64,000 nucleotides of DNA from Oceanospirillales bacterium (GTDB taxonomy: Bacteria; Pseudomonadota; Gammaproteobacteria; Pseudomonadales; Balneatricaceae), in the NCBI GenBank assembly GCA_018223185.1, contig JAAEYW010000003.1, positions 152,074 to 216,073 on the forward strand. The letters are read 5' to 3'. Numbering within the stretch: the first letter of the stretch is position 1; each line of letters opens with the position of its first letter. Of the stretch, positions 1-64,000 are shown piece after piece. The notes beneath the pieces are model-generated. The model saw nothing but the letters and a program-made list of their open reading frames with translations. It was not told where the DNA came from and searched no databases. The translations under genes were made by a program, and so were the position numbers.

Positions 1-197
1 TAATATTGTCAGGACAGCCCGGTGTCGTGTCTGCAGAATAATCATCATCACAAAGGATGGCTATCTGGACCGAAATAGCCGATAGTCTTGCTGATTGTCT
101 GCCGGTCTGAAGTGCAGCATTCGTTTCGATCTTTAACAGCAATAAATTTTCGCGGTGGTATAATCTGCCCATCTTTAGCACGCATTGCGAATAGGTC

Positions 198-1424
198 ATG
201 AAAGAGATCATCCTGCTTAACATTTCCGGCCGGGATAAGCCGGGAGTTACCTCGTCTATCACCAGTATTCTTGCCCGGTTTGATATCGATATTCTCGATA
301 TTGGTCAGGCTGTTATCCATAACACCCTGTCTCTGGGGATTCTGATTGGCGTTCCCGCCAGAGCAGAATCTTCCAGCTTACTGCGGGATGTGCTGTTCAA
401 AGCACATGAGATGGATATGAATATCCGTTTTGAACCGATCACGGAAGATGAATATAACAGCTGGGTGGGTGAGCAGGGTAAGTCCCGTCATATTATCACC
501 CTGCTGGCACGCAAGATCACCGCTGAACATATTGGCAAGGTGACCCAGACCGCTGCCGATCATGGTCTGAATATCGATAACATCAGTCGCCTGTCCGGCC
601 GGGTGTCTGTCGATGCGTCCGCTCAGGAAAGCAATGGTGAAAAGACCCGTGCCTGCGTTGAGTTTTCGGTTCGCGGTGCGCCTGCCGATTCTGCTCAGTT
701 ACGTGAGGAATTTCTGCGTATTGCCAGTGATCTGGACGTAGATATCGCCTTTCAGAAGGACGATATCTATCGCCGTAATCGCCGTCTGGTGGTGTTCGAT
801 ATGGACTCCACTTTAATCGAGGCCGAAGTGATTGACGAACTGGCTAAGGAAGCCGGTGTCGGCGAGCAGGTGGCTGAGATCACTGAGGCGGCGATGCGGG
901 GCGAGATTGACTTCACCGAAAGCTTTGCCCGGCGTATGGCACTGCTGAAAGGTCTGGATGAGTCTGTGCTGGAGCGTATCGCTCACAGTCTGCCATTGAC
1001 TGAGGGCGTCGAGGAACTGGTCTCCAAACTGAAAGCGCTGGGCTTTAAAACTGCCATCCTGTCCGGTGGTTTTAACTATTTTGGCAACCATCTGCAGCAG
1101 AAGATGGGTTTTGATTATGTTTATGCCAATGAGCTTGAGATTGTTGATGGCAAGGTCACCGGTAATGTCACCGGCACTGTTGTCGATGGCAAACGTAAAG
1201 CGGAGTTGTTGCGCGAGATCGCCGCGAAAGAGGGCGTTAGTCTGGAGCAGACTATCGCTGTGGGTGATGGTGCCAATGACCTGCCGATGCTATCCATTGC
1301 GGGTCTGGGGATCGCTTTCAGAGCCAAACCGCTGGTACGTCAAAGCGCCAAGCAGGCGATCTCAACTCTGGGACTGGATGGTATTCTCTACCTGATTGGC
1401 TTCAGAGACCGGGATACGTTATAA
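198..1424 (+). CDS. serB: Phosphoserine phosphatase SerB
   Basis: Last step of serine synthesis, hydrolysing phosphoserine to serine in the cytoplasm. The 408-residue protein has two N-terminal ACT-like regulatory regions (about residues 1-180) and a C-terminal HAD phosphatase domain. HAD motif I is DMDST with nucleophile D201 and D203, motif II lies in the SGGF segment near residue 290, and motif IV is GDGANDLPML with D357. The double-ACT architecture is the type seen in Pseudomonas and relatives and is longer than E. coli SerB. The ATG follows directly on a short leader; no clear partner gene is in the window. A repeat element begins just after its stop codon. Family assignment is firm. Confidence 0.97.
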   Translation: MKEIILLNISGRDKPGVTSSITSILARFDIDILDIGQAVIHNTLSLGILIGVPARAESSSLLRDVLFKAHEMDMNIRFEPITEDEYNSWVGEQGKSRHIITLLARKITAEHIGKVTQTAADHGLNIDNISRLSGRVSVDASAQESNGEKTRACVEFSVRGAPADSAQLREEFLRIASDLDVDIAFQKDDIYRRNRRLVVFDMDSTLIEAEVIDELAKEAGVGEQVAEITEAAMRGEIDFTESFARRMALLKGLDESVLERIAHSLPLTEGVEELVSKLKALGFKTAILSGGFNYFGNHLQQKMGFDYVYANELEIVDGKVTGNVTGTVVDGKRKAELLREIAAKEGVSLEQTIAVGDGANDLPMLSIAGLGIAFRAKPLVRQSAKQAISTLGLDGILYLIGFRDRDTL

Positions 1425-1875
1425 GAGCCGTGGCTAGACGCGGCTTCGCTGCTTGCTCGTTGTTAGTTACTAGAAAAATCAAGAGCTTATAAATCCGCAT
1501 CTGGCAGCGGGTATGAGGCGAGAGTACCCAGCCCAGAAAATGGGGGTAACGTTAACAGGTACCCTCGGCTTATCTGTATGTGTGATATCCCCGTAACAAA
1601 CCACCGTGCGGACATTTGCTACACGGTGGCTTCCACTCTTGATGAAAAAAGTCCGCTTCCAGCACAGGGCAGACATCCTAACAGCACATAGCAAGGGCGA
1701 TTACGCTACCTTTGATACACCAGCATAGCAACGCCAAGAAGGTAAAGTTCCTGAGCTGTCCTGACTACACCCCAAAGTGATACCTGAATATTTACCACCA
1801 ATTTACTACAGTAATAAGGAAAAGATTTAATCGGAAGAGCTTTATTTGAGGCTCATTACAGGGGATGGGGTGCGT
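1425..1875 (+). other. Gene-free stretch with repeat and possible intron remnant
   Basis: No convincing gene. It opens with a repeat (1426-1460) that has a relative at 8515-8555, then holds a hairpin formed by 1601-1608 and 1622-1629 (8-bp perfect arms) which on the minus strand is preceded by AAGC and resembles a degenerate group II intron domain V. A short leftward reading frame over 1479-1694 has no family resemblance that I can see and is left out. Confidence 0.5.
1426..1460 (+). repeat. Post-stop interspersed repeat, copy A
   Basis: Begins two bases after the serB stop codon. Starting AGCCGTGGCTAGACGCGGCT, it matches most positions of the minus-strand sequence that begins at 8555, just downstream of the FimX-like gene. 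Both copies lie in the sense orientation immediately after a stop codon, as REP-like 3'-UTR elements often do. The similarity was read by eye, without a search for further copies. Confidence 0.45.
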
Positions 1876-3027
1876 ATGCTTTCTCTCATGATGCTTGTTA
1901 TGTTTTTAATCCTCTCTTGTTTTGAGCCTGTCCAGGCAGGGAGCTTCAATCCCTCAGTATTTTCAGACGACTATCAAGAAGCACGGGATAAATTCATATC
2001 GGCATCATTTGAATCCGGTGGAAGTATTAAAAGTATTCTGAGTCCAGTCGAGGGTCCTGATGGTAATTCATTGTTCATGGATGTTGCTAGCTGGAAGTTA
2101 TCAAACGCAGAGACCGTCGTTGTGATCGGATCAGCCACTCATGGTGTTGAAGGATTTGCCGGATCAGCTGTCCAGACGGGGTTGTTAAAGGACGGATTGG
2201 CCTCGCGCTTGCCTTCTAATGTAGGAATGGTAATGATTCATGCTATTAACCCCTATGGCTTCGCCTACCTGCGACGCTATGATGAACGTAATATCGATGT
2301 TAACCGTAATTTTCTAGATTATACCCAGCCGCTCCCACGAAATGCAGGTTATGAAGAACTTGCTGAAGTTCTGTCACCTCCCGTATTGTCTATCGGCGAA
2401 ACAGTTCGTACTTACTGGAATTTTATAGGCTATGTGTTTAGCAATGGGAGATCAGGACTTGCTTACGCGATAAGTAGTGGCCAATACACTTACCCGAAAG
2501 GGCTTTTTTATGGAGGCCAGGGTCCATCATGGTCAAATGTCGCTTTCAGACAGATTGTAAAAGAGCTTATCAGTCGTGCAAAAAGGGTGGTATTTATTGA
2601 TGTCCATACTGGTCTGGGGAAATATGGCAAAGCTGTTGTGATCCTCAATGAAAAGCCAGGTTCCGAAGCCTTTCAGCGTGCCAGGCAGTGGTGGGGGGAA
2701 CGGGTTGAGTCTTCAGTTGGACAATCGGTGTCGGCTAATGTCCGAGGGACACTCAAACTGGCTCTGCCCCTTATGCTGCCAAAAGTTGAGGTGACTGCGA
2801 TCAGCATGGAGTTTGGAACATTCAGCCGGCGTAGTGTGTTGATGTCATTAAGAGATGAAAATTGGCTGTTTCACCACCCCGATGAAGGATCGGCAAAAGC
2901 ACTGGAGATCAGGCAGAACTTAAAGCAGCAGTTTTACCCCAATACTTTTGAGTGGAACTCCGCAGTCTGGATTGAAGCCAGTCAGCTTATTGAACAGCTA
3001 CTTACCGAATTACAGGAGCAACGGTAA
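1876..3027 (+). CDS. DUF2817 family M14-like metallopeptidase, exported
   Basis: Predicted zinc carboxypeptidase-like hydrolase of the DUF2817 group. From the ATG at 1876 the protein has 383 residues and starts with a hydrophobic signal peptide (about residues 3-20, ending near VQAG), so export is likely; a TTG at 1846 would add ten residues. The zinc-site pattern HGVEGFAGS is at about residues 89-97 (H89, E92), followed by an INPYGFAYLRR segment, DVNRNF, and a later DVHTGLGKYG that supplies the third histidine. Codon use is more AT-rich than in the neighbours, and it is flanked by decayed sequences, which suggests transfer. Substrate unknown. Confidence 0.8.
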   Translation: MLSLMMLVMFLILSCFEPVQAGSFNPSVFSDDYQEARDKFISASFESGGSIKSILSPVEGPDGNSLFMDVASWKLSNAETVVVIGSATHGVEGFAGSAVQTGLLKDGLASRLPSNVGMVMIHAINPYGFAYLRRYDERNIDVNRNFLDYTQPLPRNAGYEELAEVLSPPVLSIGETVRTYWNFIGYVFSNGRSGLAYAISSGQYTYPKGLFYGGQGPSWSNVAFRQIVKELISRAKRVVFIDVHTGLGKYGKAVVILNEKPGSEAFQRARQWWGERVESSVGQSVSANVRGTLKLALPLMLPKVEVTAISMEFGTFSRRSVLMSLRDENWLFHHPDEGSAKALEIRQNLKQQFYPNTFEWNSAVWIEASQLIEQLLTELQEQR

Positions 3028-3181
3028 GGTCGTTAGCAGAAGCATTAAACAGAAAGCTGCTAAATCCGATAACGTTACATAGCAGGTGTAAATGGTTGTC
3101 TGAGGCACGTTTGTTCCCGCGTAAGGCTGCCAGCATCAGGTAGCTACTCAGCAGAAAGCCGATATTGGTCAGTGCATTGAT
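3002..3181 (-). pseudogene. Remnant of a small membrane protein gene with a lost start codon
   Basis: On the minus strand a 59-codon frame reads as a hydrophobic protein (INALTNIGFLLSSYLMLAAL, then a basic turn and a second hydrophobic stretch) and stops at 3004-3002, inside the 3' end of the DUF2817 gene. A good Shine-Dalgarno GAGGAG (3192-3187) stands five bases before the first codon, but that codon is ATC, not a normal start. Just upstream another frame of about 50 codons ends at a TGA (3193-3191) that touches the same Shine-Dalgarno. I read this as the decayed end of a two-gene operon; use of ATC as a start cannot be excluded. Confidence 0.35.
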
Positions 3182-3430
3182 GGGTTCTCCTCAGAAACTG
3201 GCATCTAGTCGTTCACAGTTCAGGTCGAGCAACAGTTTCCCTTCAGAGTTATAACAGTCGTCAATGATTACAAGGTTAGTATGTATTCTGCTGATACTGG
3301 GAAAATAACTGAGCCTGAGGGGCTGTTCTGAATTCAGGCAAAATGATTAGTATTTTTCCCTCTGCTAGGCTTATACAGTAAATGGCTGTTCGGTTTTGCT
3401 GGACACAGACTGATAGAACAGGGGCAGGCT
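3028..3430. other. Intergenic stretch with decayed coding sequence
   Basis: Apart from the minus-strand remnants (3002-3181 and an upstream fragment ending at 3191) I see no gene here. The right half leads into the promoter area of the LOG-family gene; no clear -35/-10 pair stands out. Confidence 0.4.
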
Positions 3431-4318
3431 ATGTCAGATAACGATGCAGATAAACTACGTCAACAGATATTAGATAGCGCATCATACCGCCGGGCTGATC
3501 GGGACCCTGACTGGATCGACAGTCCGGAAATGAGAGGGATAAGACTGTTTCTGGAGTATGCCAAGCCGCAATTGACGTTATTGCGTGCAAATGTGCGATC
3601 CACAATTGTTCTATTTGGTGGCAGCAGAATTTTAGAGCCTGGGGTCGCCAGAGAGCAACTGGAACAAGCGCAAAAACTGGCTTTAGCCAATCCTGATGAT
3701 CCGCAGCTGGCTGCTCAGGTGAGAGTGGCAGATCGGGTGCTGGCTAAGAGTGGATATTATGACGTGGCCAGAGAGTTTGCCCGTCGGGTCAGCCAACGTT
3801 ATCAGACCGATGACGAACGAGATTTGGTAGTCGTTACAGGAGGTGGCGGCGGCATCATGGAAGCCGGTAACCGTGGCGCTTTCGATGTAGGCGCTAAAAG
3901 TGTAGGCCTGAATATTACCCTGCCTCATGAGCAGGAACCGAATATCTATATCGCGCCTGAGCTTTGTTTCCAGTTTCGTTATTTTGCCCTGCGTAAGATG
4001 CATTTTCTGGCGACGGCGAAGGCGCTGGTCGCTTTCCCTGGTGGTTACGGGACCTTTGATGAGGTGTTTGAGACTCTTTGCCTGATTCAGACTAAGGTGA
4101 TAAAGCCGGTTCCGGTGGTACTGGTGGGAGAGGCATTCTGGCGCAAGGCCTTTGATGTTGATTTCCTGCTGGCAGAAGGGGTTATCGGACCTGAGGATGC
4201 GGCCTTGTTTGGTTATTGTGAGACTGCGGATGATATTGAAGCGTATATTGTTGACTGGTACACGGAACGGCAGATCGATCCGATGCAGGCACCATCTCCG
4301 TACAAGTCCGATATTTGA
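3431..4318 (+). CDS. LOG-family (TIGR00730-type) nucleotide-binding protein
   Basis: A Rossmann-fold protein of the LOG family (long mislabelled lysine decarboxylase), whose characterised members release the base from nucleoside monophosphates, in plants to make active cytokinins. The 295 residues include the glycine-rich phosphate-binding segment GGGGGIMEAGNRGA and the signature PGGYGTFDE at residues 203-211, which holds the catalytic glutamate of the family. It is longer than minimal LOG proteins because of an N-terminal extension of roughly 100 residues. Transcribed alone, convergent with the lipid operon on the other strand. The physiological substrate in bacteria is unclear. Confidence 0.85.
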   Translation: MSDNDADKLRQQILDSASYRRADRDPDWIDSPEMRGIRLFLEYAKPQLTLLRANVRSTIVLFGGSRILEPGVAREQLEQAQKLALANPDDPQLAAQVRVADRVLAKSGYYDVAREFARRVSQRYQTDDERDLVVVTGGGGGIMEAGNRGAFDVGAKSVGLNITLPHEQEPNIYIAPELCFQFRYFALRKMHFLATAKALVAFPGGYGTFDEVFETLCLIQTKVIKPVPVVLVGEAFWRKAFDVDFLLAEGVIGPEDAALFGYCETADDIEAYIVDWYTERQIDPMQAPSPYKSDI

Positions 4319-4356
4319 TTCTATAGTATTGTGAAATGCTTTGGCATAATCGATTT

Positions 4357-5355
4357 TCAGCTGGCAGAGATTAACCTTATCTGGTCAATTATCTTGAATC
4401 GGGCGTCAGGCTGACAGATGAGGGTCGAACCATCGACATTAACCGGAAAGGCCATCCCGTCGCTCTTGCTGATCACCAGCTCCTCCCGGATAGAGAAGGA
4501 TTCAAAGCCCCACTGCTCCGCCTGTTCTTGAATAGATGAGTTCCAGGCCCGGCGAAACTGGCCGGGAAGCTTCAGTATTCCCTGGTCACGAATTGCAAAC
4601 AGGTAAAAGGTACCTGAGCCGAGGGGTGCTTTACCAGCAAAGGGAAGATCCGGCCCCAGATCTCCATTAACAATGATCATTGCCTGAAATTTTCCCTGAC
4701 TTAGTACTTGGTTACCATCCATAATCTTCCATTGTTCGGGCTTGTGAACCAGGTTGTGAAGGACTTTTTCTATAGTGGTCAGGGCTGCACCGACAAAGAA
4801 GGGGCCCAGATCTCCAAACAGCTGGCTCAGAACTCCTTTGTAGTATTTGATAAACCGGTTTTCAGTAAAGTGGGGGATGCGGCCGAAGATACCAGCTCCA
4901 CTGTAACCGACAAAGTGACGTCCTGCAGTGTCATTGTTGCCGCTGGTTATCCTGATTACATCGCAGGGTTGGGTGAAGTCTTGTTCCAGTGAGTTTACAA
5001 AAACTGCGATCGCCTGCTCTATTTCATCGGGCATCCCCAGGGTCTTTCCTATCAGGTCGGCGGAGCCTTTTCGCAGAAAGCCCAGCGTGATTTGCGAAAG
5101 GGGAACACCGCTATCTATACAGCCCTCCAGAACACTGTTAAAGGTGCCAGAACCTCCTGCTGAGATAAGTGTTCTGGCGCCATCCAGTACCAGCTGACGG
5201 GTAATATCCCGAGCCTCAGCATGACTGTCAGCACTTTGCAGGTTTACATGAGACCACCCCCGGCGATTGAACTCGGGCACGATTCGCTCAATCTTTCCCC
5301 AATCGCTGATGGAACCGGATATCGTAGTTGCAATCACGTCTATTTGGTTATGCAT
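4357..5355 (-). CDS. Diacylglycerol/sphingoid-base kinase family protein
   Basis: Lipid kinase-like protein of the DAGK catalytic family, expected to phosphorylate a lipid or polyol substrate with ATP at the membrane. The family's GGDGT motif appears as GGSGT in SAGGSGTFNSVLEG, followed by a GSADLIGKTLGMP segment equivalent to the usual GTxNDFAR region. I choose the ATG at 5355 because AGAGGAG stands eight bases before it; a TTG at 5373 would add six residues. It overlaps the end of the acyltransferase fusion gene by eight bases and is the last gene of a three-gene operon. The Asp-to-Ser change in the nucleotide motif leaves activity uncertain. Confidence 0.75.
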   Translation of the reverse strand: MHNQIDVIATTISGSISDWGKIERIVPEFNRRGWSHVNLQSADSHAEARDITRQLVLDGARTLISAGGSGTFNSVLEGCIDSGVPLSQITLGFLRKGSADLIGKTLGMPDEIEQAIAVFVNSLEQDFTQPCDVIRITSGNNDTAGRHFVGYSGAGIFGRIPHFTENRFIKYYKGVLSQLFGDLGPFFVGAALTTIEKVLHNLVHKPEQWKIMDGNQVLSQGKFQAMIIVNGDLGPDLPFAGKAPLGSGTFYLFAIRDQGILKLPGQFRRAWNSSIQEQAEQWGFESFSIREELVISKSDGMAFPVNVDGSTLICQPDARFKIIDQIRLISAS

Positions 5356-6781
5356 CCAGGGGGCTCCTCTCAAGTTGTTGTTGAATAAATCGGGTTGCCT
5401 GATTGCTGACTTGCTCCATATCCGCAGTGCTAGTAATCACCAGGACTGGAATGCCCAGTTGCTGCTCCATCACTTCACAGACCCGGAGGTATCCATGACG
5501 CATTCTGCTGAGCTTGTCTACGGTTTCATGTGGTTGAACAGGCTCTCCCCGGGATGCAATTCGCTGGCAGCAAAGTTCGGGATCTATATCCAGCATGATA
5601 AGAACGTCCGGCAGGCTCATACCGCGGGGGCGTAATCGCTGTAAATGCCTGAGTTCTGGAAATGAGTTAAAAATTGGATCGTTTTCAGCCAGCTGCTGCC
5701 TGGCACTGAGTAGCTTTATCGCTTTGGCGCATGCCTGCTGGCTGAATGCCTGTTCCCGATACAGGATGGACCACCCCACCAGATTAAGCAGGGGAGAACC
5801 GTCCTGTATAATGTGGTCAGGCCGGTACCAGCGTGCCGCTTCACCGGTTAAGTGATCTCTGAGTAATAGCTCGGCAAGTTTAGGTAATTTGTAGCTTTTC
5901 AGTGATTTGGCTTGCTTGGCATAGCGGCTGATTGTATTACGCAGTGTTTCACTGAACAAGGGACGGATCGCTTGTTCGTTGCCCTGGTGATATAACTCCA
6001 TACGATCACTGATCAGGCATACCTCTCCGTGCCGGGAGAGGTTACGGGATAGGTTGTGACTCAGGCTGCTTTTACCCGAACCGTCGATTCCCATAACAGC
6101 AATAAGCTTTGAGCGTACACCTGTAGGGGGGCGTTGCTGGCGGTCATTTATTTCGGTTTGTGCCATACGGCGAATAAAGTTCTCCAGGGTATCGGTAAAG
6201 CTGTCTGCGGAGCCGATAAATCTATGTGGGGGGCCGATATGAACACTGCAGCATAAAGGCAGTGGCAGCCAGCTCTGCTTAGGTAAAGCTCGTTCGGTGC
6301 CGAACAGATATACCGGTAGCACCGGTATATCTCTAAACTGTTCTGCCATTTTACCGATTCCCCAGTGAAAACGACTGATCTGGCCAGCTTCGCCCCGGCT
6401 ACCCTCGGGGAAAATAATAATGTTATGACCTTTAGCTAGCAGGTTTTCCATTGCCTGTAACGGAGCTGAGCCAGGGTGTTCCCGATCAATCCAGAGGGGA
6501 TTAAACAAGTAATTGACAATGCGGAACAGCAGGGGATGACGAGAGAAATAATCTTTGGCAGCAACAACATGGGTTCTTGGTATGTCGGCATCGGTAATGA
6601 TGTAGTACAGCAGTAGCACATCCAAATGACTGTTATGGTTAGCAGCAATAATATAACGGTCCAGTCCGGCCAGGTTTTCCCAGCCTTCAACCTGAACTGA
6701 TAACAACAGCCGTATTATCGGCCTGAGAAGGAATTTGTGTATCAGGAGTCGCAGGCTTAAATCCTTCATTATTAACGTCAC
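5348..6781 (-). CDS. PlsC acyltransferase fused to a thymidylate-kinase-like domain
   Basis: A two-domain protein of 477 residues. Residues 1-200 form a PlsC-type 1-acylglycerol-3-phosphate acyltransferase: HX4D motif NHNSHLD with H49 and D54, and FPEGSRG at 124-130 for phosphate binding. Residues about 225-470 form a P-loop kinase of the thymidylate kinase type, with Walker A GIDGSGKSS at 231-239 and a later DKLSRMRHGYL segment like the TMK arginine helix. The start is GTG 6781, overlapping the previous stop by four bases, or ATG 6769. Its lipid-gene neighbours suggest that the kinase half works on a lipid-linked or head-group substrate, not dTMP; that is inference. Confidence 0.8.
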   Translation of the reverse strand: MTLIMKDLSLRLLIHKFLLRPIIRLLLSVQVEGWENLAGLDRYIIAANHNSHLDVLLLYYIITDADIPRTHVVAAKDYFSRHPLLFRIVNYLFNPLWIDREHPGSAPLQAMENLLAKGHNIIIFPEGSRGEAGQISRFHWGIGKMAEQFRDIPVLPVYLFGTERALPKQSWLPLPLCCSVHIGPPHRFIGSADSFTDTLENFIRRMAQTEINDRQQRPPTGVRSKLIAVMGIDGSGKSSLSHNLSRNLSRHGEVCLISDRMELYHQGNEQAIRPLFSETLRNTISRYAKQAKSLKSYKLPKLAELLLRDHLTGEAARWYRPDHIIQDGSPLLNLVGWSILYREQAFSQQACAKAIKLLSARQQLAENDPIFNSFPELRHLQRLRPRGMSLPDVLIMLDIDPELCCQRIASRGEPVQPHETVDKLSRMRHGYLRVCEVMEQQLGIPVLVITSTADMEQVSNQATRFIQQQLERSPLDA

Positions 6782-7623
6782 CCTTTCAGATAAGTGATGT
6801 AGTGAAGAATCACTGGCGCTGCATACAGGTAGGATTTCAGGGGATCGATCAGTTTCCCCTTACCCGATTGCAGCCTCTGTTTATCGATACCCAGATCCTC
6901 TTCCAGGTACCAAAGGGTTCTGCGGCTCAACGCGACCAGCAATGGGGTTGCTGCTCCCAGCAGCAGGGCGTGGATGGTGTTTAGTTCAGTCCAGCCAGAC
7001 AGCGCCAGGGAGATGAGTGCTGTAACAGGGATCAGCATCAGGGTCTTTGTCAGGCTAAAACGTTTATCCCGGCCGACAAAGATAGCAAACAGATCACAGA
7101 TAGTGACATTCAGTATCAGCATGGCCGGCAGCCAGGGCGACAGCCGCGTCAGGTATCCGAGGTGCCCGATACAGTAGCCGAACAGGAACAGTCCGAAATT
7201 GATGGCGCCCAGTGAAAAAATAATCCCCTTGCTGTTGTAGCCGGGTAGGGTGGCCAGAAGCGCTGTGATGAATACGCTATAAACCGGAATGAACAGGATG
7301 AACCCCTGGTACTGACCGGTCATAATCAGCAGACTGGTGATCGGAATAGACAGATAAGCTGCGGCAATAGGCAGTCGGTCTTCAGGCCGGATAGCAATCA
7401 GGGAAAAATATTCCCTGAGCGCCGCCATTGAAAGTAAACAGAGAATCCATATAGCAATCTCAGCTCCGATAAACCGGACTACTATCAGATAGCAAATCAG
7501 AACCCAGAGGCTGGGGAAATAAACATTCAGAGGCTTTTTAAATGGTTTGAATACATTCAGGATGGTTATTACAGAGATAACCAGAAAGACAGCCAACAGC
7601 ACTAAAGCTGATGCAGAGAGCAT
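6778..7623 (-). CDS. CDP-diacylglycerol synthase-like membrane protein
   Basis: A 281-residue polytopic protein with about seven hydrophobic segments. It resembles phosphatidate cytidylyltransferase (CdsA): an ALREYF element near residue 87, a CDLFAIFVGR segment near 178 like the CD-AYFVGR region of CdsA, and a C-terminal GKLIDPLKSYLYAAPV corresponding to the family's GG-DRxDS-AAP end. The signature is incomplete: the usual KR...KD part is not obvious and the second aspartate is replaced by lysine. ATG at 7623 follows AAGGAG at good distance. First gene of the lipid operon; a diverged paralogue of housekeeping CdsA is the likeliest reading. Confidence 0.7.
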   Translation of the reverse strand: MLSASALVLLAVFLVISVITILNVFKPFKKPLNVYFPSLWVLICYLIVVRFIGAEIAIWILCLLSMAALREYFSLIAIRPEDRLPIAAAYLSIPITSLLIMTGQYQGFILFIPVYSVFITALLATLPGYNSKGIIFSLGAINFGLFLFGYCIGHLGYLTRLSPWLPAMLILNVTICDLFAIFVGRDKRFSLTKTLMLIPVTALISLALSGWTELNTIHALLLGAATPLLVALSRRTLWYLEEDLGIDKQRLQSGKGKLIDPLKSYLYAAPVILHYITYLKG

Positions 7624-8562
7624 CTGTAGTCTCCTTTATAGGCGCTTACTACGAGTATAGGCTGAAAGTTGTGATTTGATTAGCGGTCACTTCATATACC
7701 GTTGGTCAGATCTGTATTGTGCAACTCACTGAATTGTAAAGAGCGGTTTCAGTGCCATTTTCAGGCTATGGCCGATCTGTTGCTCAGGGCTTCAGATGCT
7801 GTAGGTTTTTTCGGGAAAAGGTATCTGATTCAGGATTGTTATGGAGGTTACTGAACTGTTCCGGTCTGGTGAACTGATAGTTTTTTTTGGTGAGTACTGC
7901 CTTTAATCTTCGGATTAGCAATGGTTAAATATTATGCAGATATGGCGGATATGTTGGATAATATTGCGACATTTAAGGATGAAAATGCGTTTTTCTTGTT
8001 CTTGGCGAGAGTAACGTTGCTATAAGCCTTTACAGACTTATGGGTTTGGAAATTGGAGTGCTACAAAAATCACATTTTAAATAGTTATCTTGTCTTCATA
8101 GCAATTGAAGAGTGGCCTATAAGTACTTCCGCTTTTAGCACAAAGCGTACGCGATACATTATCTGTAAGTTTGTTTCTTTGCCTCTAAGTGAGGGGGCGC
8201 ATGTATGAGGTAACTCCTCTACTCTTAACCCGGTGTCCGAAAAATCGGGGTAAAACCAATCTGATCTTAGTGGAGAATGCTACGAGTCGGCCTGGCCAAC
8301 AGTTATTCTTCTGAAAAGGCTTATGATTCGGTCACATATTGAAGTCTGCTTATGGCACACAGCAGACCTCAAAAACAGAGAGCTGCTACTGGTCAGCTTG
8401 CGACACAAAGCAGACTCACACCACCTGATTTCTGATGCCCAAAAAAACAACCAGACAGAATCTCCCTGCAGATCGCTTTTTACGCTTTTCCTAGCGAGTC
8501 GCGAAGCGACGTTCGAGCCACTCGCCAGCGGCGAAGCCGCGATCTGGCTACGGCTTTTTCTG
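7624..8562. other. Long gene-poor stretch
   Basis: About 940 bases without a supportable gene. Short frames on both strands over 8280-8646 mirror each other and carry low-complexity serine/arginine-rich translations, so they are treated as spurious. Present are a small CCG/CGG dyad near 8230, a pair of related CAGACC/GTCTGC segments near 8340-8370, and repeat copy B at the right end. The left part must hold the promoter of the leftward lipid operon, but I see no clear consensus. Confidence 0.5.
8515..8555 (-). repeat. Post-stop interspersed repeat, copy B
   Basis: Starts eight bases downstream of the stop codon of the FimX-like gene, in that gene's sense orientation, and resembles the repeat after serB over about 35 bases (AGCCGTAGCCAGATCGCGGC as its first twenty). 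It contains a CGCGGCTTCGCCGCTGGCG core able to fold back, and is followed by a second hairpin GTCGCGAAGCGAC (8498-8510 on the plus strand). Confidence 0.45.
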
Positions 8563-10695
8563 TTATTCAAAAAAATCGTAATTCATGTCGGGGCCGGGGG
8601 GTTGAAGGTAGTAGCCCTGAATATAATCGACTCCCAGTTTCCATAGTTTACCCATCAACCTGGTATCCTCCACCAGAGGAGCGACAGTCCCTATGTCAGC
8701 GCTTTTCAGTTGTTTTATAAGCGCGGCAAAGGCTTTGTCGGACTCTGTAGAGCTGCTGAGATCCTGGATGTATGAACCGTCCAGCTTAACCAGGTCTGGT
8801 TTGAGTTTTCTGCGCAACAGTTCGCGGTTTTCAGATACACCGAAATGTTTGATACAGAATTTACAGCCCAGCTTTTTAAGCCCGAACCTGAACTGTTCAG
8901 CCTGTATCTGGCTGGTACTCAGATCCGATTCATTGGCCTGGAATATCACCATATCGGCAGGGACCCGATGCTCTTTGAGCTGGTCTGCAATCCAGTTGAG
9001 TGCTTCTGGTTCCTGGTAGAACTGAGCGGTCAGGTTTATAAACACCCGGCTGCGATGCTGGTCCTTTAGCTTTTCTGCGACACGGCGAAGGGTGTGTTCG
9101 ATAACCCACTTATCCAGCCGGGTATTAGTATCGGCATGATCCATGGTCGAGAGGAATACATTGGGTGACACGTCTTCCTCTTCGCTATCCTGCTGCAGGC
9201 GCAGAAAGACCTCATAGTTTCCCCAGCCATTGGTTGATGCCAGAGCAACTATCGGCTGAAACAGAATGTTGAACTGATCATTTTCCAGCGCATCAAGGAT
9301 CATTTTGATAGATGAGTCATCAATATTATCGTGTTCATCGGTGCTCAGTTCGAACAGTTTAACGCCGTTGCCTCTCTGACCGTCATTAAGCACGTCATCG
9401 GCTGCGGATCTTGCCCGGTCGATTAACTCTACATAATGAGGGGCGTTATCGTTGATTGAACTGATGCCTATGCTGCAGCTTGTCTGCACCGTTGTGCCGG
9501 CGACATCAATATTCATCTGTGCAACAGCGTTACACAGCTGTTCGGCAAGTTTAATGGCTTTGTCGGGACTGGGGTCGTGAAACAGTATGGCAAAAACCCC
9601 TTCGTCCAGCCGGGCGCAGAGATGAATTTTGTTTATCTTCTGCTGGAATACTTCGGCTACATCAGCCAGCACGATATCACTGCCTGTTGCTCCCAGCTCC
9701 GATTGCAGGGCGCTGTAGTTATCGAACTTTATGTACAGTAAGCTACAGTCTGATCCACCGTTGAGCGCTCTGTGAGCGGCTTTTTCCAGTGCATTTATAA
9801 AGTAATTGCCATCATACAGGCCGGTTGTGGGATCCATACTTTCGAAGCTGCCTGCATTATTTATGCTATCCGGACGGATAATCACCTGAAGGCAGTTCTG
9901 GTTCATAAAATGTGCGCGCTGGATGCTGAAGGTTGCCTGGAAATTAGTGCCGTCAACACGTCGCGCTTTCAGCTCAGTTTTGATGGCATGATTATTCTCC
10001 AGAGATTCCTGTAACGCAGCTTTTAACTGATCGCGGTCTTTTAATATGGTGAACTTATCCAGAGGTTCGTGTTGCAGGCTATTGTGATCCTCCAGACCAA
10101 ACTGTTCTGAGAAAGCCGGATTGCTATACACGGGTTTCAGCTCTGAGGTGAGATACATGATCGGTAACTTCGACAGCTCTGCCAACTGCTGGCACTGTTT
10201 TTCTGATTCGGCCAGCTCAGCTTCAACAATACGCAGTCGTCGCCGTTTTTCGAGATGGTCCAGTTGTCGGCGGATTTGAATCAGCAGCAGTTCCTGCTCT
10301 TCAAGCGAAATAACCGTCGCCATCCGGGCTTTCAGTCCCTGTAACAGTGACTGGCTGGTGCTTTTGGGCACCAGTTGAATGATCGGGATATCTTTATTCA
10401 GCCGATGAAGAATCTGAACCGCTTCTTTCGCGCCAAACTGACCCTCCACCTGAGGGCTCAGAATCAGATCCCAGGAGCGTTCACTCAGCGCCTGGTTGAA
10501 CTCTTCAGCGGATTGTACCTGCTGCCCTCTGGGAGCGAGGCGGGCGCCCCGTAACAGAGTGACTATCGGATCCGCTTCCGCTGCGGTCAGACCGAGAAAC
10601 AATATGTGCACATTCTTGCGCAGCCGCTGTCGCTTTTCTGAAATAATCCTTTTTAACAGACCATCCGGTGCGCCTGTTACTTCTTGTCCGCTCAT
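8563..10695 (-). CDS. FimX-like protein: degenerate REC, PAS, GGDEF and EAL domains
   Basis: A 710-residue cytoplasmic c-di-GMP protein. Order: REC-like domain without clear phosphoacceptor logic (about 28-140), short coiled coil, PAS (about 165-275), GGDEF domain (about 285-440), EAL domain (about 450-700). The GGDEF motif is replaced by LDEGVF near 363-368, and the EAL motif reads EVF at 495-497; the DDFG-type loop is KHFG at 616-619, so neither synthesis nor hydrolysis is expected. This matches FimX, which senses c-di-GMP to control type IV pilus assembly. Transcribed alone leftward. Binding of c-di-GMP by the EAL domain is plausible but unproven. Confidence 0.85.
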   Translation of the reverse strand: MSGQEVTGAPDGLLKRIISEKRQRLRKNVHILFLGLTAAEADPIVTLLRGARLAPRGQQVQSAEEFNQALSERSWDLILSPQVEGQFGAKEAVQILHRLNKDIPIIQLVPKSTSQSLLQGLKARMATVISLEEQELLLIQIRRQLDHLEKRRRLRIVEAELAESEKQCQQLAELSKLPIMYLTSELKPVYSNPAFSEQFGLEDHNSLQHEPLDKFTILKDRDQLKAALQESLENNHAIKTELKARRVDGTNFQATFSIQRAHFMNQNCLQVIIRPDSINNAGSFESMDPTTGLYDGNYFINALEKAAHRALNGGSDCSLLYIKFDNYSALQSELGATGSDIVLADVAEVFQQKINKIHLCARLDEGVFAILFHDPSPDKAIKLAEQLCNAVAQMNIDVAGTTVQTSCSIGISSINDNAPHYVELIDRARSAADDVLNDGQRGNGVKLFELSTDEHDNIDDSSIKMILDALENDQFNILFQPIVALASTNGWGNYEVFLRLQQDSEEEDVSPNVFLSTMDHADTNTRLDKWVIEHTLRRVAEKLKDQHRSRVFINLTAQFYQEPEALNWIADQLKEHRVPADMVIFQANESDLSTSQIQAEQFRFGLKKLGCKFCIKHFGVSENRELLRRKLKPDLVKLDGSYIQDLSSSTESDKAFAALIKQLKSADIGTVAPLVEDTRLMGKLWKLGVDYIQGYYLQPPGPDMNYDFFE

Positions 10696-10851
10696 TGTTT
10701 TCTTCTGCAGTTAACACTTTTATTGATCGTTGAGTGTATCCGCTTTGAGTTAATCTGTCAGCGGGCAACGCTTTAAAAAGTAGCCCGTAGTTCGAACGTC
10801 ACAAAGAGCGTGACTGACTCGTTGTTCGCAAGAGCCTTCTTTATATGGGTA

Positions 10852-10912
10852 GGAGCGGCTTCCAGCCGCGAATGAAAATTGGCAGGTGCTTCTCGCGGCT
10901 GGAAGCCGCTCC
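10852..10912. repeat. Inverted pair of REP-like palindromes
   Basis: GGAGCGGCTTCCAGCCGCGA at 10852-10871 is repeated as its exact reverse complement at 10893-10912, with a 21-base spacer. Each arm also folds alone (GCGGCT-tcc-AGCCGC). This is the layout of the REP doublets scattered in Pseudomonas and related genomes. Confidence 0.8.
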
Positions 10913-11037
10913 AACGATAAACCATTGTTGTATTGATTGGGTTGAGCGGATAATTCTGGCTATGAGTAACGAGCAACGTATTGCTTATAAGACTGAGCAG
11001 TTAGTCTAACCATAAAAAGAGGGATGTGAAGCCAGAA

Positions 11038-11066
11038 AAGAATGGCTGAGGTAGGAGGATTGATTC
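11038..11066 (-). pseudogene. Fragment of a tRNA-Gln 3' end
   Basis: The segment repeats the CCA end, acceptor strand and T-arm start of the intact tRNA-Gln genes with two substitutions, then diverges. It has no anticodon or D arm. Probably left over from unequal recombination in the tRNA operon. Confidence 0.5.
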
Positions 11067-11204
11067 TTACCGTCTTCGACGCTAAGTCCCCTGTGGGCAT
11101 CGCTGGCGCTCGTCTCAAATTGCTGCGCAATTAGTCGAACCCCGAGGTTCTCGTGCGGGCTGCTAGTTTGAGTCTTTGCTGAGCTGTATTTTGATAAGAA
11201 AGAA

Positions 11205-11279
11205 TGGCTGGGGTAGGAGGATTCGAACCTCCGCATGACGAGATCAAAACCCGTTGCCTTACCGCTTGGCGATACCCCA
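11205..11279 (-). tRNA. tRNA-Gln (anticodon TTG), copy 1
   Basis: Reads on the minus strand from 11279: acceptor TGGGGTA pairs with TACCCCA, anticodon loop TTTTGAT gives anticodon TTG, T-loop TTCGAAT, and GCCA ends the gene with CCA encoded. Sequence identical to the copies at 11483-11557 and 15382-15456. Confidence 0.97.
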
Positions 11280-11288
11280 GCAAAAGAA

Positions 11289-11365
11289 TGGTGGCAATAG
11301 CGGGACTCGAACCTGCGACCCTCGCATTATGAATGCGATGCTCTAACCAGCTGAGCTATATTGCC
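11289..11365 (-). tRNA. tRNA-Met (anticodon CAT), copy 1
   Basis: 77 bases with encoded CCA; acceptor GGCAATA/TATTGCC, anticodon stem TCGCA/TGCGA around loop TTCATAA. The Met-Gln arrangement mirrors the E. coli metT-glnVX operon, which favours elongator methionine over a lysidine-modified isoleucine tRNA, the other CAT possibility. Confidence 0.92.
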
Positions 11366-11482
11366 ATCTATATAACAGTGGGTTTAATAACCGTTATACA
11401 AATATGGTATGTAATAACAGGGACAGAATCCGGAGTATTACCTACCTTCTCTTAACGAACTATCAGATAGTAAGTCAGAAGA

Positions 11483-11557
11483 TGGCTGGGGTAGGAGGAT
11501 TCGAACCTCCGCATGACGAGATCAAAACCCGTTGCCTTACCGCTTGGCGATACCCCA
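11483..11557 (-). tRNA. tRNA-Gln (anticodon TTG), copy 2
   Basis: Identical to copy 1, including the spacer that follows it toward the next methionine tRNA. CCA encoded. Confidence 0.97.
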
Positions 11558-11566
11558 GCAAAAGAA

Positions 11567-11643
11567 TGGTGGCAATAGCGGGACTCGAACCTGCGACCCT
11601 CGCATTATGAATGCGATGCTCTAACCAGCTGAGCTATATTGCC
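11567..11643 (-). tRNA. tRNA-Met (anticodon CAT), copy 2
   Basis: Identical to the copy at 11289-11365. First gene of the leftward tRNA operon; a strong promoter lies about 16 bases upstream. Confidence 0.92.
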
Positions 11644-11665
11644 TTAGCACTTATCAAGGTCGCGA

Positions 11666-11694
11666 ATTATTCTCTTTTTTGCTAATCATGTCAA
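11666..11694 (-). promoter_or_regulatory. Promoter of the tRNA operon
   Basis: On the minus strand TTGACA (11694-11689), a 17-base spacer and AATAAT (11671-11666), followed by a GC-rich discriminator TCGCGACC. A consensus -35 with GC-rich discriminator is typical of growth-rate-controlled stable RNA promoters. The predicted start is near 11659. Confidence 0.75.
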
Positions 11695-11741
11695 CTGATT
11701 AGCAGGAAAAAACCGTCATTTTATCTGCTGATCGTAAGGCA

Positions 11742-11783
11742 AAAAAATAGCCATCGTGAATTGCTTCAGAATGGCTATTTTTT
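11742..11783. terminator. Intrinsic terminator after ychF
   Basis: Arms 11742-11754 and 11771-11783 are perfect 13-base complements with A and T runs at the ends, so it can act in both directions. It closes the leftward... ychF lies to its right, and it separates the ychF group from the tRNA operon promoter. Confidence 0.8.
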
Positions 11784-11830
11784 GTACTGAAAAGGTGGTT
11801 CGTTATGCTTGCTGACCACCTGTTTCTGTT

Positions 11831-12922
11831 TTAAACGTTAAAGCGGAAGTGGACCACATCGCCATCTTTGAGGATGTAATCTTTTCCCTCAAGACGCCAC
11901 TTGCCTGCATCCTTGGCTCCGGCTTCACCTTTATACTGGATGAAGTCGTCATAGCCAATGACTTCGGCCCGGATAAAGCCTTTCTGGAAGTCGGTGTGGA
12001 TAACGCCAGCGCCTTCAGGCGCTGTTGCCCCCTGTTTGACAGTCCAGGCCCGCACCTCTTTTACGCCGGCCGTAAAGTAGGTGTGCAGCCCCAGCAGTGA
12101 GTACCCAGCACGAATCACCCGGTCAAGACCCGGCTCCTCCATGCCCATCTCCTGCAGGAACTCCAGTTTTTCCTCGTCTTCCAGTTCAGATATCTCGGCT
12201 TCCATCTTATTGCAGATGACAACGACCTCTGAGCCTTCCTCTTCAGCGAGGCTGATTACTTTGTCAAGGTGAGGGTTATTCTCAAACCCATCTTCTGCGA
12301 CGTTGGCGATATACATGGTCGGCTTTGTGGTCAGCAGATGGAACTGAAGGATTTCCGCCTGCTCCTCATCATTCAGCTCAAGGGCGCGGACCGGTTTGCC
12401 CTGCTCCAGCTGAGCCAGAATTTTTTCCAGGATTACTTTTGATTTCAGTGCATCCTTATCGCCGCTCTTGGCGATCCGCATCACTTTGTTCAGCTGCTTC
12501 TCAACTGATTCAAGATCTGCCAGTGCCAGTTCAGTGTTGATGATCTCTATATCATCAACCGGATCAATTTTGTTGGCGACGTGAATAACATTGTCATCTT
12601 CAAAGCAGCGCACGACGTGTGCGATGGCATCGGTTTCGCGGATGTTGGCGAGAAACTTATTTCCCAGGCCTTCACCTTTGGAGGCGCCGGCAACCAGGCC
12701 TGCAATATCGACAAACTCCATCGTTGTTGCCAGAACGCGTTCAGGCTTCACGATTTCAGCCAGAGCGTCCAGACGGGGGTCCGGCATAGGCACTACGCCC
12801 GCATTGGGTTCAATCGTACAGAATGGAAAGTTTTCTGCACCAATGCCTGCTTTTGTCAGGGCGTTAAACAGAGTAGATTTGCCTACGTTTGGCAAGCCAA
12901 CGATGCCGCATTTGAAACCCAT
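11831..12922 (-). CDS. ychF: Ribosome-associated ATPase YchF (OLA1 type)
   Basis: Obg-family P-loop protein that binds ATP in preference to GTP and associates with ribosomes; linked to oxidative stress control. Full length at 363 residues: Walker A GLPNVGKS at 9-16, switch region with DIAGLV at about 70-75, and the C-terminal TGS domain ending VHFRFNV. The usual NKxD specificity motif of GTPases is altered, as in all YchF proteins. It follows pth by 16 bases in the conserved gammaproteobacterial order prs-rplY-pth-ychF. Confidence 0.97.
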
Positions 12923-12938
12923 GGCTGTGATCCTGTCG

Positions 12939-13532
12939 TCAGTTGTTCGGCTTAAAAGAGTGTAAGGTTGTCATCGCTTTGTGCCAGTCACCGCCAGCGG
13001 CCTGCTCCAGCACTCGCATGGCTTCGTCGCAGGCCGCTTCAGTCATACTGAACTCTGAAGCGGGTGCTTTTTTCAGCACGAAACCCGTGACCTCGCCTGC
13101 GCTGCCCGGGTGTCCGATACCAATGCGCAGGCGATAAAAATTCTTGTTGTTGCCCAGTTTGCTGATGATGTCGCGCAAACCGTTGTGTCCACCGTGACCT
13201 CCGCCTTGTTTAAAGCGGGCAACACCGGGGGGCAGATCCAGTTCGTCGTGGGCGACAAGTATCTGTTCAGCGGGAATCTTATAGAAATTAGCCAGTGAGG
13301 CAACCGCCTGGCCACTGAGATTCATAAAGGTAGTCGGGATCAGCAGATGAACAGGTTGACCATTCAGGCTGATCTTCCCATACAGACCGTGAAACTTTGC
13401 TTCCGGTTTGAGTTGGGTAAGATGTCGGGCAGCAAGCTGCCCGACAAAGTCGGCCCCGGCATTGTGACGTGTCTGGTCATACTTCTGGCCTGGATTGCCC
13501 AAGCCAACGATCAGTTGTATCTGGTCTTGCAT
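12939..13532 (-). CDS. pth: Peptidyl-tRNA hydrolase
   Basis: Frees tRNA from peptidyl-tRNA that drops off ribosomes. 197 residues, the usual length. Visible are [17 protein letters not shown] with the catalytic histidine H23 (H20 in E. coli), the NLSGQAV segment with its conserved asparagine context, [10 protein letters not shown], and GGHGGHNGL with the substrate-binding residues. Lies 21 bases after rplY and just before ychF, so co-transcription is likely. Confidence 0.97.
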
Positions 13533-13553
13533 ACCGGAGCCTGTGGTCAGCTA

Positions 13554-14153
13554 TTACTTACCAGCTTTAGCTGCGCGTGGCGCGTAAGCCTGAGCGATAC
13601 CCTGGTCACGGTCAGCACCGCGACGCAGTTGTACAATCTCAACGCCTTTTGGCAGAGTGATGTTAGACAGGTGGATAACCTGGTCCATCGCAACGCCAGA
13701 CAGGTCAACTTCCAGTACTTCTGGCAGGTTTTCTGGCAAGCAGAGAACTTTAGCAGTGTTTTGCTGGATGGTGAATTTACCAGACGCTTTACCAGCTGGA
13801 GACTGGTTGAAGTTAACAAAGCTCAGCGGCACGATGATCTCGATAGGCGTAGATTTGCTGACGCGCTGGAAGTCAACATGCATCACGGAGTTTTTAGCCG
13901 GGTGACGTTGCAGATCCTTAACGATAACTTTTTCCTCTTTGCCTTCCAGTTCCAGAGTCAGAATAGAAGAGAAGAAGCTTGGATCTTCGATCTGTTTAAC
14001 CAGAACGCGATTTTCCAGGGACAGAGACACAGGCTTTTTACGCTTGTCACCACCGTAAACTACAGCAGGAACAAAACCAGCATGACGCAGGCGGCGGCTC
14101 GCACCTTTCCCTTCGTCAGTACGAGGCTGTGCATTCAATATAAAATCGGTCAT
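13554..14153 (-). CDS. rplY: 50S ribosomal protein L25/general stress protein Ctc
   Basis: Binds 5S rRNA in the large ribosomal subunit. The 199-residue form has the N-terminal L25 beta-barrel (about 1-95) and the C-terminal TL5/Ctc extension (about 100-190), unlike the short E. coli L25. It lies between prs and pth as in Pseudomonas. The C-terminal tail is alanine- and lysine-rich. Confidence 0.96.
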   Translation of the reverse strand: MTDFILNAQPRTDEGKGASRRLRHAGFVPAVVYGGDKRKKPVSLSLENRVLVKQIEDPSFFSSILTLELEGKEEKVIVKDLQRHPAKNSVMHVDFQRVSKSTPIEIIVPLSFVNFNQSPAGKASGKFTIQQNTAKVLCLPENLPEVLEVDLSGVAMDQVIHLSNITLPKGVEIVQLRRGADRDQGIAQAYAPRAAKAGK

Positions 14154-14282
14154 TTTAGTACCTTCAGTAAAAACAAAACTGCAAACACCTTGCGACCAGG
14201 TCTTTGCAGTTATTTCAGTAAGCCCGTAATGGGCACGTTTTCCCGTTTGGGATGTTTATCAGCTACCGATAAGCTCGCGGGC

Positions 14283-15224
14283 TTAGCGGAACATAGCGCT
14301 GATAGATTCTTCATTGCAGACGCGTCGTACCGCCTCTGCCAGCATCGGCGCCAGGGTCAACTGACGGATCTGAGTGCATTTCTGTGCAGCGTCGCTCAGT
14401 GGAATGGTGTCGGTAACGACTAACTCATCCAGATCTGAGTTGGTGATGTTGCTGATTGCTGCGCCAGACAAAACGGCGTGGGTGGCATAGGCAACGACCT
14501 TAACAGCACCGTTAGCTTTCAGTGCGCCAGCGGCTTTGCACAGGGTGCCAGCGGTGTCACACATATCATCGACCAGAATACAGGTGCGGCCTTTTACGTC
14601 ACCGATCAGGTTCATTACCTGGGCTTCGTTGGCTTTTTCGCGACGCTTATCGATAATTGCCAGGTCACAGCCAAGTTGTTTAGCTACAGCCCGGGCGCGC
14701 ACTACGCCGCCCACATCAGGGGAGACAACAATCGGGTTGTCATAGCTCTGACGCGCGATCTCATCCAGAAGCACCGGAGAGCCATAGACGTTATCTACAG
14801 GGATATCAAAGAACCCCTGAATCTGGTCAGCATGCAGATCGACGGTCAGTACCCGGTCGATTCCTACACCTGCCAGCATATCTGCAACAACCTTAGCGCT
14901 GATCGCAACTCGTGCAGAGCGCGGACGACGGTCCTGGCGGGCATAACCATAATAGGGAATAACGGCAGTAATCCGGCTGGCAGAGCCACGACGCAGTGCG
15001 TCAGCCATGACGATCAGTTCCATCAGGTTATCATTGGTTGGAGCGCAGGTGGACTGGAGAATGAAGACATCCTTACCACGTGCGTTCTCAAGAATCTCAA
15101 CGCTGATTTCACCATCGCTGAATTTCGTTACGGTGGCTTCGCCCATTGGAATATCAAGGCGCTCTACAACTTTTTCAGCCAGCTGGCGATTTGCATTGCC
15201 AGTGAAGACCATCATTTTAGGCAC
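14283..15224 (-). CDS. prs: Ribose-phosphate pyrophosphokinase
   Basis: Makes PRPP from ribose 5-phosphate and ATP, feeding nucleotide, histidine and tryptophan synthesis. I choose the GTG at 15224 ([12 protein letters not shown]) because GGAAGG stands about nine bases upstream and it gives 313 residues, the family length; an upstream ATG at 15293 would add 23 unrelated residues. Motifs: [22 protein letters not shown] for ATP binding, the metal-binding [12 protein letters not shown], and the PRPP loop [11 protein letters not shown]. Only the tRNA-Gln gene and 97 bases separate it from lolB. Confidence 0.96.
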
Positions 15225-15381
15225 AGTGTCTACCTTCCCGGATCTGCAGTCATTAAATTGAGATTCGTACATTGTTTGTGACGGGGCTTGCACTCTACTT
15301 AAACCTCATTAATAAAGGATCAGGAGCCGTTGCCCGGCCAGGCTCTTTAACATTGCTCCCTCAGCGGGTGCCGGTTAAAGC

Positions 15382-15456
15382 TGGCTGGGGTAGGAGGATT
15401 CGAACCTCCGCATGACGAGATCAAAACCCGTTGCCTTACCGCTTGGCGATACCCCA
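15382..15456 (-). tRNA. tRNA-Gln (anticodon TTG), copy 3
   Basis: Identical in sequence to the two copies near 11.2-11.6 kb, CCA encoded. A glutamine tRNA upstream of prs is conserved in Pseudomonas and relatives, where ispE normally precedes it; here lolB is next. Confidence 0.97.
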
Positions 15457-15552
15457 TTACCTCAAATCTACAGGCGTGGCCCGTAAAAGAGGCGCACATT
15501 TTCCCGGAACAGCGAGTTAAAGTCAAACAAATGGCGTCGAAAAACGGTAATT

Positions 15553-16149
15553 TCAGAGCGCTATCTGCCACTCTTTAGCGATGATGGTCAGGCGCAGATC
15601 GTTACGGCTGATGGTCAGCTTTTCCGGCAGCAGGTATCCGTTGCGATTGGTAAATCTTAAGTAATTGATTTCCCAGTTATTCTGTACCAGTTTTTGCAGG
15701 TGTTGCTGGTCCATGCTGAGTTCAAAGGGATGTCCCGGAGCCGGGATTCCCCTGATCCAGTAGGGCAGGTCCCGCACCGGAAACTGCCAGCCCAGAGTTT
15801 GTTCCATCAGGAGTTCAGGTGTCGCTGCCCAAAGAGGCTCCTCACCGGCAACATCAATGGTTATGCCGTTATCGTCACCTTCGATGCGCGCTCCTCCCTG
15901 GCCCAGCGGTCCGGTCAGCTCAATCTGATAATGCTGTTGCAGTTGTGCCCAGAACAGGGTGGCGTTATTGTTTTCGCGGGCGGTGCGAATTCCTATCTTG
16001 CCTTTCAGTTGCCAGCTGTCCGCTGCCAGCAGAGCCGTGTACTGCTCTTCCCAGGGGCGTTCGGCGTCACCTGCTTCCTGATAGGGAGTCACGCCTGCAC
16101 ACCCGGACAGCAGCAGGATTACGGTTAAAACCAGTGAACGTAATGCCAT
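15553..16149 (-). CDS. lolB: Outer-membrane lipoprotein receptor LolB
   Basis: Accepts lipoproteins from LolA and inserts them in the outer membrane. The N terminus is a lipoprotein signal peptide with lipobox LSGC; with ATG 16149 as start the acylated cysteine is C17 (a GTG at 16152 is also possible). The body shows the LolB beta-barrel pattern: WQLKGKIGIRT, LFWAQLQQHYQIELTGPLGQ, and a LTISRNDLRLTIIAKEW end. It starts directly after the stop of the TPR protein gene. The usual downstream partner ispE is missing. Confidence 0.93.
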   Translation of the reverse strand: MALRSLVLTVILLLSGCAGVTPYQEAGDAERPWEEQYTALLAADSWQLKGKIGIRTARENNNATLFWAQLQQHYQIELTGPLGQGGARIEGDDNGITIDVAGEEPLWAATPELLMEQTLGWQFPVRDLPYWIRGIPAPGHPFELSMDQQHLQKLVQNNWEINYLRFTNRNGYLLPEKLTISRNDLRLTIIAKEWQIAL

Positions 16150-16152
16150 CAC

Positions 16153-17919
16153 TTAATCCAGGGGGGCATTGATTGAGGTTGCCGCTTCCATTAAAAATTC
16201 ATTATCCGGGTGCTTCAGTTGCTCCTGTTTTAACAGTTCCAGGGCCCGCTGCTGGCTTCCCGCGGCATGGTAAGCCTGAATCAGGTGAGCGCTGACCTCG
16301 GGATCGGGAAACAGATCGTAGGCCTGTTGCAGAAAGTTAACGGCTTCAGAGGCTTTGCCCTGTTTCAGCAGTATCCAGCCCATACTGTCGAGAATCGCAG
16401 GGTCGTTTGGCGAGAGCTCTAAGGCCCTGTTTATCAGGTCAAACGCTTCATCAAAGCGATTGGTATAGAGCGTCAGGGTATAACCCAGAGCGTTTAACGC
16501 CATGCTGTTGTCCGGTTCCAGTTCCAGTACCTTGCGCAGATCTTTTTCAATCAGACTAATATCCTGCGGATCAAGCGTCATGGCGCGGGTATAGAGCAGG
16601 TTAGCATTATCCGGGTGCAGCTGGAGGGCTTCATCCAGCATGCTCAGAGCAGCATCCTTGAAATCATGCAGGTTGAGCCACTCTGCTTCCATCACATAAA
16701 GCTGGATGTCGATTTCGGGCATGTTGTTGCGCGCATCCTGCAGAATGCTCTGCAGTCGGGCGCGGTTGTCCGGGTGATCAAGCAATGTCGCGACACGACG
16801 GTAAGCCTGCAGAATATTGTTGCTGTCTTTGACTTTAAGAAAATGGCTGATCGCCTGTTCGGCATTACCATCATGTTGTTCTATCAGGCCCAGATAGTAG
16901 TGGGGGGTGGTGTTGTCCGGATAGCGTTGCAGCAGGTCCTGCATAATGCTGCGGCTTTGTTGTACCTGTTCATTTTCCAGCAGGAGCAGGGCGGTATAAA
17001 AGGTCAGTTGCGGCTCTTCCGGGAAGGTCTCCACTAATAGCAGGGCCTGTTTCACCGCTTTCTTTGTCTGTTTCGACTGGAACAGCAGTTGTACATAAAG
17101 CGTAAATACGTGCTGGTCAGGCTGATCTGCTTCCATTTGTGGTGCGAGCACTTTAATCGCGTTGCGAAAATTGCCTTGTGTGCGCAGCAGTTCAGCTTTC
17201 TGCAAAATTGCTTCCAGGTGATCGGGGTCTTCAGTGATAGCGGCATCAAAACGCTGCAACGCTTTTTCACTGTTCCCCTGAAGGCCGTAGAGAATCCCCA
17301 GTGTGGTCAGCAGAGTCGCCTCTTTTTCCTTCACGGCGTACTCTTCCAGTAACTGGATATAGGCATCTGTTTCTGCCGGGCTGAATTTGTCAGCCTGAGC
17401 GCTGATAATCATCAGTGTCTGTCTGTCGGAGTGATGCAGTGCTTTACGCAACAGGGGGAGTGCCGCGGTGAAATCGCCTTTGCGCAGTAACAGACTGGCG
17501 GAGATGAGATACGGTTCTGGGTTTCCGGGCTCGGCCTGCTGCCAGAGTTTGCTGGCCTCAAGTGACAGATTCTCCCGCTGCAGATACTGGGCGATGTAAG
17601 TAGCGCGTTTCGCAATTTCCGGGTCACCGGTCAGCCGGGCCTGATGGAGATAGTAGTCCAGTGACAGATCAAACTCTTTTCGCTGTCCGGCGATTTCAGC
17701 CACAATAAGCTCATACAGGGTCTCCCGGTTAAGTTCTCCCGGGTGGTATTCTACAGCTGGCAGCAGAACGGCATCTGTTTCCGGCTCTGGCTTGCTAAGC
17801 TTGTCGGCGCAGCCCGTTAAGCTCAGCAGTGCGGCTATCAAGATGACGGTAAGCGATGATTCTGCTTTTCTTACGAACGCTTTTTTCACGAGATTTTTTA
17901 CGAGAGTAGGTGCTTTCAT
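16153..17919 (-). CDS. TPR-repeat lipoprotein (PA4667 type)
   Basis: A 588-residue tetratricopeptide-repeat protein. The start at ATG 17919 puts a lipoprotein signal (ILIAALLSLTGC) at the N terminus; a longer reading frame from 17988 would place 23 unlikely residues before it. About ten or more TPR units cover residues 60-580, including clear ones such as the NALGYTLTLY and DSMGWILLKQGKASEA units. It sits between divergent hemA and lolB as in Pseudomonas. TPR lipoproteins usually scaffold envelope complexes; the partner is not known to me. Confidence 0.85.
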   Translation of the reverse strand: MKAPTLVKNLVKKAFVRKAESSLTVILIAALLSLTGCADKLSKPEPETDAVLLPAVEYHPGELNRETLYELIVAEIAGQRKEFDLSLDYYLHQARLTGDPEIAKRATYIAQYLQRENLSLEASKLWQQAEPGNPEPYLISASLLLRKGDFTAALPLLRKALHHSDRQTLMIISAQADKFSPAETDAYIQLLEEYAVKEKEATLLTTLGILYGLQGNSEKALQRFDAAITEDPDHLEAILQKAELLRTQGNFRNAIKVLAPQMEADQPDQHVFTLYVQLLFQSKQTKKAVKQALLLVETFPEEPQLTFYTALLLLENEQVQQSRSIMQDLLQRYPDNTTPHYYLGLIEQHDGNAEQAISHFLKVKDSNNILQAYRRVATLLDHPDNRARLQSILQDARNNMPEIDIQLYVMEAEWLNLHDFKDAALSMLDEALQLHPDNANLLYTRAMTLDPQDISLIEKDLRKVLELEPDNSMALNALGYTLTLYTNRFDEAFDLINRALELSPNDPAILDSMGWILLKQGKASEAVNFLQQAYDLFPDPEVSAHLIQAYHAAGSQQRALELLKQEQLKHPDNEFLMEAATSINAPLD

Positions 17920-18034
17920 TTCGCTGATTTTATCTGTCGCAAAGAGATTGATGGCTCCACTATAGATGAATCGCAGGGGTGTTGTCATATATGGGTGTAA
18001 TTCGTAAAAAATTGATCTGATGCGGCACGGGTTT

Positions 18035-18064
18035 TTTAACCTTTAAGCGAATAAAGTGTATTAT
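18035..18064 (+). promoter_or_regulatory. Probable hemA promoter
   Basis: TTTAAC at 18035-18040, an 18-base spacer, TATTAT at 18059-18064; predicted start near 18071, giving a leader of about 30 bases before the ATG at 18100. A moderate match to sigma-70. Confidence 0.45.
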
Positions 18065-18099
18065 TACGCGCTATTTCAATCTGGGTGATATTTTCCTAT

Positions 18100-19368
18100 A
18101 TGGCTTTGCTCGCGTTAGGCATCAATCATAAGACAGCTTCGGTATCGGTCCGTGAGAAGGTCGCTTTTGCGCCGGAGCACATGGCCGATGCATTGGCACA
18201 GGCCTGTGAACTGGCACATCTGAAAGAGGTGGCGATTCTTTCTACCTGTAATCGCACCGAGTTGTACTGTTCAACTGAGCTTGAGGGAACCCGCGCGCTG
18301 TTAGAATGGCTGGGACGTTATCACAATCTCGACCCGGATGAGTTACAGCGCTGCAGCTATGCGCATTGGGGGCAGGACGCGGCTCAGCACATGATGAGGG
18401 TTGCCAGTGGTCTGGATTCCCTGGTGCTGGGCGAACCGCAGATTCTCGGGCAGCTTAAATCCAGCTATGCCGTATCCCAGAGTTCCGGAGTGGTTGGTGC
18501 TGAGCTGGATCGCCTGTTTCAGCAGACGTTTGCGGTTGCCAAAAAAGTCCGCACCGATACCGCGATAGGTGAGAACCCGGTTTCGGTTGCTTACGCATCG
18601 GTGAGTCTGGCGCAGCATATCTTTGCTGATCTGAGTCAGAGTAAAGCGCTGTTGATCGGGGCTGGTGAAACCATTGAGCTGGTGGCACGGCATCTGTCAG
18701 AAGCAGGTGTCAAGCAGATGACCGTGGCTAACCGGACTCTGGTACGTGCTGAAACGCTGGCGCAGGAGTTTAATGCCCGCGCTATTTTGCTGGGGGATAT
18801 TCCTGAAGCACTTGAAGATGCCGATATTGTTATCGCATCGACCGCCAGTCAGCTCCCCATCCTGGGTAAGGGCGCGGTTGAGTCGGCTCTGAAAAAACGT
18901 AAACACCGACCGGTCTTTATGGTGGATATTGCTGTCCCCCGGGATATCGAGCAGGAAGTTGCTGATCTGGACGATGTTTATCTCTATACCGTCGATGACC
19001 TGAAAGAGGTGATCGAGGAAAATGTTCGCAGCCGTGAAAGCGCAGCGCGGGAAGCTGAAATTCTGGTAGAAGCGGGCGCGTCTGAGTTTATGCGTCAGCT
19101 GCGATCCCTCGGTGCGGTTGAGACAGTGATGTCGCTGCGTCAGCAGGCTGAACAGTTACGTGATATCGAGCTTGAAAAAGCTCTGCGTCAGCTGAGTAAT
19201 GGAAAAGATACTCAGGAGGTGCTGAACAATCTGGCGCGTGGTTTAACCAATAAATTAATTCACAGCCCGACAGTACAGTTGCGTAAAGCCAGTGCTGAGG
19301 GCCGTGATGACTATCTCGAGATGGCGCAGGACCTGTTTCAGCTCTCTCATAATGTAAAAGAAGACTGA
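18100..19368 (+). CDS. hemA: Glutamyl-tRNA reductase
   Basis: First committed step of tetrapyrrole synthesis by the C5 route, reducing glutamyl-tRNA to glutamate semialdehyde with NADPH. 422 residues from ATG 18100, which gives the standard start [15 protein letters not shown]; a GTG at 18085 adds five residues. The catalytic cysteine is C50 in [16 protein letters not shown]-binding [13 protein letters not shown] follows near residue 190, and a C-terminal dimerisation domain ends the protein. It leads the operon hemA-prfA-prmC-moeB with very short spacings. Confidence 0.97.
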
Positions 19369-19374
19369 TTAGTG

Positions 19375-20463
19375 ATGAAAGAATCGATAGCCCTTAAACT
19401 GGAAAGCCTTGCCGACCGTTATGAAGAACTGGCGGCGTTGCTGGGCGATGCCGGGGTGATCTCTGATCAGGATAAGTTTCGTGCTTATTCGAAAGAATAT
19501 TCTGAGCTCGAGCCGGTGGTTAAATGTTTTCAGTCATATCAGGCGGCAGAGGCCGATCTCGATGAAGCCCGGCTGATGCTGGATGATTCCGATCCCGATA
19601 TGCGAGAGATGGCTAAAGATGAATTCTCTGCAGCCAAAGACAATATTGAAACGCTGGAGCAGGAACTTCAGATCCTGCTGTTGCCCAAAGATCCGAACGA
19701 TTCCCGTAACGTATTTCTTGAAGTTCGAGCCGGTACAGGCGGCGATGAGGCCGCAATTTTTTCCGGCGATCTGTTGCGGATGTATAGCCGTTATGCTGAA
19801 ACTCAGGGTTGGAAGCTGGAAATTATCAGCGCCAACGAGGGTGAGCACGGCGGTTATAAAGAGGTGATTACCCGGATAATCGGTAAAGATGTGTACTCCC
19901 GGCTGAAATTTGAATCCGGCGCCCACCGGGTGCAGCGTGTACCGGAAACCGAGTCTCAGGGGCGTATCCATACCTCTGCCTGTACGGTTGCGGTGATGCC
20001 AGAGATGGATGAGGTCAGCGATATTCAGATCAATAAAGCGGACCTGAGGATCGATACGTTCCGTGCGTCCGGAGCCGGTGGCCAGCACGTTAACAAAACG
20101 GATTCTGCGATCCGGATTACCCATATTCCGACCGGGGTGGTTGTTGAGTGTCAGGAGGAGCGTTCGCAGCACAAGAACCGCTCTAAAGCGATGTCGCTGC
20201 TGGCCTCACGTCTGCAGGCTGCTGAGCAGGAACGTCATGCTGCGGCTCAGGCCAGCACGCGTAAATCTCTGGTCGGCAGTGGTGATCGTTCAGAACGAAT
20301 CCGCACCTATAACTTTCCTCAGGGGCGGATTACCGATCACCGTATTAATCTGACACTGTATAAGCTTCTGGAAGTTATGGAAGGCGGACTGGGCTCAGTT
20401 GTTGATCCTCTGGTCAGCGAATATCAGGCAGAGTTGCTGGGCGCTCTGTCCGGCGAGAGCTGA
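19375..20463 (+). CDS. prfA: Peptide chain release factor 1
   Basis: Recognises UAA and UAG in the ribosomal A site and triggers peptide release. 362 residues from ATG 19375 (a GTG directly before it is possible). The tripeptide GGQ is at 235-237 in [15 protein letters not shown]; the stop-codon reading PxT motif appears as PET in [16 protein letters not shown]. Six bases from the hemA stop, and its product's glutamine is the methylation target of the next gene's enzyme. Confidence 0.98.
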
Positions 20464-20474
20464 TCCGGATATCT

Positions 20475-21338
20475 ATGAATATAACAGAAGCCCAGGCCTG
20501 TGCCGCGCAGCTCTCCTCCGGTAGTGATAGTCCGGCGGCGGATGTCGAATTGTTGCTCTGTCATATTCTGGAATGCAATCGTACTTTTCTGTTTACTCAC
20601 CGGGAGCATCTGCTGACAGAGCAACAGCAGGCTCAGTTTGAACAGTTGATCCGGCGGCGTATTGACGGCGAGCCTGTCGCGCATCTGACCGGTAGCCGCG
20701 GTTTCTGGACTCTCGATCTTGAGGTGAATGCAACCACTCTTATTCCCCGTCCGGATACCGAGTGTCTGGTGGAAAAAGCGCTGGAACTTATCCCGGCTTC
20801 TGTGGCCAGAGTATTAGATCTGGGTACCGGCACCGGCGCTATTGCGCTGGCGCTGGCGTCAGAACAGCCGGGGTGGGAAATCGTTGCCGTTGACCGGGTG
20901 GCTGAGGCTGTTTCGCTAGCAGAAAGTAACCGGCAACGAATCGGACTGGATAATGTTACGGTCGCTGAGGGCAGCTGGTTTGAACCGGTTTCCGGAATGT
21001 TTGATCTGATTGTCAGCAATCCTCCCTATATTGATCCAGAGGATCCGCATCTCCGACAGGGTGATGTTCGCTTTGAGCCTCTGAGTGCCCTGGTTGCAGA
21101 GGACAAGGGCCTTGCTGATATTCGTCATATCGCCAGCGAAGCACGTAGCTTTCTTGCGGATGGCGGCAGACTGCTGTTTGAGCACGGTTATGATCAGGCG
21201 AATGCTGTGCAGCGGTTGCTGGCTGATCTTGGATATAGCGACATCAGATCAGCGCAGGATTATGGTGGCAATGACCGGATAACCTGGGGCCGCTGGGGAC
21301 ACCCGGTGAGAGAGGGGAATAAACAGAATGCTGAATGA
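20475..21338 (+). CDS. prmC: Release factor glutamine methyltransferase PrmC
   Basis: SAM-dependent enzyme that methylates the GGQ glutamine of RF1 and RF2. 287 residues: helical N-terminal domain (about 1-80), SAM-binding DLGTGTGAIALALA near 115-128, and the catalytic NPPY at 182-185. The TLIPRPDTE element is typical. Overlaps the moeB start by 11 bases, which suggests translational coupling. Confidence 0.97.
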   Translation: MNITEAQACAAQLSSGSDSPAADVELLLCHILECNRTFLFTHREHLLTEQQQAQFEQLIRRRIDGEPVAHLTGSRGFWTLDLEVNATTLIPRPDTECLVEKALELIPASVARVLDLGTGTGAIALALASEQPGWEIVAVDRVAEAVSLAESNRQRIGLDNVTVAEGSWFEPVSGMFDLIVSNPPYIDPEDPHLRQGDVRFEPLSALVAEDKGLADIRHIASEARSFLADGGRLLFEHGYDQANAVQRLLADLGYSDIRSAQDYGGNDRITWGRWGHPVREGNKQNAE

Positions 21339-22083
21339 TGATCAGCTGTTGCGTTACAGTCGTCAGATTATGTTGCCCGAGGTGGATATCGCTGGTCAGG
21401 AGGCCTGGTTAAACGCGTCGGTGCTGATTATCGGATTGGGTGGTCTGGGCAGTCCCGTCGCGATGTATCTGGCTGCCGCGGGTGTTGGCCGGCTGGTGCT
21501 GGTGGACGATGATCAGGTAGAACTGACCAACCTTCAGCGGCAGATTATTCACCGCACGGCGACGATTGGACAGGCAAAGGTTGATTCGGCCAAAGCGACT
21601 ATTGCGGAGCTGAATCCTGATACTGAGGTGGTGGTAATCAATGCCCGGCTGGATGAGTCAGCGCTGGAGCAACAGGTTGCTGAGTGTGATCTGGTGGTGG
21701 ATTGCTGTGATAACTTCACCACCCGTTTTGCAGTGAATGCGGCGTGCGTGAAGCATAAAACGCCTCTGGTTTCGGGAGCTGCGATTCGCCTTGAAGGGCA
21801 GGTGGCGGTGTTTGATCCGCGCCGTGAAAATGCACCCTGTTATCGCTGTCTCTATCGGGATGGTGACGAGGAAAACCTCACCTGCTCCGAAAGTGGAGTG
21901 CTGGCGCCGCTGGTGGGCATTATCGGCTCGGTGCAAGCGATGGAAGCTTTGAAAGTGCTGGCGGATCTTGGTGAGCCGCTGGTAGGCAGATTGTTACTGC
22001 TGGACAGTCGTCATATGGACTGGCGAACACTGAAACTGCGTCGGGATCCTGAGTGTCCCTGTTGCGGTGATAAAAACAGTTAA
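21328..22083 (+). CDS. moeB: Molybdopterin-synthase adenylyltransferase MoeB
   Basis: E1-like enzyme that adenylates the C-terminal glycine of MoaD for molybdopterin synthesis (or of ThiS for thiazole, in the related ThiF). 251 residues with the nucleotide motif GLGGLGSPVAMYLA at about 36-49, DDDQVELTNLQRQI, a conserved catalytic cysteine region with LTCSESGVLAP, and two Cys pairs (CYRC, CPCC) for zinc. No rhodanese domain is attached. Its place after prmC is conserved in many gammaproteobacteria. MoeB versus ThiF cannot be fully separated from sequence alone. Confidence 0.9.
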   Translation: MLNDDQLLRYSRQIMLPEVDIAGQEAWLNASVLIIGLGGLGSPVAMYLAAAGVGRLVLVDDDQVELTNLQRQIIHRTATIGQAKVDSAKATIAELNPDTEVVVINARLDESALEQQVAECDLVVDCCDNFTTRFAVNAACVKHKTPLVSGAAIRLEGQVAVFDPRRENAPCYRCLYRDGDEENLTCSESGVLAPLVGIIGSVQAMEALKVLADLGEPLVGRLLLLDSRHMDWRTLKLRRDPECPCCGDKNS

Positions 22084-22098
22084 GAGGTACCGTATTTT

Positions 22099-22494
22099 AT
22101 GGAAACCATTCGTCAGATATTAGCAAATACTAAAACCATAGCGATGGTCGGTGCGAGCCCGAAATCCCACCGGGCCAGTAATCAGGTGATGCACTTTCTG
22201 CTGGCTAAAGGCTATAACGTAATTCCGGTGAACCCGTACAGAGCGGGCGAGCAGATTCACGGTCGTGAGGTGGTTTCCTCTCTGGCGGATATTAAAGAGC
22301 CGATCGATATGGTGGAAATCTTCCGCAGCTCAGCTGAAGCAGGGGAGGTGGTTGATGAGGCGATTGCGGTCAATGCGAAAACGGTCTGGATGCAACTGGG
22401 GGTGATTAATGAGCCCGCTGCAGAAAAAGCAGAAGCTGCCGGACTGCAGGTGGTTATGGACCGTTGTCCGGCCATTGAGATCCCCCGTCTCTGA
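22099..22494 (+). CDS. CoA-binding domain protein (YccU type)
   Basis: A 131-residue single-domain protein of the CoA_binding_2 family with the Rossmann nucleotide motif [19 protein letters not shown] near the N terminus and VDMVEIFR-type strand (here [13 protein letters not shown]) in the middle. The fold is the CoA-binding half of succinyl-CoA synthetase. Fifteen bases after moeB, so probably the last gene of the hemA operon. Biological role is not established in the family. Confidence 0.88.
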
Positions 22495-22662
22495 GCCGTA
22501 ATCTTTTTCTGCATCGTTTTCATCCGGGGGCTGGTTTTATTTTCTGATATTTTCCAGACTTTATCGGTTTTTACCGTCAATGCCCGGGAATTCAGGGGCA
22601 TCCGGCTGGTGTCTCCACGGTGATCCTCTACAATGACAGGTTTACACTAAGGGTGAATACCG

Positions 22663-23016
22663 ATGTCAATTGAACGCCAGGAAATAGGCCAGCGCATGAG
22701 TCGTATCGTTATCCATAACGATACTGTTTATCTGTGTGGTCAGGTGGCTAAAGATGCCGCCGCAGGAATCAAAGAACAAACCGCCACGATGCTGGAAAAG
22801 GTTGATGCACTGTTGCAGCAGGCTGGCAGTGATCGTGAGCATATACTTTCCGCTACCCTCTATATTCGTGATATGAAAGACTTTGCTGATATGAATGAGG
22901 TGTGGGACAACTGGGTGCCCGAGGGGCATGCACCTGCCCGGGCCTGTGTTGAGGCGCGAATGGCCCGGCCTGAGTTGCTGGTGGAAGTATCTGTGATTGC
23001 GGCATTGAAAAAATAA
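22663..23016 (+). CDS. RidA/YjgF family deaminase-like protein (YoaB type)
   Basis: A 117-residue member of the RidA superfamily, whose archetype hydrolyses reactive enamine/imine intermediates to ketoacids. It resembles the YoaB/Rid7 branch: [11 protein letters not shown], a [23 protein letters not shown] segment (split here for length) carrying the conserved arginine, and [11 protein letters not shown] at the end. Standalone, separated from the previous operon by about 170 bases that hold a weak dyad near 22585-22605 but no clear terminator. Confidence 0.88.
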
Positions 23017-23070
23017 GTCGTATAGCTGGAGCTGTCACCGAAAGTGGTTATTGTGAATCGTTTTCCGGGG

Positions 23071-23697
23071 TCAGCTCAGCATCATCAGTCTGATTTTTAT
23101 ATCATCAGTCAGTCTTCTGGCATAGTCCGCAATCTCTTCGCTACACCATCCTTCCTGAATCGCATCCTGCAGTTGTGCCCCACTGTTTATCAGCATCTGC
23201 ACCAGAGGCTTATGTTCTGATTGCATTGCCAGCAGCAGGGCTGTGTTGCCATCGGTATCGGGTTGATTCAGGTTGGCGCCGTATTCGTTCAGACGACTCA
23301 GGTGCAGCATCAGCTGAGTTGCAGGGCAAAATCTGAAACAGGCAAACAGGGCGTGCTGTGGAGTGTTGTCCGGATAGGCTAAGGGGGCTTTCGCCTGCAG
23401 TAACACCGTCATCAGTTTCAGACTTTGTTGCGGATGTTGCAGTGCCTGATAGAGCAGCGGCACTGGCTGGTGCGGCTCAAGGCTGCATCCGGCTTTTAGC
23501 AGATGCTCTAATGCGAGGGGCTGACCCGCGTGAATTGCCAGCTCTGGCAGGTTGCAGGTACGCTCCTTATAGGTGAACAGATGTCCTGTCAGCAGTGTCT
23601 GATCCAGTTTGTTAAACTGTTTCTTCAATAGCATCAGATCTGCGTTAATCACCGCCTGCTGCAGTTTATTCAGGCTGCGCCGGGTAAAGAAGCTCAT
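23071..23697 (-). CDS. Ankyrin-repeat protein
   Basis: A 208-residue cytoplasmic protein without signal peptide. The clearest ankyrin unit is DTDGNTALLLAMQSEHKPLVQMLINSGAQL, quoted here only by its TDGNTALLLAMQ core (about residues 142-153); earlier units are degenerate (LPELAIHAGQPLALEHLLKAG). Its ATG overlaps the stop of the upstream permease gene by four bases, so the two are coupled. Ankyrin repeats bind proteins; partner unknown. Confidence 0.75.
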   Translation of the reverse strand: MSFFTRRSLNKLQQAVINADLMLLKKQFNKLDQTLLTGHLFTYKERTCNLPELAIHAGQPLALEHLLKAGCSLEPHQPVPLLYQALQHPQQSLKLMTVLLQAKAPLAYPDNTPQHALFACFRFCPATQLMLHLSRLNEYGANLNQPDTDGNTALLLAMQSEHKPLVQMLINSGAQLQDAIQEGWCSEEIADYARRLTDDIKIRLMMLS

Positions 23698-24851
23698 GCG
23701 CAGGCTGCTGTACTGTTTTTCCAGAAAAGCCGGCGCAGCGGTTTAACTGCCAGCAGCAAGAGGATTGCTGCAGAGATCCATTTCAGGACGGTAAATGTGA
23801 CTGAATCGTTGTAGCCCATTACTGTGCCAACGGCAAGTGACTGACTGGTCAGCACTGCATCTGTTGTCAGTCCCAGTAAAACGGCGCAACTGCTGATGCC
23901 GCACAGGTAGATAATAACCGCCCGGGCACCCAGTTCTCGGCTGAGAATTCCCAGGGACGCAATATTGGTGGCAGGGCCAACCAGCAGAAACACCAGGATA
24001 GCGCCGGGGGACATTCCTGCCGCCAGAAGAGCGGCTGCCAATGGAGTGGAGGCGGTTGCGCAGATATACAGCGGCAGGCCGACAACCAGCATCAGCAGGG
24101 TTCCGGTCAGCCCACTGCCCCACTGACTCAGGCTTTCAGGTTCTACCAGGGTGGCGATAATCGCCGCTAATACCAGGCCGGCCGCAAGCCACTTAGATAT
24201 ATCATCAAGAATATCGATTATTGCAAACTGCAGTCCGGCCAGAATGCCCGGTTGTTTCAGTTCCGTGTTCTGCCCGTTGCAGCAGGCGGATGTTGTTGTC
24301 GCCGTGGGTTCCGTTTTGCTGCTGCAACTGCTGCCGGAAACTTCATCTTTGTTACTGCTGCAACAGTTACTAACAACCCGTTCTTTTTCAGATGTTATTT
24401 GATCCGCCGGGCTGTGCTTTTTGTGAGAGCCTTCGTGAGAGCCCTCGCGGTCAAACAGCAGTACCATAATGCCGCTGGTGACGGCGCTGAATATGGCTGA
24501 TAGCGGCCTGATGATCGCCATGGCGGGTCCAAGCAGTGCATAGGTGACAGAGATTGAATCGACGCCGGTTTCGGGTGTTGCAACCAGGAAAGAAACGGTG
24601 GCGGGTTTGGATGCGCCGGAACGGCGAAGTCCGATGGCTGTGGGCAATACTCCGCATGAACAGAGCGGCAGGGGGGCGCCGATGATGGCTGCTCTGATGA
24701 CCGGGCCTATCCCCCGGCCGCTGAGCCACCTTTTGATCAGCTCCGTAGGTATCCAGCCTTTCAGTATGGCCGCCAGAAGCAGGCCGAAGAGCAACCAGAC
24801 GGCGGTGTCGAGAAACAGATTCAGCAGATTTTCAAAGAACGCCGTTAACAT
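23694..24851 (-). CDS. SO_0444-type permease, predicted metal/metalloid efflux
   Basis: A 385-residue inner-membrane permease of the DUF318/YraQ-like family; the SO_0444 branch is annotated as Cu/Zn efflux. About eight membrane segments, with the typical GAPLPLCSCGVLPTA motif near residue 58-72 containing a CSC pair. Between the two membrane halves is a hydrophilic loop (about 145-200) rich in His and Cys (NCCSSNK, SSCSSK, SACCNG), a good candidate metal sensor or chaperone region. Co-transcribed with the ankyrin protein gene. Substrate inferred, not shown. Confidence 0.8.
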   Translation of the reverse strand: MLTAFFENLLNLFLDTAVWLLFGLLLAAILKGWIPTELIKRWLSGRGIGPVIRAAIIGAPLPLCSCGVLPTAIGLRRSGASKPATVSFLVATPETGVDSISVTYALLGPAMAIIRPLSAIFSAVTSGIMVLLFDREGSHEGSHKKHSPADQITSEKERVVSNCCSSNKDEVSGSSCSSKTEPTATTTSACCNGQNTELKQPGILAGLQFAIIDILDDISKWLAAGLVLAAIIATLVEPESLSQWGSGLTGTLLMLVVGLPLYICATASTPLAAALLAAGMSPGAILVFLLVGPATNIASLGILSRELGARAVIIYLCGISSCAVLLGLTTDAVLTSQSLAVGTVMGYNDSVTFTVLKWISAAILLLLAVKPLRRLFWKNSTAACA

Positions 24852-24892
24852 CAGCAGACTCCCTCCCTAAGGTAATGGTTATTTTACCTTAA

Positions 24893-25849
24893 TCAGATCA
24901 GATTCCATAAGCGTAAAAAGTAGATGCCGCTACTGAGGGTGATGAGTGAGCCAAGTGTTGTCGTTAATATGATATTGGCTGCCAGCTGAGCGTTACCGCC
25001 CATCGCTTTCGCCATAATAAAGCTGGCGGCAGCCGTGGGGCAGCCAAACAGCACAAACAGGATGCCCAGTTCCTGGCCTTTAAAGCCGTATAGCCAGGCC
25101 CCCAGAGTCAGTATCAGTGGCATGATGATCAGCTTGATCAGGGTTGACCAGCCGGACTGGCCAGAGGTGTTTCTGAGGCTTTTCAGATTCAGTGAGCCGC
25201 CAATTGCCAGAAGTGCCAGGGGCAGGGTGAGGTTAGCAAAATAGGTGCCGATTTTATCGCCGACAGAGGGAAGCCCCCAGCCATAGTAGGAAAATGGCAG
25301 GGCCAGTAATACCGCGATAATTAATGGGTTGCGGGCGATCTCTTTTATTGGGCGTATGATGCTGGGGCCGCTGCTCTGTTGCATCGGCAATGACAGCGCC
25401 AGCACCGAGAGCACATTGTAGAGGGGGATAACGCAGACCAGTAGCAGGGACGCCAGCGCCAGACCACTGTTACCAAACATATTGAAGCTGATCGCTAGTC
25501 CGATGATGCCATAGTTGCCACGAAAGGAGCCCTGAATAAAGACACCCAGATCGGCCGGTTCTTTAATGAAATAACGACTGATCAGCCAGATGAAAGGAAC
25601 AATGATCAGAGTGCTGACAACAAAATAGCCCATCAGTTGTGGATTGAATACCGCCTGGAAATTCATTCTGGAGATACTCATAAACACCAGAACCGGCAGC
25701 GTGATGGTAAAGACAAGCTTGGAAGAGGTATCAATAAACCCCTGATCAATAATCCTCAGGCGCATCAGCAGATAGCCAAGTGACACAATAAAAAAGATTG
25801 GCGCAACGATATTGCTGGTAAAGAGCAGGGTGTCGATATAAAGGCTCAA
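24893..25849 (-). CDS. AEC-family (auxin efflux carrier-type) transporter
   Basis: A 318-residue membrane protein with about ten transmembrane segments arranged as two five-helix halves. Features of the family: APIFFIVSLGYLLMR at the start, a polar crossover around GNYGIIGLAISFN near residue 110, and PTAAASFIMAKAMGG near 270. Bacterial members export or import small carboxylates such as malonate; the substrate here is unknown. Not obviously in an operon. Confidence 0.88.
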   Translation of the reverse strand: MSLYIDTLLFTSNIVAPIFFIVSLGYLLMRLRIIDQGFIDTSSKLVFTITLPVLVFMSISRMNFQAVFNPQLMGYFVVSTLIIVPFIWLISRYFIKEPADLGVFIQGSFRGNYGIIGLAISFNMFGNSGLALASLLLVCVIPLYNVLSVLALSLPMQQSSGPSIIRPIKEIARNPLIIAVLLALPFSYYGWGLPSVGDKIGTYFANLTLPLALLAIGGSLNLKSLRNTSGQSGWSTLIKLIIMPLILTLGAWLYGFKGQELGILFVLFGCPTAAASFIMAKAMGGNAQLAANIILTTTLGSLITLSSGIYFLRLWNLI

Positions 25850-25944
25850 AGCGATAATTCCGTTTACAGGGGCATAGGGTGGGCGTTGTTGGAGTATATC
25901 ACCTTATATCGCCTATGCTGCAGGTGCTCTCAAGAGGTGGGTGA

Positions 25945-26439
25945 TTATTGATGTAGTTTTGGGTAGTCCAGTCGTTCCAGAGTGCCGCAGGATTCCGATA
26001 GTTCCTCCCAGCCGGTGATACTCAGGGCGATCTGCATCACGCCGCTGGTGGGAAAATTGGGGATATTTTCATGGGTCAGGTAGTAACCGGTCATCTCAAG
26101 GGTTGGGTTATGTCCGACAACCATCAGATGTCGATAGTGATCTGACTGGCCTTGCAGCAGGTTTATCAGGGTTTCAACCCGGGCATGGTAAAGCTCGGGC
26201 ACCTCGATAATATTATTTACCGGATAGTCCTGAGCCTGCGCTATCTGCTCAGCGGTGGTGATCGCCCTGCGGGCTCCGCTGCTGAGAATAAGGTCTGGTT
26301 GAATTCTCAGGCTCAGCAGGCGGGCGGCCATAAGCGGCAGATCCCGTTTACCGCGTTTATTAAGCGGCCGGTTAAAATCGGACAGTTCAGGGTTATCCCA
26401 GCTTGATTTGGCGTGCCGTACCAGAGTCAGCATTTTCAT
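25945..26439 (-). CDS. SixA-like histidine phosphatase
   Basis: A 164-residue phosphoglycerate-mutase-fold phosphatase. The catalytic RHG-type motif is LVRHAKSSW with R8 and H9; the second arginine is in SSGARRAITTA and the second histidine in VVGHNPT. Similar to SixA, which removes phosphate from histidine phosphotransfer domains, but such short phosphatases also act on small molecules. Alone between the AEC transporter and the CoA transferase. Confidence 0.85.
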   Translation of the reverse strand: MKMLTLVRHAKSSWDNPELSDFNRPLNKRGKRDLPLMAARLLSLRIQPDLILSSGARRAITTAEQIAQAQDYPVNNIIEVPELYHARVETLINLLQGQSDHYRHLMVVGHNPTLEMTGYYLTHENIPNFPTSGVMQIALSITGWEELSESCGTLERLDYPKLHQ

Positions 26440-26505
26440 AAACTGTCCTTAAGCTGTGCGAGTGATAGCCACAGTATTAACTAAGGCGGGTGGAAAAGCG
26501 AACAG

Positions 26506-28149
26506 CTAACTGGCAATACAGCTGTCCAGATCCTCTGTTCGAGTGTCTGAATTTGTTATTAGCTGCGACCATAGTTTGCGCATATGACCTGCGGGGTGAC
26601 TGCCGCTGTGCTGGAGGTTCATCGGTCCCTGATTAAACAGCCGTGGGTCCATCAGCGTCAGGTTGTCGTCGATTGCGGGTTTGAACTCCATCTGTTCAAG
26701 AATATCTTTTTGCAGATCGACGCCGGGGGCAATCTCGGTTAGCCTCAGTCCTTCAGCGGTTAGCAGAAAGACCGCCCGCTCAGTGATAAAAGTGACTGAG
26801 TGACCTTGTTTAATCGCATATTCACCATTGAAGGTGATCTGCTGTACCTGGCGCAAAAACTTTTTCACCGGACCATTTTTGATTATCTGCAGTTCACCGT
26901 TATTGATCTCAATCTGTTGTGGCCCTGAAGTGAAGGTGCCAAGAAAGTAAAGATCCCGGGTGTTCTGGGTTATGTTGATAAAGCCCCCGGCTCCCGCCAG
27001 TTTACTGCCAAAGCGACTGACATTAACATGCCCCTGCGGGCAGGTCTCTGCCAGCCCCAGAAAGGCCTGATCCAGTCCGCCACCATCATAGAAATCAAAC
27101 TGGGCGGGCTGATCGATTACGGCGGCGGCGTTGCTGACCGCGCCGAAGCTGAGGCCGCTGGCAGGCTGGCCACCGATCCCGCCAGGTTCAACGGTTAATG
27201 TGAAATCATTCAGCATCTTTTCTTCCGCCGCCACCGCTGACACCATCTCCGGCATGCCGATACCCAGGTTAACCACAGACTGTTTCTGCAGCGCCATCAG
27301 CGCCCGGCGGCCGATGATTTTACGGGCAGAAAGTGGTTCAGTTTCCTGATCAACTGTGGCAACAATATCGCCGCAATAAGCCGGATTAAAAGGCTCGGCA
27401 AATGTCTGTGGATGGTCAGCAGGGTCGGCAATAACAAAGTGATCAACCAGAATTCCCGGTATCTTAATCCGGTCGGGTGTCAGGTGATGCTGATGGGTAA
27501 TGCGCTCTACCTGAACGATCACTTTACCGCCGCTGTTATGAGTTGCCTGGGCGATCGCCAGGGCTTCCAGTGGCAGGGCTTCCCGTTCCATGGATATATT
27601 GCCATCCGCATCGGCTGTGGTGCCACGTAGCAGGGCGATGTCTACAGGAAATGCTTTATAGAACAGGTACTCCTCTCCATGAAGGTTGATCAGTTCAACC
27701 TGATCGGTGCGGGTGCGGCTGTTGATCTTGCCGCCTTCCTGGCGAGGGTCAACAAAGGTGTGCAGGCCAACTTTTGTCAGGGTTCCGGGTTTGCCTGCAG
27801 CAATATCTCTGAACAGGTGGCATATAACACCCTGAGGCAGATTGTAGGCTTCGATACGGTTGTCTGTCGCCAGTTTGCCAAGGCCCGGGGCTAATCCCCA
27901 GTGACCGCCAATAACTTTGTTAACCATCCCTTCATGGGCGAAATGATTCAGCCCTCTGTGTTGCGCGTCACCCTGACCGGCCGCGTAGACCAGAGACAGT
28001 TTGTGTGGCTGTTGGGAGGTAATAAATCGTTGTTCTATCGCTTTGGCAATGGCTTCTGCGAAGCCGATGCCAATAAAACCACCGGTGGCGATTGTCGCGT
28101 TATCAGGTATAAGTTGGGCGGCCTGTTCTGCACTGATCTGCTTAGACAT
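26506..28149 (-). CDS. Acyl-CoA:carboxylate CoA-transferase, fused alpha/beta type
   Basis: Moves CoA between short-chain acyl-CoA and a carboxylic acid, as propionate- or acetate-CoA transferases (Pct/YdiF) do. 547 residues, with the alpha-type domain (about 1-260, GGFIGIGFAEAIA near residue 22) and beta-type domain (about 280-520) joined. The catalytic glutamate is E321 in LTVEPGGIGG. It lies downstream of a sigma-54 activator gene and behind a -24/-12 promoter at 28195-28209, so expression should depend on sigma-54. The exact acyl donor and acceptor cannot be told. Confidence 0.9.
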   Translation of the reverse strand: MSKQISAEQAAQLIPDNATIATGGFIGIGFAEAIAKAIEQRFITSQQPHKLSLVYAAGQGDAQHRGLNHFAHEGMVNKVIGGHWGLAPGLGKLATDNRIEAYNLPQGVICHLFRDIAAGKPGTLTKVGLHTFVDPRQEGGKINSRTRTDQVELINLHGEEYLFYKAFPVDIALLRGTTADADGNISMEREALPLEALAIAQATHNSGGKVIVQVERITHQHHLTPDRIKIPGILVDHFVIADPADHPQTFAEPFNPAYCGDIVATVDQETEPLSARKIIGRRALMALQKQSVVNLGIGMPEMVSAVAAEEKMLNDFTLTVEPGGIGGQPASGLSFGAVSNAAAVIDQPAQFDFYDGGGLDQAFLGLAETCPQGHVNVSRFGSKLAGAGGFINITQNTRDLYFLGTFTSGPQQIEINNGELQIIKNGPVKKFLRQVQQITFNGEYAIKQGHSVTFITERAVFLLTAEGLRLTEIAPGVDLQKDILEQMEFKPAIDDNLTLMDPRLFNQGPMNLQHSGSHPAGHMRKLWSQLITNSDTRTEDLDSCIAS

Positions 28150-28194
28150 GGATGGATCCTGAGTTTATTATTTTTCTGATACAGACCTATATAA

Positions 28195-28209
28195 GCAAGC
28201 GGCGGGCCA
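28195..28209 (-). promoter_or_regulatory. Sigma-54 promoter of the CoA transferase gene
   Basis: On the minus strand TGGCCC-GCCGC-TTGC, matching TGGCAC-N5-TTGC with the invariant GG and GC at the right spacing. The predicted start is near 28183, about 34 bases before the ATG. Confidence 0.8.
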
Positions 28210-28272
28210 TAGATTATAAGTCCTTTTAAATCAGTCAGTTATGATAAATTATCTTGCGGGCTGAACATGTGC

Positions 28273-28313
28273 ATGTCTAATAAATTAGACATAGTGTATA
28301 AATGTGTCTATTA
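28273..28313. promoter_or_regulatory. Dyad operator (enhancer site) for the sigma-54 activator
   Basis: ATGTCTAATAAATTAGACAT at 28273-28292 is a 9-2-9 perfect inverted repeat, and a further half site TGTCTATTA follows at 28305-28313. It lies 65-120 bases upstream of the -24/-12 promoter and just downstream of the activator gene, the usual place of an enhancer-binding-protein site. Confidence 0.65.
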
Positions 28314-28327
28314 CGACTGGCGGGCCT

Positions 28328-29692
28328 TTACATATTCAGACGCCTGATCCGGTTGTAGAGTGTCGCGCGGGAGATCCCCAGCAGCTCAGCTGCCCGGGTT
28401 TTATTGTGCTGACACTGTTCCAGTGCCTGTTGCAGAGAGTCTGCTTCCGCTTTACTGCGAATCTGAGACAGACTCTCACCGGAGAGGGATGCAGAGGCGA
28501 GGATTATATCGTCTGCTCCGAGGTCATCCGGATAGATGGCGTCCAGTTCTGCCATAACGCAGGCCCGTTCCAGCCGGTTGTGTAACTCTCTGACATTGCC
28601 AGGCCAGTGATACTGTTGCAGCCAGGTTATTGCCTCAGTGCTGAGCTCCAGTGCAGGTAGTCCCGAGTCCTGGGCGATTTTCTGTAATAGATGGTGGCAC
28701 AGTGCCGGTATATCAGACTTTCTGTCGCGCAACGCCGGAAGCCGGAGTGGGAGAACGTTCAGCCGGTAGTACAGGTCCTCTCTGAAAAGCCCCTGATCAA
28801 CCAGCTGTTTAAGGTTTCGGGATGTTGCAGCGATAATTCTTACATCGACTTTTTCTAACCGGTTGGAGCCCAGCGCTTCTACTTCCCGCTCCTGTAAAAC
28901 CCGTAATAATTTTGCCTGTATTGCTGCCGATATATCGGCAATTTCATCGAGGAACAGGGTGCCGCCTGCGGCCAGCTGGATTTTTCCCTGCCGGCCGCTT
29001 TTACTGGCGCCGGTAAACGCGCCGGCAACGGCGCCAAACAGTTCAGATTCCACCAGTGTTTCCGGCAGTGCCGCCATATTTATACCGACAAAGGGACCGT
29101 CTCTCCGGGGCGAGGCGTTGTGAATACCCTGCGCCAGTAGTTCTTTACCGGTGCCGGTTTCTCCCAATAACAGGATGGTTGTGTCCAGTTGCGCAGCTCT
29201 CAGTGCCTGACGTCTGACCTTAAGAAGCGCGGCGGAGTTACCCACCAGGTCATTCAGTTCATATTTACTGGTGCGCAACAGGTTTTCTGATACCAGCTGT
29301 TTTTTCAGGCGGGCGAATTTATCAAACAAGGGTTGCAGGTTGCTAAGGTTGTCATAGAAGATAAAACCGATTGCGCCGAAGACTGAGCCATCGGGGTTTT
29401 TAAGTGGCAGGCGGGTGACAGCGCACCAGCGATTATTGATCTGCATAAGATCAAGAAAGCTGGGCTGACCTGTTTTCACTACGCGGGGGAGTTGTGTCGT
29501 AGGTAAAATCTCTTCTACGGAGTGACCGGTGAGGACTGAGTCTGCGGGAAGGTTAAGAAACTCCCGGTACTGTTCGCTGAGCCAGACAACACGGCACTGC
29601 TGATCAATGGCGATTGCGCCCTGACAAAGGCTGGAAAGCAGGGTGAGAAGATTTTCGTCGCTGCTATTAATGAGAGTTTCAAGCTGGCTCAT
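28328..29692 (-). CDS. Sigma-54-dependent transcriptional activator (PAS-AAA+-Fis)
   Basis: Enhancer-binding protein of 454 residues. Order: PAS-like sensor (about 15-120), AAA+ domain (about 155-385) with Walker A GETGTGKE, the sigma-54 contact loop GAFTGA, Walker B GGTLFLDEIA, and a Fis-type helix-turn-helix at the end (NKTRAAELLGISRATLYNRI). There is no receiver domain, so the signal is probably a small molecule bound by the PAS domain. The adjacent CoA transferase gene with its -24/-12 promoter and dyad is the obvious target. Confidence 0.93.
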   Translation of the reverse strand: MSQLETLINSSDENLLTLLSSLCQGAIAIDQQCRVVWLSEQYREFLNLPADSVLTGHSVEEILPTTQLPRVVKTGQPSFLDLMQINNRWCAVTRLPLKNPDGSVFGAIGFIFYDNLSNLQPLFDKFARLKKQLVSENLLRTSKYELNDLVGNSAALLKVRRQALRAAQLDTTILLLGETGTGKELLAQGIHNASPRRDGPFVGINMAALPETLVESELFGAVAGAFTGASKSGRQGKIQLAAGGTLFLDEIADISAAIQAKLLRVLQEREVEALGSNRLEKVDVRIIAATSRNLKQLVDQGLFREDLYYRLNVLPLRLPALRDRKSDIPALCHHLLQKIAQDSGLPALELSTEAITWLQQYHWPGNVRELHNRLERACVMAELDAIYPDDLGADDIILASASLSGESLSQIRSKAEADSLQQALEQCQHNKTRAAELLGISRATLYNRIRRLNM

Positions 29693-29780
29693 CGGGTCTC
29701 TGCACTACAGGTATGTCCCGTCAAGTGTGCCAGATTTTACATCTTAATGTCAGTGGTATCCTGCTGGTAGCTTATCTGTT

Positions 29781-29825
29781 TGCCAGGTGTGCCAGGTGTG
29801 CCAGGTGTGCCAGGTGTGCCAGGTG
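29781..29825. repeat. Five tandem copies of a 9-bp unit
   Basis: TGCCAGGTG is repeated five times without error, about 90 bases upstream of the sigma-54 activator gene. No reading frame uses it. Such short perfect tandem repeats change copy number by slippage. Confidence 0.95.
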
Positions 29826-29910
29826 TACCGGACGGAGCTGAGCGATTAAAAATCAGACGACTCGCCAGGTTCGCTGTCATTTCGGAAGAAGTAACAACCA
29901 GAATACAAAA

Positions 29911-29934
29911 AAAACCAGCCGGTTGGCTGGTTTT
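29911..29934. terminator. Intrinsic terminator of the liv operon
   Basis: AAAACCAGCC (29911-29920), loop GGTT, GGCTGGTTTT (29925-29934). The minus-strand side ends in eight T residues, so it terminates the leftward liv transcript just after livF. Confidence 0.9.
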
Positions 29935-29955
29935 GTATCTGTTTAGTAGTAATTT

Positions 29956-30657
29956 TTAACCACCCAGATAGGCTTTCTGAACTGATGCATCGTTTAACAG
30001 GTTCGCTCCGGAGTCAGTTTTAACAATCCGGCCATTTTCCAGAACATAGGCCCGGTCGGCTATGCGCAATGCCTGATTGGCGTTTTGTTCCACCAGGAAT
30101 ATGGTGACCCCCTCATCCCGCAGACGTTCGATAATATCGAAAATCTGCTTGATAATAATGGGTGCCAGTCCGAGCGATGGCTCGTCCAGTAACAGCAATC
30201 GGGGTTTGCTCATCAGTGCCCGGCCAATCGCAAGCATCTGTTGTTCGCCCCCCGACATGGTTCCCGCCCGTTGTTTAAAGCGTTCTTCCAGACGGGGGAA
30301 CAGGTCGAGAACATATTTTACTGTTTCTTCGGCCTGTTCTTTGGTGCGAAAGTAGGCGCCCATTGAGAGGTTTTCTTCCACTGTCATCGCACTGAAGACT
30401 CTGCGTCCTTCGGGGACAATTGCCAGTCCTTTACGCATAATCTCAGGGGTGTTGAAGTGTTCAAGCTCTTCACCTTCAAAAATGACCTTGCCGGATGAGG
30501 CCTTAGGGTCACCGCAGATAGTCATCATCAGGGTTGTTTTGCCAGCGCCGTTGGCACCGATCAGAGTGATGATTTCGCCCTGATTAATCTCAATGCTGAC
30601 ATCATGGAGTGCCTGAATCTGTCCATAATGGGTGTTTACATTTTCGATCTTCAGCAT
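29956..30657 (-). CDS. livF: Branched-chain amino acid ABC transporter ATPase LivF
   Basis: One of two ATPases powering high-affinity leucine/isoleucine/valine uptake. 233 residues from ATG 30657 (MLKIENVNTHYG), directly after the livG stop; a longer frame upstream is not needed. Walker A GANGAGKTT, signature MSGGEQQML, Walker B LLLLDEPSLGLAP and the switch histidine-equivalent region FLVEQNA are all present. Last gene of livKHMGF. Confidence 0.96.
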   Translation of the reverse strand: MLKIENVNTHYGQIQALHDVSIEINQGEIITLIGANGAGKTTLMMTICGDPKASSGKVIFEGEELEHFNTPEIMRKGLAIVPEGRRVFSAMTVEENLSMGAYFRTKEQAEETVKYVLDLFPRLEERFKQRAGTMSGGEQQMLAIGRALMSKPRLLLLDEPSLGLAPIIIKQIFDIIERLRDEGVTIFLVEQNANQALRIADRAYVLENGRIVKTDSGANLLNDASVQKAYLGG

Positions 30658-30658
30658 C

Positions 30659-31426
30659 TTATTCCTCTCCGAGATAGGCTTTGATGACATCCGGATTCCC
30701 CTTGATCTGTTCGGCGGTGCCGTTAGCCAGAGGGGTGCCCTGGGCAATCACGTAGATATGATCGGAGATACCCATAACCAGACTCATGTCGTGCTCAATC
30801 AGCAGGATCGAGATCTCATGCTCATCACGCAACTTTATGATCAGTTCATCCAGCTCTTTTGTCTCATTAGGGTTGAGGCCTGCCGCCGGTTCATCCAGCA
30901 TCAACAGCTCGGGCTGAGTGACCATGCAACGGGCAATCTCAAGGCGGCGCTGCTGTCCGTAAGCGAGATTGCCCGCTTCCCGGTTAGCATACTCCAGCAG
31001 ACCGACCTCTTTCAGCCAGTGTGCCGCATGTTCCATTGCGTCTTTTTCAAGGCGGCGGTAGTTGGGGGTTTTCAGTAGTCCGGAAAACAGATTGGTATTC
31101 AGATGCCGGTGCTGTGCAACCAGCATATTTTCAATCACGGTCATCTTCTGAAACAGACGGACATGCTGAAAGGTGCGTACCAGACCCTTGCGGGATATCT
31201 GATAATCTTTCAGGCCGGCAATCTGCTCGCTCTTCAGCATTACGCTGCCTTCGGTGGGGATGTAAAACCCGGACAAACAATTAAATACGGTGGTTTTTCC
31301 GGCCCCGTTCGGGCCGATAACTGAAACGATCTGGCGATTCTTAACCTTAAGGTTGACACCGTTCACCGCTACCAGGCCGCCGAAGCGCATGGTCAGACCG
31401 TTTACATCCAGCAGTAACTGACTCAT
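30659..31426 (-). CDS. livG: Branched-chain amino acid ABC transporter ATPase LivG
   Basis: The second ATPase of the transporter. 255 residues with Walker [10 protein letters not shown], the signature region [13 protein letters not shown], Walker [14 protein letters not shown] and IEHDMSLVM holding the switch histidine. The characteristic LivG insert between Walker A and signature is present. It overlaps livM by four bases. Confidence 0.96.
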
Positions 31427-32685
31427 TGTTGTTTCAACTCCAGATTCGGTCGTTTCATGGGTATCAGGCCCTGAGGGCGCCAGCGCATCATCACTACCAT
31501 CAGCAGGCCGAAAAGCAGCATCCGGTATTCGGAGAACTCCCGTGCCAGTTCAGGCAGGATTGTCATGATAATGGCAGCGAAGATGATTCCCATTTGAGAG
31601 CCCATACCGCCCAGTACAACAATCGCCAGAATGATGGCTGACTCGATGAAGACAAACGATTCCGGGCTGATAAAGCCTTGTCGGGCAGCAAAAAAACAAC
31701 CTGCAAATCCGGCTGTCGAAGCGCCAATCGTAAAGGCAGATAACTTGATGATGGTGCGGTTCAGTCCCAGTGAACGGCACGCAATCTCGTCTTCCCGCAG
31801 TGCTTCCCAGGCGCGTCCGATCGGCATCCGCATCAGGCGGTTGATCAGATAGATCACACAGATAACCAATAGCACTGCGACCAGATAAAGAAAGATCACT
31901 TTATAGGAACTGGAGTAGTCCATACCAAAGTATTCATGGAAGGTTGAAGCGCCTTCCTCTTTCGCTTTGCGGTTGAACTCCAGACCAAAAAGGGTTGGCT
32001 TGGCAATACCGGAAATACCGTTAGGCCCTCCGGTCAGTGAAGTCCAGTTGTTCAGCAGTATGCGAATAATCTCGCCGAATCCCAGTGTGACAATCGCCAG
32101 ATAATCCCCTCTGAGGCGCAGTACCGGAAAGCCCAGCAGGAAGCCGAAAGAAGCCGCCAGTGCTGCTGATATTGGCAGGCACGCCCAGAATGACATACCA
32201 AAATACTGGGATAGCAAAGCGTAGGTGTACGCACCCACTGCATAGAACGCGACAAAACCCAGATCCAGCAGGCCTGCCAGACCTACAACAATGTTCAGGC
32301 CCAGCCCGAGCATAATGTAGATCAGGGTCAGCGTCGCCAGATCAACCGTGCCCCGGGAGACCATAAATGGCCAGATAAGCATTACCACGATAACCGCAGC
32401 GATCAGCCAGGGTTTCAGGGCTGCCATTTTACGCTCTTCTGGCAGAATCTTCTGGATATTGGGTTTCGGAATCGCACCAAACAGCGCATCAATCTGCGTA
32501 CTGAACAGCTGCGACAGGAATACCACAGAGATACCGGTAAGGATCCACATCCACTGTTCGGTGGTGGCGCCTTTGACTGTCAGAACGGTACTGTCAGTAT
32601 CGAGTTTAACGCCGATCATCAGGCAGGCGAGGATAAGTGAGATGCCCGCGGCAAAAAATGCATTATAAAGCTTGCTGGAGTTCAT
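31423..32685 (-). CDS. livM: Branched-chain amino acid ABC transporter permease LivM
   Basis: Inner-membrane permease of the transporter, 420 residues. The first 100 residues form the extra N-terminal membrane segments seen in proteobacterial LivM; the core carries [20 protein letters not shown] and the ABC-contact EAA-like segment [18 protein letters not shown]. Overlaps livH by four bases and livG by four. Confidence 0.95.
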
Positions 32686-33608
32686 ACTTTTTCTACCTCC
32701 GGTTTGCCCAGCAGTCCGCTTGGACGGAACAGCAGGATAAGCACCAGCAGGCCGAACGATACAACATCCTTATATTCAGATGGGAAGAATGCTGAGGTCA
32801 TCGCCTCGGTTACGCCAAGAATCAGGCCACCAAGCATCGCTCCGGGAATAGAGCCGATGCCGCCAAGGACTGCCGCAGTAAATGCTTTCAGACCTGCGAT
32901 GAAACCGACAAAAGGGTTCACCACCCCGTAATACAGCCCAAGCAACAGACCGGCAATAGCAGCCAGTGCAGCCCCGACAATGAAGGTGAGGGCGATAATC
33001 TTATTGGTATCAACACCCAGCAGGTTGGTCATTCCAATATCTTCTGAACAGGCGCGACAGGCACGGCCCATGCGTGAACGGGAGATAAACAGAGTCAGCA
33101 GCGTCATGCTGATGATGGTGATAACAAAGATCATCACCTGCATGTAGGACAGTGATACCTCGTAGAGACTCGGGTCACCGAAGCTCCAGCCACCGGTCAC
33201 CTGAGGTGGCAGCGCCACATCCCGTGAACCCTGAGACAAAACGACAAAGTTTTGCAGGAATATAGACATACCGATCGCAGAGATCAGTGGAATCAGCCGG
33301 TTAGAGCCGCGTAAGGGACGGTAGGCTACCCGTTCAACCGTCCAGCCGTATGTGCTGGCAATGAACATTGCAACTACGAGGGCAATAATCAGGATAATGG
33401 GGAGGCTTACCATTCCCATGCCCAGCAAACCTGCGATAACAATAAATGTTACGTAGGAACCGATCATATAGATCTCGCCGTGGGCAAAGTTAATCATACC
33501 GATGATGCCGTAAACCATTGTATAGCCGATGGCAATCAGGGCGTAGGTAGAGCCGATGGTTAGCCCGTTAATGAGCTGTTGCAACAGATAAAGCGAAAAT
33601 TCTGACAT
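32682..33608 (-). CDS. livH: Branched-chain amino acid ABC transporter permease LivH
   Basis: Partner permease of LivM, 308 residues with about eight membrane segments. ATG 33608 ([11 protein letters not shown]) is chosen; an upstream start would add eleven residues. Typical are [40 protein letters not shown] as the ATPase contact, and the conserved [19 protein letters not shown]. Separated from livK by a strong hairpin. Confidence 0.95.
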
Positions 33609-33674
33609 TTGCAAGGACCATATAAAACGAATCCCCGGCATCGGATCACGGCACCAGGGAGTCGGGATTTGCGG

Positions 33675-33697
33675 ACTCCGGCTGGTACAGCCGGAGT
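33675..33697. other. Hairpin between livK and livH
   Basis: ACTCCGGCTG (33675-33684), loop of three, CAGCCGGAGT (33688-33697): a perfect 10-bp stem with no T run on the liv sense strand. Likely a partial terminator or mRNA-stabilising hairpin that keeps livK expression above the permease genes. Confidence 0.7.
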
Positions 33698-33724
33698 TTG
33701 CTAATCTATTGTTATTACAATGAA

Positions 33725-34843
33725 TTACTCAGCAGGAGTCTTAGATCCATCTTTGTGCAGACGATACACCAGGAAAGTCGACTCAGTCAGGTCACCCTTC
33801 TCGTCATATTTGACTTTTCCGATCGCAGTATCGAAATCGTGAGCACGAATGTAATCAGCCAGCTCTACTGAATCAGTCGATTTGGTTGCACTTATGGCGT
33901 TAGCCATTACTTCTACAGCCGCGTAGGCGGTGAATACGAAAGGACCGGTTGGATCTTCACCCTTAGCCTTGATAGCAGCTACACGGGCTTCGTTTATAGG
34001 GTTCTGATCGAAACTCTTCGGTGCGGTTGCCAGTACACCTTCTGAAGCATCACCGGCAATTTTCGCCAGATCAGAGTTAACCACACCTTCAGGTCCCATG
34101 AACTGAGCATTGAAGCCTTTTTCGGCAGACTGACGCAGGATCAGGCCCAGCTCAGGGTGATAACCACCGTAGTAAACGAAATCAACATTCTCTTTCTTAA
34201 GCTTGGCGATCAGTGCTGAGAAGTCTTTATCACCCGGGGTGACACCTTCAAACATAGCCGCCTTAACGCCATTTTCGGCCAGCTGATCACGTACCGACGT
34301 TGCCAGACCTTCACCGTACTGCTGCTTATCATGAATAACAGCAACACGCGCTGGTTTGGCCGTTTTCAGAATGTAATCGGCAGCCATGCTGCCCTGCAGG
34401 CTGTCCAGACCGATAGTCCGGAAAATCATCTTGTAGCCTTTCTCCGTGATTGAAGGAGAGGTCGATGCTGCAGTAATCATCAGCACGCCTTCCTCTTCAT
34501 AAATATCGGAAGCAGGCTCAGTCGAGGAAGAACAGAGGTGGCCAACAACCTGTGTTACGCCATCGTTAATGATTTTGTTCGCCACAGCTACTGCTTGTTT
34601 CGGGTCGCAGGCATCATCATAGATTACGCCTTCCAGCATCATGCCGTTAACGCCGCCAGCTTTGTTGATATCTTCAATGGCTGCCATTACACCGATTTTT
34701 TGCATATCGCCATACTGGGCAACAGGGCCGGTAGCTGGTCCCGCCAGGCCGATCTTAAGCGTTTCAGCCTGAGCTGCAGCCGTTAAGCCCATTATACAAA
34801 CAGCGGTACTCAGGCCCAGCAATGATTTGCGGAATTGATTCAT
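33725..34843 (-). CDS. livK: Branched-chain amino acid-binding protein LivK/LivJ
   Basis: Periplasmic binding protein delivering branched-chain amino acids to LivHM. 372 residues from ATG 34843, which has GGAG upstream; a further start at 34858 adds five residues. A signal peptide ends at AAAQAE. The mature protein shows LKIGLAGPATGPVAQYGDM (the family's N-terminal strand), YDDACDPKQAVAVANKII with the first cysteine, and VGHLCSSSTEPAS with the ligand-binding serines/threonines. First gene of the operon. Confidence 0.95.
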   Translation of the reverse strand: MNQFRKSLLGLSTAVCIMGLTAAAQAETLKIGLAGPATGPVAQYGDMQKIGVMAAIEDINKAGGVNGMMLEGVIYDDACDPKQAVAVANKIINDGVTQVVGHLCSSSTEPASDIYEEEGVLMITAASTSPSITEKGYKMIFRTIGLDSLQGSMAADYILKTAKPARVAVIHDKQQYGEGLATSVRDQLAENGVKAAMFEGVTPGDKDFSALIAKLKKENVDFVYYGGYHPELGLILRQSAEKGFNAQFMGPEGVVNSDLAKIAGDASEGVLATAPKSFDQNPINEARVAAIKAKGEDPTGPFVFTAYAAVEVMANAISATKSTDSVELADYIRAHDFDTAIGKVKYDEKGDLTESTFLVYRLHKDGSKTPAE

Positions 34844-35228
34844 CAAGCTAATCTCCATTTATTATTCTTTGCAGAGTTTCTCAAAGGGTAATACCTGAAG
34901 ATAGCCGGCTTTCACTAAGCATCGAACCAATTTACAGATTTTACGCCCTGAGATGTTATTACCTCTGTCGCAGTGGCTAACTCTACCTCTGGCGGTCTAC
35001 TAATTGCAATCTAAGTAGAGGACTTTTATAAGGTTATGTTGATCTGGGATGTTTACATCCGCTGCAGTGAGAGAAAGTGTTAATGATATTGCCACTATTT
35101 GTTATTGAGCAATTGACCGTTTTTGTTAATGATTCTTACCCTCAGACACGTATTTCCGGCGGCTGGTGGTAGATGCTAACGTCAGAGAGAACGCTGATTC
35201 CTGCATAATGATAATAACTGGGAAGAGT
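34844..35228. other. Divergent control region of livK and the YCF48-like gene
   Basis: About 385 bases without a gene. It must hold two divergent promoters, but I find no pair of boxes good enough to place. A weak dyad around CTACCTCTGG...TAGAGG (about 34983-35021) could be a binding site. Confidence 0.4.
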
Positions 35229-36338
35229 ATGGATCCGATCCGATCGCTAATTCGTTTTTGTATGGCTGCTGCTGTTCTGCTGGCAGGTTCCGTTGCAGCT
35301 CAGCCTGTGGCTGATCGTCTTAACACCCCCGCACTGCTCTCCTATCGTGCGGATCAGGCTCTGCTGCTGGATATTGCTGCAAGTGGTAATCAGCTGGTTG
35401 CTGTGGGCGATCAGGGTATAGTTATGCGCTCGATTGATCAGGGGCGCAGTTGGCAGCAGCAGCACACGCCTTTCAGCGTGATGCTGACATCTGTTTTCTT
35501 TGCTGATGCTGAACATGGCTGGCTGACCGGGCATGACGGGTTGCTCGCTGCAACCGGTGATGGTGGTGTCAGCTGGCGAACATTATTGGATGGTAATCAG
35601 ATCAACCAGCTGCGGTTGCAAACGCTGCAGCAGAAAATGACTGAAATACAGATCCGGTTTGATGCTGAACCGGATAATGATCTGTTGGCGGAGCAGCTGG
35701 ATACTGTTTCCTGGTTGGTTGCAGATGCCACCGCTGCCGTGGACGATGGCGCGGGTGTGCCGCTGCTGGATATCTGGTTTGCCGATTCTCAGCATGGTTT
35801 TGCTTTGGGTGGGTATGGTCTGTTGCTGAAAACTGAGGATGGTGGTGACAGCTGGGCCTATTGGGGTGACCGGCTTGAGAACCCTGATAATTTTCATCTT
35901 AACGCTATGGCGGCAGATCATCAGGGGCATCTGTATATCGTCGGCGAAGCAGGCGTTCTGTTTCGCTCTGAGGATGACGGTGATAGCTGGAGTCGTATCG
36001 ACACTCCCTATGATGGCTCTTTTTTCGGTATTACCGAATTCAATAAGCAGTTATACCTGATGGGGCTGCGGGGGCATCTTTATCGCTCTGATAGCGGGTT
36101 GGAATGGCTGCCGGTAGAGACCGGCTATGAAGTGACTCTGCTAAGCGCTGTCGCGGGGGCTGATAAGCTGGTATTGCTGGGTCAGGGAGGAATGATTCTT
36201 CAGAGTCCTGATGGTCAGCACTTCTCTCAGCTACCGAGTGGCGCAAGGCACTCACTGAGTGCCGGTCTGGCGCTGAACGGTGCATATATTCTGGTAGGTG
36301 AAGGTGGGTTGCAGACGCTGGAGATCTCACATGAATAA
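35229..36338 (+). CDS. YCF48-like beta-propeller protein, exported
   Basis: A 369-residue protein with signal peptide (about residues 5-24, ending VAAQPVA) and a beta-propeller of YCF48/BNR units: DQGRSWQQQ, GDGGVSWRTL, EDGGDSWAYWG and EDDGDSWSRI mark successive blades at a regular distance. Related photosystem II assembly factors (HCF136) chaperone membrane proteins; in heterotrophs such genes lie beside RND exporters, as here, where the next ORF begins inside its last codons. The ATG 35229 has GGGAAGAG upstream; earlier starts in the frame are less likely. Confidence 0.85.
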   Translation: MDPIRSLIRFCMAAAVLLAGSVAAQPVADRLNTPALLSYRADQALLLDIAASGNQLVAVGDQGIVMRSIDQGRSWQQQHTPFSVMLTSVFFADAEHGWLTGHDGLLAATGDGGVSWRTLLDGNQINQLRLQTLQQKMTEIQIRFDAEPDNDLLAEQLDTVSWLVADATAAVDDGAGVPLLDIWFADSQHGFALGGYGLLLKTEDGGDSWAYWGDRLENPDNFHLNAMAADHQGHLYIVGEAGVLFRSEDDGDSWSRIDTPYDGSFFGITEFNKQLYLMGLRGHLYRSDSGLEWLPVETGYEVTLLSAVAGADKLVLLGQGGMILQSPDGQHFSQLPSGARHSLSAGLALNGAYILVGEGGLQTLEISHE

Positions 36339-38712
36339 GCTTTCTCGGATACTCCTGGCGCCGATTAAAGGCTCAGAAGAGTTTGCTGAACGATTTTTGT
36401 TTCACCACCGGTTACCCGTTTTGCTGGTATTTGCAGCGCTGACCCTGTTTCTTGGCTGGCAGGCGGTCCAGATTCGTCCCGATGCCAGTTTTGTGAAGAT
36501 GATTCCCACGTCTCATCCCTACGTGGAGAACTATCTCAGAAACCGTGATGACCTTGCCGGGCTGGGGAACAGTGTCAGAGTTGCGGTAGCCGTTCGGGAG
36601 GGGGATATATTTACCGCCGGATTTCAGCAGACACTGCAAAAGATTACCGATGAGCTGTTTTTTATTCCCGGAGTAGACCGGGCCGCGCTGACCTCAATCT
36701 GGACGCCTAATGTGCGCTGGACCGAAGTGACCGAAGAGGGGTTTGTCGGTGGTCCTGTGATTCCGCTGGACTATGATGGCTCGCCAGCCAGTCTTGAACA
36801 GATCAAACTGAATGTTCTGCGATCCGGTCAGGTGGGGCGGCTGGTGGCCAACGATTTCCGCTCGGCGATTGTTCAGGTACCGCTGTTTGATAAACACCCG
36901 GATACCGGTGAGAAACTGGACTATCAGGTTTTATCTCAGCAACTGGAAAGTCTGATACGGGACCGATACCAGTCGGACACTATCAGTATCCATATTACCG
37001 GCTTTGCTAAAGTCGTTGGCGATCTTATCGATGGTGCCGCGCAGGTGGCGGTATTTTTCGGCATCGCTTTGTTAATTACCCTGGTACTGCTGTACCTCTA
37101 TTCCCGCAGCGTCAGCGGTACTCTGGTACCGCTGGCCTGTTCCGTGATTGCGGTGATCTGGCAGTTAGGGGTGTTAAAGTTGCTGGGCTACGGGCTGGAT
37201 CCGTACTCCATGCTGGTGCCCTTCCTGGTATTCGCTATTGCGGTCAGTCACGGGGTGCAGATTGTTAACACTATTGCGCTTGAGAGCGCTCGCGGCGCAG
37301 ACAGCTGGCTGGCCGCCCGACGGGCGTTCCGGGCGTTGTATATTCCAGGCCTGACCGCTTTGTTATCGGATGGTATCGGTTTTGTTACTCTGATGGTGAT
37401 TGAGATTCGGGTGATTCAGGATCTGGCGATCGCGGCATCGCTGGGCATTGCCGTGATTATCCTGACCAATCTGTTTCTGCTACCGGTCATCATGTCACTG
37501 CTGGGAATCGGTGAACGGGCCACCCGCAGAGCCCGGAATGCTGAGCAGAAACACCACAGCGGCTGGCGTCTGCTGACCTGGTTTGCGACCCCTCGCGGTG
37601 CAAAAGTGGCTGTCGTGGTTGCTCTGGTGTTAATGCTGGGCGGCTTGTATCAGGGACAAAAGCTACAGATCGGCGATCTGGACAGTGGTGCCCCCGAGTT
37701 GCGTCCGGATTCACGATATAATCTGGATAACCGTTTTATTACCCGGCATTACTCGACGTCCAGCGATATCTTTGTGGTGATGGTCACTACCCCAAAAGAA
37801 CAGTGTTCCAGTTTTGCCACGTTGTCGCTGGTGGATCGCTTTCAGTATTACCTGACCAATATTGAGGGGGTGCAGTCGAGTGTCTCTCTGGTGGATGTCT
37901 CCAGGCGTGTTACTGCAGGACTTAATGAGGGCAATCTCAAATGGCGCACGGTGAGTCGCAATCAGCTGGTGATCAATGCTTCCCTCTCCTATGTGCCTGC
38001 CGGACTGATGAACCCTTCCTGTTCGCTGTTGCCGGTCATTATCTTTCTGGATGATCATAAGGCCGCAACCCTGAGCAATCTGACCCGGCAGATAGAAGCG
38101 TTTGCTGCAGAATATGGTTCTGATCAGATAGCGTTTGAGATGGCTGCCGGAAACTCTGGTTTTGAAGCGGCCACTAACGAGGTGATCGGTACCGCCCAGT
38201 ATCAGATGCTGGCCTGGGTGTATGGTGTTGTCGGTTTGCTTTGCCTGCTGACGTTCCGTTCATTAAAAACGCTGATCTGCATTATCGCACCGCTGGCGCT
38301 GACCTCTCTTCTCTGTCAGGCGCTGATGGCCAGCTTTGGTATTGGCGTGAAGGTGGCGACTCTGCCCGTTATTGCTCTCGGGGTGGGGATCGGTGTGGAC
38401 TATGGTATCTATATCTACTCCAAACTGAACACTTATCTGGTGCAGGGAATGGGGTTGCAGGAGGCCTATCTTAATACCCTTAAAACCACCGGTAAGTCGG
38501 TTGCCTTCACCGGATTAACTCTGGCCATTGGGGTGGTGCTCTGGGTATTTTCACCGATCAAGTTTCAGGCAGATATGGGCGTGCTGCTCACCTTTATGTT
38601 CCTCTGGAATATGTTGGGTGCATTGGTGTTGCTGCCAGCACTTGCCTGTTTGCTGAGGTGTGATCGGATTCCAAGCACTGCCCGGACGGAGATGAAACAT
38701 GTTGTTAAATAA
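36331..38712 (+). CDS. RND/MMPL-family exporter
   Basis: A 793-residue inner-membrane transporter with the two-fold RND plan: helix 1, a large periplasmic loop (about 60-220), five helices, then the repeat with second loop (about 440-610). Motifs include SHGVQIVNTIA in helix 4 region and GVGIGVDYGIYIYSKL in the second half. Members of this branch move hydrophobic molecules such as lipids or hopanoids. It overlaps the YCF48-like gene by eight bases and the stress protein gene by 14, so the three form an operon. Confidence 0.88.
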   Translation: MNKLSRILLAPIKGSEEFAERFLFHHRLPVLLVFAALTLFLGWQAVQIRPDASFVKMIPTSHPYVENYLRNRDDLAGLGNSVRVAVAVREGDIFTAGFQQTLQKITDELFFIPGVDRAALTSIWTPNVRWTEVTEEGFVGGPVIPLDYDGSPASLEQIKLNVLRSGQVGRLVANDFRSAIVQVPLFDKHPDTGEKLDYQVLSQQLESLIRDRYQSDTISIHITGFAKVVGDLIDGAAQVAVFFGIALLITLVLLYLYSRSVSGTLVPLACSVIAVIWQLGVLKLLGYGLDPYSMLVPFLVFAIAVSHGVQIVNTIALESARGADSWLAARRAFRALYIPGLTALLSDGIGFVTLMVIEIRVIQDLAIAASLGIAVIILTNLFLLPVIMSLLGIGERATRRARNAEQKHHSGWRLLTWFATPRGAKVAVVVALVLMLGGLYQGQKLQIGDLDSGAPELRPDSRYNLDNRFITRHYSTSSDIFVVMVTTPKEQCSSFATLSLVDRFQYYLTNIEGVQSSVSLVDVSRRVTAGLNEGNLKWRTVSRNQLVINASLSYVPAGLMNPSCSLLPVIIFLDDHKAATLSNLTRQIEAFAAEYGSDQIAFEMAAGNSGFEAATNEVIGTAQYQMLAWVYGVVGLLCLLTFRSLKTLICIIAPLALTSLLCQALMASFGIGVKVATLPVIALGVGIGVDYGIYIYSKLNTYLVQGMGLQEAYLNTLKTTGKSVAFTGLTLAIGVVLWVFSPIKFQADMGVLLTFMFLWNMLGALVLLPALACLLRCDRIPSTARTEMKHVVK

Positions 38713-39526
38713 ACGCATACTGCTGGTGCTTGATCAACGTGATCAGGCTTGTAATGGCTTACAGCGCTGTCGCCTGATCGCCGGACGTTTGCACAGTCCT
38801 GTCACTCTGGTCTGGCTTGGCGATGACCCGCGGGAGTCAGTCGGACAGCTGGAGAATGATGGCATTGCTGTCACGCTTGTTATCACATCCAGGGATAAGT
38901 TGCTAACGGTGCTGACTAAACTGTTGAAGCAACAAGCTTTTGGTTTGTTGGTGAAAAGCTGTGATCCGCGCAGGAAAGGGTTTATGACATCTCTGGATGG
39001 GCAAATTCTGCGGGATCTTCCCTGTCCTGTATTGTTGGTTAAGCAAGACCAGCTCTGGCAGGATGGTGTGGTTATGGCTGCGGTCAACTCTCTCGCTGAA
39101 GATAGCCATCAGTTACAGCTCAATGATGATCTGTTGAAGGTCGCAGCGCAGATTGCGGTAGCGACCGATTCAGCACTGGCGGCAGCCGTTGCCTGCCCTT
39201 CTGCGATGATGGGGGGAGACCCCGAGATGCAGTCAGAAGAGTTGATCCAGGAACTGGCACGACAGGCAATAGACACTCAGTTGAACCGGTTACAGCTTAA
39301 GGCGCAGGCACTCGCGGTGGGTGAAGGGCCGCCTGAATACTGGATTCCAGAAGCCGCAGGTCAGCTCGGTGCACGGCTGGTGGTGATAGGCACCCGTGCC
39401 CGGGGTGGCATCAAAGGGTTGCTGATCGGTAATACCGCAGAGCGGATATTGCCGCGGCTGGACTGCGATATTCTGGTGTTGCGCATCGGCCTGTCTGATG
39501 CGGTGGTGCCGGTATTGCAGCAGTAA
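38699..39526 (+). CDS. Tandem universal stress protein (UspA superfamily)
   Basis: A 275-residue protein made of two Usp-like domains. The second keeps the ATP-binding signature GTRARGGIKGLLIGNTAERI (G-2x-G-9x-G type), the first has lost it. The start overlaps the exporter gene. Two-domain Usp proteins of the UspE kind regulate stress and motility; in this operon it may tune envelope transport. A terminator follows directly. Confidence 0.85.
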   Translation: MLLNKRILLVLDQRDQACNGLQRCRLIAGRLHSPVTLVWLGDDPRESVGQLENDGIAVTLVITSRDKLLTVLTKLLKQQAFGLLVKSCDPRRKGFMTSLDGQILRDLPCPVLLVKQDQLWQDGVVMAAVNSLAEDSHQLQLNDDLLKVAAQIAVATDSALAAAVACPSAMMGGDPEMQSEELIQELARQAIDTQLNRLQLKAQALAVGEGPPEYWIPEAAGQLGARLVVIGTRARGGIKGLLIGNTAERILPRLDCDILVLRIGLSDAVVPVLQQ

Positions 39527-39540
39527 AACGGTTTTATTAA

Positions 39541-39567
39541 AAAAGCCCGGCTTGTCCGGGCTTTTTT
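39541..39567 (+). terminator. Intrinsic terminator after the exporter operon
   Basis: AAAAGCCCGG (39541-39550), loop CTTGT, CCGGGCTTTT (39556-39565) continuing into a T run. Confidence 0.92.
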
Positions 39568-39784
39568 GTTAATGAAAATAAAGTTCGGTCTTATTTATAT
39601 CTCATTGATTTTTAATACTTAATATTGGTTTATATGTTTCGTGATTTTTTGTGTTAGTGATAATGAAAGGTTTTGTTATTGGTTAATGAGGGCGCTTCAT
39701 AGATCCTCAGTGCATAAAATTAATAACACTAGGTATCTGTGTCTGAGACATAGGTAGCGATACAGGATCTGTCGAGGTGTCATC

Positions 39785-41584
39785 ATGCCGGAATATAAAG
39801 CGCCCTTAAGAGATATTCAGTTTGTACTGGATGAAATGTTACAAAGTGAGCAGCACTACCAGAATCTGCCGGGCTGTGAAGAGGCTACTCCGGATATGCT
39901 GGGTGCCATTCTGGAGGAGGGTGCTAAATTTGCTGAGCGTGTGCTGGCACCTCTGAACCAGGTTGGCGACCGGGAAGGCTGCCAGTTGATTGACGGTGAG
40001 GTGAAGACCCCTACCGGTTTTAAAGAGGCCTATCAGCAGTTTGTTGAGGGTGGCTGGCCATCACTGGCCCATGACCCTGAGTGGGGTGGACAGGGGCTGC
40101 CGGAGTCGATTGGTATTGTGCTCAATGAAATGGTCGGATCGGCTAACTGGTCCTGGAGTATGTATCCTGGGCTGAGCCACGGTGCGATGAATACTATCGA
40201 GGCCCATGGTACAGAAGCACAGAAACAGACGTATCTGACCAAACTGATCAGTGGTGAGTGGACCGGTACCATGTGCCTGACCGAGTCCCACTGCGGTACT
40301 GATCTGGGGATGCTGAAAACGAAAGCGGAACCCCAGGCGGATGGCAGTTATAAGATTAGCGGAACCAAGATTTTTATCTCCGCGGGTGAGCACGATATGG
40401 CTGATAACATTGTTCATATTGTGCTGGCGCGCTTGCCGGATGCGCCTCAGGGTACCAAAGGTATTTCTTTGTTTATCGTGCCCAAGTTTATGCCGGACGC
40501 TGCCGGAAATATCGGTGAACGAAACAGTCTCAGTTGTGGTTCGCTGGAACATAAGATGGGCATCCACGGTAATTCTACCTGTGTGATGAATTTTGATGGC
40601 GCGACAGGCTATCTGATCGGACCTGAAAATAAAGGTCTGAACTGTATGTTTACCTTTATGAATACCGCGCGTCTGGGAACGGCTCTGCAGGGGCTGGCTC
40701 ATGCAGAGTGGGGGTACCAGAACTCTCTGGCCTATGCCCGTGATCGTCTGCAGATGCGGGCACTGAATGGTCCTGCCTGCCCCGATAAGCCTGCTGATCC
40801 GATTATTGTTCATCCCGATGTGCGGCGCATGCTGCTGACCCAGAAAGCTTTTGCCGAGGGTGGCCGGGCACTGATCTATTACTGCGCGCAGCTGGTGGAC
40901 CGGGTTAATCTGACGACCGACAGCGATGAGCGCCAGCAGGCGGATACTCAGCTGGCCTTCCTGACGCCGATCGCTAAAGCGTTCCTCACTGAGACTGGTT
41001 TTGAGTCCGCCAATCTGGGGCTGCAGATCTTTGGCGGTCATGGTTATATCAGTGAATGGGGGATGGAACAGAACGTTCGCGATAGCCGTATCTCTATGCT
41101 CTATGAAGGTACCACCGGTATTCAGGCGCTCGACTTGCTGGGACGTAAGGTGCTGATGACTCAGGGAGAGTCACTTAAGTCCTTTACCAAAGTGGTTCAC
41201 AAGTTCTGTGAGTCGCAGGCAGATAACCGTCCGCTACAGGAGTTTATCAATCCGCTTGCCCGGATCAACCGCGAATGGGGTGATCTGACCACCCGAATCG
41301 GTATGAAAGCGATGATGAACCGGGAAGAGGTCGGCGCCGCGTCTGTCGATTACCTGATGTATTCTGGCTACGTAACGATGGCGTATCTGTGGGCCCGGAT
41401 GGCAGCGACTGCACAGCAGAAACTGGATGCCGGAGAGGGCGATCGGCGTTTTTATCAGGCGAAACTTAAAACGGCCCGGTTCTACTTTGAACGTATTTTG
41501 CCGCGGACGAAGACGCTCGAAGCAACTATCGATTCCGGTGCGGATAACCTCCTGGCGATGGATGAAGATGAATTTTCCTGTTGA
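39785..41584 (+). CDS. Acyl-CoA dehydrogenase, FadE1/DmdC type
   Basis: FAD enzyme that oxidises acyl-CoA to 2-enoyl-CoA. The 599 residues, longer than classical 380-residue enzymes, include an N-terminal extension ([19 protein letters not shown]), the flavin-binding [13 protein letters not shown], catalytic-loop [16 protein letters not shown] and a C-terminal extra domain. The pattern fits Pseudomonas FadE1 (PA0506) very closely and also the family of DmdC, the methylmercaptopropionyl-CoA dehydrogenase of DMSP breakdown. Neighbouring FadD-like and crotonase genes suit fatty acid oxidation better; DMSP use stays possible. A palindrome TGTCTGAGACA lies at 39740-39750 upstream. Confidence 0.9.
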
Positions 41585-41715
41585 TAAACAATGACTAAGC
41601 TGCTTAGAATCAGAGCTTGCCGGGCGCTACTGAGTGGTCTGATCAGTGTGAATTGTCGTGTGCGGCGGGGCTGTTCGCAATTGAAGACGCGGGCGAACGA
41701 AACGGAGAGATAGAT

Positions 41716-42033
41716 ATGTCAGAAATTCAGGGTTGGTTTGAAATGATGACCGGGCGGTTTAACAGTGCTGCCGCAGCAGGTCTTGACGCGGTATTTCAAT
41801 ATAAGCTTGATGAGGGCGATGCTTATTATGCTTCTGTTTCAGGAGGCGAATGCGCTCTGAGCAAAGGCGAACATAACAGTCCCAGCGTGGTGCTGATGAT
41901 GGATAGCCAGACCTTTAAAGAGGTGTTGGATGGTGAAACCAACGGCATGCAGGCGTTTATGGCTGGCCGCATCCGTGCTGATGGCGATATTATGCTGGCC
42001 ACCCGGCTGGAAGCGCTGTTTCCGGCCAGTTAA
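41716..42033 (+). CDS. SCP2 sterol-carrier-like lipid-binding protein
   Basis: A 105-residue SCP2-domain protein from ATG 41716 (CGGAGAGA upstream). The VFQYKLDEGDAYYASVSGG strand pattern and MQAFMAGRIRADGDIMLATR helix end are characteristic. SCP2 proteins bind acyl-CoA or lipids in a hydrophobic tunnel. Its place between acyl-CoA dehydrogenase and ligase genes suggests a carrier role in fatty acid breakdown. Confidence 0.85.
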   Translation: MSEIQGWFEMMTGRFNSAAAAGLDAVFQYKLDEGDAYYASVSGGECALSKGEHNSPSVVLMMDSQTFKEVLDGETNGMQAFMAGRIRADGDIMLATRLEALFPAS

Positions 42034-42183
42034 TTTAGGAATCGGCGACATCAGACTACTGTTGTTGCTGATTTTATTCGACTTTTTTGTCTGAGCACTT
42101 ATGCTGAGAAAAACAGGTTGAACTCTGTATCCTGTATAAAACAGCCAATCAACAATAACAATTACAGTAGACGGGATCTGAAC

Positions 42184-43848
42184 ATGGATCAAAAAGTACG
42201 CGGCAGCTGGATTCCGGAAGCACTGAATCCAAAAGGCTACAGCACACTGACAGACGTTATTCAGCGAATCGTCAGTGACTATGCCTCTAAAACAGCCTTT
42301 ACCAGCTTCGGCTATGCGATGAGTTATGCTGAGCTTGGACGGTTATCGGATGCGTTTGCCGCTTACCTGCAGCAGGAAACAGATCTGCAGCCGGGAGATC
42401 GTATTGCCATTCAATTACCGAATCTCAATCAGTACCCGGTGGTACTATTTGGTGCGCTGAAAGCGGGTCTGGTCATTGTTAATACCAATCCGTTGTACAC
42501 TCCCAGAGAACTGGAAAACCAGTTTAATGACTCTGGCGCTAAAGCGTTGGTGGTCTACAAAGGGGTTGCGCATAATGTCGATAAGATCATTGCCAATACC
42601 GGCATTAAATATATCTTTACCACCCAGATTGCCGATCTTCATCCACCGCTAAAACGGCTACTGATTAACTCCACAGTAAAATATATCAAGAGGATGGAGC
42701 CTGAATACCATCTGCCCCAGGCTGTTGAGTTGCGTTATGCGTTAGACCAGAAAGCAGGCCAGCAGCCGCAAGCTGTCTCCCGTCAATGCGCGGATGTTGC
42801 GGTATTACAATATACTGGCGGAACCACCGGGGTAGCCAAAGGGGCGATGCTGACTCACGGTAATCTGATCTCTAATTTTCTTCAGGGTGTCAAACTGATA
42901 TCAGGTGCGGATGAAGCGTGGGCTGAGACGGTGGTTGCCCCCTTACCGCTTTATCATATCTATGCTTTTACCATCACTATGGCGGTGCTTGAGCTGGGTG
43001 GGAATAACCTGCTGATTGCAAACCCCCGGGATATAAGCGGATTTATTAAAGAATTGCAGAAGCATACGATGTCAGCCTTCATCGGGCTGAATACGCTGTT
43101 TGTAGCGATCTGTAACCATAAAGACAGTAAGGCGATCGATTTCAGTCAGCTTAAAGTCACTCTGTCCGGCGGAATGGCTCTGACCTTAGCCGCGGCAACG
43201 GCTTGGGAGAAGTTAACCGGTTGCCAGGTTCTGGAAGCCTATGGTCTGACCGAAACCTCTCCGGCGGTGGCGATGAACCCTCCAGGCCGTATCCGGGTCG
43301 GTACGATTGGGCCGCCGGTGACTGAAACTGAGGTAAAAATAATCGGAGCCGATGGTCAGGCGCTCGGTGTCGGTGAGCCTGGAGAGTTATGCGTTAAAGG
43401 GCCTCAGGTGATGCTAGGGTACTGGCAGAAGGAGCAGGCAACCCAAAGCTGTTTCACTGATGATGGTTTTTTTATTACCGGCGATGTAGCAATTATTGAA
43501 GCTGATGGTTATCTGCGCATCGTTGACCGGGCTAAAGATATGATCAATGTTTCCGGTTTCAATGTGTATCCCAATGAAGTTGAGGATGTTGTAACCCTGC
43601 ATCCTGCTGTTGTTGAGTGTGCGGCAGTGGGGGTGCCGGATGAGCATAGTGGCGAGATTGTGAAGATTTTTGTGGTGGCTCAGGCAACGGTTACCAGCGA
43701 GGAAATCCGTAACTGGTGTAAGGAACGACTGACCCCTTACAAAGTCCCGAAGATTGTGGAGTTCGTCGATGATCTGCCAAAATCAAATGTGGGTAAAGTG
43801 CTGCGGCGTATGCTTCGCAATGATAAGCCAGGCAGCCATGCGGCCTGA
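42184..43848 (+). CDS. fadD: Long-chain fatty acid-CoA ligase, FadD type
   Basis: Activates fatty acids to acyl-CoA through an acyl-adenylate. 554 residues from ATG 42184. AMP-binding motifs: YTGGTTGVAKGAM (P loop), YGLTETSP, and GDVAIIEADGYLRIVDRAKD with the hinge; the catalytic C-terminal lysine is in SNVGKVLRRML. Closest in pattern to Pseudomonas FadD1/FadD2 (RIAIQLPN, NTNPLYT). The symbol refers to the family; several paralogues are usual in such genomes. Confidence 0.9.
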   Translation: MDQKVRGSWIPEALNPKGYSTLTDVIQRIVSDYASKTAFTSFGYAMSYAELGRLSDAFAAYLQQETDLQPGDRIAIQLPNLNQYPVVLFGALKAGLVIVNTNPLYTPRELENQFNDSGAKALVVYKGVAHNVDKIIANTGIKYIFTTQIADLHPPLKRLLINSTVKYIKRMEPEYHLPQAVELRYALDQKAGQQPQAVSRQCADVAVLQYTGGTTGVAKGAMLTHGNLISNFLQGVKLISGADEAWAETVVAPLPLYHIYAFTITMAVLELGGNNLLIANPRDISGFIKELQKHTMSAFIGLNTLFVAICNHKDSKAIDFSQLKVTLSGGMALTLAAATAWEKLTGCQVLEAYGLTETSPAVAMNPPGRIRVGTIGPPVTETEVKIIGADGQALGVGEPGELCVKGPQVMLGYWQKEQATQSCFTDDGFFITGDVAIIEADGYLRIVDRAKDMINVSGFNVYPNEVEDVVTLHPAVVECAAVGVPDEHSGEIVKIFVVAQATVTSEEIRNWCKERLTPYKVPKIVEFVDDLPKSNVGKVLRRMLRNDKPGSHAA

Positions 43849-43910
43849 ACAGCTGGCCCGCCGACGCATGGCAATACCATCAATTAATACTGATCATACA
43901 GGAGTCAGTT

Positions 43911-44681
43911 GTGAGTGAATTACTGAATGTCACAATCCGGGATCGCATTTGTCAGATTCTGCTGAACCGCCCCGAGAAAAAAAATGCTCTCACGCTGGCA
44001 ATGTACGAAGCTTTAACCCAGGCGCTGGTCAGCGCCGACGCGGATCCGGGTGTCAGAGTGATTCTGCTGGGTTCCACCAGTGACAGCTTCTGTTCCGGTA
44101 ATGATATTGCTGATTTTATTGCGGCATCGAGTCGTCCGGATGCCGTTGCGGCGCCTCTGGCCTTTTTGCAGACAATCGCCTCCCTGGCTAAGCCTGTTAT
44201 GGCGGTGGTACCGGGTGCTGCAGTGGGAATAGGTACTACGCTGTTGCTGCATTGTGATCTGGTGATCGCCAGTGATCAGGCCCGTTTTCAGCTGCCATTT
44301 GCCCGCTTAGGGCTGGTGCCTGAAGGGGGCTCCAGCTTGCTGTTTCCGCAACTGGTCGGGCATCGCCGGGCATTTGAACTGTTGGTGATGGGAGAGTCGT
44401 TCAGTGCTGCAACCGCCAGAGAGCTGGGGCTGATTAACCGGGTAGTGATGCTACAGAGTTTACAGGATCTGGCAATGCTCGAGGCCGGTAAACTGGCTGC
44501 TCTGGCACCCGAAGCGGTACGACTGAGTAAAGCGATGCTGCGCAGTCATACTCAATCTCAGTTAGAAGCGGTGCTGGTGGCTGAGGTTGAGCAGTTTGCC
44601 TCCAGATTAGGATCGGCGGAAGCCGCTGAAGCGCTGCAGGCGTTTATGGAGAAGCGTGAACCGGACTTCTCCCGTTTCTGA
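43911..44681 (+). CDS. Enoyl-CoA hydratase/isomerase family protein
   Basis: Crotonase-fold enzyme of 256 residues, GTG start. Oxyanion-hole segments SDSFCSGNDIADF and VPGAAVGIGTTLLLHCD are clear. Only one catalytic acid is evident, E in LVPEGGSS, and the first hydratase glutamate position is alanine/glycine-rich, so it looks more like an isomerase (PaaG or ECI2 type) than a hydratase. It would help shift double bonds of unsaturated acyl-CoA next to the FadD-like gene. Confidence 0.82.
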   Translation: MSELLNVTIRDRICQILLNRPEKKNALTLAMYEALTQALVSADADPGVRVILLGSTSDSFCSGNDIADFIAASSRPDAVAAPLAFLQTIASLAKPVMAVVPGAAVGIGTTLLLHCDLVIASDQARFQLPFARLGLVPEGGSSLLFPQLVGHRRAFELLVMGESFSAATARELGLINRVVMLQSLQDLAMLEAGKLAALAPEAVRLSKAMLRSHTQSQLEAVLVAEVEQFASRLGSAEAAEALQAFMEKREPDFSRF

Positions 44682-44713
44682 CCTGTTGCGTCTGATCTAG
44701 TGTTTTTTTTAGT

Positions 44714-45292
44714 TTATTGATTGCCCTTATGACGTAATAACAGATCGCCATACAGGGCTTTTATTTCCGCAAGGTCTTTGTCCACATCCCCGCTTGTTGT
44801 ATAGCTGCAGTAGATACCGGCTTTACGGGCACGCAGGTCCAGATAGGCGGTCAGAACCGGAACGCCTGCCTGGTGGGCAATATGGTAGAAGCCTGTTTTC
44901 CACTCATCGACCTGTGAACGGGTGCCTTCAGGGGCGATAACCAGATAGAGCTGATCGGCACTATCAAACTGAGCGGCTGCCTGAGAGACAACATTAAGGG
45001 ATTTTGACCGGTCGATGGGAATCCCTCCCAGCCACATCATCAGGTGGCGGAACGGAAACCTGAATATCTGCACCTTTCCCATCCAGTAGATTGGCAGCTC
45101 CTGGCTAAAAGCCAGCATCAGTGCATACGGAAGATCCCAGTTACTGGTATGCGGCGCTCCGATCAGGACGCACTTATCTATGCCCTGTATGGCTGTAAAA
45201 TCCAGCTGCCACTTTTTCATTTTCAGGAATTTACGTGAGATCCAGCACAGCGCTGGTTGTAATACCGGGTTGTCAAAAATAGTCGAGTGCAT
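44714..45292 (-). CDS. PlsC-like lysophospholipid acyltransferase
   Basis: A 192-residue single-domain acyltransferase. HX4D motif HTSNWD, substrate-binding IPIDRSKS and APEGTRSQ are in the usual order and spacing. It belongs to the short soluble-looking branch that lacks a long N-terminal membrane segment. Convergent with the crotonase gene and divergent from fadB. Acyl acceptor unknown. Confidence 0.88.
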   Translation of the reverse strand: MHSTIFDNPVLQPALCWISRKFLKMKKWQLDFTAIQGIDKCVLIGAPHTSNWDLPYALMLAFSQELPIYWMGKVQIFRFPFRHLMMWLGGIPIDRSKSLNVVSQAAAQFDSADQLYLVIAPEGTRSQVDEWKTGFYHIAHQAGVPVLTAYLDLRARKAGIYCSYTTSGDVDKDLAEIKALYGDLLLRHKGNQ

Positions 45293-45683
45293 GAGAGATC
45301 TGAAAGTGTAGCCATTTTCGGACTATTATAATGTTATTTGACCCTATCTGATATGCAACCCGATTGCGCGCTGAAGCGGTTCCTTTGTTTTATTCTTTGC
45401 TGGATCGTGTAAACGCCGGAAATGATATTTTTCAGCTCATAATTGTCAATTATCTATTTTCCATAACTATCTGATTTAAAATCAGATAATGTTCATTTAG
45501 ACGATTTTGTTACTGATAAAGGCTATTTTTGTTATTGCTGTAAAATCCCCCGTGACTAGACTTAAAAAGTCTGTGCTGTACGCAGTGTTATCTCCCTGTT
45601 TCTGATTTGGCAGTCCGGCGTACAGAGAAAGAGTCAGATTCTTGCTATGACTAACAATAATTATCCTGAGTATGGAGTGCACC
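45293..45683. other. Control region upstream of fadBA
   Basis: AT-rich, without a gene. It contains the 21-base palindrome at 45468-45488, a related single half site TATCTGATA at 45345-45353, and a small dyad AGACTT-AAA-AAGTCT at 45558-45572. The promoter is probably between 45490 and 45660 but I cannot place it firmly. Confidence 0.5.
45468..45488. promoter_or_regulatory. Palindromic operator candidate upstream of fadBA
   Basis: TATCTGATTT-A-AAATCAGATA, a perfect 10-1-10 inverted repeat some 200 bases before fadB. Size and symmetry fit a dimeric repressor of the TetR or GntR type; the sequence is not the known PsrA or E. coli FadR consensus. Confidence 0.55.
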
Positions 45684-49047
<3,364 letters not shown>

Positions 49048-49080
49048 TTACAACCGCAGCAGCGGTTGCTGATAATAGTA

Positions 49081-49127
49081 AAACCCCGGATACTGTGACC
49101 AGGTGTTACATGATCCGGGGTTTTTTA
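49081..49127 (+). terminator. Intrinsic terminator after fadA
   Basis: AAACCCCGGAT (49081-49091) pairs with ATCCGGGGTTT (49113-49123), followed by a T run to 49127. The next gene's TTG start is two bases further on. Confidence 0.9.
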
Positions 49128-49128
49128 T

Positions 49129-49719
49129 TTGAATTTTTTCGCGCATCTGGTGTTGGCTGAGCCGACGGTTGAGTCACGGGTAGGCAATCTGCTGGGAGAC
49201 TTTGCCCGTGGCATTGATCAGGGCTCTCTGTCGGCTGAAGTGCTTCAGGGACTGATCAATCATCGCCAGATCGATCAGTTTACCGATCAGCATGTTGAGG
49301 TGCGCCAGATGAAGCGTCTTTTCAGTGAACAGCGCCGCAGATTTTCCGGTATCGCACTGGATGTTCTGTTCGATCACTATCTGCTGAATCACTGGCATCA
49401 GTTTGCTTCGCAACCTAAGGCACAGGTGATTGGTGGACTGTATGACGACCTTATTGCCGGACAGCCTCTGATGCCGCAGCGGATGCAGCAGGTCACCCGG
49501 CGAATAGTCGAGTCGGACTGGTTTGGCAGTTATGAAAGCCTTGAAGGGGTTAGCTATGCGCTGGACCGGATCGCGGGACGGATAAGGTTTAACAATGAGT
49601 TTGATGGTGTGGGAGAGGAGCTGGTGCTTCATTATCCACGGTTTGAAGCGGGTTTCCGGCTGTTTTTTGCTGATCTGACGAAGCAGTTCCCATCACCGCT
49701 GATCGATTCCGGGAACTGA
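49129..49719 (+). CDS. acpH: Acyl carrier protein phosphodiesterase AcpH
   Basis: Removes the 4'-phosphopantetheine group from holo-ACP. 196 residues with the family's opening MNFFAHLVLAEP, NLLGDFARG (metal-binding HD-like residues), a central LDVLFDHYLLNHWHQF and the closing PLIDSG region. The start is a TTG at 49129 directly behind the fadA terminator, so either transcription reads through or a promoter lies within the 3' end of fadA. The CCGGGG arm of the hairpin stands where a Shine-Dalgarno would be. Confidence 0.85.
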   Translation: MNFFAHLVLAEPTVESRVGNLLGDFARGIDQGSLSAEVLQGLINHRQIDQFTDQHVEVRQMKRLFSEQRRRFSGIALDVLFDHYLLNHWHQFASQPKAQVIGGLYDDLIAGQPLMPQRMQQVTRRIVESDWFGSYESLEGVSYALDRIAGRIRFNNEFDGVGEELVLHYPRFEAGFRLFFADLTKQFPSPLIDSGN

Positions 49720-49736
49720 ATATGTTTGTTAGTCTG

Positions 49737-50846
49737 TTAGCTGTTGCGCTGGGCGAGTCTTGCCTGAAGAGTGCTGATCAGTTCCTGCTTACCATGCCCC
49801 GTTTTATTAACCGCCGGTTCTGCGGTATTACGATAGCGGGCAATGGTATGGGCAATTTTCTGTTCTTTATTCAGGCCGGGGCGTGCATTCAGGCGGGCCG
49901 GAGCGGTTTGCTTTCTGGTCAGTAAAATACCTGAAGTCGCCCGGGATTTTTCCTGCTGCATCAGCGCAATCTCTGCACTTTTAACCGTATCAAGGTCCAG
50001 TTCAAGACGAGTCTCTTTAAGCGCTTCAGCTGGTTTTTTAGGTGACAGTGAAATGCTGCTACGGATTGCTGATTTGGGTTTGGCTTTGGGTGCGGTTTTG
50101 CGCATTCCCTGAGCCCGGGCATCAATACGTGCCATCACTGCAGCCATTTCCTGAGCTTCGGCTTGCTGCCGTGAGAGTTTGCTGTTCTCACGATTTTCGC
50201 GCTCCAGGGCAATTTTTTCCCTGATCAGCTTTTCCTGTTTTGCTGAGGATACTTTTCCCGATGCCAGTTTCGGTGTTGCTGTCGGACTAGCCGGTTTTAC
50301 CGCTGCGGTTTTAGCTTTTGTTTTAGATGATTTGCCGCGTTTGCGGGAGTCCATCGCGGCAAGAACTTTGTTCATTGCCATGGTTTCCTGTCGCTCCCGC
50401 GCAATGCGGGCTTCAAGTTCTGCATCCCTTTGTTGAGCCAGCAGCTTCAGATCGACTTCGCCAGCCGGTTTTGCGACTTCATTTTTCAGCAGAGCCTTTT
50501 GCTCAGCCTCTTCCAGCAGTGCCAGCGCCGCTTTGCGTTCTTCAGGACTCTGGCGGTGTACCTTGCTGGGTTTAGGTTTTGTGATCAGTCCCTGCAGACT
50601 TTTACCGTTGAACGTTTCCAATGCATCAGCCGTGAGTTCACGCGCTTCGCTAAGGTTATCAGCAAAGCCATACTCGCTGAGTGCGAAACTGTGCGCTCCG
50701 GCGGTACGAATATCATTATAAAGCTCGGCTTCTACCCCGGACTCTGCCGCGATCAGCAGCGTTTCCCAGTGAGCATCGATATCGTTTCGTGTTGAGCCGA
50801 CATAAACTTGTTTTGAAACTGTGTTTGTGATGGTGAAAATAATCAA
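49737..50846 (-). CDS. GIY-YIG-like domain joined to a charged, repetitive C-terminal region
   Basis: A 369-residue protein from TTG 50846. Residues 1-80 resemble a GIY-YIG domain: IIFTITNTVSKQVYVGSTRN matches the family's IYxITN...VYIGxT start, although the first motif has IIF in place of GIY, and a LYNDIRTAGAHSFAL segment follows as in the family. The remainder (about 95-369) is rich in Lys, Ala, Glu and Gln with predicted coiled coils (RIARERQETMAMNK, EKIALERENRENSKLSRQQA) and basic linkers. A TATAAT (50887-50882) with 17-base spacing to CTTACC suits this start better than TTG 50870. Function not recognised; nucleic-acid binding is plausible. Confidence 0.7.
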   Translation of the reverse strand: MIIFTITNTVSKQVYVGSTRNDIDAHWETLLIAAESGVEAELYNDIRTAGAHSFALSEYGFADNLSEARELTADALETFNGKSLQGLITKPKPSKVHRQSPEERKAALALLEEAEQKALLKNEVAKPAGEVDLKLLAQQRDAELEARIARERQETMAMNKVLAAMDSRKRGKSSKTKAKTAAVKPASPTATPKLASGKVSSAKQEKLIREKIALERENRENSKLSRQQAEAQEMAAVMARIDARAQGMRKTAPKAKPKSAIRSSISLSPKKPAEALKETRLELDLDTVKSAEIALMQQEKSRATSGILLTRKQTAPARLNARPGLNKEQKIAHTIARYRNTAEPAVNKTGHGKQELISTLQARLAQRNS

Positions 50847-50881
50847 GATGTTACCCGATACCGCTGGCAAAAAGAGGGCGT

Positions 50882-50910
50882 ATTATAGAGATCACAGAGG
50901 CAAAGGTAAG
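50882..50910 (-). promoter_or_regulatory. Promoter of the GIY-YIG-like gene
   Basis: Minus strand CTTACC (50910-50905), 17-base spacer, TATAAT (50887-50882); the predicted start is near 50875. The -10 is perfect, the -35 weak. Confidence 0.55.
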
Positions 50911-51029
50911 ACTTGAAATTTTGTTTTTTTTCAGACAAAAAAATGACCCCTGCTATCTATCTGATTTAATGGTTTATTCAGGTCGTGGCAGGTGAGCCGG
51001 CTGGAAAATAAATTTACAATTAAATCACT

Positions 51030-51413
51030 TCAGCGGCTTAACCGGGCGATCCGCTCTGCCAGTTGTTTGTATTCAGAATAGGTGTCTATGGTGGGTTGAC
51101 GCAACAGCTCGGGAATCTCTGCGAGGGCGTTGATCTTTCCATCCGGCAATAGCAGTTGCCAGGCGATTGTAAACCGGGGTTCCTCATCCAGTAACTGCTG
51201 GCAGGGAGGGCTGCTCCATACAGCAGACAAATTGCTGTTGGCATCCGCCTGTTTCAGGCAGGCGCTGATTAATGGTCGCAGCTTTATGATGTAAACGGCT
51301 GCGGCTCGCGGATTGTCCAGTTGCATCGCTGCGACTGGACCGGAGATTAATAACAGTGTCATTAACAGCAGCCCTGGCAGATAGCCCGGTGTATAGCGTT
51401 GTAAATGGGACAA
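51030..51413 (-). CDS. Hypothetical exported protein
   Basis: A 127-residue protein with signal peptide (hydrophobic about 12-28, cleavage near VAAMQ). The start TTG 51413 is supported by AGGAG seven bases upstream. The mature part has two cysteines in SACLKQADAN and SPPCQQLL, which could form a disulfide, and ends in a basic helix. No family recognised. It follows the msrAB gene on the same strand after about 90 bases but may have its own promoter. Confidence 0.6.
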   Translation of the reverse strand: MSHLQRYTPGYLPGLLLMTLLLISGPVAAMQLDNPRAAAVYIIKLRPLISACLKQADANSNLSAVWSSPPCQQLLDEEPRFTIAWQLLLPDGKINALAEIPELLRQPTIDTYSEYKQLAERIARLSR

Positions 51414-51506
51414 ACGGCTGCTCCTGTTGAGGATCTTTACCGCAGTTTATCCTATTTTTATGGAACGCTCAGCTACGGGCTTACTGTCTGTGCGATATTT
51501 ATAACG

Positions 51507-52673
51507 TTATTCACTAAACAGACTGAGCAGTTCACCATATCCTTCGGCAGCCATCAGCTCCCGGGGAATAAAACGCAGGGCGGCCGAGTTGATACAGTAA
51601 CGCAGCCCGGTGGGTTGCGGACCATCATTGAACAGATGTCCCAGATGGGAATCAGCATACTGGCTTCGCACCTCTGTCCGGGTTATGAAGAATTTGGTAT
51701 CGGTATGCTCGGAAACAGCTGAACGATTAATTGGCCGGGTAAAGCTCGGCCACCCGGTACCGGATTTAAACTTATCCTTTGATGAAAACAGGGGTTCTCC
51801 GCTGACAATATCCACGTAGATTCCCGCCCGCTTCTCATTCCAGTATTCATTCTGAAATGCCTGCTCGGTCGCATCTTCCTGAGTGACCTGATACTGCAGT
51901 TTGGTCAGCTTATTGCGCAGCTGTTTCTCTGATGGTTTTTTAAAATGGCTGTAATCGTTTGCGGCTCCTGTCCCCTGAGTGCCGGGCTTATCGCGGCTAG
52001 GGTCCATTTTTTGGTCGCGGCCAAACTGAGTGAAGTCCGGGTGCAGCTCATCGGCCCAGGTTTTTTTCAGGTACTGGTCGCGACCTGAATTAAAACGGTA
52101 GTATTTATACCTGAGGGGATTACGCTTGTAATAATCCTGATGGTAATCCTCAGCCGGATAAAACCGAATCAGCTGCGTCAGCTCTGTTGCTAAGGGTTTG
52201 CTGTAGCGTCCGGACGCTGCCAGTTCAGCCATTGATTTTTTTGCGATCAGACGTTGCTGTTCGTTGTGGTAAAACACTGCAGGGCGGTATTGAGTACCCC
52301 GGTCAACAAATGAACCTTTACCATCGGTCGGATCCATCTGGCGCCAGAGAGACTGGAGTAAGCCTTCGTAGGTAATCACTTTGGGATCATAGTATACCTG
52401 TACTGATTCGGTATGACCGGTGCTGCCTGATGAGACCTCTTTATAGGTCGGATCAGCCTTCTGGCCACCGGCATAACCGGAGATCGCCTCCCTGACGCCG
52501 GGAAGCTTTTCAAAGCCAGCCTCAGTACACCAGAAGCATCCTCCGGCAAAGGTGGCGACCTTGAGTCCCTGTTGCTGAAGGTCTGCGCGAACTACAGTCT
52601 CCGGGCTGGCGGTAACGCTCAGCACGGTAATGCTCGTCAGGGTTGCCAGAAACACGGCTATCTTAGTTTTCAT
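51507..52673 (-). CDS. msrAB: Exported bifunctional methionine sulfoxide reductase MsrA-MsrB
   Basis: Repairs both S- and R-methionine sulfoxides. 388 residues: signal peptide (about 1-23), MsrA domain (about 38-210) with GGCFWCTE and catalytic C46, and MsrB domain (about 245-380) with [17 protein letters not shown] and [11 protein letters not shown] with catalytic C360. The zinc-binding cysteines of many MsrB proteins are absent. Unlike Neisseria PilB there is no thioredoxin domain, so an external periplasmic reductant is needed. Confidence 0.93.
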
Positions 52674-52826
52674 CGCTTATTTCTCCAAAAACATCACTGA
52701 ATAGATTAACTTTACTGTCGGGCAATGAAACCAACCTGAAAATACCAAAATGGTGATGTTTTTTTTGACCCCCGTAAGCGGCTGTAGTATCTCTTGATGA
52801 GTAAGTTCTTAAGTAACGGGGTGTAG

Positions 52827-53519
52827 ATGTCAAATCTGAATGAGAGTGTCATCCTGAATGAGCTTCCCCCAATTGAGCAGGGGTGTGTTATACAAGTCAG
52901 CGATGAAGGAGGTCGTCTTAAATATATCTCCCGCTTCTTTGGTATCGATGGCAAGGTCGTAATCTCCCGGTTACCGGCGGTATCACAACTGAAACAACGT
53001 GATATGGCCACCGATGAGCTGACCTACAGAGATACCTTTACCAGTAGAAAAAAGCTGGTCATGAGAATGATCTCGCATGGCCGGGTATATGCCTTTGAAA
53101 CTGAAGTTGTCGATCTGTTCCTGCAGGGGGGCCGGCTGCTGATGACAACCTATCCAAAAAAGATTCAATCCCGGCTGCTGCGAAAAGAGCCACGTTATCC
53201 CTGTACGATTCCAGCTGAGCTGATGATAGGGGAACATAGTATCAGCGGAATTATGGTCAATTTCAGTACCGGCGGCGGTTTGTTGAAGCTGACTGCTGAG
53301 CAGGATCCGGAGCTGTTGCAGCGTGCACGCAGCGAACAGTTGGCGTGTATTCTGAAACTGCAGCTGCCTTTCAATGAGGAGCCTTCTGAAGTGGATTCCA
53401 GGGTTATGTCTTTGTCCGTAACCGATCATCATGCAGGTCTGGCTTTTACGGCTGATCGTGAGGTGATTCTGCGTTATATCACTGCATTGAAGCTGGAGTC
53501 TATCAGCGATTATTTCTGA
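52827..53519 (+). CDS. PilZ-domain c-di-GMP-binding protein (YcgR-like)
   Basis: A 230-residue cytoplasmic protein. The N-terminal half (about 1-110) resembles the YcgR N domain; the C-terminal PilZ domain has the RxxxR motif RKEPR at 119-123 and NFSTGGG at 145-151 in place of the usual D/NxSxxG. Both c-di-GMP contact motifs are intact. It may act on flagellar or surface behaviour; no flagellar gene is nearby. Stands alone and ends in a hairpin terminator. Confidence 0.87.
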   Translation: MSNLNESVILNELPPIEQGCVIQVSDEGGRLKYISRFFGIDGKVVISRLPAVSQLKQRDMATDELTYRDTFTSRKKLVMRMISHGRVYAFETEVVDLFLQGGRLLMTTYPKKIQSRLLRKEPRYPCTIPAELMIGEHSISGIMVNFSTGGGLLKLTAEQDPELLQRARSEQLACILKLQLPFNEEPSEVDSRVMSLSVTDHHAGLAFTADREVILRYITALKLESISDYF

Positions 53520-53522
53520 CCG

Positions 53523-53555
53523 GGTTGCTACTGCCGGTAGCAACCTCCGGTTTTT
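53523..53555 (+). terminator. Intrinsic terminator after the PilZ gene
   Basis: GGTTGCTAC (53523-53531) pairs with GTAGCAACC (53537-53545); a CCGG and five T residues follow. Confidence 0.75.
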
Positions 53556-53565
53556 GATTGACTGC

Positions 53566-55797
53566 TTACATCAACGAAACAGCATCATTGCCTTCCTGTC
53601 GTACACTGCCGATAGCACAGGCCGTTGTATAGCCTGCGGCCTGTAATTCGGCAATCACTGAGTCTGCCTGATCTGAACTGACCGCCGCGAGCAATCCGCC
53701 TGCGGTTTGTGGGTCAAACAGCAGCTCGGTGGCGATATCATGACTGAACTCATCCAGATTATTAATGGTATGTTCAAACTTCCGGTTCTGAGGGTGCAGG
53801 GAACTGAAAAGCCCAGCCCGGAGGCACGGCAGTGCGCCCTCCATAGCGGGTAGTTTTTCCAGCCACAGACGCGCCCCAAGACCCGAACCATTGAGCATCT
53901 CATGCAGGTGTCCCAGAAGGCCAAAACCCGTGATATCGGTACAGGCATGAGCCCCCGCTGCGGTGAAAATCCTGCTGGCCTGGTAATTCGATTGCAGCAT
54001 ATGTTGCAGTGCCTGACTTATCCAGCGCCCCTGAGCCTGGCTGCGCATATCGCTGGCAAACAGTGTGCCAGTGCCCAGTGGTTTGGTGATAATTAACCGG
54101 TCTCCGGATTGCAGCCCTTGTTTGGTCAGGAGCTGCTGACGGTCGGCCAGACCATTGATGGTGAAGCCCAGTGTCAGTTCGGAGCCTTCTGATGTGTGTC
54201 CGCCGATCAGACCGATACCACATTCAGTAAATACCTTGCTGGCCCCGAGAAGCAGATGACGGAGTCGCTGCTCGATAATCTCATCGCTGGCATGGGGAAG
54301 GCTGACAATTGCCTGAGCACTGTGGGGTGTTGCGCCCATGGCGAAAATATCTCCCAGGGCATGGTTTGCTGCAATCTGGCCAAACAGAAAATCATCGCTG
54401 ACCAACTGACGGAAGCTGTCGACCGACTGGACCAGTAGTTTTCCCTGAGGAATAGCGATGACTGCGGCATCGTCGGGACGGTTAAGACCGATCTCAATCT
54501 CGTTGGGCGGGGCAGGCAACTGTTTCAGTACCCGGTTGAGAATACTGTGGCCTACTTTAGCGCCGCAACCACCGCAGCGCATATCCGGGTTCTCAATTTT
54601 CAGCGCCGCACCGGGCACCTGATCGGGCAGCTGGGTGAGATCGCTGAAACGTTGCATGAATTTCTGATCAATACGGTCTTTCCAGCGCCAGACCCAGTCA
54701 CCGGCAAAACTGAACGGGCCGCGGGAGGCAACCGCATAGCGATCCCCGGTGCTGATAAGGCTGAGAAACTGTTTTTGCGGTCTGAAACGGGTAAGTGGCT
54801 GCCCCGCGAGCGCTGCCTGCAGATTGCGCAATAGCGGCGCTCCCTGACGCACTGCAAATACACCGGCTTTGGGACGCGGATAATTAACCATATCGGCGAT
54901 ATCGCCGCAGGCAAAGATCTCCGGATGAGACAACGATTGCAGATAATCATTGACCCGGATACATCCGTTTTCCGAGCATTCAAGTCCGGCACGGGCTGGC
55001 CATTGGGCGCCTGTGGCAGACGTCGCCCAGATAATCTCATCCAGTTCGATAACGCCTCCAGACTCATTGATCACCCGTCCCTGTTTGACCTGAGCGACCC
55101 GGAAGTTGGTATGCAGTTCAATATTGCGTTGTTTCAGTACCTTCAGGTAACGATTTTTTACCCGATTGTTATGGCCAGTCAGAATCTGTTGTGGCCCGCA
55201 CATAATATGAAAGTGCAGATGGCTGGTGCGACGCTGCTCTTTGCTGAGCATTTTGTGCAGTTTGTACTGCATCGCCAGCATGACTTCGACAGCACTGGCT
55301 CCTCCGCCAACCGTGCCGATGTGAATATCCTGAAGATCATCACACTGCATAATGCGATTCTGCAAGGATTCCCAGTAATCCAGCAATGGTTTAACCGGCT
55401 TAACACCGGTGGTGAATTCTGCTGCACCGGGAATGGTTGTCAGGTCGGGTGTTGACCCTGTGTCGATACTCAACAGGTCGTAACTGAAATCCGGATGGTT
55501 GAGACACTGTACGGTTCGGCTGACCGGATCGATACCAATCACAGAGTCTTCAATAAAATCGATGCCGGCATAACGACAGAAACGGCCCAGATCGATATGC
55601 ACCTGATCGAAACTGTAATGGCCGGCAATCAGTCCAGGCAGCATGCCAGAATAGGGCGTCTGCACCATATTCGAGATCAGCGTAACGCGAACCCCTGCGG
55701 GTTTGTTCATCGCCATCATCAGCAGAGCGATAGCGTGAGCGTGCCCACCTCCGATAAAGATCAGGTGTTTACTTGCGGGGATGGGATCCTGTTGCAT
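53566..55797 (-). CDS. selD: FAD-dependent oxidoreductase fused to selenide, water dikinase SelD
   Basis: A 743-residue fusion. Residues 1-380 are a NADH-dehydrogenase-like pyridine nucleotide-disulfide oxidoreductase: FIGGGHAHAIALLMMA for FAD, a second GTVGGGASAVEVMLAM near 165 for NAD(P)H, and IFACGDIADM near 300. Residues 400-743 are SelD, which makes selenophosphate from selenide and ATP: CGGCGAKV with C411 at the catalytic Cys17 position of E. coli SelD, NRPDDAAVI, and GGHTSEGSELTLGF. This fusion is known from cyanobacteria and several gammaproteobacteria, where the flavoprotein may supply reduced selenium. An unusual structured RNA lies upstream. Confidence 0.93.
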   Translation of the reverse strand: MQQDPIPASKHLIFIGGGHAHAIALLMMAMNKPAGVRVTLISNMVQTPYSGMLPGLIAGHYSFDQVHIDLGRFCRYAGIDFIEDSVIGIDPVSRTVQCLNHPDFSYDLLSIDTGSTPDLTTIPGAAEFTTGVKPVKPLLDYWESLQNRIMQCDDLQDIHIGTVGGGASAVEVMLAMQYKLHKMLSKEQRRTSHLHFHIMCGPQQILTGHNNRVKNRYLKVLKQRNIELHTNFRVAQVKQGRVINESGGVIELDEIIWATSATGAQWPARAGLECSENGCIRVNDYLQSLSHPEIFACGDIADMVNYPRPKAGVFAVRQGAPLLRNLQAALAGQPLTRFRPQKQFLSLISTGDRYAVASRGPFSFAGDWVWRWKDRIDQKFMQRFSDLTQLPDQVPGAALKIENPDMRCGGCGAKVGHSILNRVLKQLPAPPNEIEIGLNRPDDAAVIAIPQGKLLVQSVDSFRQLVSDDFLFGQIAANHALGDIFAMGATPHSAQAIVSLPHASDEIIEQRLRHLLLGASKVFTECGIGLIGGHTSEGSELTLGFTINGLADRQQLLTKQGLQSGDRLIITKPLGTGTLFASDMRSQAQGRWISQALQHMLQSNYQASRIFTAAGAHACTDITGFGLLGHLHEMLNGSGLGARLWLEKLPAMEGALPCLRAGLFSSLHPQNRKFEHTINNLDEFSHDIATELLFDPQTAGGLLAAVSSDQADSVIAELQAAGYTTACAIGSVRQEGNDAVSLM

Positions 55798-55857
55798 CAG
55801 TGCTCGGCCTGTTAAAAAAGTTTGCTATATATTAGCGAATAAATGGCCGGAGATAAG

Positions 55858-55885
55858 AAAAAAATACCGGGTGGTTAAACCCGGT
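55858..55885 (-). terminator. Intrinsic terminator of the structured RNA
   Basis: On the minus strand ACCGGG, loop TTTAACCA, CCCGGT, A, then seven T residues. It lies 60 bases before the selD start codon. Confidence 0.85.
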
Positions 55886-56078
55886 CAATATTAACAAGAG
55901 CCTGATAGTACCAGCAAGCATCCGGGTGATAGCTGAAAAGTCAGCTTACACCTTAAAAACCGGAGCTTAACTGTATATCACAACCCGTAAGCAGGGTGGG
56001 GAGAACTGGCCAAATCAGTTCCCCCACCGTCGGCAGATTACCGGTGAGGTGAGAGCAATCTGCCAGTGCTTACGAGTC
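55858..56078 (-). ncRNA. Candidate Fur-regulated structured RNA, about 220 nt
   Basis: Predicted to start near 56078 and end at the terminator. Domain 1 is a three-way junction: P1 CGTAAGCA (56074-56067) with TGCTTACG (55993-55986); P2 GGCAGATT (56064-56057) with AATCTGCC (56039-56032); P3 GGTGGGGGAACTG (56028-56016) with 56008-55995, thirteen pairs and one bulge. Domain 2: AAGCTCCGG (55968-55960) pairs with CCGGATGCTT (55925-55916, one bulge) around a hairpin AGCTGA-CTTT-TCAGCT (55946-55931). A terminator follows. I recognise no known riboswitch or sRNA family. It is either a free small RNA or a leader that can terminate before selD. Confidence 0.6.
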
Positions 56079-56084
56079 GGATTG

Positions 56085-56113
56085 ATATTAATGCAAATGA
56101 GAATGACTATCAA
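56085..56113 (-). promoter_or_regulatory. Sigma-70 promoter overlapped by a Fur box
   Basis: Minus strand TTGATA (56113-56108), 17-base spacer, TAATAT (56090-56085). The spacer and -35 are covered by a 19-base site (56093-56111, plus strand GCAAATGAGAATGACTATC) that matches 14 of 19 positions of the classic Fur box. Iron-loaded Fur should block this promoter. Confidence 0.7.
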
Positions 56114-56332
56114 TAACTATTTTGTTAGTTTATTGCTTATAAACTGATCCGGCCCTGAATATTGCGGTTCTACAGGCGTTGAGTGGATTTATAAGTCACT
56201 ATGCAAAGGTTTTCCCATAGGATATCCACAGAAACAGGGGATAAAAGTGACCCTGATCACTTATTAACATTGAAGAATAACGGCGCTGCGACTTAACTGA
56301 GTGTAACGGTGTTACCCGAAATGGATCTGATA

Positions 56333-57814
56333 ATGGGACTTGAGATTAAGAAGTCTGAATTCGCCCGGCAAGACTACGAACGCTTTACCCGCAAGTTGTT
56401 CAGTAATCTGGATGAGCTTGCTCAGTTATTGCAACAGCCAGGCTTCGGATTAGGAGCCGCTACGCTGGGGGCCGAACTTGAACTCTATATTGTTGATAAG
56501 CTGGGCCGGCCGCTATTGGTGAACAATAAGATACAGGCGCAGCTGGGGGACCCACAGCTGACGCTGGAGCTGAACCGCTATAATCTGGAATATAACCTGA
56601 CCCCTGTCGCGATGGAGGGCCGGCCTTTTTCAGCCATAGAGACTGAGATTCGCACGGTATTGGAACGACTCAATGCTCTGGCTGAGCCTTATGGCGGCCG
56701 GATATTGCCCATTGGTATCCTGCCGACATTGCAGCGTAAAGATTTTGGTTTACACGCGATGACTGATCTGTCCCGTTATCATGCACTCACCCGGGCGCTG
56801 GCTGAGATCCGGGGTGAGACTGTTGCAATCAGGATTGATGGCGAAGATCCGATCTCCCTGCGTGCCTCTGATGTCACTCTGGAGGGCGCTAATACTTCAC
56901 TGCAGATGCACTATCGTGTCACTCCTCAACAATTTGCTGACAGTTATAACGCGATTCAGCTGGTGACCCCTCTGGTGTTGGCGATATCGGCAAACTCTCC
57001 GTTTCTGATGGGCAACCGGTTGTGGCATGAGACCCGTGTACCGCTGTTCAGGCAGGCGATTGATGGCAGCGGTAATGGTTCGGTGAAAACCGGAGAAGCG
57101 GAACGAGTGAGCTTTGGCCATGGCTGGGTCAGGCATGGAGTGCATGAGCTGTTTGCCGAAACGGTATACCTGCATAAACCTATCCTGCCGGTGTGTGAAA
57201 AAAAACATGGCAGGGCTGGTAAAGCAGGGGACAATATCTCTCTGTTCGAACTGACATTGCATCAGGGTACCGTATGGCCCTGGAATCGTCCGGTATATGA
57301 TCCGGTCGATGGTGGTCATCTGCGTATTGAGATCCGGTCATTACCGGCGGGACCGAGTCCCTGCGATATGATGGCAAATGCAGCACTGATTATCGGACTG
57401 GCTGAAGGGCTGCGTTCACGTATTGAGGAGATCATTCCGGCGTTGCCTTTTAAGACTCTGGAATATAATTTCTATCAGGCTGCCCGGTTTGGTATGGGGG
57501 CAAAACTGATGTGGCCAAGTGGCCCCCGTGAGCAGTTAACCCGGCTTCCGGTTGTGGATATCGTGTCTGCTCTGTTGCCGGTTGCACGTAAAGGCTTACT
57601 GGGTGCGGGAATCCGTCCGGCGGAGGTGGATCACTATCTGGGGATTATTAGTCAGCGTCTGCAGGCGAGAACCAATGGTGCCTGCTGGCAATTGCGTCAG
57701 TTTGAACGCTTATCCCGTTCGCAGACCAGGCGACGGGCGTTGCGCTGTATGCTGGAACATTATATCGGTCACTGTGGCAATAATCGTCCAGTGGCCGAAT
57801 GGGAGGATATCTGA
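56333..57814 (+). CDS. GCS2-family glutamate-cysteine ligase-like carboxylate-amine ligase
   Basis: ATP-dependent ligase of the GCS2 superfamily, which joins an amine to the gamma-carboxylate of glutamate. 493 residues from ATG 56333 (MGLEIKKSEF), chosen for GGAT upstream and family-like start; ATG 56321 and GTG 56309 are alternatives. Core motifs: GAELELYIVD near 44, ELNRYNLEYNLTP near 82, LQMHYRV near 190 and HLRIEIRSLPAGPSP near 330, which carry the ATP and metal contacts. It is not the E. coli-type GshA. Overlaps the next gene by one base, so ligation and hydrolysis of the same bond may be paired. Confidence 0.82.
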   Translation: MGLEIKKSEFARQDYERFTRKLFSNLDELAQLLQQPGFGLGAATLGAELELYIVDKLGRPLLVNNKIQAQLGDPQLTLELNRYNLEYNLTPVAMEGRPFSAIETEIRTVLERLNALAEPYGGRILPIGILPTLQRKDFGLHAMTDLSRYHALTRALAEIRGETVAIRIDGEDPISLRASDVTLEGANTSLQMHYRVTPQQFADSYNAIQLVTPLVLAISANSPFLMGNRLWHETRVPLFRQAIDGSGNGSVKTGEAERVSFGHGWVRHGVHELFAETVYLHKPILPVCEKKHGRAGKAGDNISLFELTLHQGTVWPWNRPVYDPVDGGHLRIEIRSLPAGPSPCDMMANAALIIGLAEGLRSRIEEIIPALPFKTLEYNFYQAARFGMGAKLMWPSGPREQLTRLPVVDIVSALLPVARKGLLGAGIRPAEVDHYLGIISQRLQARTNGACWQLRQFERLSRSQTRRRALRCMLEHYIGHCGNNRPVAEWEDI

Positions 57815-58884
57815 TGGTGCGGCAGTCCCACCCGATACAGTTTATTCACAATCCTGACCCCGCTTCTCTGCCGCAGGAGGTTGGTGAGTTTCTCCGGCGC
57901 CTCGGCGGGCCCACTCTGATTGTGGTGGATGGGCGGGATAACACTCGCTGCCGGGCTGTGGCTACCCTGCTGCATGGCAATGAGCCTTCGGGTGTTAAAG
58001 CGCTTCTTAAATGGCTGCGCACAGGCGAGCGGCCTGCGGTTAAACTGATTTGCCTGATCGCGTCAGTGCAGACCGCCCTGCATGAAGCTCTTTTCTGCCA
58101 CCGTCAGATTCCCGGACAGCGGGATCAGAACCGCTGTTTCACGCCTCCCTTTGATGATCATCAGGGGCATATTGCCCGGCATTTTTTAGAACTACTGGAA
58201 CTGTATCAGCCGGAAGCGTTGCTGGATATTCATAATACTTCCGGTATGAGCCCCTCATTTGGGGTTGTGACCTGTGAAAGCCCTGAGCATGAAGCGCTGA
58301 TTGCACTATTTACCCGGCGCATGATTGTGACTGAGTTGCGCTTAGGTGCCCTGATGGAGCGGAGTCGAGAGTGGTTGCCGGTGGTAACCATTGAGTGTGG
58401 TGGTGCACAACAACCTGAATCTGACCAGATTGCCTGGGAGGGGTTACAGCGATATCTGTTTAACGAGCAGGTGTTGCGGCCTGAGCCAGGACTGGTCATG
58501 GATCTGTATAAAGATGCGGTAAGGTTGCAGTTGTTACCCGGGTGCCGGATCGCTTTTGCCGATCAGCCAGTGCCGGGGGCTGATCTGACCGTCCCGTTTG
58601 ATGTGGAAAAATTTAATTTTGGTACGATTCCGGCGCTGACCCGTCTGGGCTGGCTAGGCCCGCGGGGGATGTCGGTATTCAGGGTGCAAAGCGCCAGCGG
58701 TAGTGATGTTTTACCCCGCTATTTTCTCAACCGGTCGTCGGGACTGTACTCTGCGCAGCAGCAGAAACTTTTTATGATTACCACCAATCCTGCTATCGCC
58801 CTGAGTGATTGTCTGCTCTATGCCTGTGCCGATATAGAAGCTGATCATGTGATGGTTACGGAGGCAGAGAAGGCTGTTGAATAG
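57814..58884 (+). CDS. AstE/AspA-like zinc deacylase (M14 family)
   Basis: Zinc-dependent amidohydrolase of the succinylglutamate desuccinylase/aspartoacylase family, 356 residues. Zinc ligands: LLHGNEPSG (His and Glu) near residue 53 and DIHNTSG (His) near 140; the catalytic glutamate is in TIECGGA near 193. ATG 57814 overlaps the previous TGA (TGATG) and has GGGAGGA seven bases upstream; a start at 57799 is less likely. The coupling to a GCS2 ligase suggests that the pair handles one gamma-glutamyl or N-acyl amino acid compound. Confidence 0.85.
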   Translation: MVRQSHPIQFIHNPDPASLPQEVGEFLRRLGGPTLIVVDGRDNTRCRAVATLLHGNEPSGVKALLKWLRTGERPAVKLICLIASVQTALHEALFCHRQIPGQRDQNRCFTPPFDDHQGHIARHFLELLELYQPEALLDIHNTSGMSPSFGVVTCESPEHEALIALFTRRMIVTELRLGALMERSREWLPVVTIECGGAQQPESDQIAWEGLQRYLFNEQVLRPEPGLVMDLYKDAVRLQLLPGCRIAFADQPVPGADLTVPFDVEKFNFGTIPALTRLGWLGPRGMSVFRVQSASGSDVLPRYFLNRSSGLYSAQQQKLFMITTNPAIALSDCLLYACADIEADHVMVTEAEKAVE

Positions 58885-58965
58885 AATATGTTCAGCTTTC
58901 TGAAAGCGCCGTCTGACGGGCTCTGATGAATCCTTTTTCTGGTTATGCATAGTTTTCCCCAGAGG

Positions 58966-58988
58966 TTATACACAGATATTGTGGGTAA
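58966..58988. promoter_or_regulatory. Inverted pair of DnaA-box-like 9-mers
   Basis: TTATACACA (58966-58974) matches the TTATNCACA DnaA-box consensus; TGTGGGTAA (58980-58988) is its inverted near match, five bases away. Could be a DnaA-binding regulatory site; no origin features surround it. Confidence 0.4.
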
Positions 58989-59041
58989 CTTTTCGGGCAT
59001 TTTGATCCTGCGATGCAGATTCGTGCCACACAACCTGTTTG

Positions 59042-60112
59042 TTACAGGTATTTTTTCAGAATAGCGACTCCCTGCTTGTAACCCAGTCCACCATTCCCAT
59101 GAACGGCGCCCACGTGATGATCCTGGCTGGCAGTCAGTTGCTGGTGCATCTCAATCAGGCTGTTCAGGGCGGGATTGTTCCATGGACCTTTTGCCAGGTT
59201 CATCCCTCCGGTAATTGTTATCAGATGTTGTTCAAGAAATGCCGGAACCTGTTCCAGCAGATCAACCAGTCCACTGGTCAGCAGAAAGGCGATCGGAACC
59301 ACCGGATAACAGGTGTAGACCTCCAACAGAGCATCACCATTGCGAAACGCCCGGGCAAAGTCGGTATCCGCTTGCTCGCAGGCTGTCCGGTAGGCTGTCT
59401 GAAGATGCTCATAGCTGACAATATCCTCCACATGTTGCTGGCCATCACCGGGCAGGAAGCCCAGCCCGACACCGGCGACCTCAAGGCATTCCTGGGGTGT
59501 AACAGAAAGTTGTCGGGCAACCTCTGGGGTACTGAGCAGCAAGCGGCCGGAGAAGTCGATCAGTGGATTAGCGCAATCGACGCCTCTGAAGAGAGGGGTG
59601 ATATGATTGTACCAGCGCTCATCGGGGAGCAGTTCGGCGGACAGGTGATCTGATACCACGTTGCGGTAACTGCACTTATAGTTTTCAAACAGGTGATGAG
59701 CCAGCTGCTGAAACAGCTGTGCGTCGGCACCGTGGCGGTGGATAAACTGTTCAGCCAGTTCGTTATAGGCGGTGGTCAGGGGGTAGTCATCGCCATAGAT
59801 TGCCATCAGGTCGAGCCGTTGCTGGCGCTCATAGCCGCTACGTAACATGTCTTTACCGCTGATGACGACCGCATCGGTTGCGCCACTGATAATCAGCTGG
59901 CGGGCATCGGCCAGTGCTTCAATCGGACCACAGCCACTGCGATAGTGGTGTGGTTCCAGCGGACTGTGCCAGGGAGTGCTGAGGGGATCTATGACCAGCT
60001 CGGTTACACGGATACCCTGCCGATGCAGGGTGGCTTCCAGATCCAGACAGTGCTTCAGAGAGCCACTGTCGTCGACGGTTTTTGCAGCGGCAATTATCAG
60101 GGCCTGTGTCAT
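59042..60112 (-). CDS. Thiolase-like protein (TLP type)
   Basis: A 356-residue protein of the thiolase superfamily, shorter and more diverged than FadA. A cysteine C61 in RSGCGPIEALADARQLI stands where the nucleophile is found, but the usual CSSG context is changed. The C-terminal part TGGMNLAKGPWNNP and AVHGNGGLGYKQGVAIL matches the added C-terminal domain of thiolase-like proteins. Transcribed alone. Whether it cleaves or condenses acyl-CoA, or only binds it, cannot be said. Confidence 0.7.
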   Translation of the reverse strand: MTQALIIAAAKTVDDSGSLKHCLDLEATLHRQGIRVTELVIDPLSTPWHSPLEPHHYRSGCGPIEALADARQLIISGATDAVVISGKDMLRSGYERQQRLDLMAIYGDDYPLTTAYNELAEQFIHRHGADAQLFQQLAHHLFENYKCSYRNVVSDHLSAELLPDERWYNHITPLFRGVDCANPLIDFSGRLLLSTPEVARQLSVTPQECLEVAGVGLGFLPGDGQQHVEDIVSYEHLQTAYRTACEQADTDFARAFRNGDALLEVYTCYPVVPIAFLLTSGLVDLLEQVPAFLEQHLITITGGMNLAKGPWNNPALNSLIEMHQQLTASQDHHVGAVHGNGGLGYKQGVAILKKYL

Positions 60113-60199
60113 AGCGCTATTCCTCGGGTAGGGGGAGGCTATATTATCAGGGTTTTCCTGTATTTTGTAACGATGAGGTGAAAGGTTCCGGCGGTCTGC

Positions 60200-61036
60200 T
60201 TATTTTGTCAGCAGCCGGATGCCATCTTCCTCAATCGCAATCCTGCGCTCTTTATAGAGACGGCCAATCGACAGTTTGAACGCTTTTTTACTGCAGCTGA
60301 AGAGGCGCTTGATGGTTTCCGGGGAGGTTTTATCATTCGCCGCAATATAGCCATCATGCTCTTCCAGCAGGTGCATGATACGTTTACCCAGGTCATCGGT
60401 TTTGCCATAACCCAGTTGCTGCAGGCTCAGATTGATCTTGCCATCCGGACGGACCAGCTTAATAAAGCCTTTCATCCGCTGGCCGTAACGCACGGGCTTA
60501 AACAGGTCGTCATCATAGATGACTCCCCAGTGCTGACCGTTGATAATCGCCTTGTAACCGATGTGCGTATGTTCTTCAATGATCAGGTCTACCTGCTGAC
60601 CCTTCTCGTAATGGTGGGGATAGTTGTCGAGGAACTTATTCAGCTTGGTGGAGCCCGCGATCCGGTCAGTTTCCTGATCCAGATAGAGATAGACGATTTG
60701 TTCCTGACCCTTCTCTACGGTTTTCTTCTGTTCACTGAAGGGCACCAGCAGATCTTTTGGCAGTCCCCAGTCAAAAAAGGCGCCAGTGCGATTCAGGTCA
60801 ACAACTTTGAGGCAGGCAAACTCGCCAATCTGTGCTTTTGGTGTGTCGGTGGTGGCGATCAGCAGATCATCAGAGTCACGATAGATAAAGACTTCCAGCC
60901 GGTCACCTGGCTGAGTGTTTTCAGGCACATAACGCTGAGGTAGCAGAATTTCTCCCAGCTCTTCCCCATCGAGATAAACGCCGAATTTAACCTGTTTGGT
61001 GACTTCAAGATTGTTGAGCCGGCCGATCATTGCCAT
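60200..61036 (-). CDS. cvfB: S1-like RNA-binding protein CvfB/YitL
   Basis: A 278-residue protein of three S1-like OB folds and a winged helix at the C terminus (KKAFKLSIGRLYKERRIAIE). CvfB of Staphylococcus affects virulence and growth through RNA. Characteristic segments are TGAFFDWGLPKDLLVPFSEQ and GYKAIINGQHWGVIYDDDLF. Next upstream is luxS with its own terminator, so expression is probably separate. Confidence 0.88.
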   Translation of the reverse strand: MAMIGRLNNLEVTKQVKFGVYLDGEELGEILLPQRYVPENTQPGDRLEVFIYRDSDDLLIATTDTPKAQIGEFACLKVVDLNRTGAFFDWGLPKDLLVPFSEQKKTVEKGQEQIVYLYLDQETDRIAGSTKLNKFLDNYPHHYEKGQQVDLIIEEHTHIGYKAIINGQHWGVIYDDDLFKPVRYGQRMKGFIKLVRPDGKINLSLQQLGYGKTDDLGKRIMHLLEEHDGYIAANDKTSPETIKRLFSCSKKAFKLSIGRLYKERRIAIEEDGIRLLTK

Positions 61037-61064
61037 GGGATTTTTAGCCTCTTAAAAAATAAAA

Positions 61065-61098
61065 AACGGAGCCATACTCAGTTTAGCCCGGCTCCGTT
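61065..61098 (-). terminator. Intrinsic terminator after luxS
   Basis: AACGGAGCC (61098-61090) pairs with GGCTCCGTT (61073-61065), followed on the minus strand by a run of T residues. Confidence 0.85.
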
Positions 61099-61120
61099 CC
61101 TGAATCAGATATCTGTACTA

Positions 61121-61633
61121 TCAGGAGTGAGACTCGAGAAATTCAGGGTCAAGTTTCAGCTCGTCATTGCTGTTAACGCCCACGCCACGCTGACGGATGT
61201 TTTCAGCGATTGCTTTAGCCTCATCCAGTGAGTGCATATCGTAGGTGCCACACTGATACTCGTTCAGCTCAGGAATCTGGTTTTGCTGCTCAACCTTCAG
61301 CACATCATCCATTGATTCCAGCCAGGCGCCAGCCACACTCTGCTCTTCCGGTGTGCCGATCAGACTCATATAGAAACCGGTGCGGCAGCCCATAGGGGAG
61401 ATGTCGATAATCTCAACGCCGTTGCCGTTCAGGTGGTCGCGCATGAAACCGGCGAACAGATGCTCCAGAGTGTGGATCCCTTTTTCGCTCAGGATCTCTT
61501 CATTCGGACGACAGAAGCGCAGATCAAATACCGTAATAGTATCGCCAGAGGGTGTTGTCATTTTTTTAGCAACACGAACCGCCGGAGCATTCATGCGGGT
61601 GTGGTCAACAGTAAAGCTATCTAGCAGAGGCAT
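61121..61633 (-). CDS. luxS: S-ribosylhomocysteine lyase LuxS
   Basis: Splits S-ribosylhomocysteine to homocysteine and DPD, the precursor of autoinducer 2. 170 residues, the family length. The metal site is H54 and H58 in IHTLEH and the cysteine in QCGTYDMH; C84-equivalent lies in [11 protein letters not shown]. An inverted repeat TCCCAG/CTGGGA at 61693-61711 stands upstream, near a TATACT -10 box. Neighbours give no quorum-sensing context, so a methyl-cycle role is enough to explain it. Confidence 0.97.
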
Positions 61634-61752
61634 GTCTGAATCTCTCGCTTTGGGGAAATAACGGGAATAATAAATAGTATAGTCACAGATTATCCCAGTA
61701 TTACGCTGGGAAATTAACCCTTAGTTCGGATTTCTTTTGAACTGTTCTCTGC

Positions 61753-62499
61753 TCAGATTTCACGTAGCCGGTTGAGTAGTTTGCGAGCCGGGAATCCCAG
61801 CTGTTTTTCCAGCTTTTTTGCGCCGTTAAGTAAGGCTCTGGGGTTAGACTCCGGTTTGCCGCTTTTGAAGGCAAACGCGATCAGATTGCCACTGTCGACG
61901 GTGCAGCAGAGCCAGTTATCCCCGAACAGATCTGACAGTTGCTGGTTAGCCAGTGGGTGGTATCCATAACCCTCATCCCACAGGTTCAACACTAAGACAC
62001 CCTGGTCGCTCAGAAGGCGGTAGCACTGTTCAAGATACTCTTTCTGTAATTGCTGATGCTGCATGCCGCTATCACTGAACAGGTCGGTAAAGATCAGATC
62101 CGAAGGCGTGCTTTCCTGGCAGAGGTATTCCAGTGCATCGCTAATGGTGATGGTCAGGCGTCGGGTGTCCGGCAACAGAAAATATTCACTGGCGATATCC
62201 CGCACCTGTTGTCTGAGTTCAGCAACACAGATCTGTAAACTGTCGGAATAACTCAGCAGTGCATGCACCAGCGATCCGCCGCCCAGACCCAACATCAGCG
62301 CCCGCTGCGGATCGGGCTGGTATAATAATCCCAGCAGCATCGCTTGCAGATACTGATAGACAGGGTATTCCGGGCGACTGCGTTCAATACGACTCTGTTC
62401 ACCCCCGGAACCAAAACTCATGTAGCGATAGGGGCCATCATCGTAGACGTAGATAGGGCCATATTCATCAAAGTTGCGGGCGATCTCAGTTCCCTGCAT
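61753..62499 (-). CDS. Spermidine synthase-like methyltransferase-fold protein
   Basis: A 248-residue protein with the Rossmann fold of spermidine synthases: MLGLGGGSLVHALL near residue 68 for the nucleoside part of decarboxylated SAM, VAELRQQVRDIA, and the DLIFTDLFSDSG loop near 133. The N-terminal beta-strand domain is present but short. The catalytic aspartates differ from SpeE, so it may not make polyamines. Faces the same way as luxS, 119 bases upstream of it. Confidence 0.75.
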   Translation of the reverse strand: MQGTEIARNFDEYGPIYVYDDGPYRYMSFGSGGEQSRIERSRPEYPVYQYLQAMLLGLLYQPDPQRALMLGLGGGSLVHALLSYSDSLQICVAELRQQVRDIASEYFLLPDTRRLTITISDALEYLCQESTPSDLIFTDLFSDSGMQHQQLQKEYLEQCYRLLSDQGVLVLNLWDEGYGYHPLANQQLSDLFGDNWLCCTVDSGNLIAFAFKSGKPESNPRALLNGAKKLEKQLGFPARKLLNRLREI

Positions 62500-62684
62500 A
62501 TTTAGTGTCCTGGATAGTACTCAAAACATTATCTCCAACACAGGATTCTCTGCATGCGTGTCCGTCATAATGGTGGCAACACAGCTGTGGTAAATTGTGG
62601 CTATGTATGTTGCGTTGCAAAATAGATGTTGATCTGGGTCATTATTTGGGGGGCGAAGTGTAAATCTGTTCAATTATTTTCTCA

Positions 62685-62724
62685 TTAGTTGATTCTTTTT
62701 CATATCAACTAACTACTTAGTTGA
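62685..62724. promoter_or_regulatory. Three alternating copies of TTAGTTGA: MarR-type operator array
   Basis: TTAGTTGA (62685-62692), TCAACTAA (62705-62712) and TTAGTTGA (62717-62724). The last two form an 8-4-8 perfect inverted repeat. The word TTAGTTGA is typical of MarR-family operators. It lies 75 bases before the cysteine-rich protein gene. Confidence 0.6.
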
Positions 62725-62799
62725 ACGGAAAGAAGAAACAGTTTGATCTATTATTACCTGCCTGCAGTAAGGATAAAAACAAAAAAGTGGGAGAAACTC

Positions 62800-63018
62800 A
62801 TGAAGCAAAGTCAGTTGGTGCTGGCGCATTGTATCGGTTGTGGTTGTGATGATCATCATAGCTGCGACACGGATTATGGTAAGTGTACCTGGATCATTGT
62901 TGACCGGGAACTGAATGTCGGCGTGTGCAGTGGTTGTGAAGAGGCGCTGGCTGCCTGGCAGCAGGGGGCTAGAACGGCCGCTGCGGTTCAGGCGCAGGTG
63001 CTGAATCGTCACGGTTAA
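62800..63018 (+). CDS. Small cysteine-rich, zinc-finger-like protein
   Basis: A 72-residue protein from ATG 62800 with GGGAGAAA upstream. Six cysteines and two histidines are clustered: HCIGCGCDDHHSCDTD, YGKCTWIIVD, GVCSGC. The pattern C-x2-C-x-C...C...W...C-x2-C is shared by short proteins in many proteobacteria and phages and fits zinc binding. The gene is preceded by an operator array and followed by a terminator, so it is a regulated single-gene unit. Confidence 0.75.
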   Translation: MKQSQLVLAHCIGCGCDDHHSCDTDYGKCTWIIVDRELNVGVCSGCEEALAAWQQGARTAAAVQAQVLNRHG

Positions 63019-63041
63019 CTGTTCAGACTAAAAATAATAAA

Positions 63042-63068
63042 AAAGAAGGAGCCTCGGGCTCCTTCTTT
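63042..63068. terminator. Bidirectional terminator between convergent genes
   Basis: AAAGAAGGAGCC (63042-63053), loop TCG, GGCTCCTTCTTT (63057-63068), a perfect 12-bp stem; A-rich on the left gives a T run for the minus strand. Confidence 0.88.
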
Positions 63069-63084
63069 ACATTCTGCAGGCGGA

Positions 63085-64000
63085 TTAACGAATACCCAAC
63101 CGGCGGATCGCCTGTGGCGTAAAGTCACTGTGCTTGAAGCGAGCGTTAAAGTCGAACCCGTCGCCTTCCTCATTGGTCAGGCTGCCCACCAGATAGCGCC
63201 CGGACTGCAGGTCATAGAGTGCCTCAGCGGTTAACCAGGGAACCTGAGCATCCAGATACTGCATCTCATGAGCTTCGCCGACGCGCCATAACTGACCACG
63301 GCCATCATAGTGATCGACAATAGCCGCCTGCCAGGTATCTTCATCAATGTAGAACACCCGTTTAGCATAGATATGACGCGCACCCTCTTTTAGTGTTGCT
63401 TCCACTTTCCATACCCGGTGCAGTTCATAACGCGTGTGGTCCGGGTTCATATGACCCTTCTGCAGGATATCGCTGTATTTCAGGTTGCGGTCAGCCAGCT
63501 TGTAGCTGTTGTAAGGGATGTAGATCTCCTCTTTGCCCGCAAGTGTCCAGTCGTACAGATCGGGCGCGCCGTTAAACATATCCAGATTGTCAGAGGTACG
63601 CTGCCCATCAGACGCCGTGCCCGGGGCATCGTAGGCGATTTGTGGCGCCCGGCGAACCCGGCGTTGCCCGGCATTGTAAATCCATGCCTGACGTGACTTG
63701 GCGACCTGGTTCTGGGCTTCATGAACCAGCAGCACATTGCCGGTCAGTCGGGCAGGTGCCTGAATCTCCTGAATAAAGTAGAACAGGATATTATCATCCT
63801 GTTCGGTACGTCCCACTTTCAGGTAACTGGGCCAGGACATCTTTTCGGTAATTTTCACCGGAACGAAGTTGCCGTTCTCATGCACCGGTACCTGTACGAA
63901 GGTACGCTCAAGTGCACCACCGCGATAACGCGACATATGGTTCCAGATGACCTCGAGACCATTCTGAGGAATCGGAAAGGGGATCCCCTCAAGGGTATTC
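63085..64000 (-). CDS. DUF1329 outer-membrane-associated protein, 3' part
   Basis: The frame is open to the end of the window, so the N terminus lies outside; 305 codons are visible. The stretch just inside the edge reads GIPFPIPQNGLEVIWNHM, a hallmark of DUF1329, followed by RRAPQIAYDAPGTASDG, MFNGAPDLYDWTL and the end RFKHSDFTPQAIRRLGIR. DUF1329 proteins are exported, resemble LolA/LppX-type lipid carriers in fold predictions, and are usually next to DUF1302, YCF48 and RND genes. Such a YCF48-RND pair is in this window 25 kb away. Confidence 0.9.
   Translation of the reverse strand, partial: NTLEGIPFPIPQNGLEVIWNHMSRYRGGALERTFVQVPVHENGNFVPVKITEKMSWPSYLKVGRTEQDDNILFYFIQEIQAPARLTGNVLLVHEAQNQVAKSRQAWIYNAGQRRVRRAPQIAYDAPGTASDGQRTSDNLDMFNGAPDLYDWTLAGKEEIYIPYNSYKLADRNLKYSDILQKGHMNPDHTRYELHRVWKVEATLKEGARHIYAKRVFYIDEDTWQAAIVDHYDGRGQLWRVGEAHEMQYLDAQVPWLTAEALYDLQSGRYLVGSLTNEEGDGFDFNARFKHSDFTPQAIRRLGIR

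Follow-up and report, generated by a model that had tools for sequence, protein, structure and literature searches.

The gap between an oxidoreductase-SelD fusion gene and a glutamate-cysteine-ligase-like gene raises the question of whether it encodes a regulatory RNA of its own or merely the leader of its neighbour. The two genes occupy positions 53566-55797 on the minus strand and 56309-57814 on the plus strand (Pfam GCS2) of the window, by which we mean the whole stretch of 64,000 nucleotides analyzed here. A sequence-only reading had noticed a promoter, a Fur box, a strongly folded RNA and a terminator in the gap and had offered two interpretations: a new iron-responsive sRNA, or a leader that links iron and selenium metabolism by terminating before selD. 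The former has held up, given covariation, the presence of the Fur-box/-10 region in copies at several loci and the lack of an Rfam match at gathering score, with the Fur box pointing to the iron response; the latter has not.

Here we propose that the element, which spans 56118-55858 on the minus strand and comprises a Fur box, a promoter-like site, a folded RNA and a terminator, is quite probably a gene for a Fur-repressed, iron-sparing sRNA that acts in trans. It would represent a new family with a PrrF/RyhB-like action. The fusion gene, whose product shares 80-90 % identity with the products of nine loci labelled Amphritea, lies downstream of the sRNA and is judged to be outside the system. 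This identity assigns the window to Amphritea or to a genus very close to it.

Promoter region and Fur box

The promoter-like sequence TTGATA-N17-TAATAT is present, as described, on the minus strand at 56113-56085 and matches at 9 of 12 positions. Taken alone this match means little, because three promoter-like sites of such quality are found in 2 kb against 2.7 expected by chance. The site lies within and after two overlapping Fur-box-like 19-mers (56093-56117, minus strand), which were scored by counting matches to a Fur-box consensus. The 14/19 match reported over the promoter was reproduced at 56093-56111 (13/19 on the other strand), and a better one, 15/19, was found at 56099-56117. Elsewhere in the 64 kb, matches of at least 14/19 occur at two places only, 7099, inside a reading frame, and 22714, between frames (14-15/19). 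The Fur-box/-10 region is conserved across 36 aligned copies of the element. The sequence places a Fur box over the promoter, the arrangement of a Fur-repressed iron-sparing sRNA, and this Fur box suggests that the sRNA responds to iron and is most likely turned on during iron shortage.

Fold, terminator and covariation

Reckoned from the -10, the predicted transcript has about 220 nt (56079-55858; all features in this section are on the minus strand). It folds into the three-way junction that had been described, at -98 kcal/mol compared with -61.67 (sd 4.45) for 200 dinucleotide shuffles, none of which was as good (z -8.16). P1 joins its 5′ arm at 56067-56074 to 55986-55993. The P2 hairpin (56032-56064) pairs 56057-56064 with 56032-56039 below the apical loop CUCACCUCACC (56043-56053), which is anti-Shine-Dalgarno-like and invariant in 25 copies. 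The P3 hairpin (55995-56028) pairs 56016-56028 with 55995-56008, carries one bulge and ends in the conserved tip GAUUUGGCC (56008-56016). This tip contains the palindrome UGGCCA, through which two RNAs could kiss. Further downstream, the putative seed GGCUCUUGUU (55902-55893) is unpaired in the minimum-energy fold and forms a two-pair helix in the centroid fold. The intrinsic terminator (55858-55885) agrees with its first description: a stem at 55885-55866, then A and seven T.

Covariation was assessed on an alignment, A1, of 25 copies judged intact, drawn from the genomes matched by a 271-base query (see below) and from one additional contig. The selD position accounts for 14 of them (one, in G013, on a contig that ends before selD), a row of four in G005 for 3 more, and a second locus, present in four genomes, for 8; the decayed G004 and G011 copies were excluded. 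Two blocks, CUCACCUCACCG and GAUUUGGCC, are invariant, each capping a helix with a variable stem. RNAalifold returned 17 pairs, 15 of them with changes on both sides. With P1 added by hand, 15 of 25 consensus pairs show changes in both partners (4 of the 7 modelled for P2, 11 of 12 for P3 and 0 of 6 for P1) and 89.3 % of cells pair. P2 and P3 are well supported, because the covariation score of 0.496 exceeds those of shuffled (0.200) and slid (at most 0.126) versions. P1, in which 81.3 % of cells pair, is conserved in sequence without covariation, and some copies, for example in G005, fold it differently. The check in relatives thus bore out two of the three helices. Its own terminator and the repeated conservation of a structured RNA are both features of an iron-sparing sRNA.

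Copies and their distribution

A 271-base query found matches in 16 of 57 genomes, all from the same genus and several per genome in some. Model R1 matched 17 of 116 genomes of the family, namely 13 of 17 Amphritea genomes together with G033, G068, G089 and G128. It counted five copies each in G001 and G002 and four each in G003, G005 and G012; some Amphritea genomes hold four to five copies at up to three loci. In a sample of the order, 6 of 390 genomes matched R1: three matches appear genuine (the window's genome, G090, G095), and those in G298, G337 and G475 were judged spurious by eye.

A second model, R2, uses sequence only and runs from the Fur box to P2. It matched 81 of the 116 family genomes and 167 of the 390 in the order sample, most of the weak matches being Fur boxes only. 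Where a weak match stops around model position 45-60 it is usually a Fur box, but this group also included the copies from genus g12. Since these g12 copies and a diverged copy in G018 turned up, our view that g3 genomes without a long R2 match lack the RNA was withdrawn, and "no recognised copy" means below only that there is no long R2 match and that nothing was seen at the places read.

Copies were read in six further genera: g12, and g3, g8, g9, g13 and g16, where they often stand in tandem. They have in common the Fur box with its -10 and a beginning similar to GCUCGUAAG; a hairpin, frequently with CCUCACCUCAC at its tip, is followed by a middle part that varies, then by GG(C/U)UCUU(G/A)UCAUU or a sequence near it, and by a terminator. 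The unpaired seed-type 3′ motif GGCUCUUGU recurs, with some variation, across seven genera; no genus but Amphritea showed the P3 loop GAUUUGGCC. The flanking frames at 14 loci vary from genus to genus.

Two loci show individual peculiarities. In g16 (L141:5653-5950, L142) a second Fur-box gene follows the first, with the hairpin loop UCCCCUCAC and an GGCUCUUGUCAUU seed that is absent from the first copy. In G128 (L138:5913-6200) the first copy in a set of three continues into roughly 14 GCTTACC repeats, with neither seed nor terminator nearby, and may be decaying.

Search for a known family

The RNA had at first been matched to no known family, and Rfam concurs. At gathering score, a scan of the whole window reported five tRNAs and nothing at the sRNA locus, neither RyhB nor any other Rfam sRNA. 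The tRNAs include a tRNA-Met/tRNA-Gln pair duplicated in tandem at 11205-11643 and a third tRNA-Gln 4 kb away (15382-15456). Relaxed scans of the relatives' copies gave sub-threshold matches only; at the window's sRNA locus the best match was ncS16 of Burkholderia, whose model has CUCUUGUC before the terminator and which scored 19 bits here and 30.1 on a copy from g13, its cut-off being 48. A known Rfam family was therefore rejected as the identity of the RNA. Within the open-access literature searched, we found no paper on an Amphritea small RNA, on a Fur-regulated three-way-junction sRNA or on PrrF in Oceanospirillales, and the titles and opening abstract lines of related papers mentioned no RNA of this kind. 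A search of a plasmid collection returned only chance pieces of 26-37 bases.

The sdhC start region as a putative target

According to PMC7377471, sdhC is a confirmed target of RyhB and PrrF. It was the second gene to be deliberately examined, after sodB, which was set aside as a target: by eye, no site was seen in the inspected regions of 17 genomes, the G004 stretch of which missed the start.

The start codon of sdhC (Pfam Sdh_cyt) is GUG in each of the 17 Amphritea genomes, and in 16 of them GUGUGAACAAGAGCC precedes it; the window's own genome reads AACAAUAGCC. Directly before the start, 16 of the 17 carry AACAAGAGCC, the perfect complement of the window seed GGCUCUUGUU. Seed and sdhC can form 9-13 contiguous pairs in most relatives, with one mismatch in the window's own genome. 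For comparison across genera, sdhC was taken from 54 further genomes. AAGAGCC stands directly before GUG in 7/7 genomes of g16, 5/5 of g8, 6/7 of g13, 3/4 of g9, 1/5 of g3 and 0/2 of g12. It is absent from 15/15 genomes in nine family genera with no recognised copy, 8 of which read ACUAGAGCC, and present in 2 of 9 genomes with PrrF matches elsewhere in the order.

When 3′ segments were paired with the sdhC start of their own genome, 48 of 49 rows fell between -19.2 and -27.5 kcal/mol, and in these rows no more than 6 of 200 shuffled sites did as well. The window's own duplex reached -15.1 kcal/mol, with 21 of 200 shuffled sites as good. The 49 rows stand for 48 copies, one G128 copy being scored twice; the decayed G004 and G011 copies and A. 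pacifica, for which there was no sdhC sequence, were left out, and a false second motif in G033 was removed before the counts. Scoring did not extend to five copies that have no GG(C/U)UCU-type seed: the first ones of G128, G089, G090 and G095, and G005_d, where AGCUCUUGU takes its place. The longest run of unbroken pairs measures 13 in g8 (0/20000 shuffles), 11 in g9 (6/20000), 10 for the window seed on a relative's sdhC (28/20000) and 9 in g16 (64/20000), figures to be read with shuffles that preserve base composition only and lineages that are related, not independent.

Energies across genera were computed without G070, which has another sdhC paralogue and is counted among the four of g9 above. 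Segments from g1 reach about -20 to -23 with sdhC of copy-carrying genera compared with about -16 to -17 where copies are lacking. The g13 segment finds better partners in sdhC of g8 and g16 than in that of g13 itself, the segment from g12 reaches a weak -18.4 with the sdhC of g12, and the one from G018 is strong almost everywhere; these duplexes count against a neat co-adaptation of seed and sdhC. The surroundings of the sdhC start are conserved across the family with or without the RNA, and four Amphritea genomes without an R1 match still keep the site. On the strength of the complementarity, the sRNA probably spares iron by lowering succinate dehydrogenase.

The P2 loop and further candidate targets

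The P2 loop contains UCACCUC, a sequence also present at the 3′ end of 16S rRNA, so that it can pair with ribosome sites containing GAGGUGA. In 17 genomes the pattern GTGAGGTGA-N(3-11)-ATG gave 90 matches compared with 31 for a reversed control, an excess that could stem from ordinary ribosome sites. Most, though not all, of the matches were fetched, and 28 had reading frames of at least 100 aa. Among these frames are leuC in four genomes (G014, G010, G006 and G016; the G014 protein scores over the NCBIfam leuC cut-off), a cytochrome c in G000 and G011 (Pfam, G000 protein), an oxidoreductase in five genomes, AcuI by eye, and others with no evident iron link, some of them recurring. The leuC product is an iron-sulphur enzyme, and leuC is suggestive only, a weak candidate for a second target.

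Alternative explanations

The least probable of the alternatives, to which we give almost no credence, is a cis-acting leader or attenuator of selD that couples iron to selenium. In its favour, the sRNA terminates about 60 bases upstream of selD in the window and 14 of the 25 aligned copies are in the selD position (including that of G013, where the contig stops short of the gene). However, copies are present at other loci with other neighbours and a Fur box of their own, and three genomes that have kept selD hold a decayed copy there (G004, G011) or none (L031). Where the copy is decayed or gone, TTAT(C/T)T...TA(A/C)TAT between the terminator and the selD start is still conserved, and this region may serve selD itself as a promoter. 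The leader was rejected because of the number of copies, their neighbours and their decay next to selD. The decayed copies of G004 and G011 (L015, L016) keep the CTCACCTCA loop letters, and sdhC in these two genomes keeps the perfect site. A simple inverted repeat or mobile element was ruled out, since the loops stay fixed where their stems covary and the Fur box accompanies the copies. It is also very unlikely that the RNA is a decoy whose two invariant loops bind an RNA-binding protein instead of messages. Such a role would suit loops that stay invariant while their stems vary, and GAUUUGGCC has no proposed message target, but no element is kept more widely than the unpaired 3′ motif, which has a matching site at sdhC, and the GGA-type repeats that Csr/Rsm decoys carry are absent, by eye.

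A closer relative may be sought in PrrF of Pseudomonas (RF00444, gathering cut-off 90 bits), which like the new sRNA has a Fur-type promoter, tandem copies, a 3′ seed before the terminator and complementarity to the sdhC start region, the last being less strong in the genome of the window. The best partner of PrrF segments is the sdhC of PrrF genomes, with 11 perfect pairs over the same start codon; PrrF and the new sRNA therefore complement one and the same site, the seed of one being offset from that of the other. In contrast to PrrF, the new sRNA uses another seed register and adds a structured 5′ domain with CUCACCUCAC and GAUUUGGCC loops. Both could descend from one ancient, order-wide lineage whose seed slid along the sdhC start, so that the new sRNA would be a far-diverged PrrF belonging in an enlarged PrrF family. 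Besides the shared promoter type, frequent tandem copies and common sdhC place, the g12 and g13 seeds CACGGUUCUUGUCAUU resemble PrrF AAUCACGGUU, and g6 and g15, which hold the only family matches to RF00444 above 35 bits (G021 and G030), are not among the genera where the new sRNA was read. We nevertheless regard this descent as rather unlikely. RF00444 matches 55 of 293 genomes in the order at E 0.05, 12 of them over the cut-off, but in the family 28 of 114 at E 1 and none over it, and among the matches listed for those 114 genomes none falls at a locus of the new sRNA. The model has no match in the window, scores one g13 copy at 17.6 bits (E 1.3) and is absent from the matches listed for g12. 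The core read in PrrF loci, UCUCCUCAUCA(A/G)GCUAAUCACGG, is absent from the window sequence, and a shared target can make unrelated seeds alike. We speak of a new family because the PrrF model fails. In g3 (L344-L347, L231) a separate conserved stretch ends in A(U/C)(U/C)ACGGCUUUUAUCCGGG and a terminator with no evident Fur box, and carries a PrrF-like seed complementary to the sdhC start.

Among other iron-linked sRNAs, RyhB of Escherichia coli is Fur-repressed and lowers iron-using enzymes, as is proposed here, but differs in that the new sRNA has no Rfam match at gathering score and no sodB site was seen. The new sRNA is rated a variant of the PrrF/RyhB kind because it would work like both, fails their models and adds a loop-presenting domain. 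According to PMC7377471, BrrF of Burkholderia is a low-iron sRNA with a predicted sdhC target; unlike the new sRNA it has no Fur box directly upstream, and it adjoins hemP. IsrR of Staphylococcus aureus is, according to PMC11257911, an sRNA under iron regulation whose C-rich regions are able to pair with ribosome sites. It resembles what we propose for the P2 loop, but comes from a distant organism and was compared through the Rfam scan only.

Proposed mode of action and significance

In the iron-sparing reading that we prefer, Fur would occupy the sRNA promoter while iron is present. Once iron is absent, the sRNA would be transcribed and stop at its own terminator. Its unpaired GG(C/U)UCUU(G/A)U, which is complementary to the sdhC ribosome site and GUG, would pair there and block translation of the iron-rich succinate dehydrogenase. 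The 5′ part would present the anti-Shine-Dalgarno-like loop, probably pairing with the ribosome sites of other messages, with leuC as a weak candidate. Several copies may increase the dose or split the tasks.

A more elaborate version, possible but doubtful, makes this a two-module RNA of one ancient lineage with PrrF. Its 5′ platform would be an anti-Shine-Dalgarno decoy silencing GAGGUGA messages (leuC, cytochrome c), and its linear 3′ seed, sliding along a fixed target, would silence sdhC. In some genera the modules would be split between tandem copies, as in g16, where the first copy has the CCUCACCUCAC loop and no seed and the second has the seed.

Amphritea and related marine bacteria would gain an iron-sparing sRNA that is absent from Rfam. 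Its strong covariation and its copy number, as many as five in one genome, make the family ready for inclusion in RNA libraries. Because the same sdhC site has complementarity with PrrF in Pseudomonas and with the new RNA in Amphritea, it would offer a natural series for following joint change of seed and target, and for asking whether iron-sparing sRNAs arise anew or share one descent.
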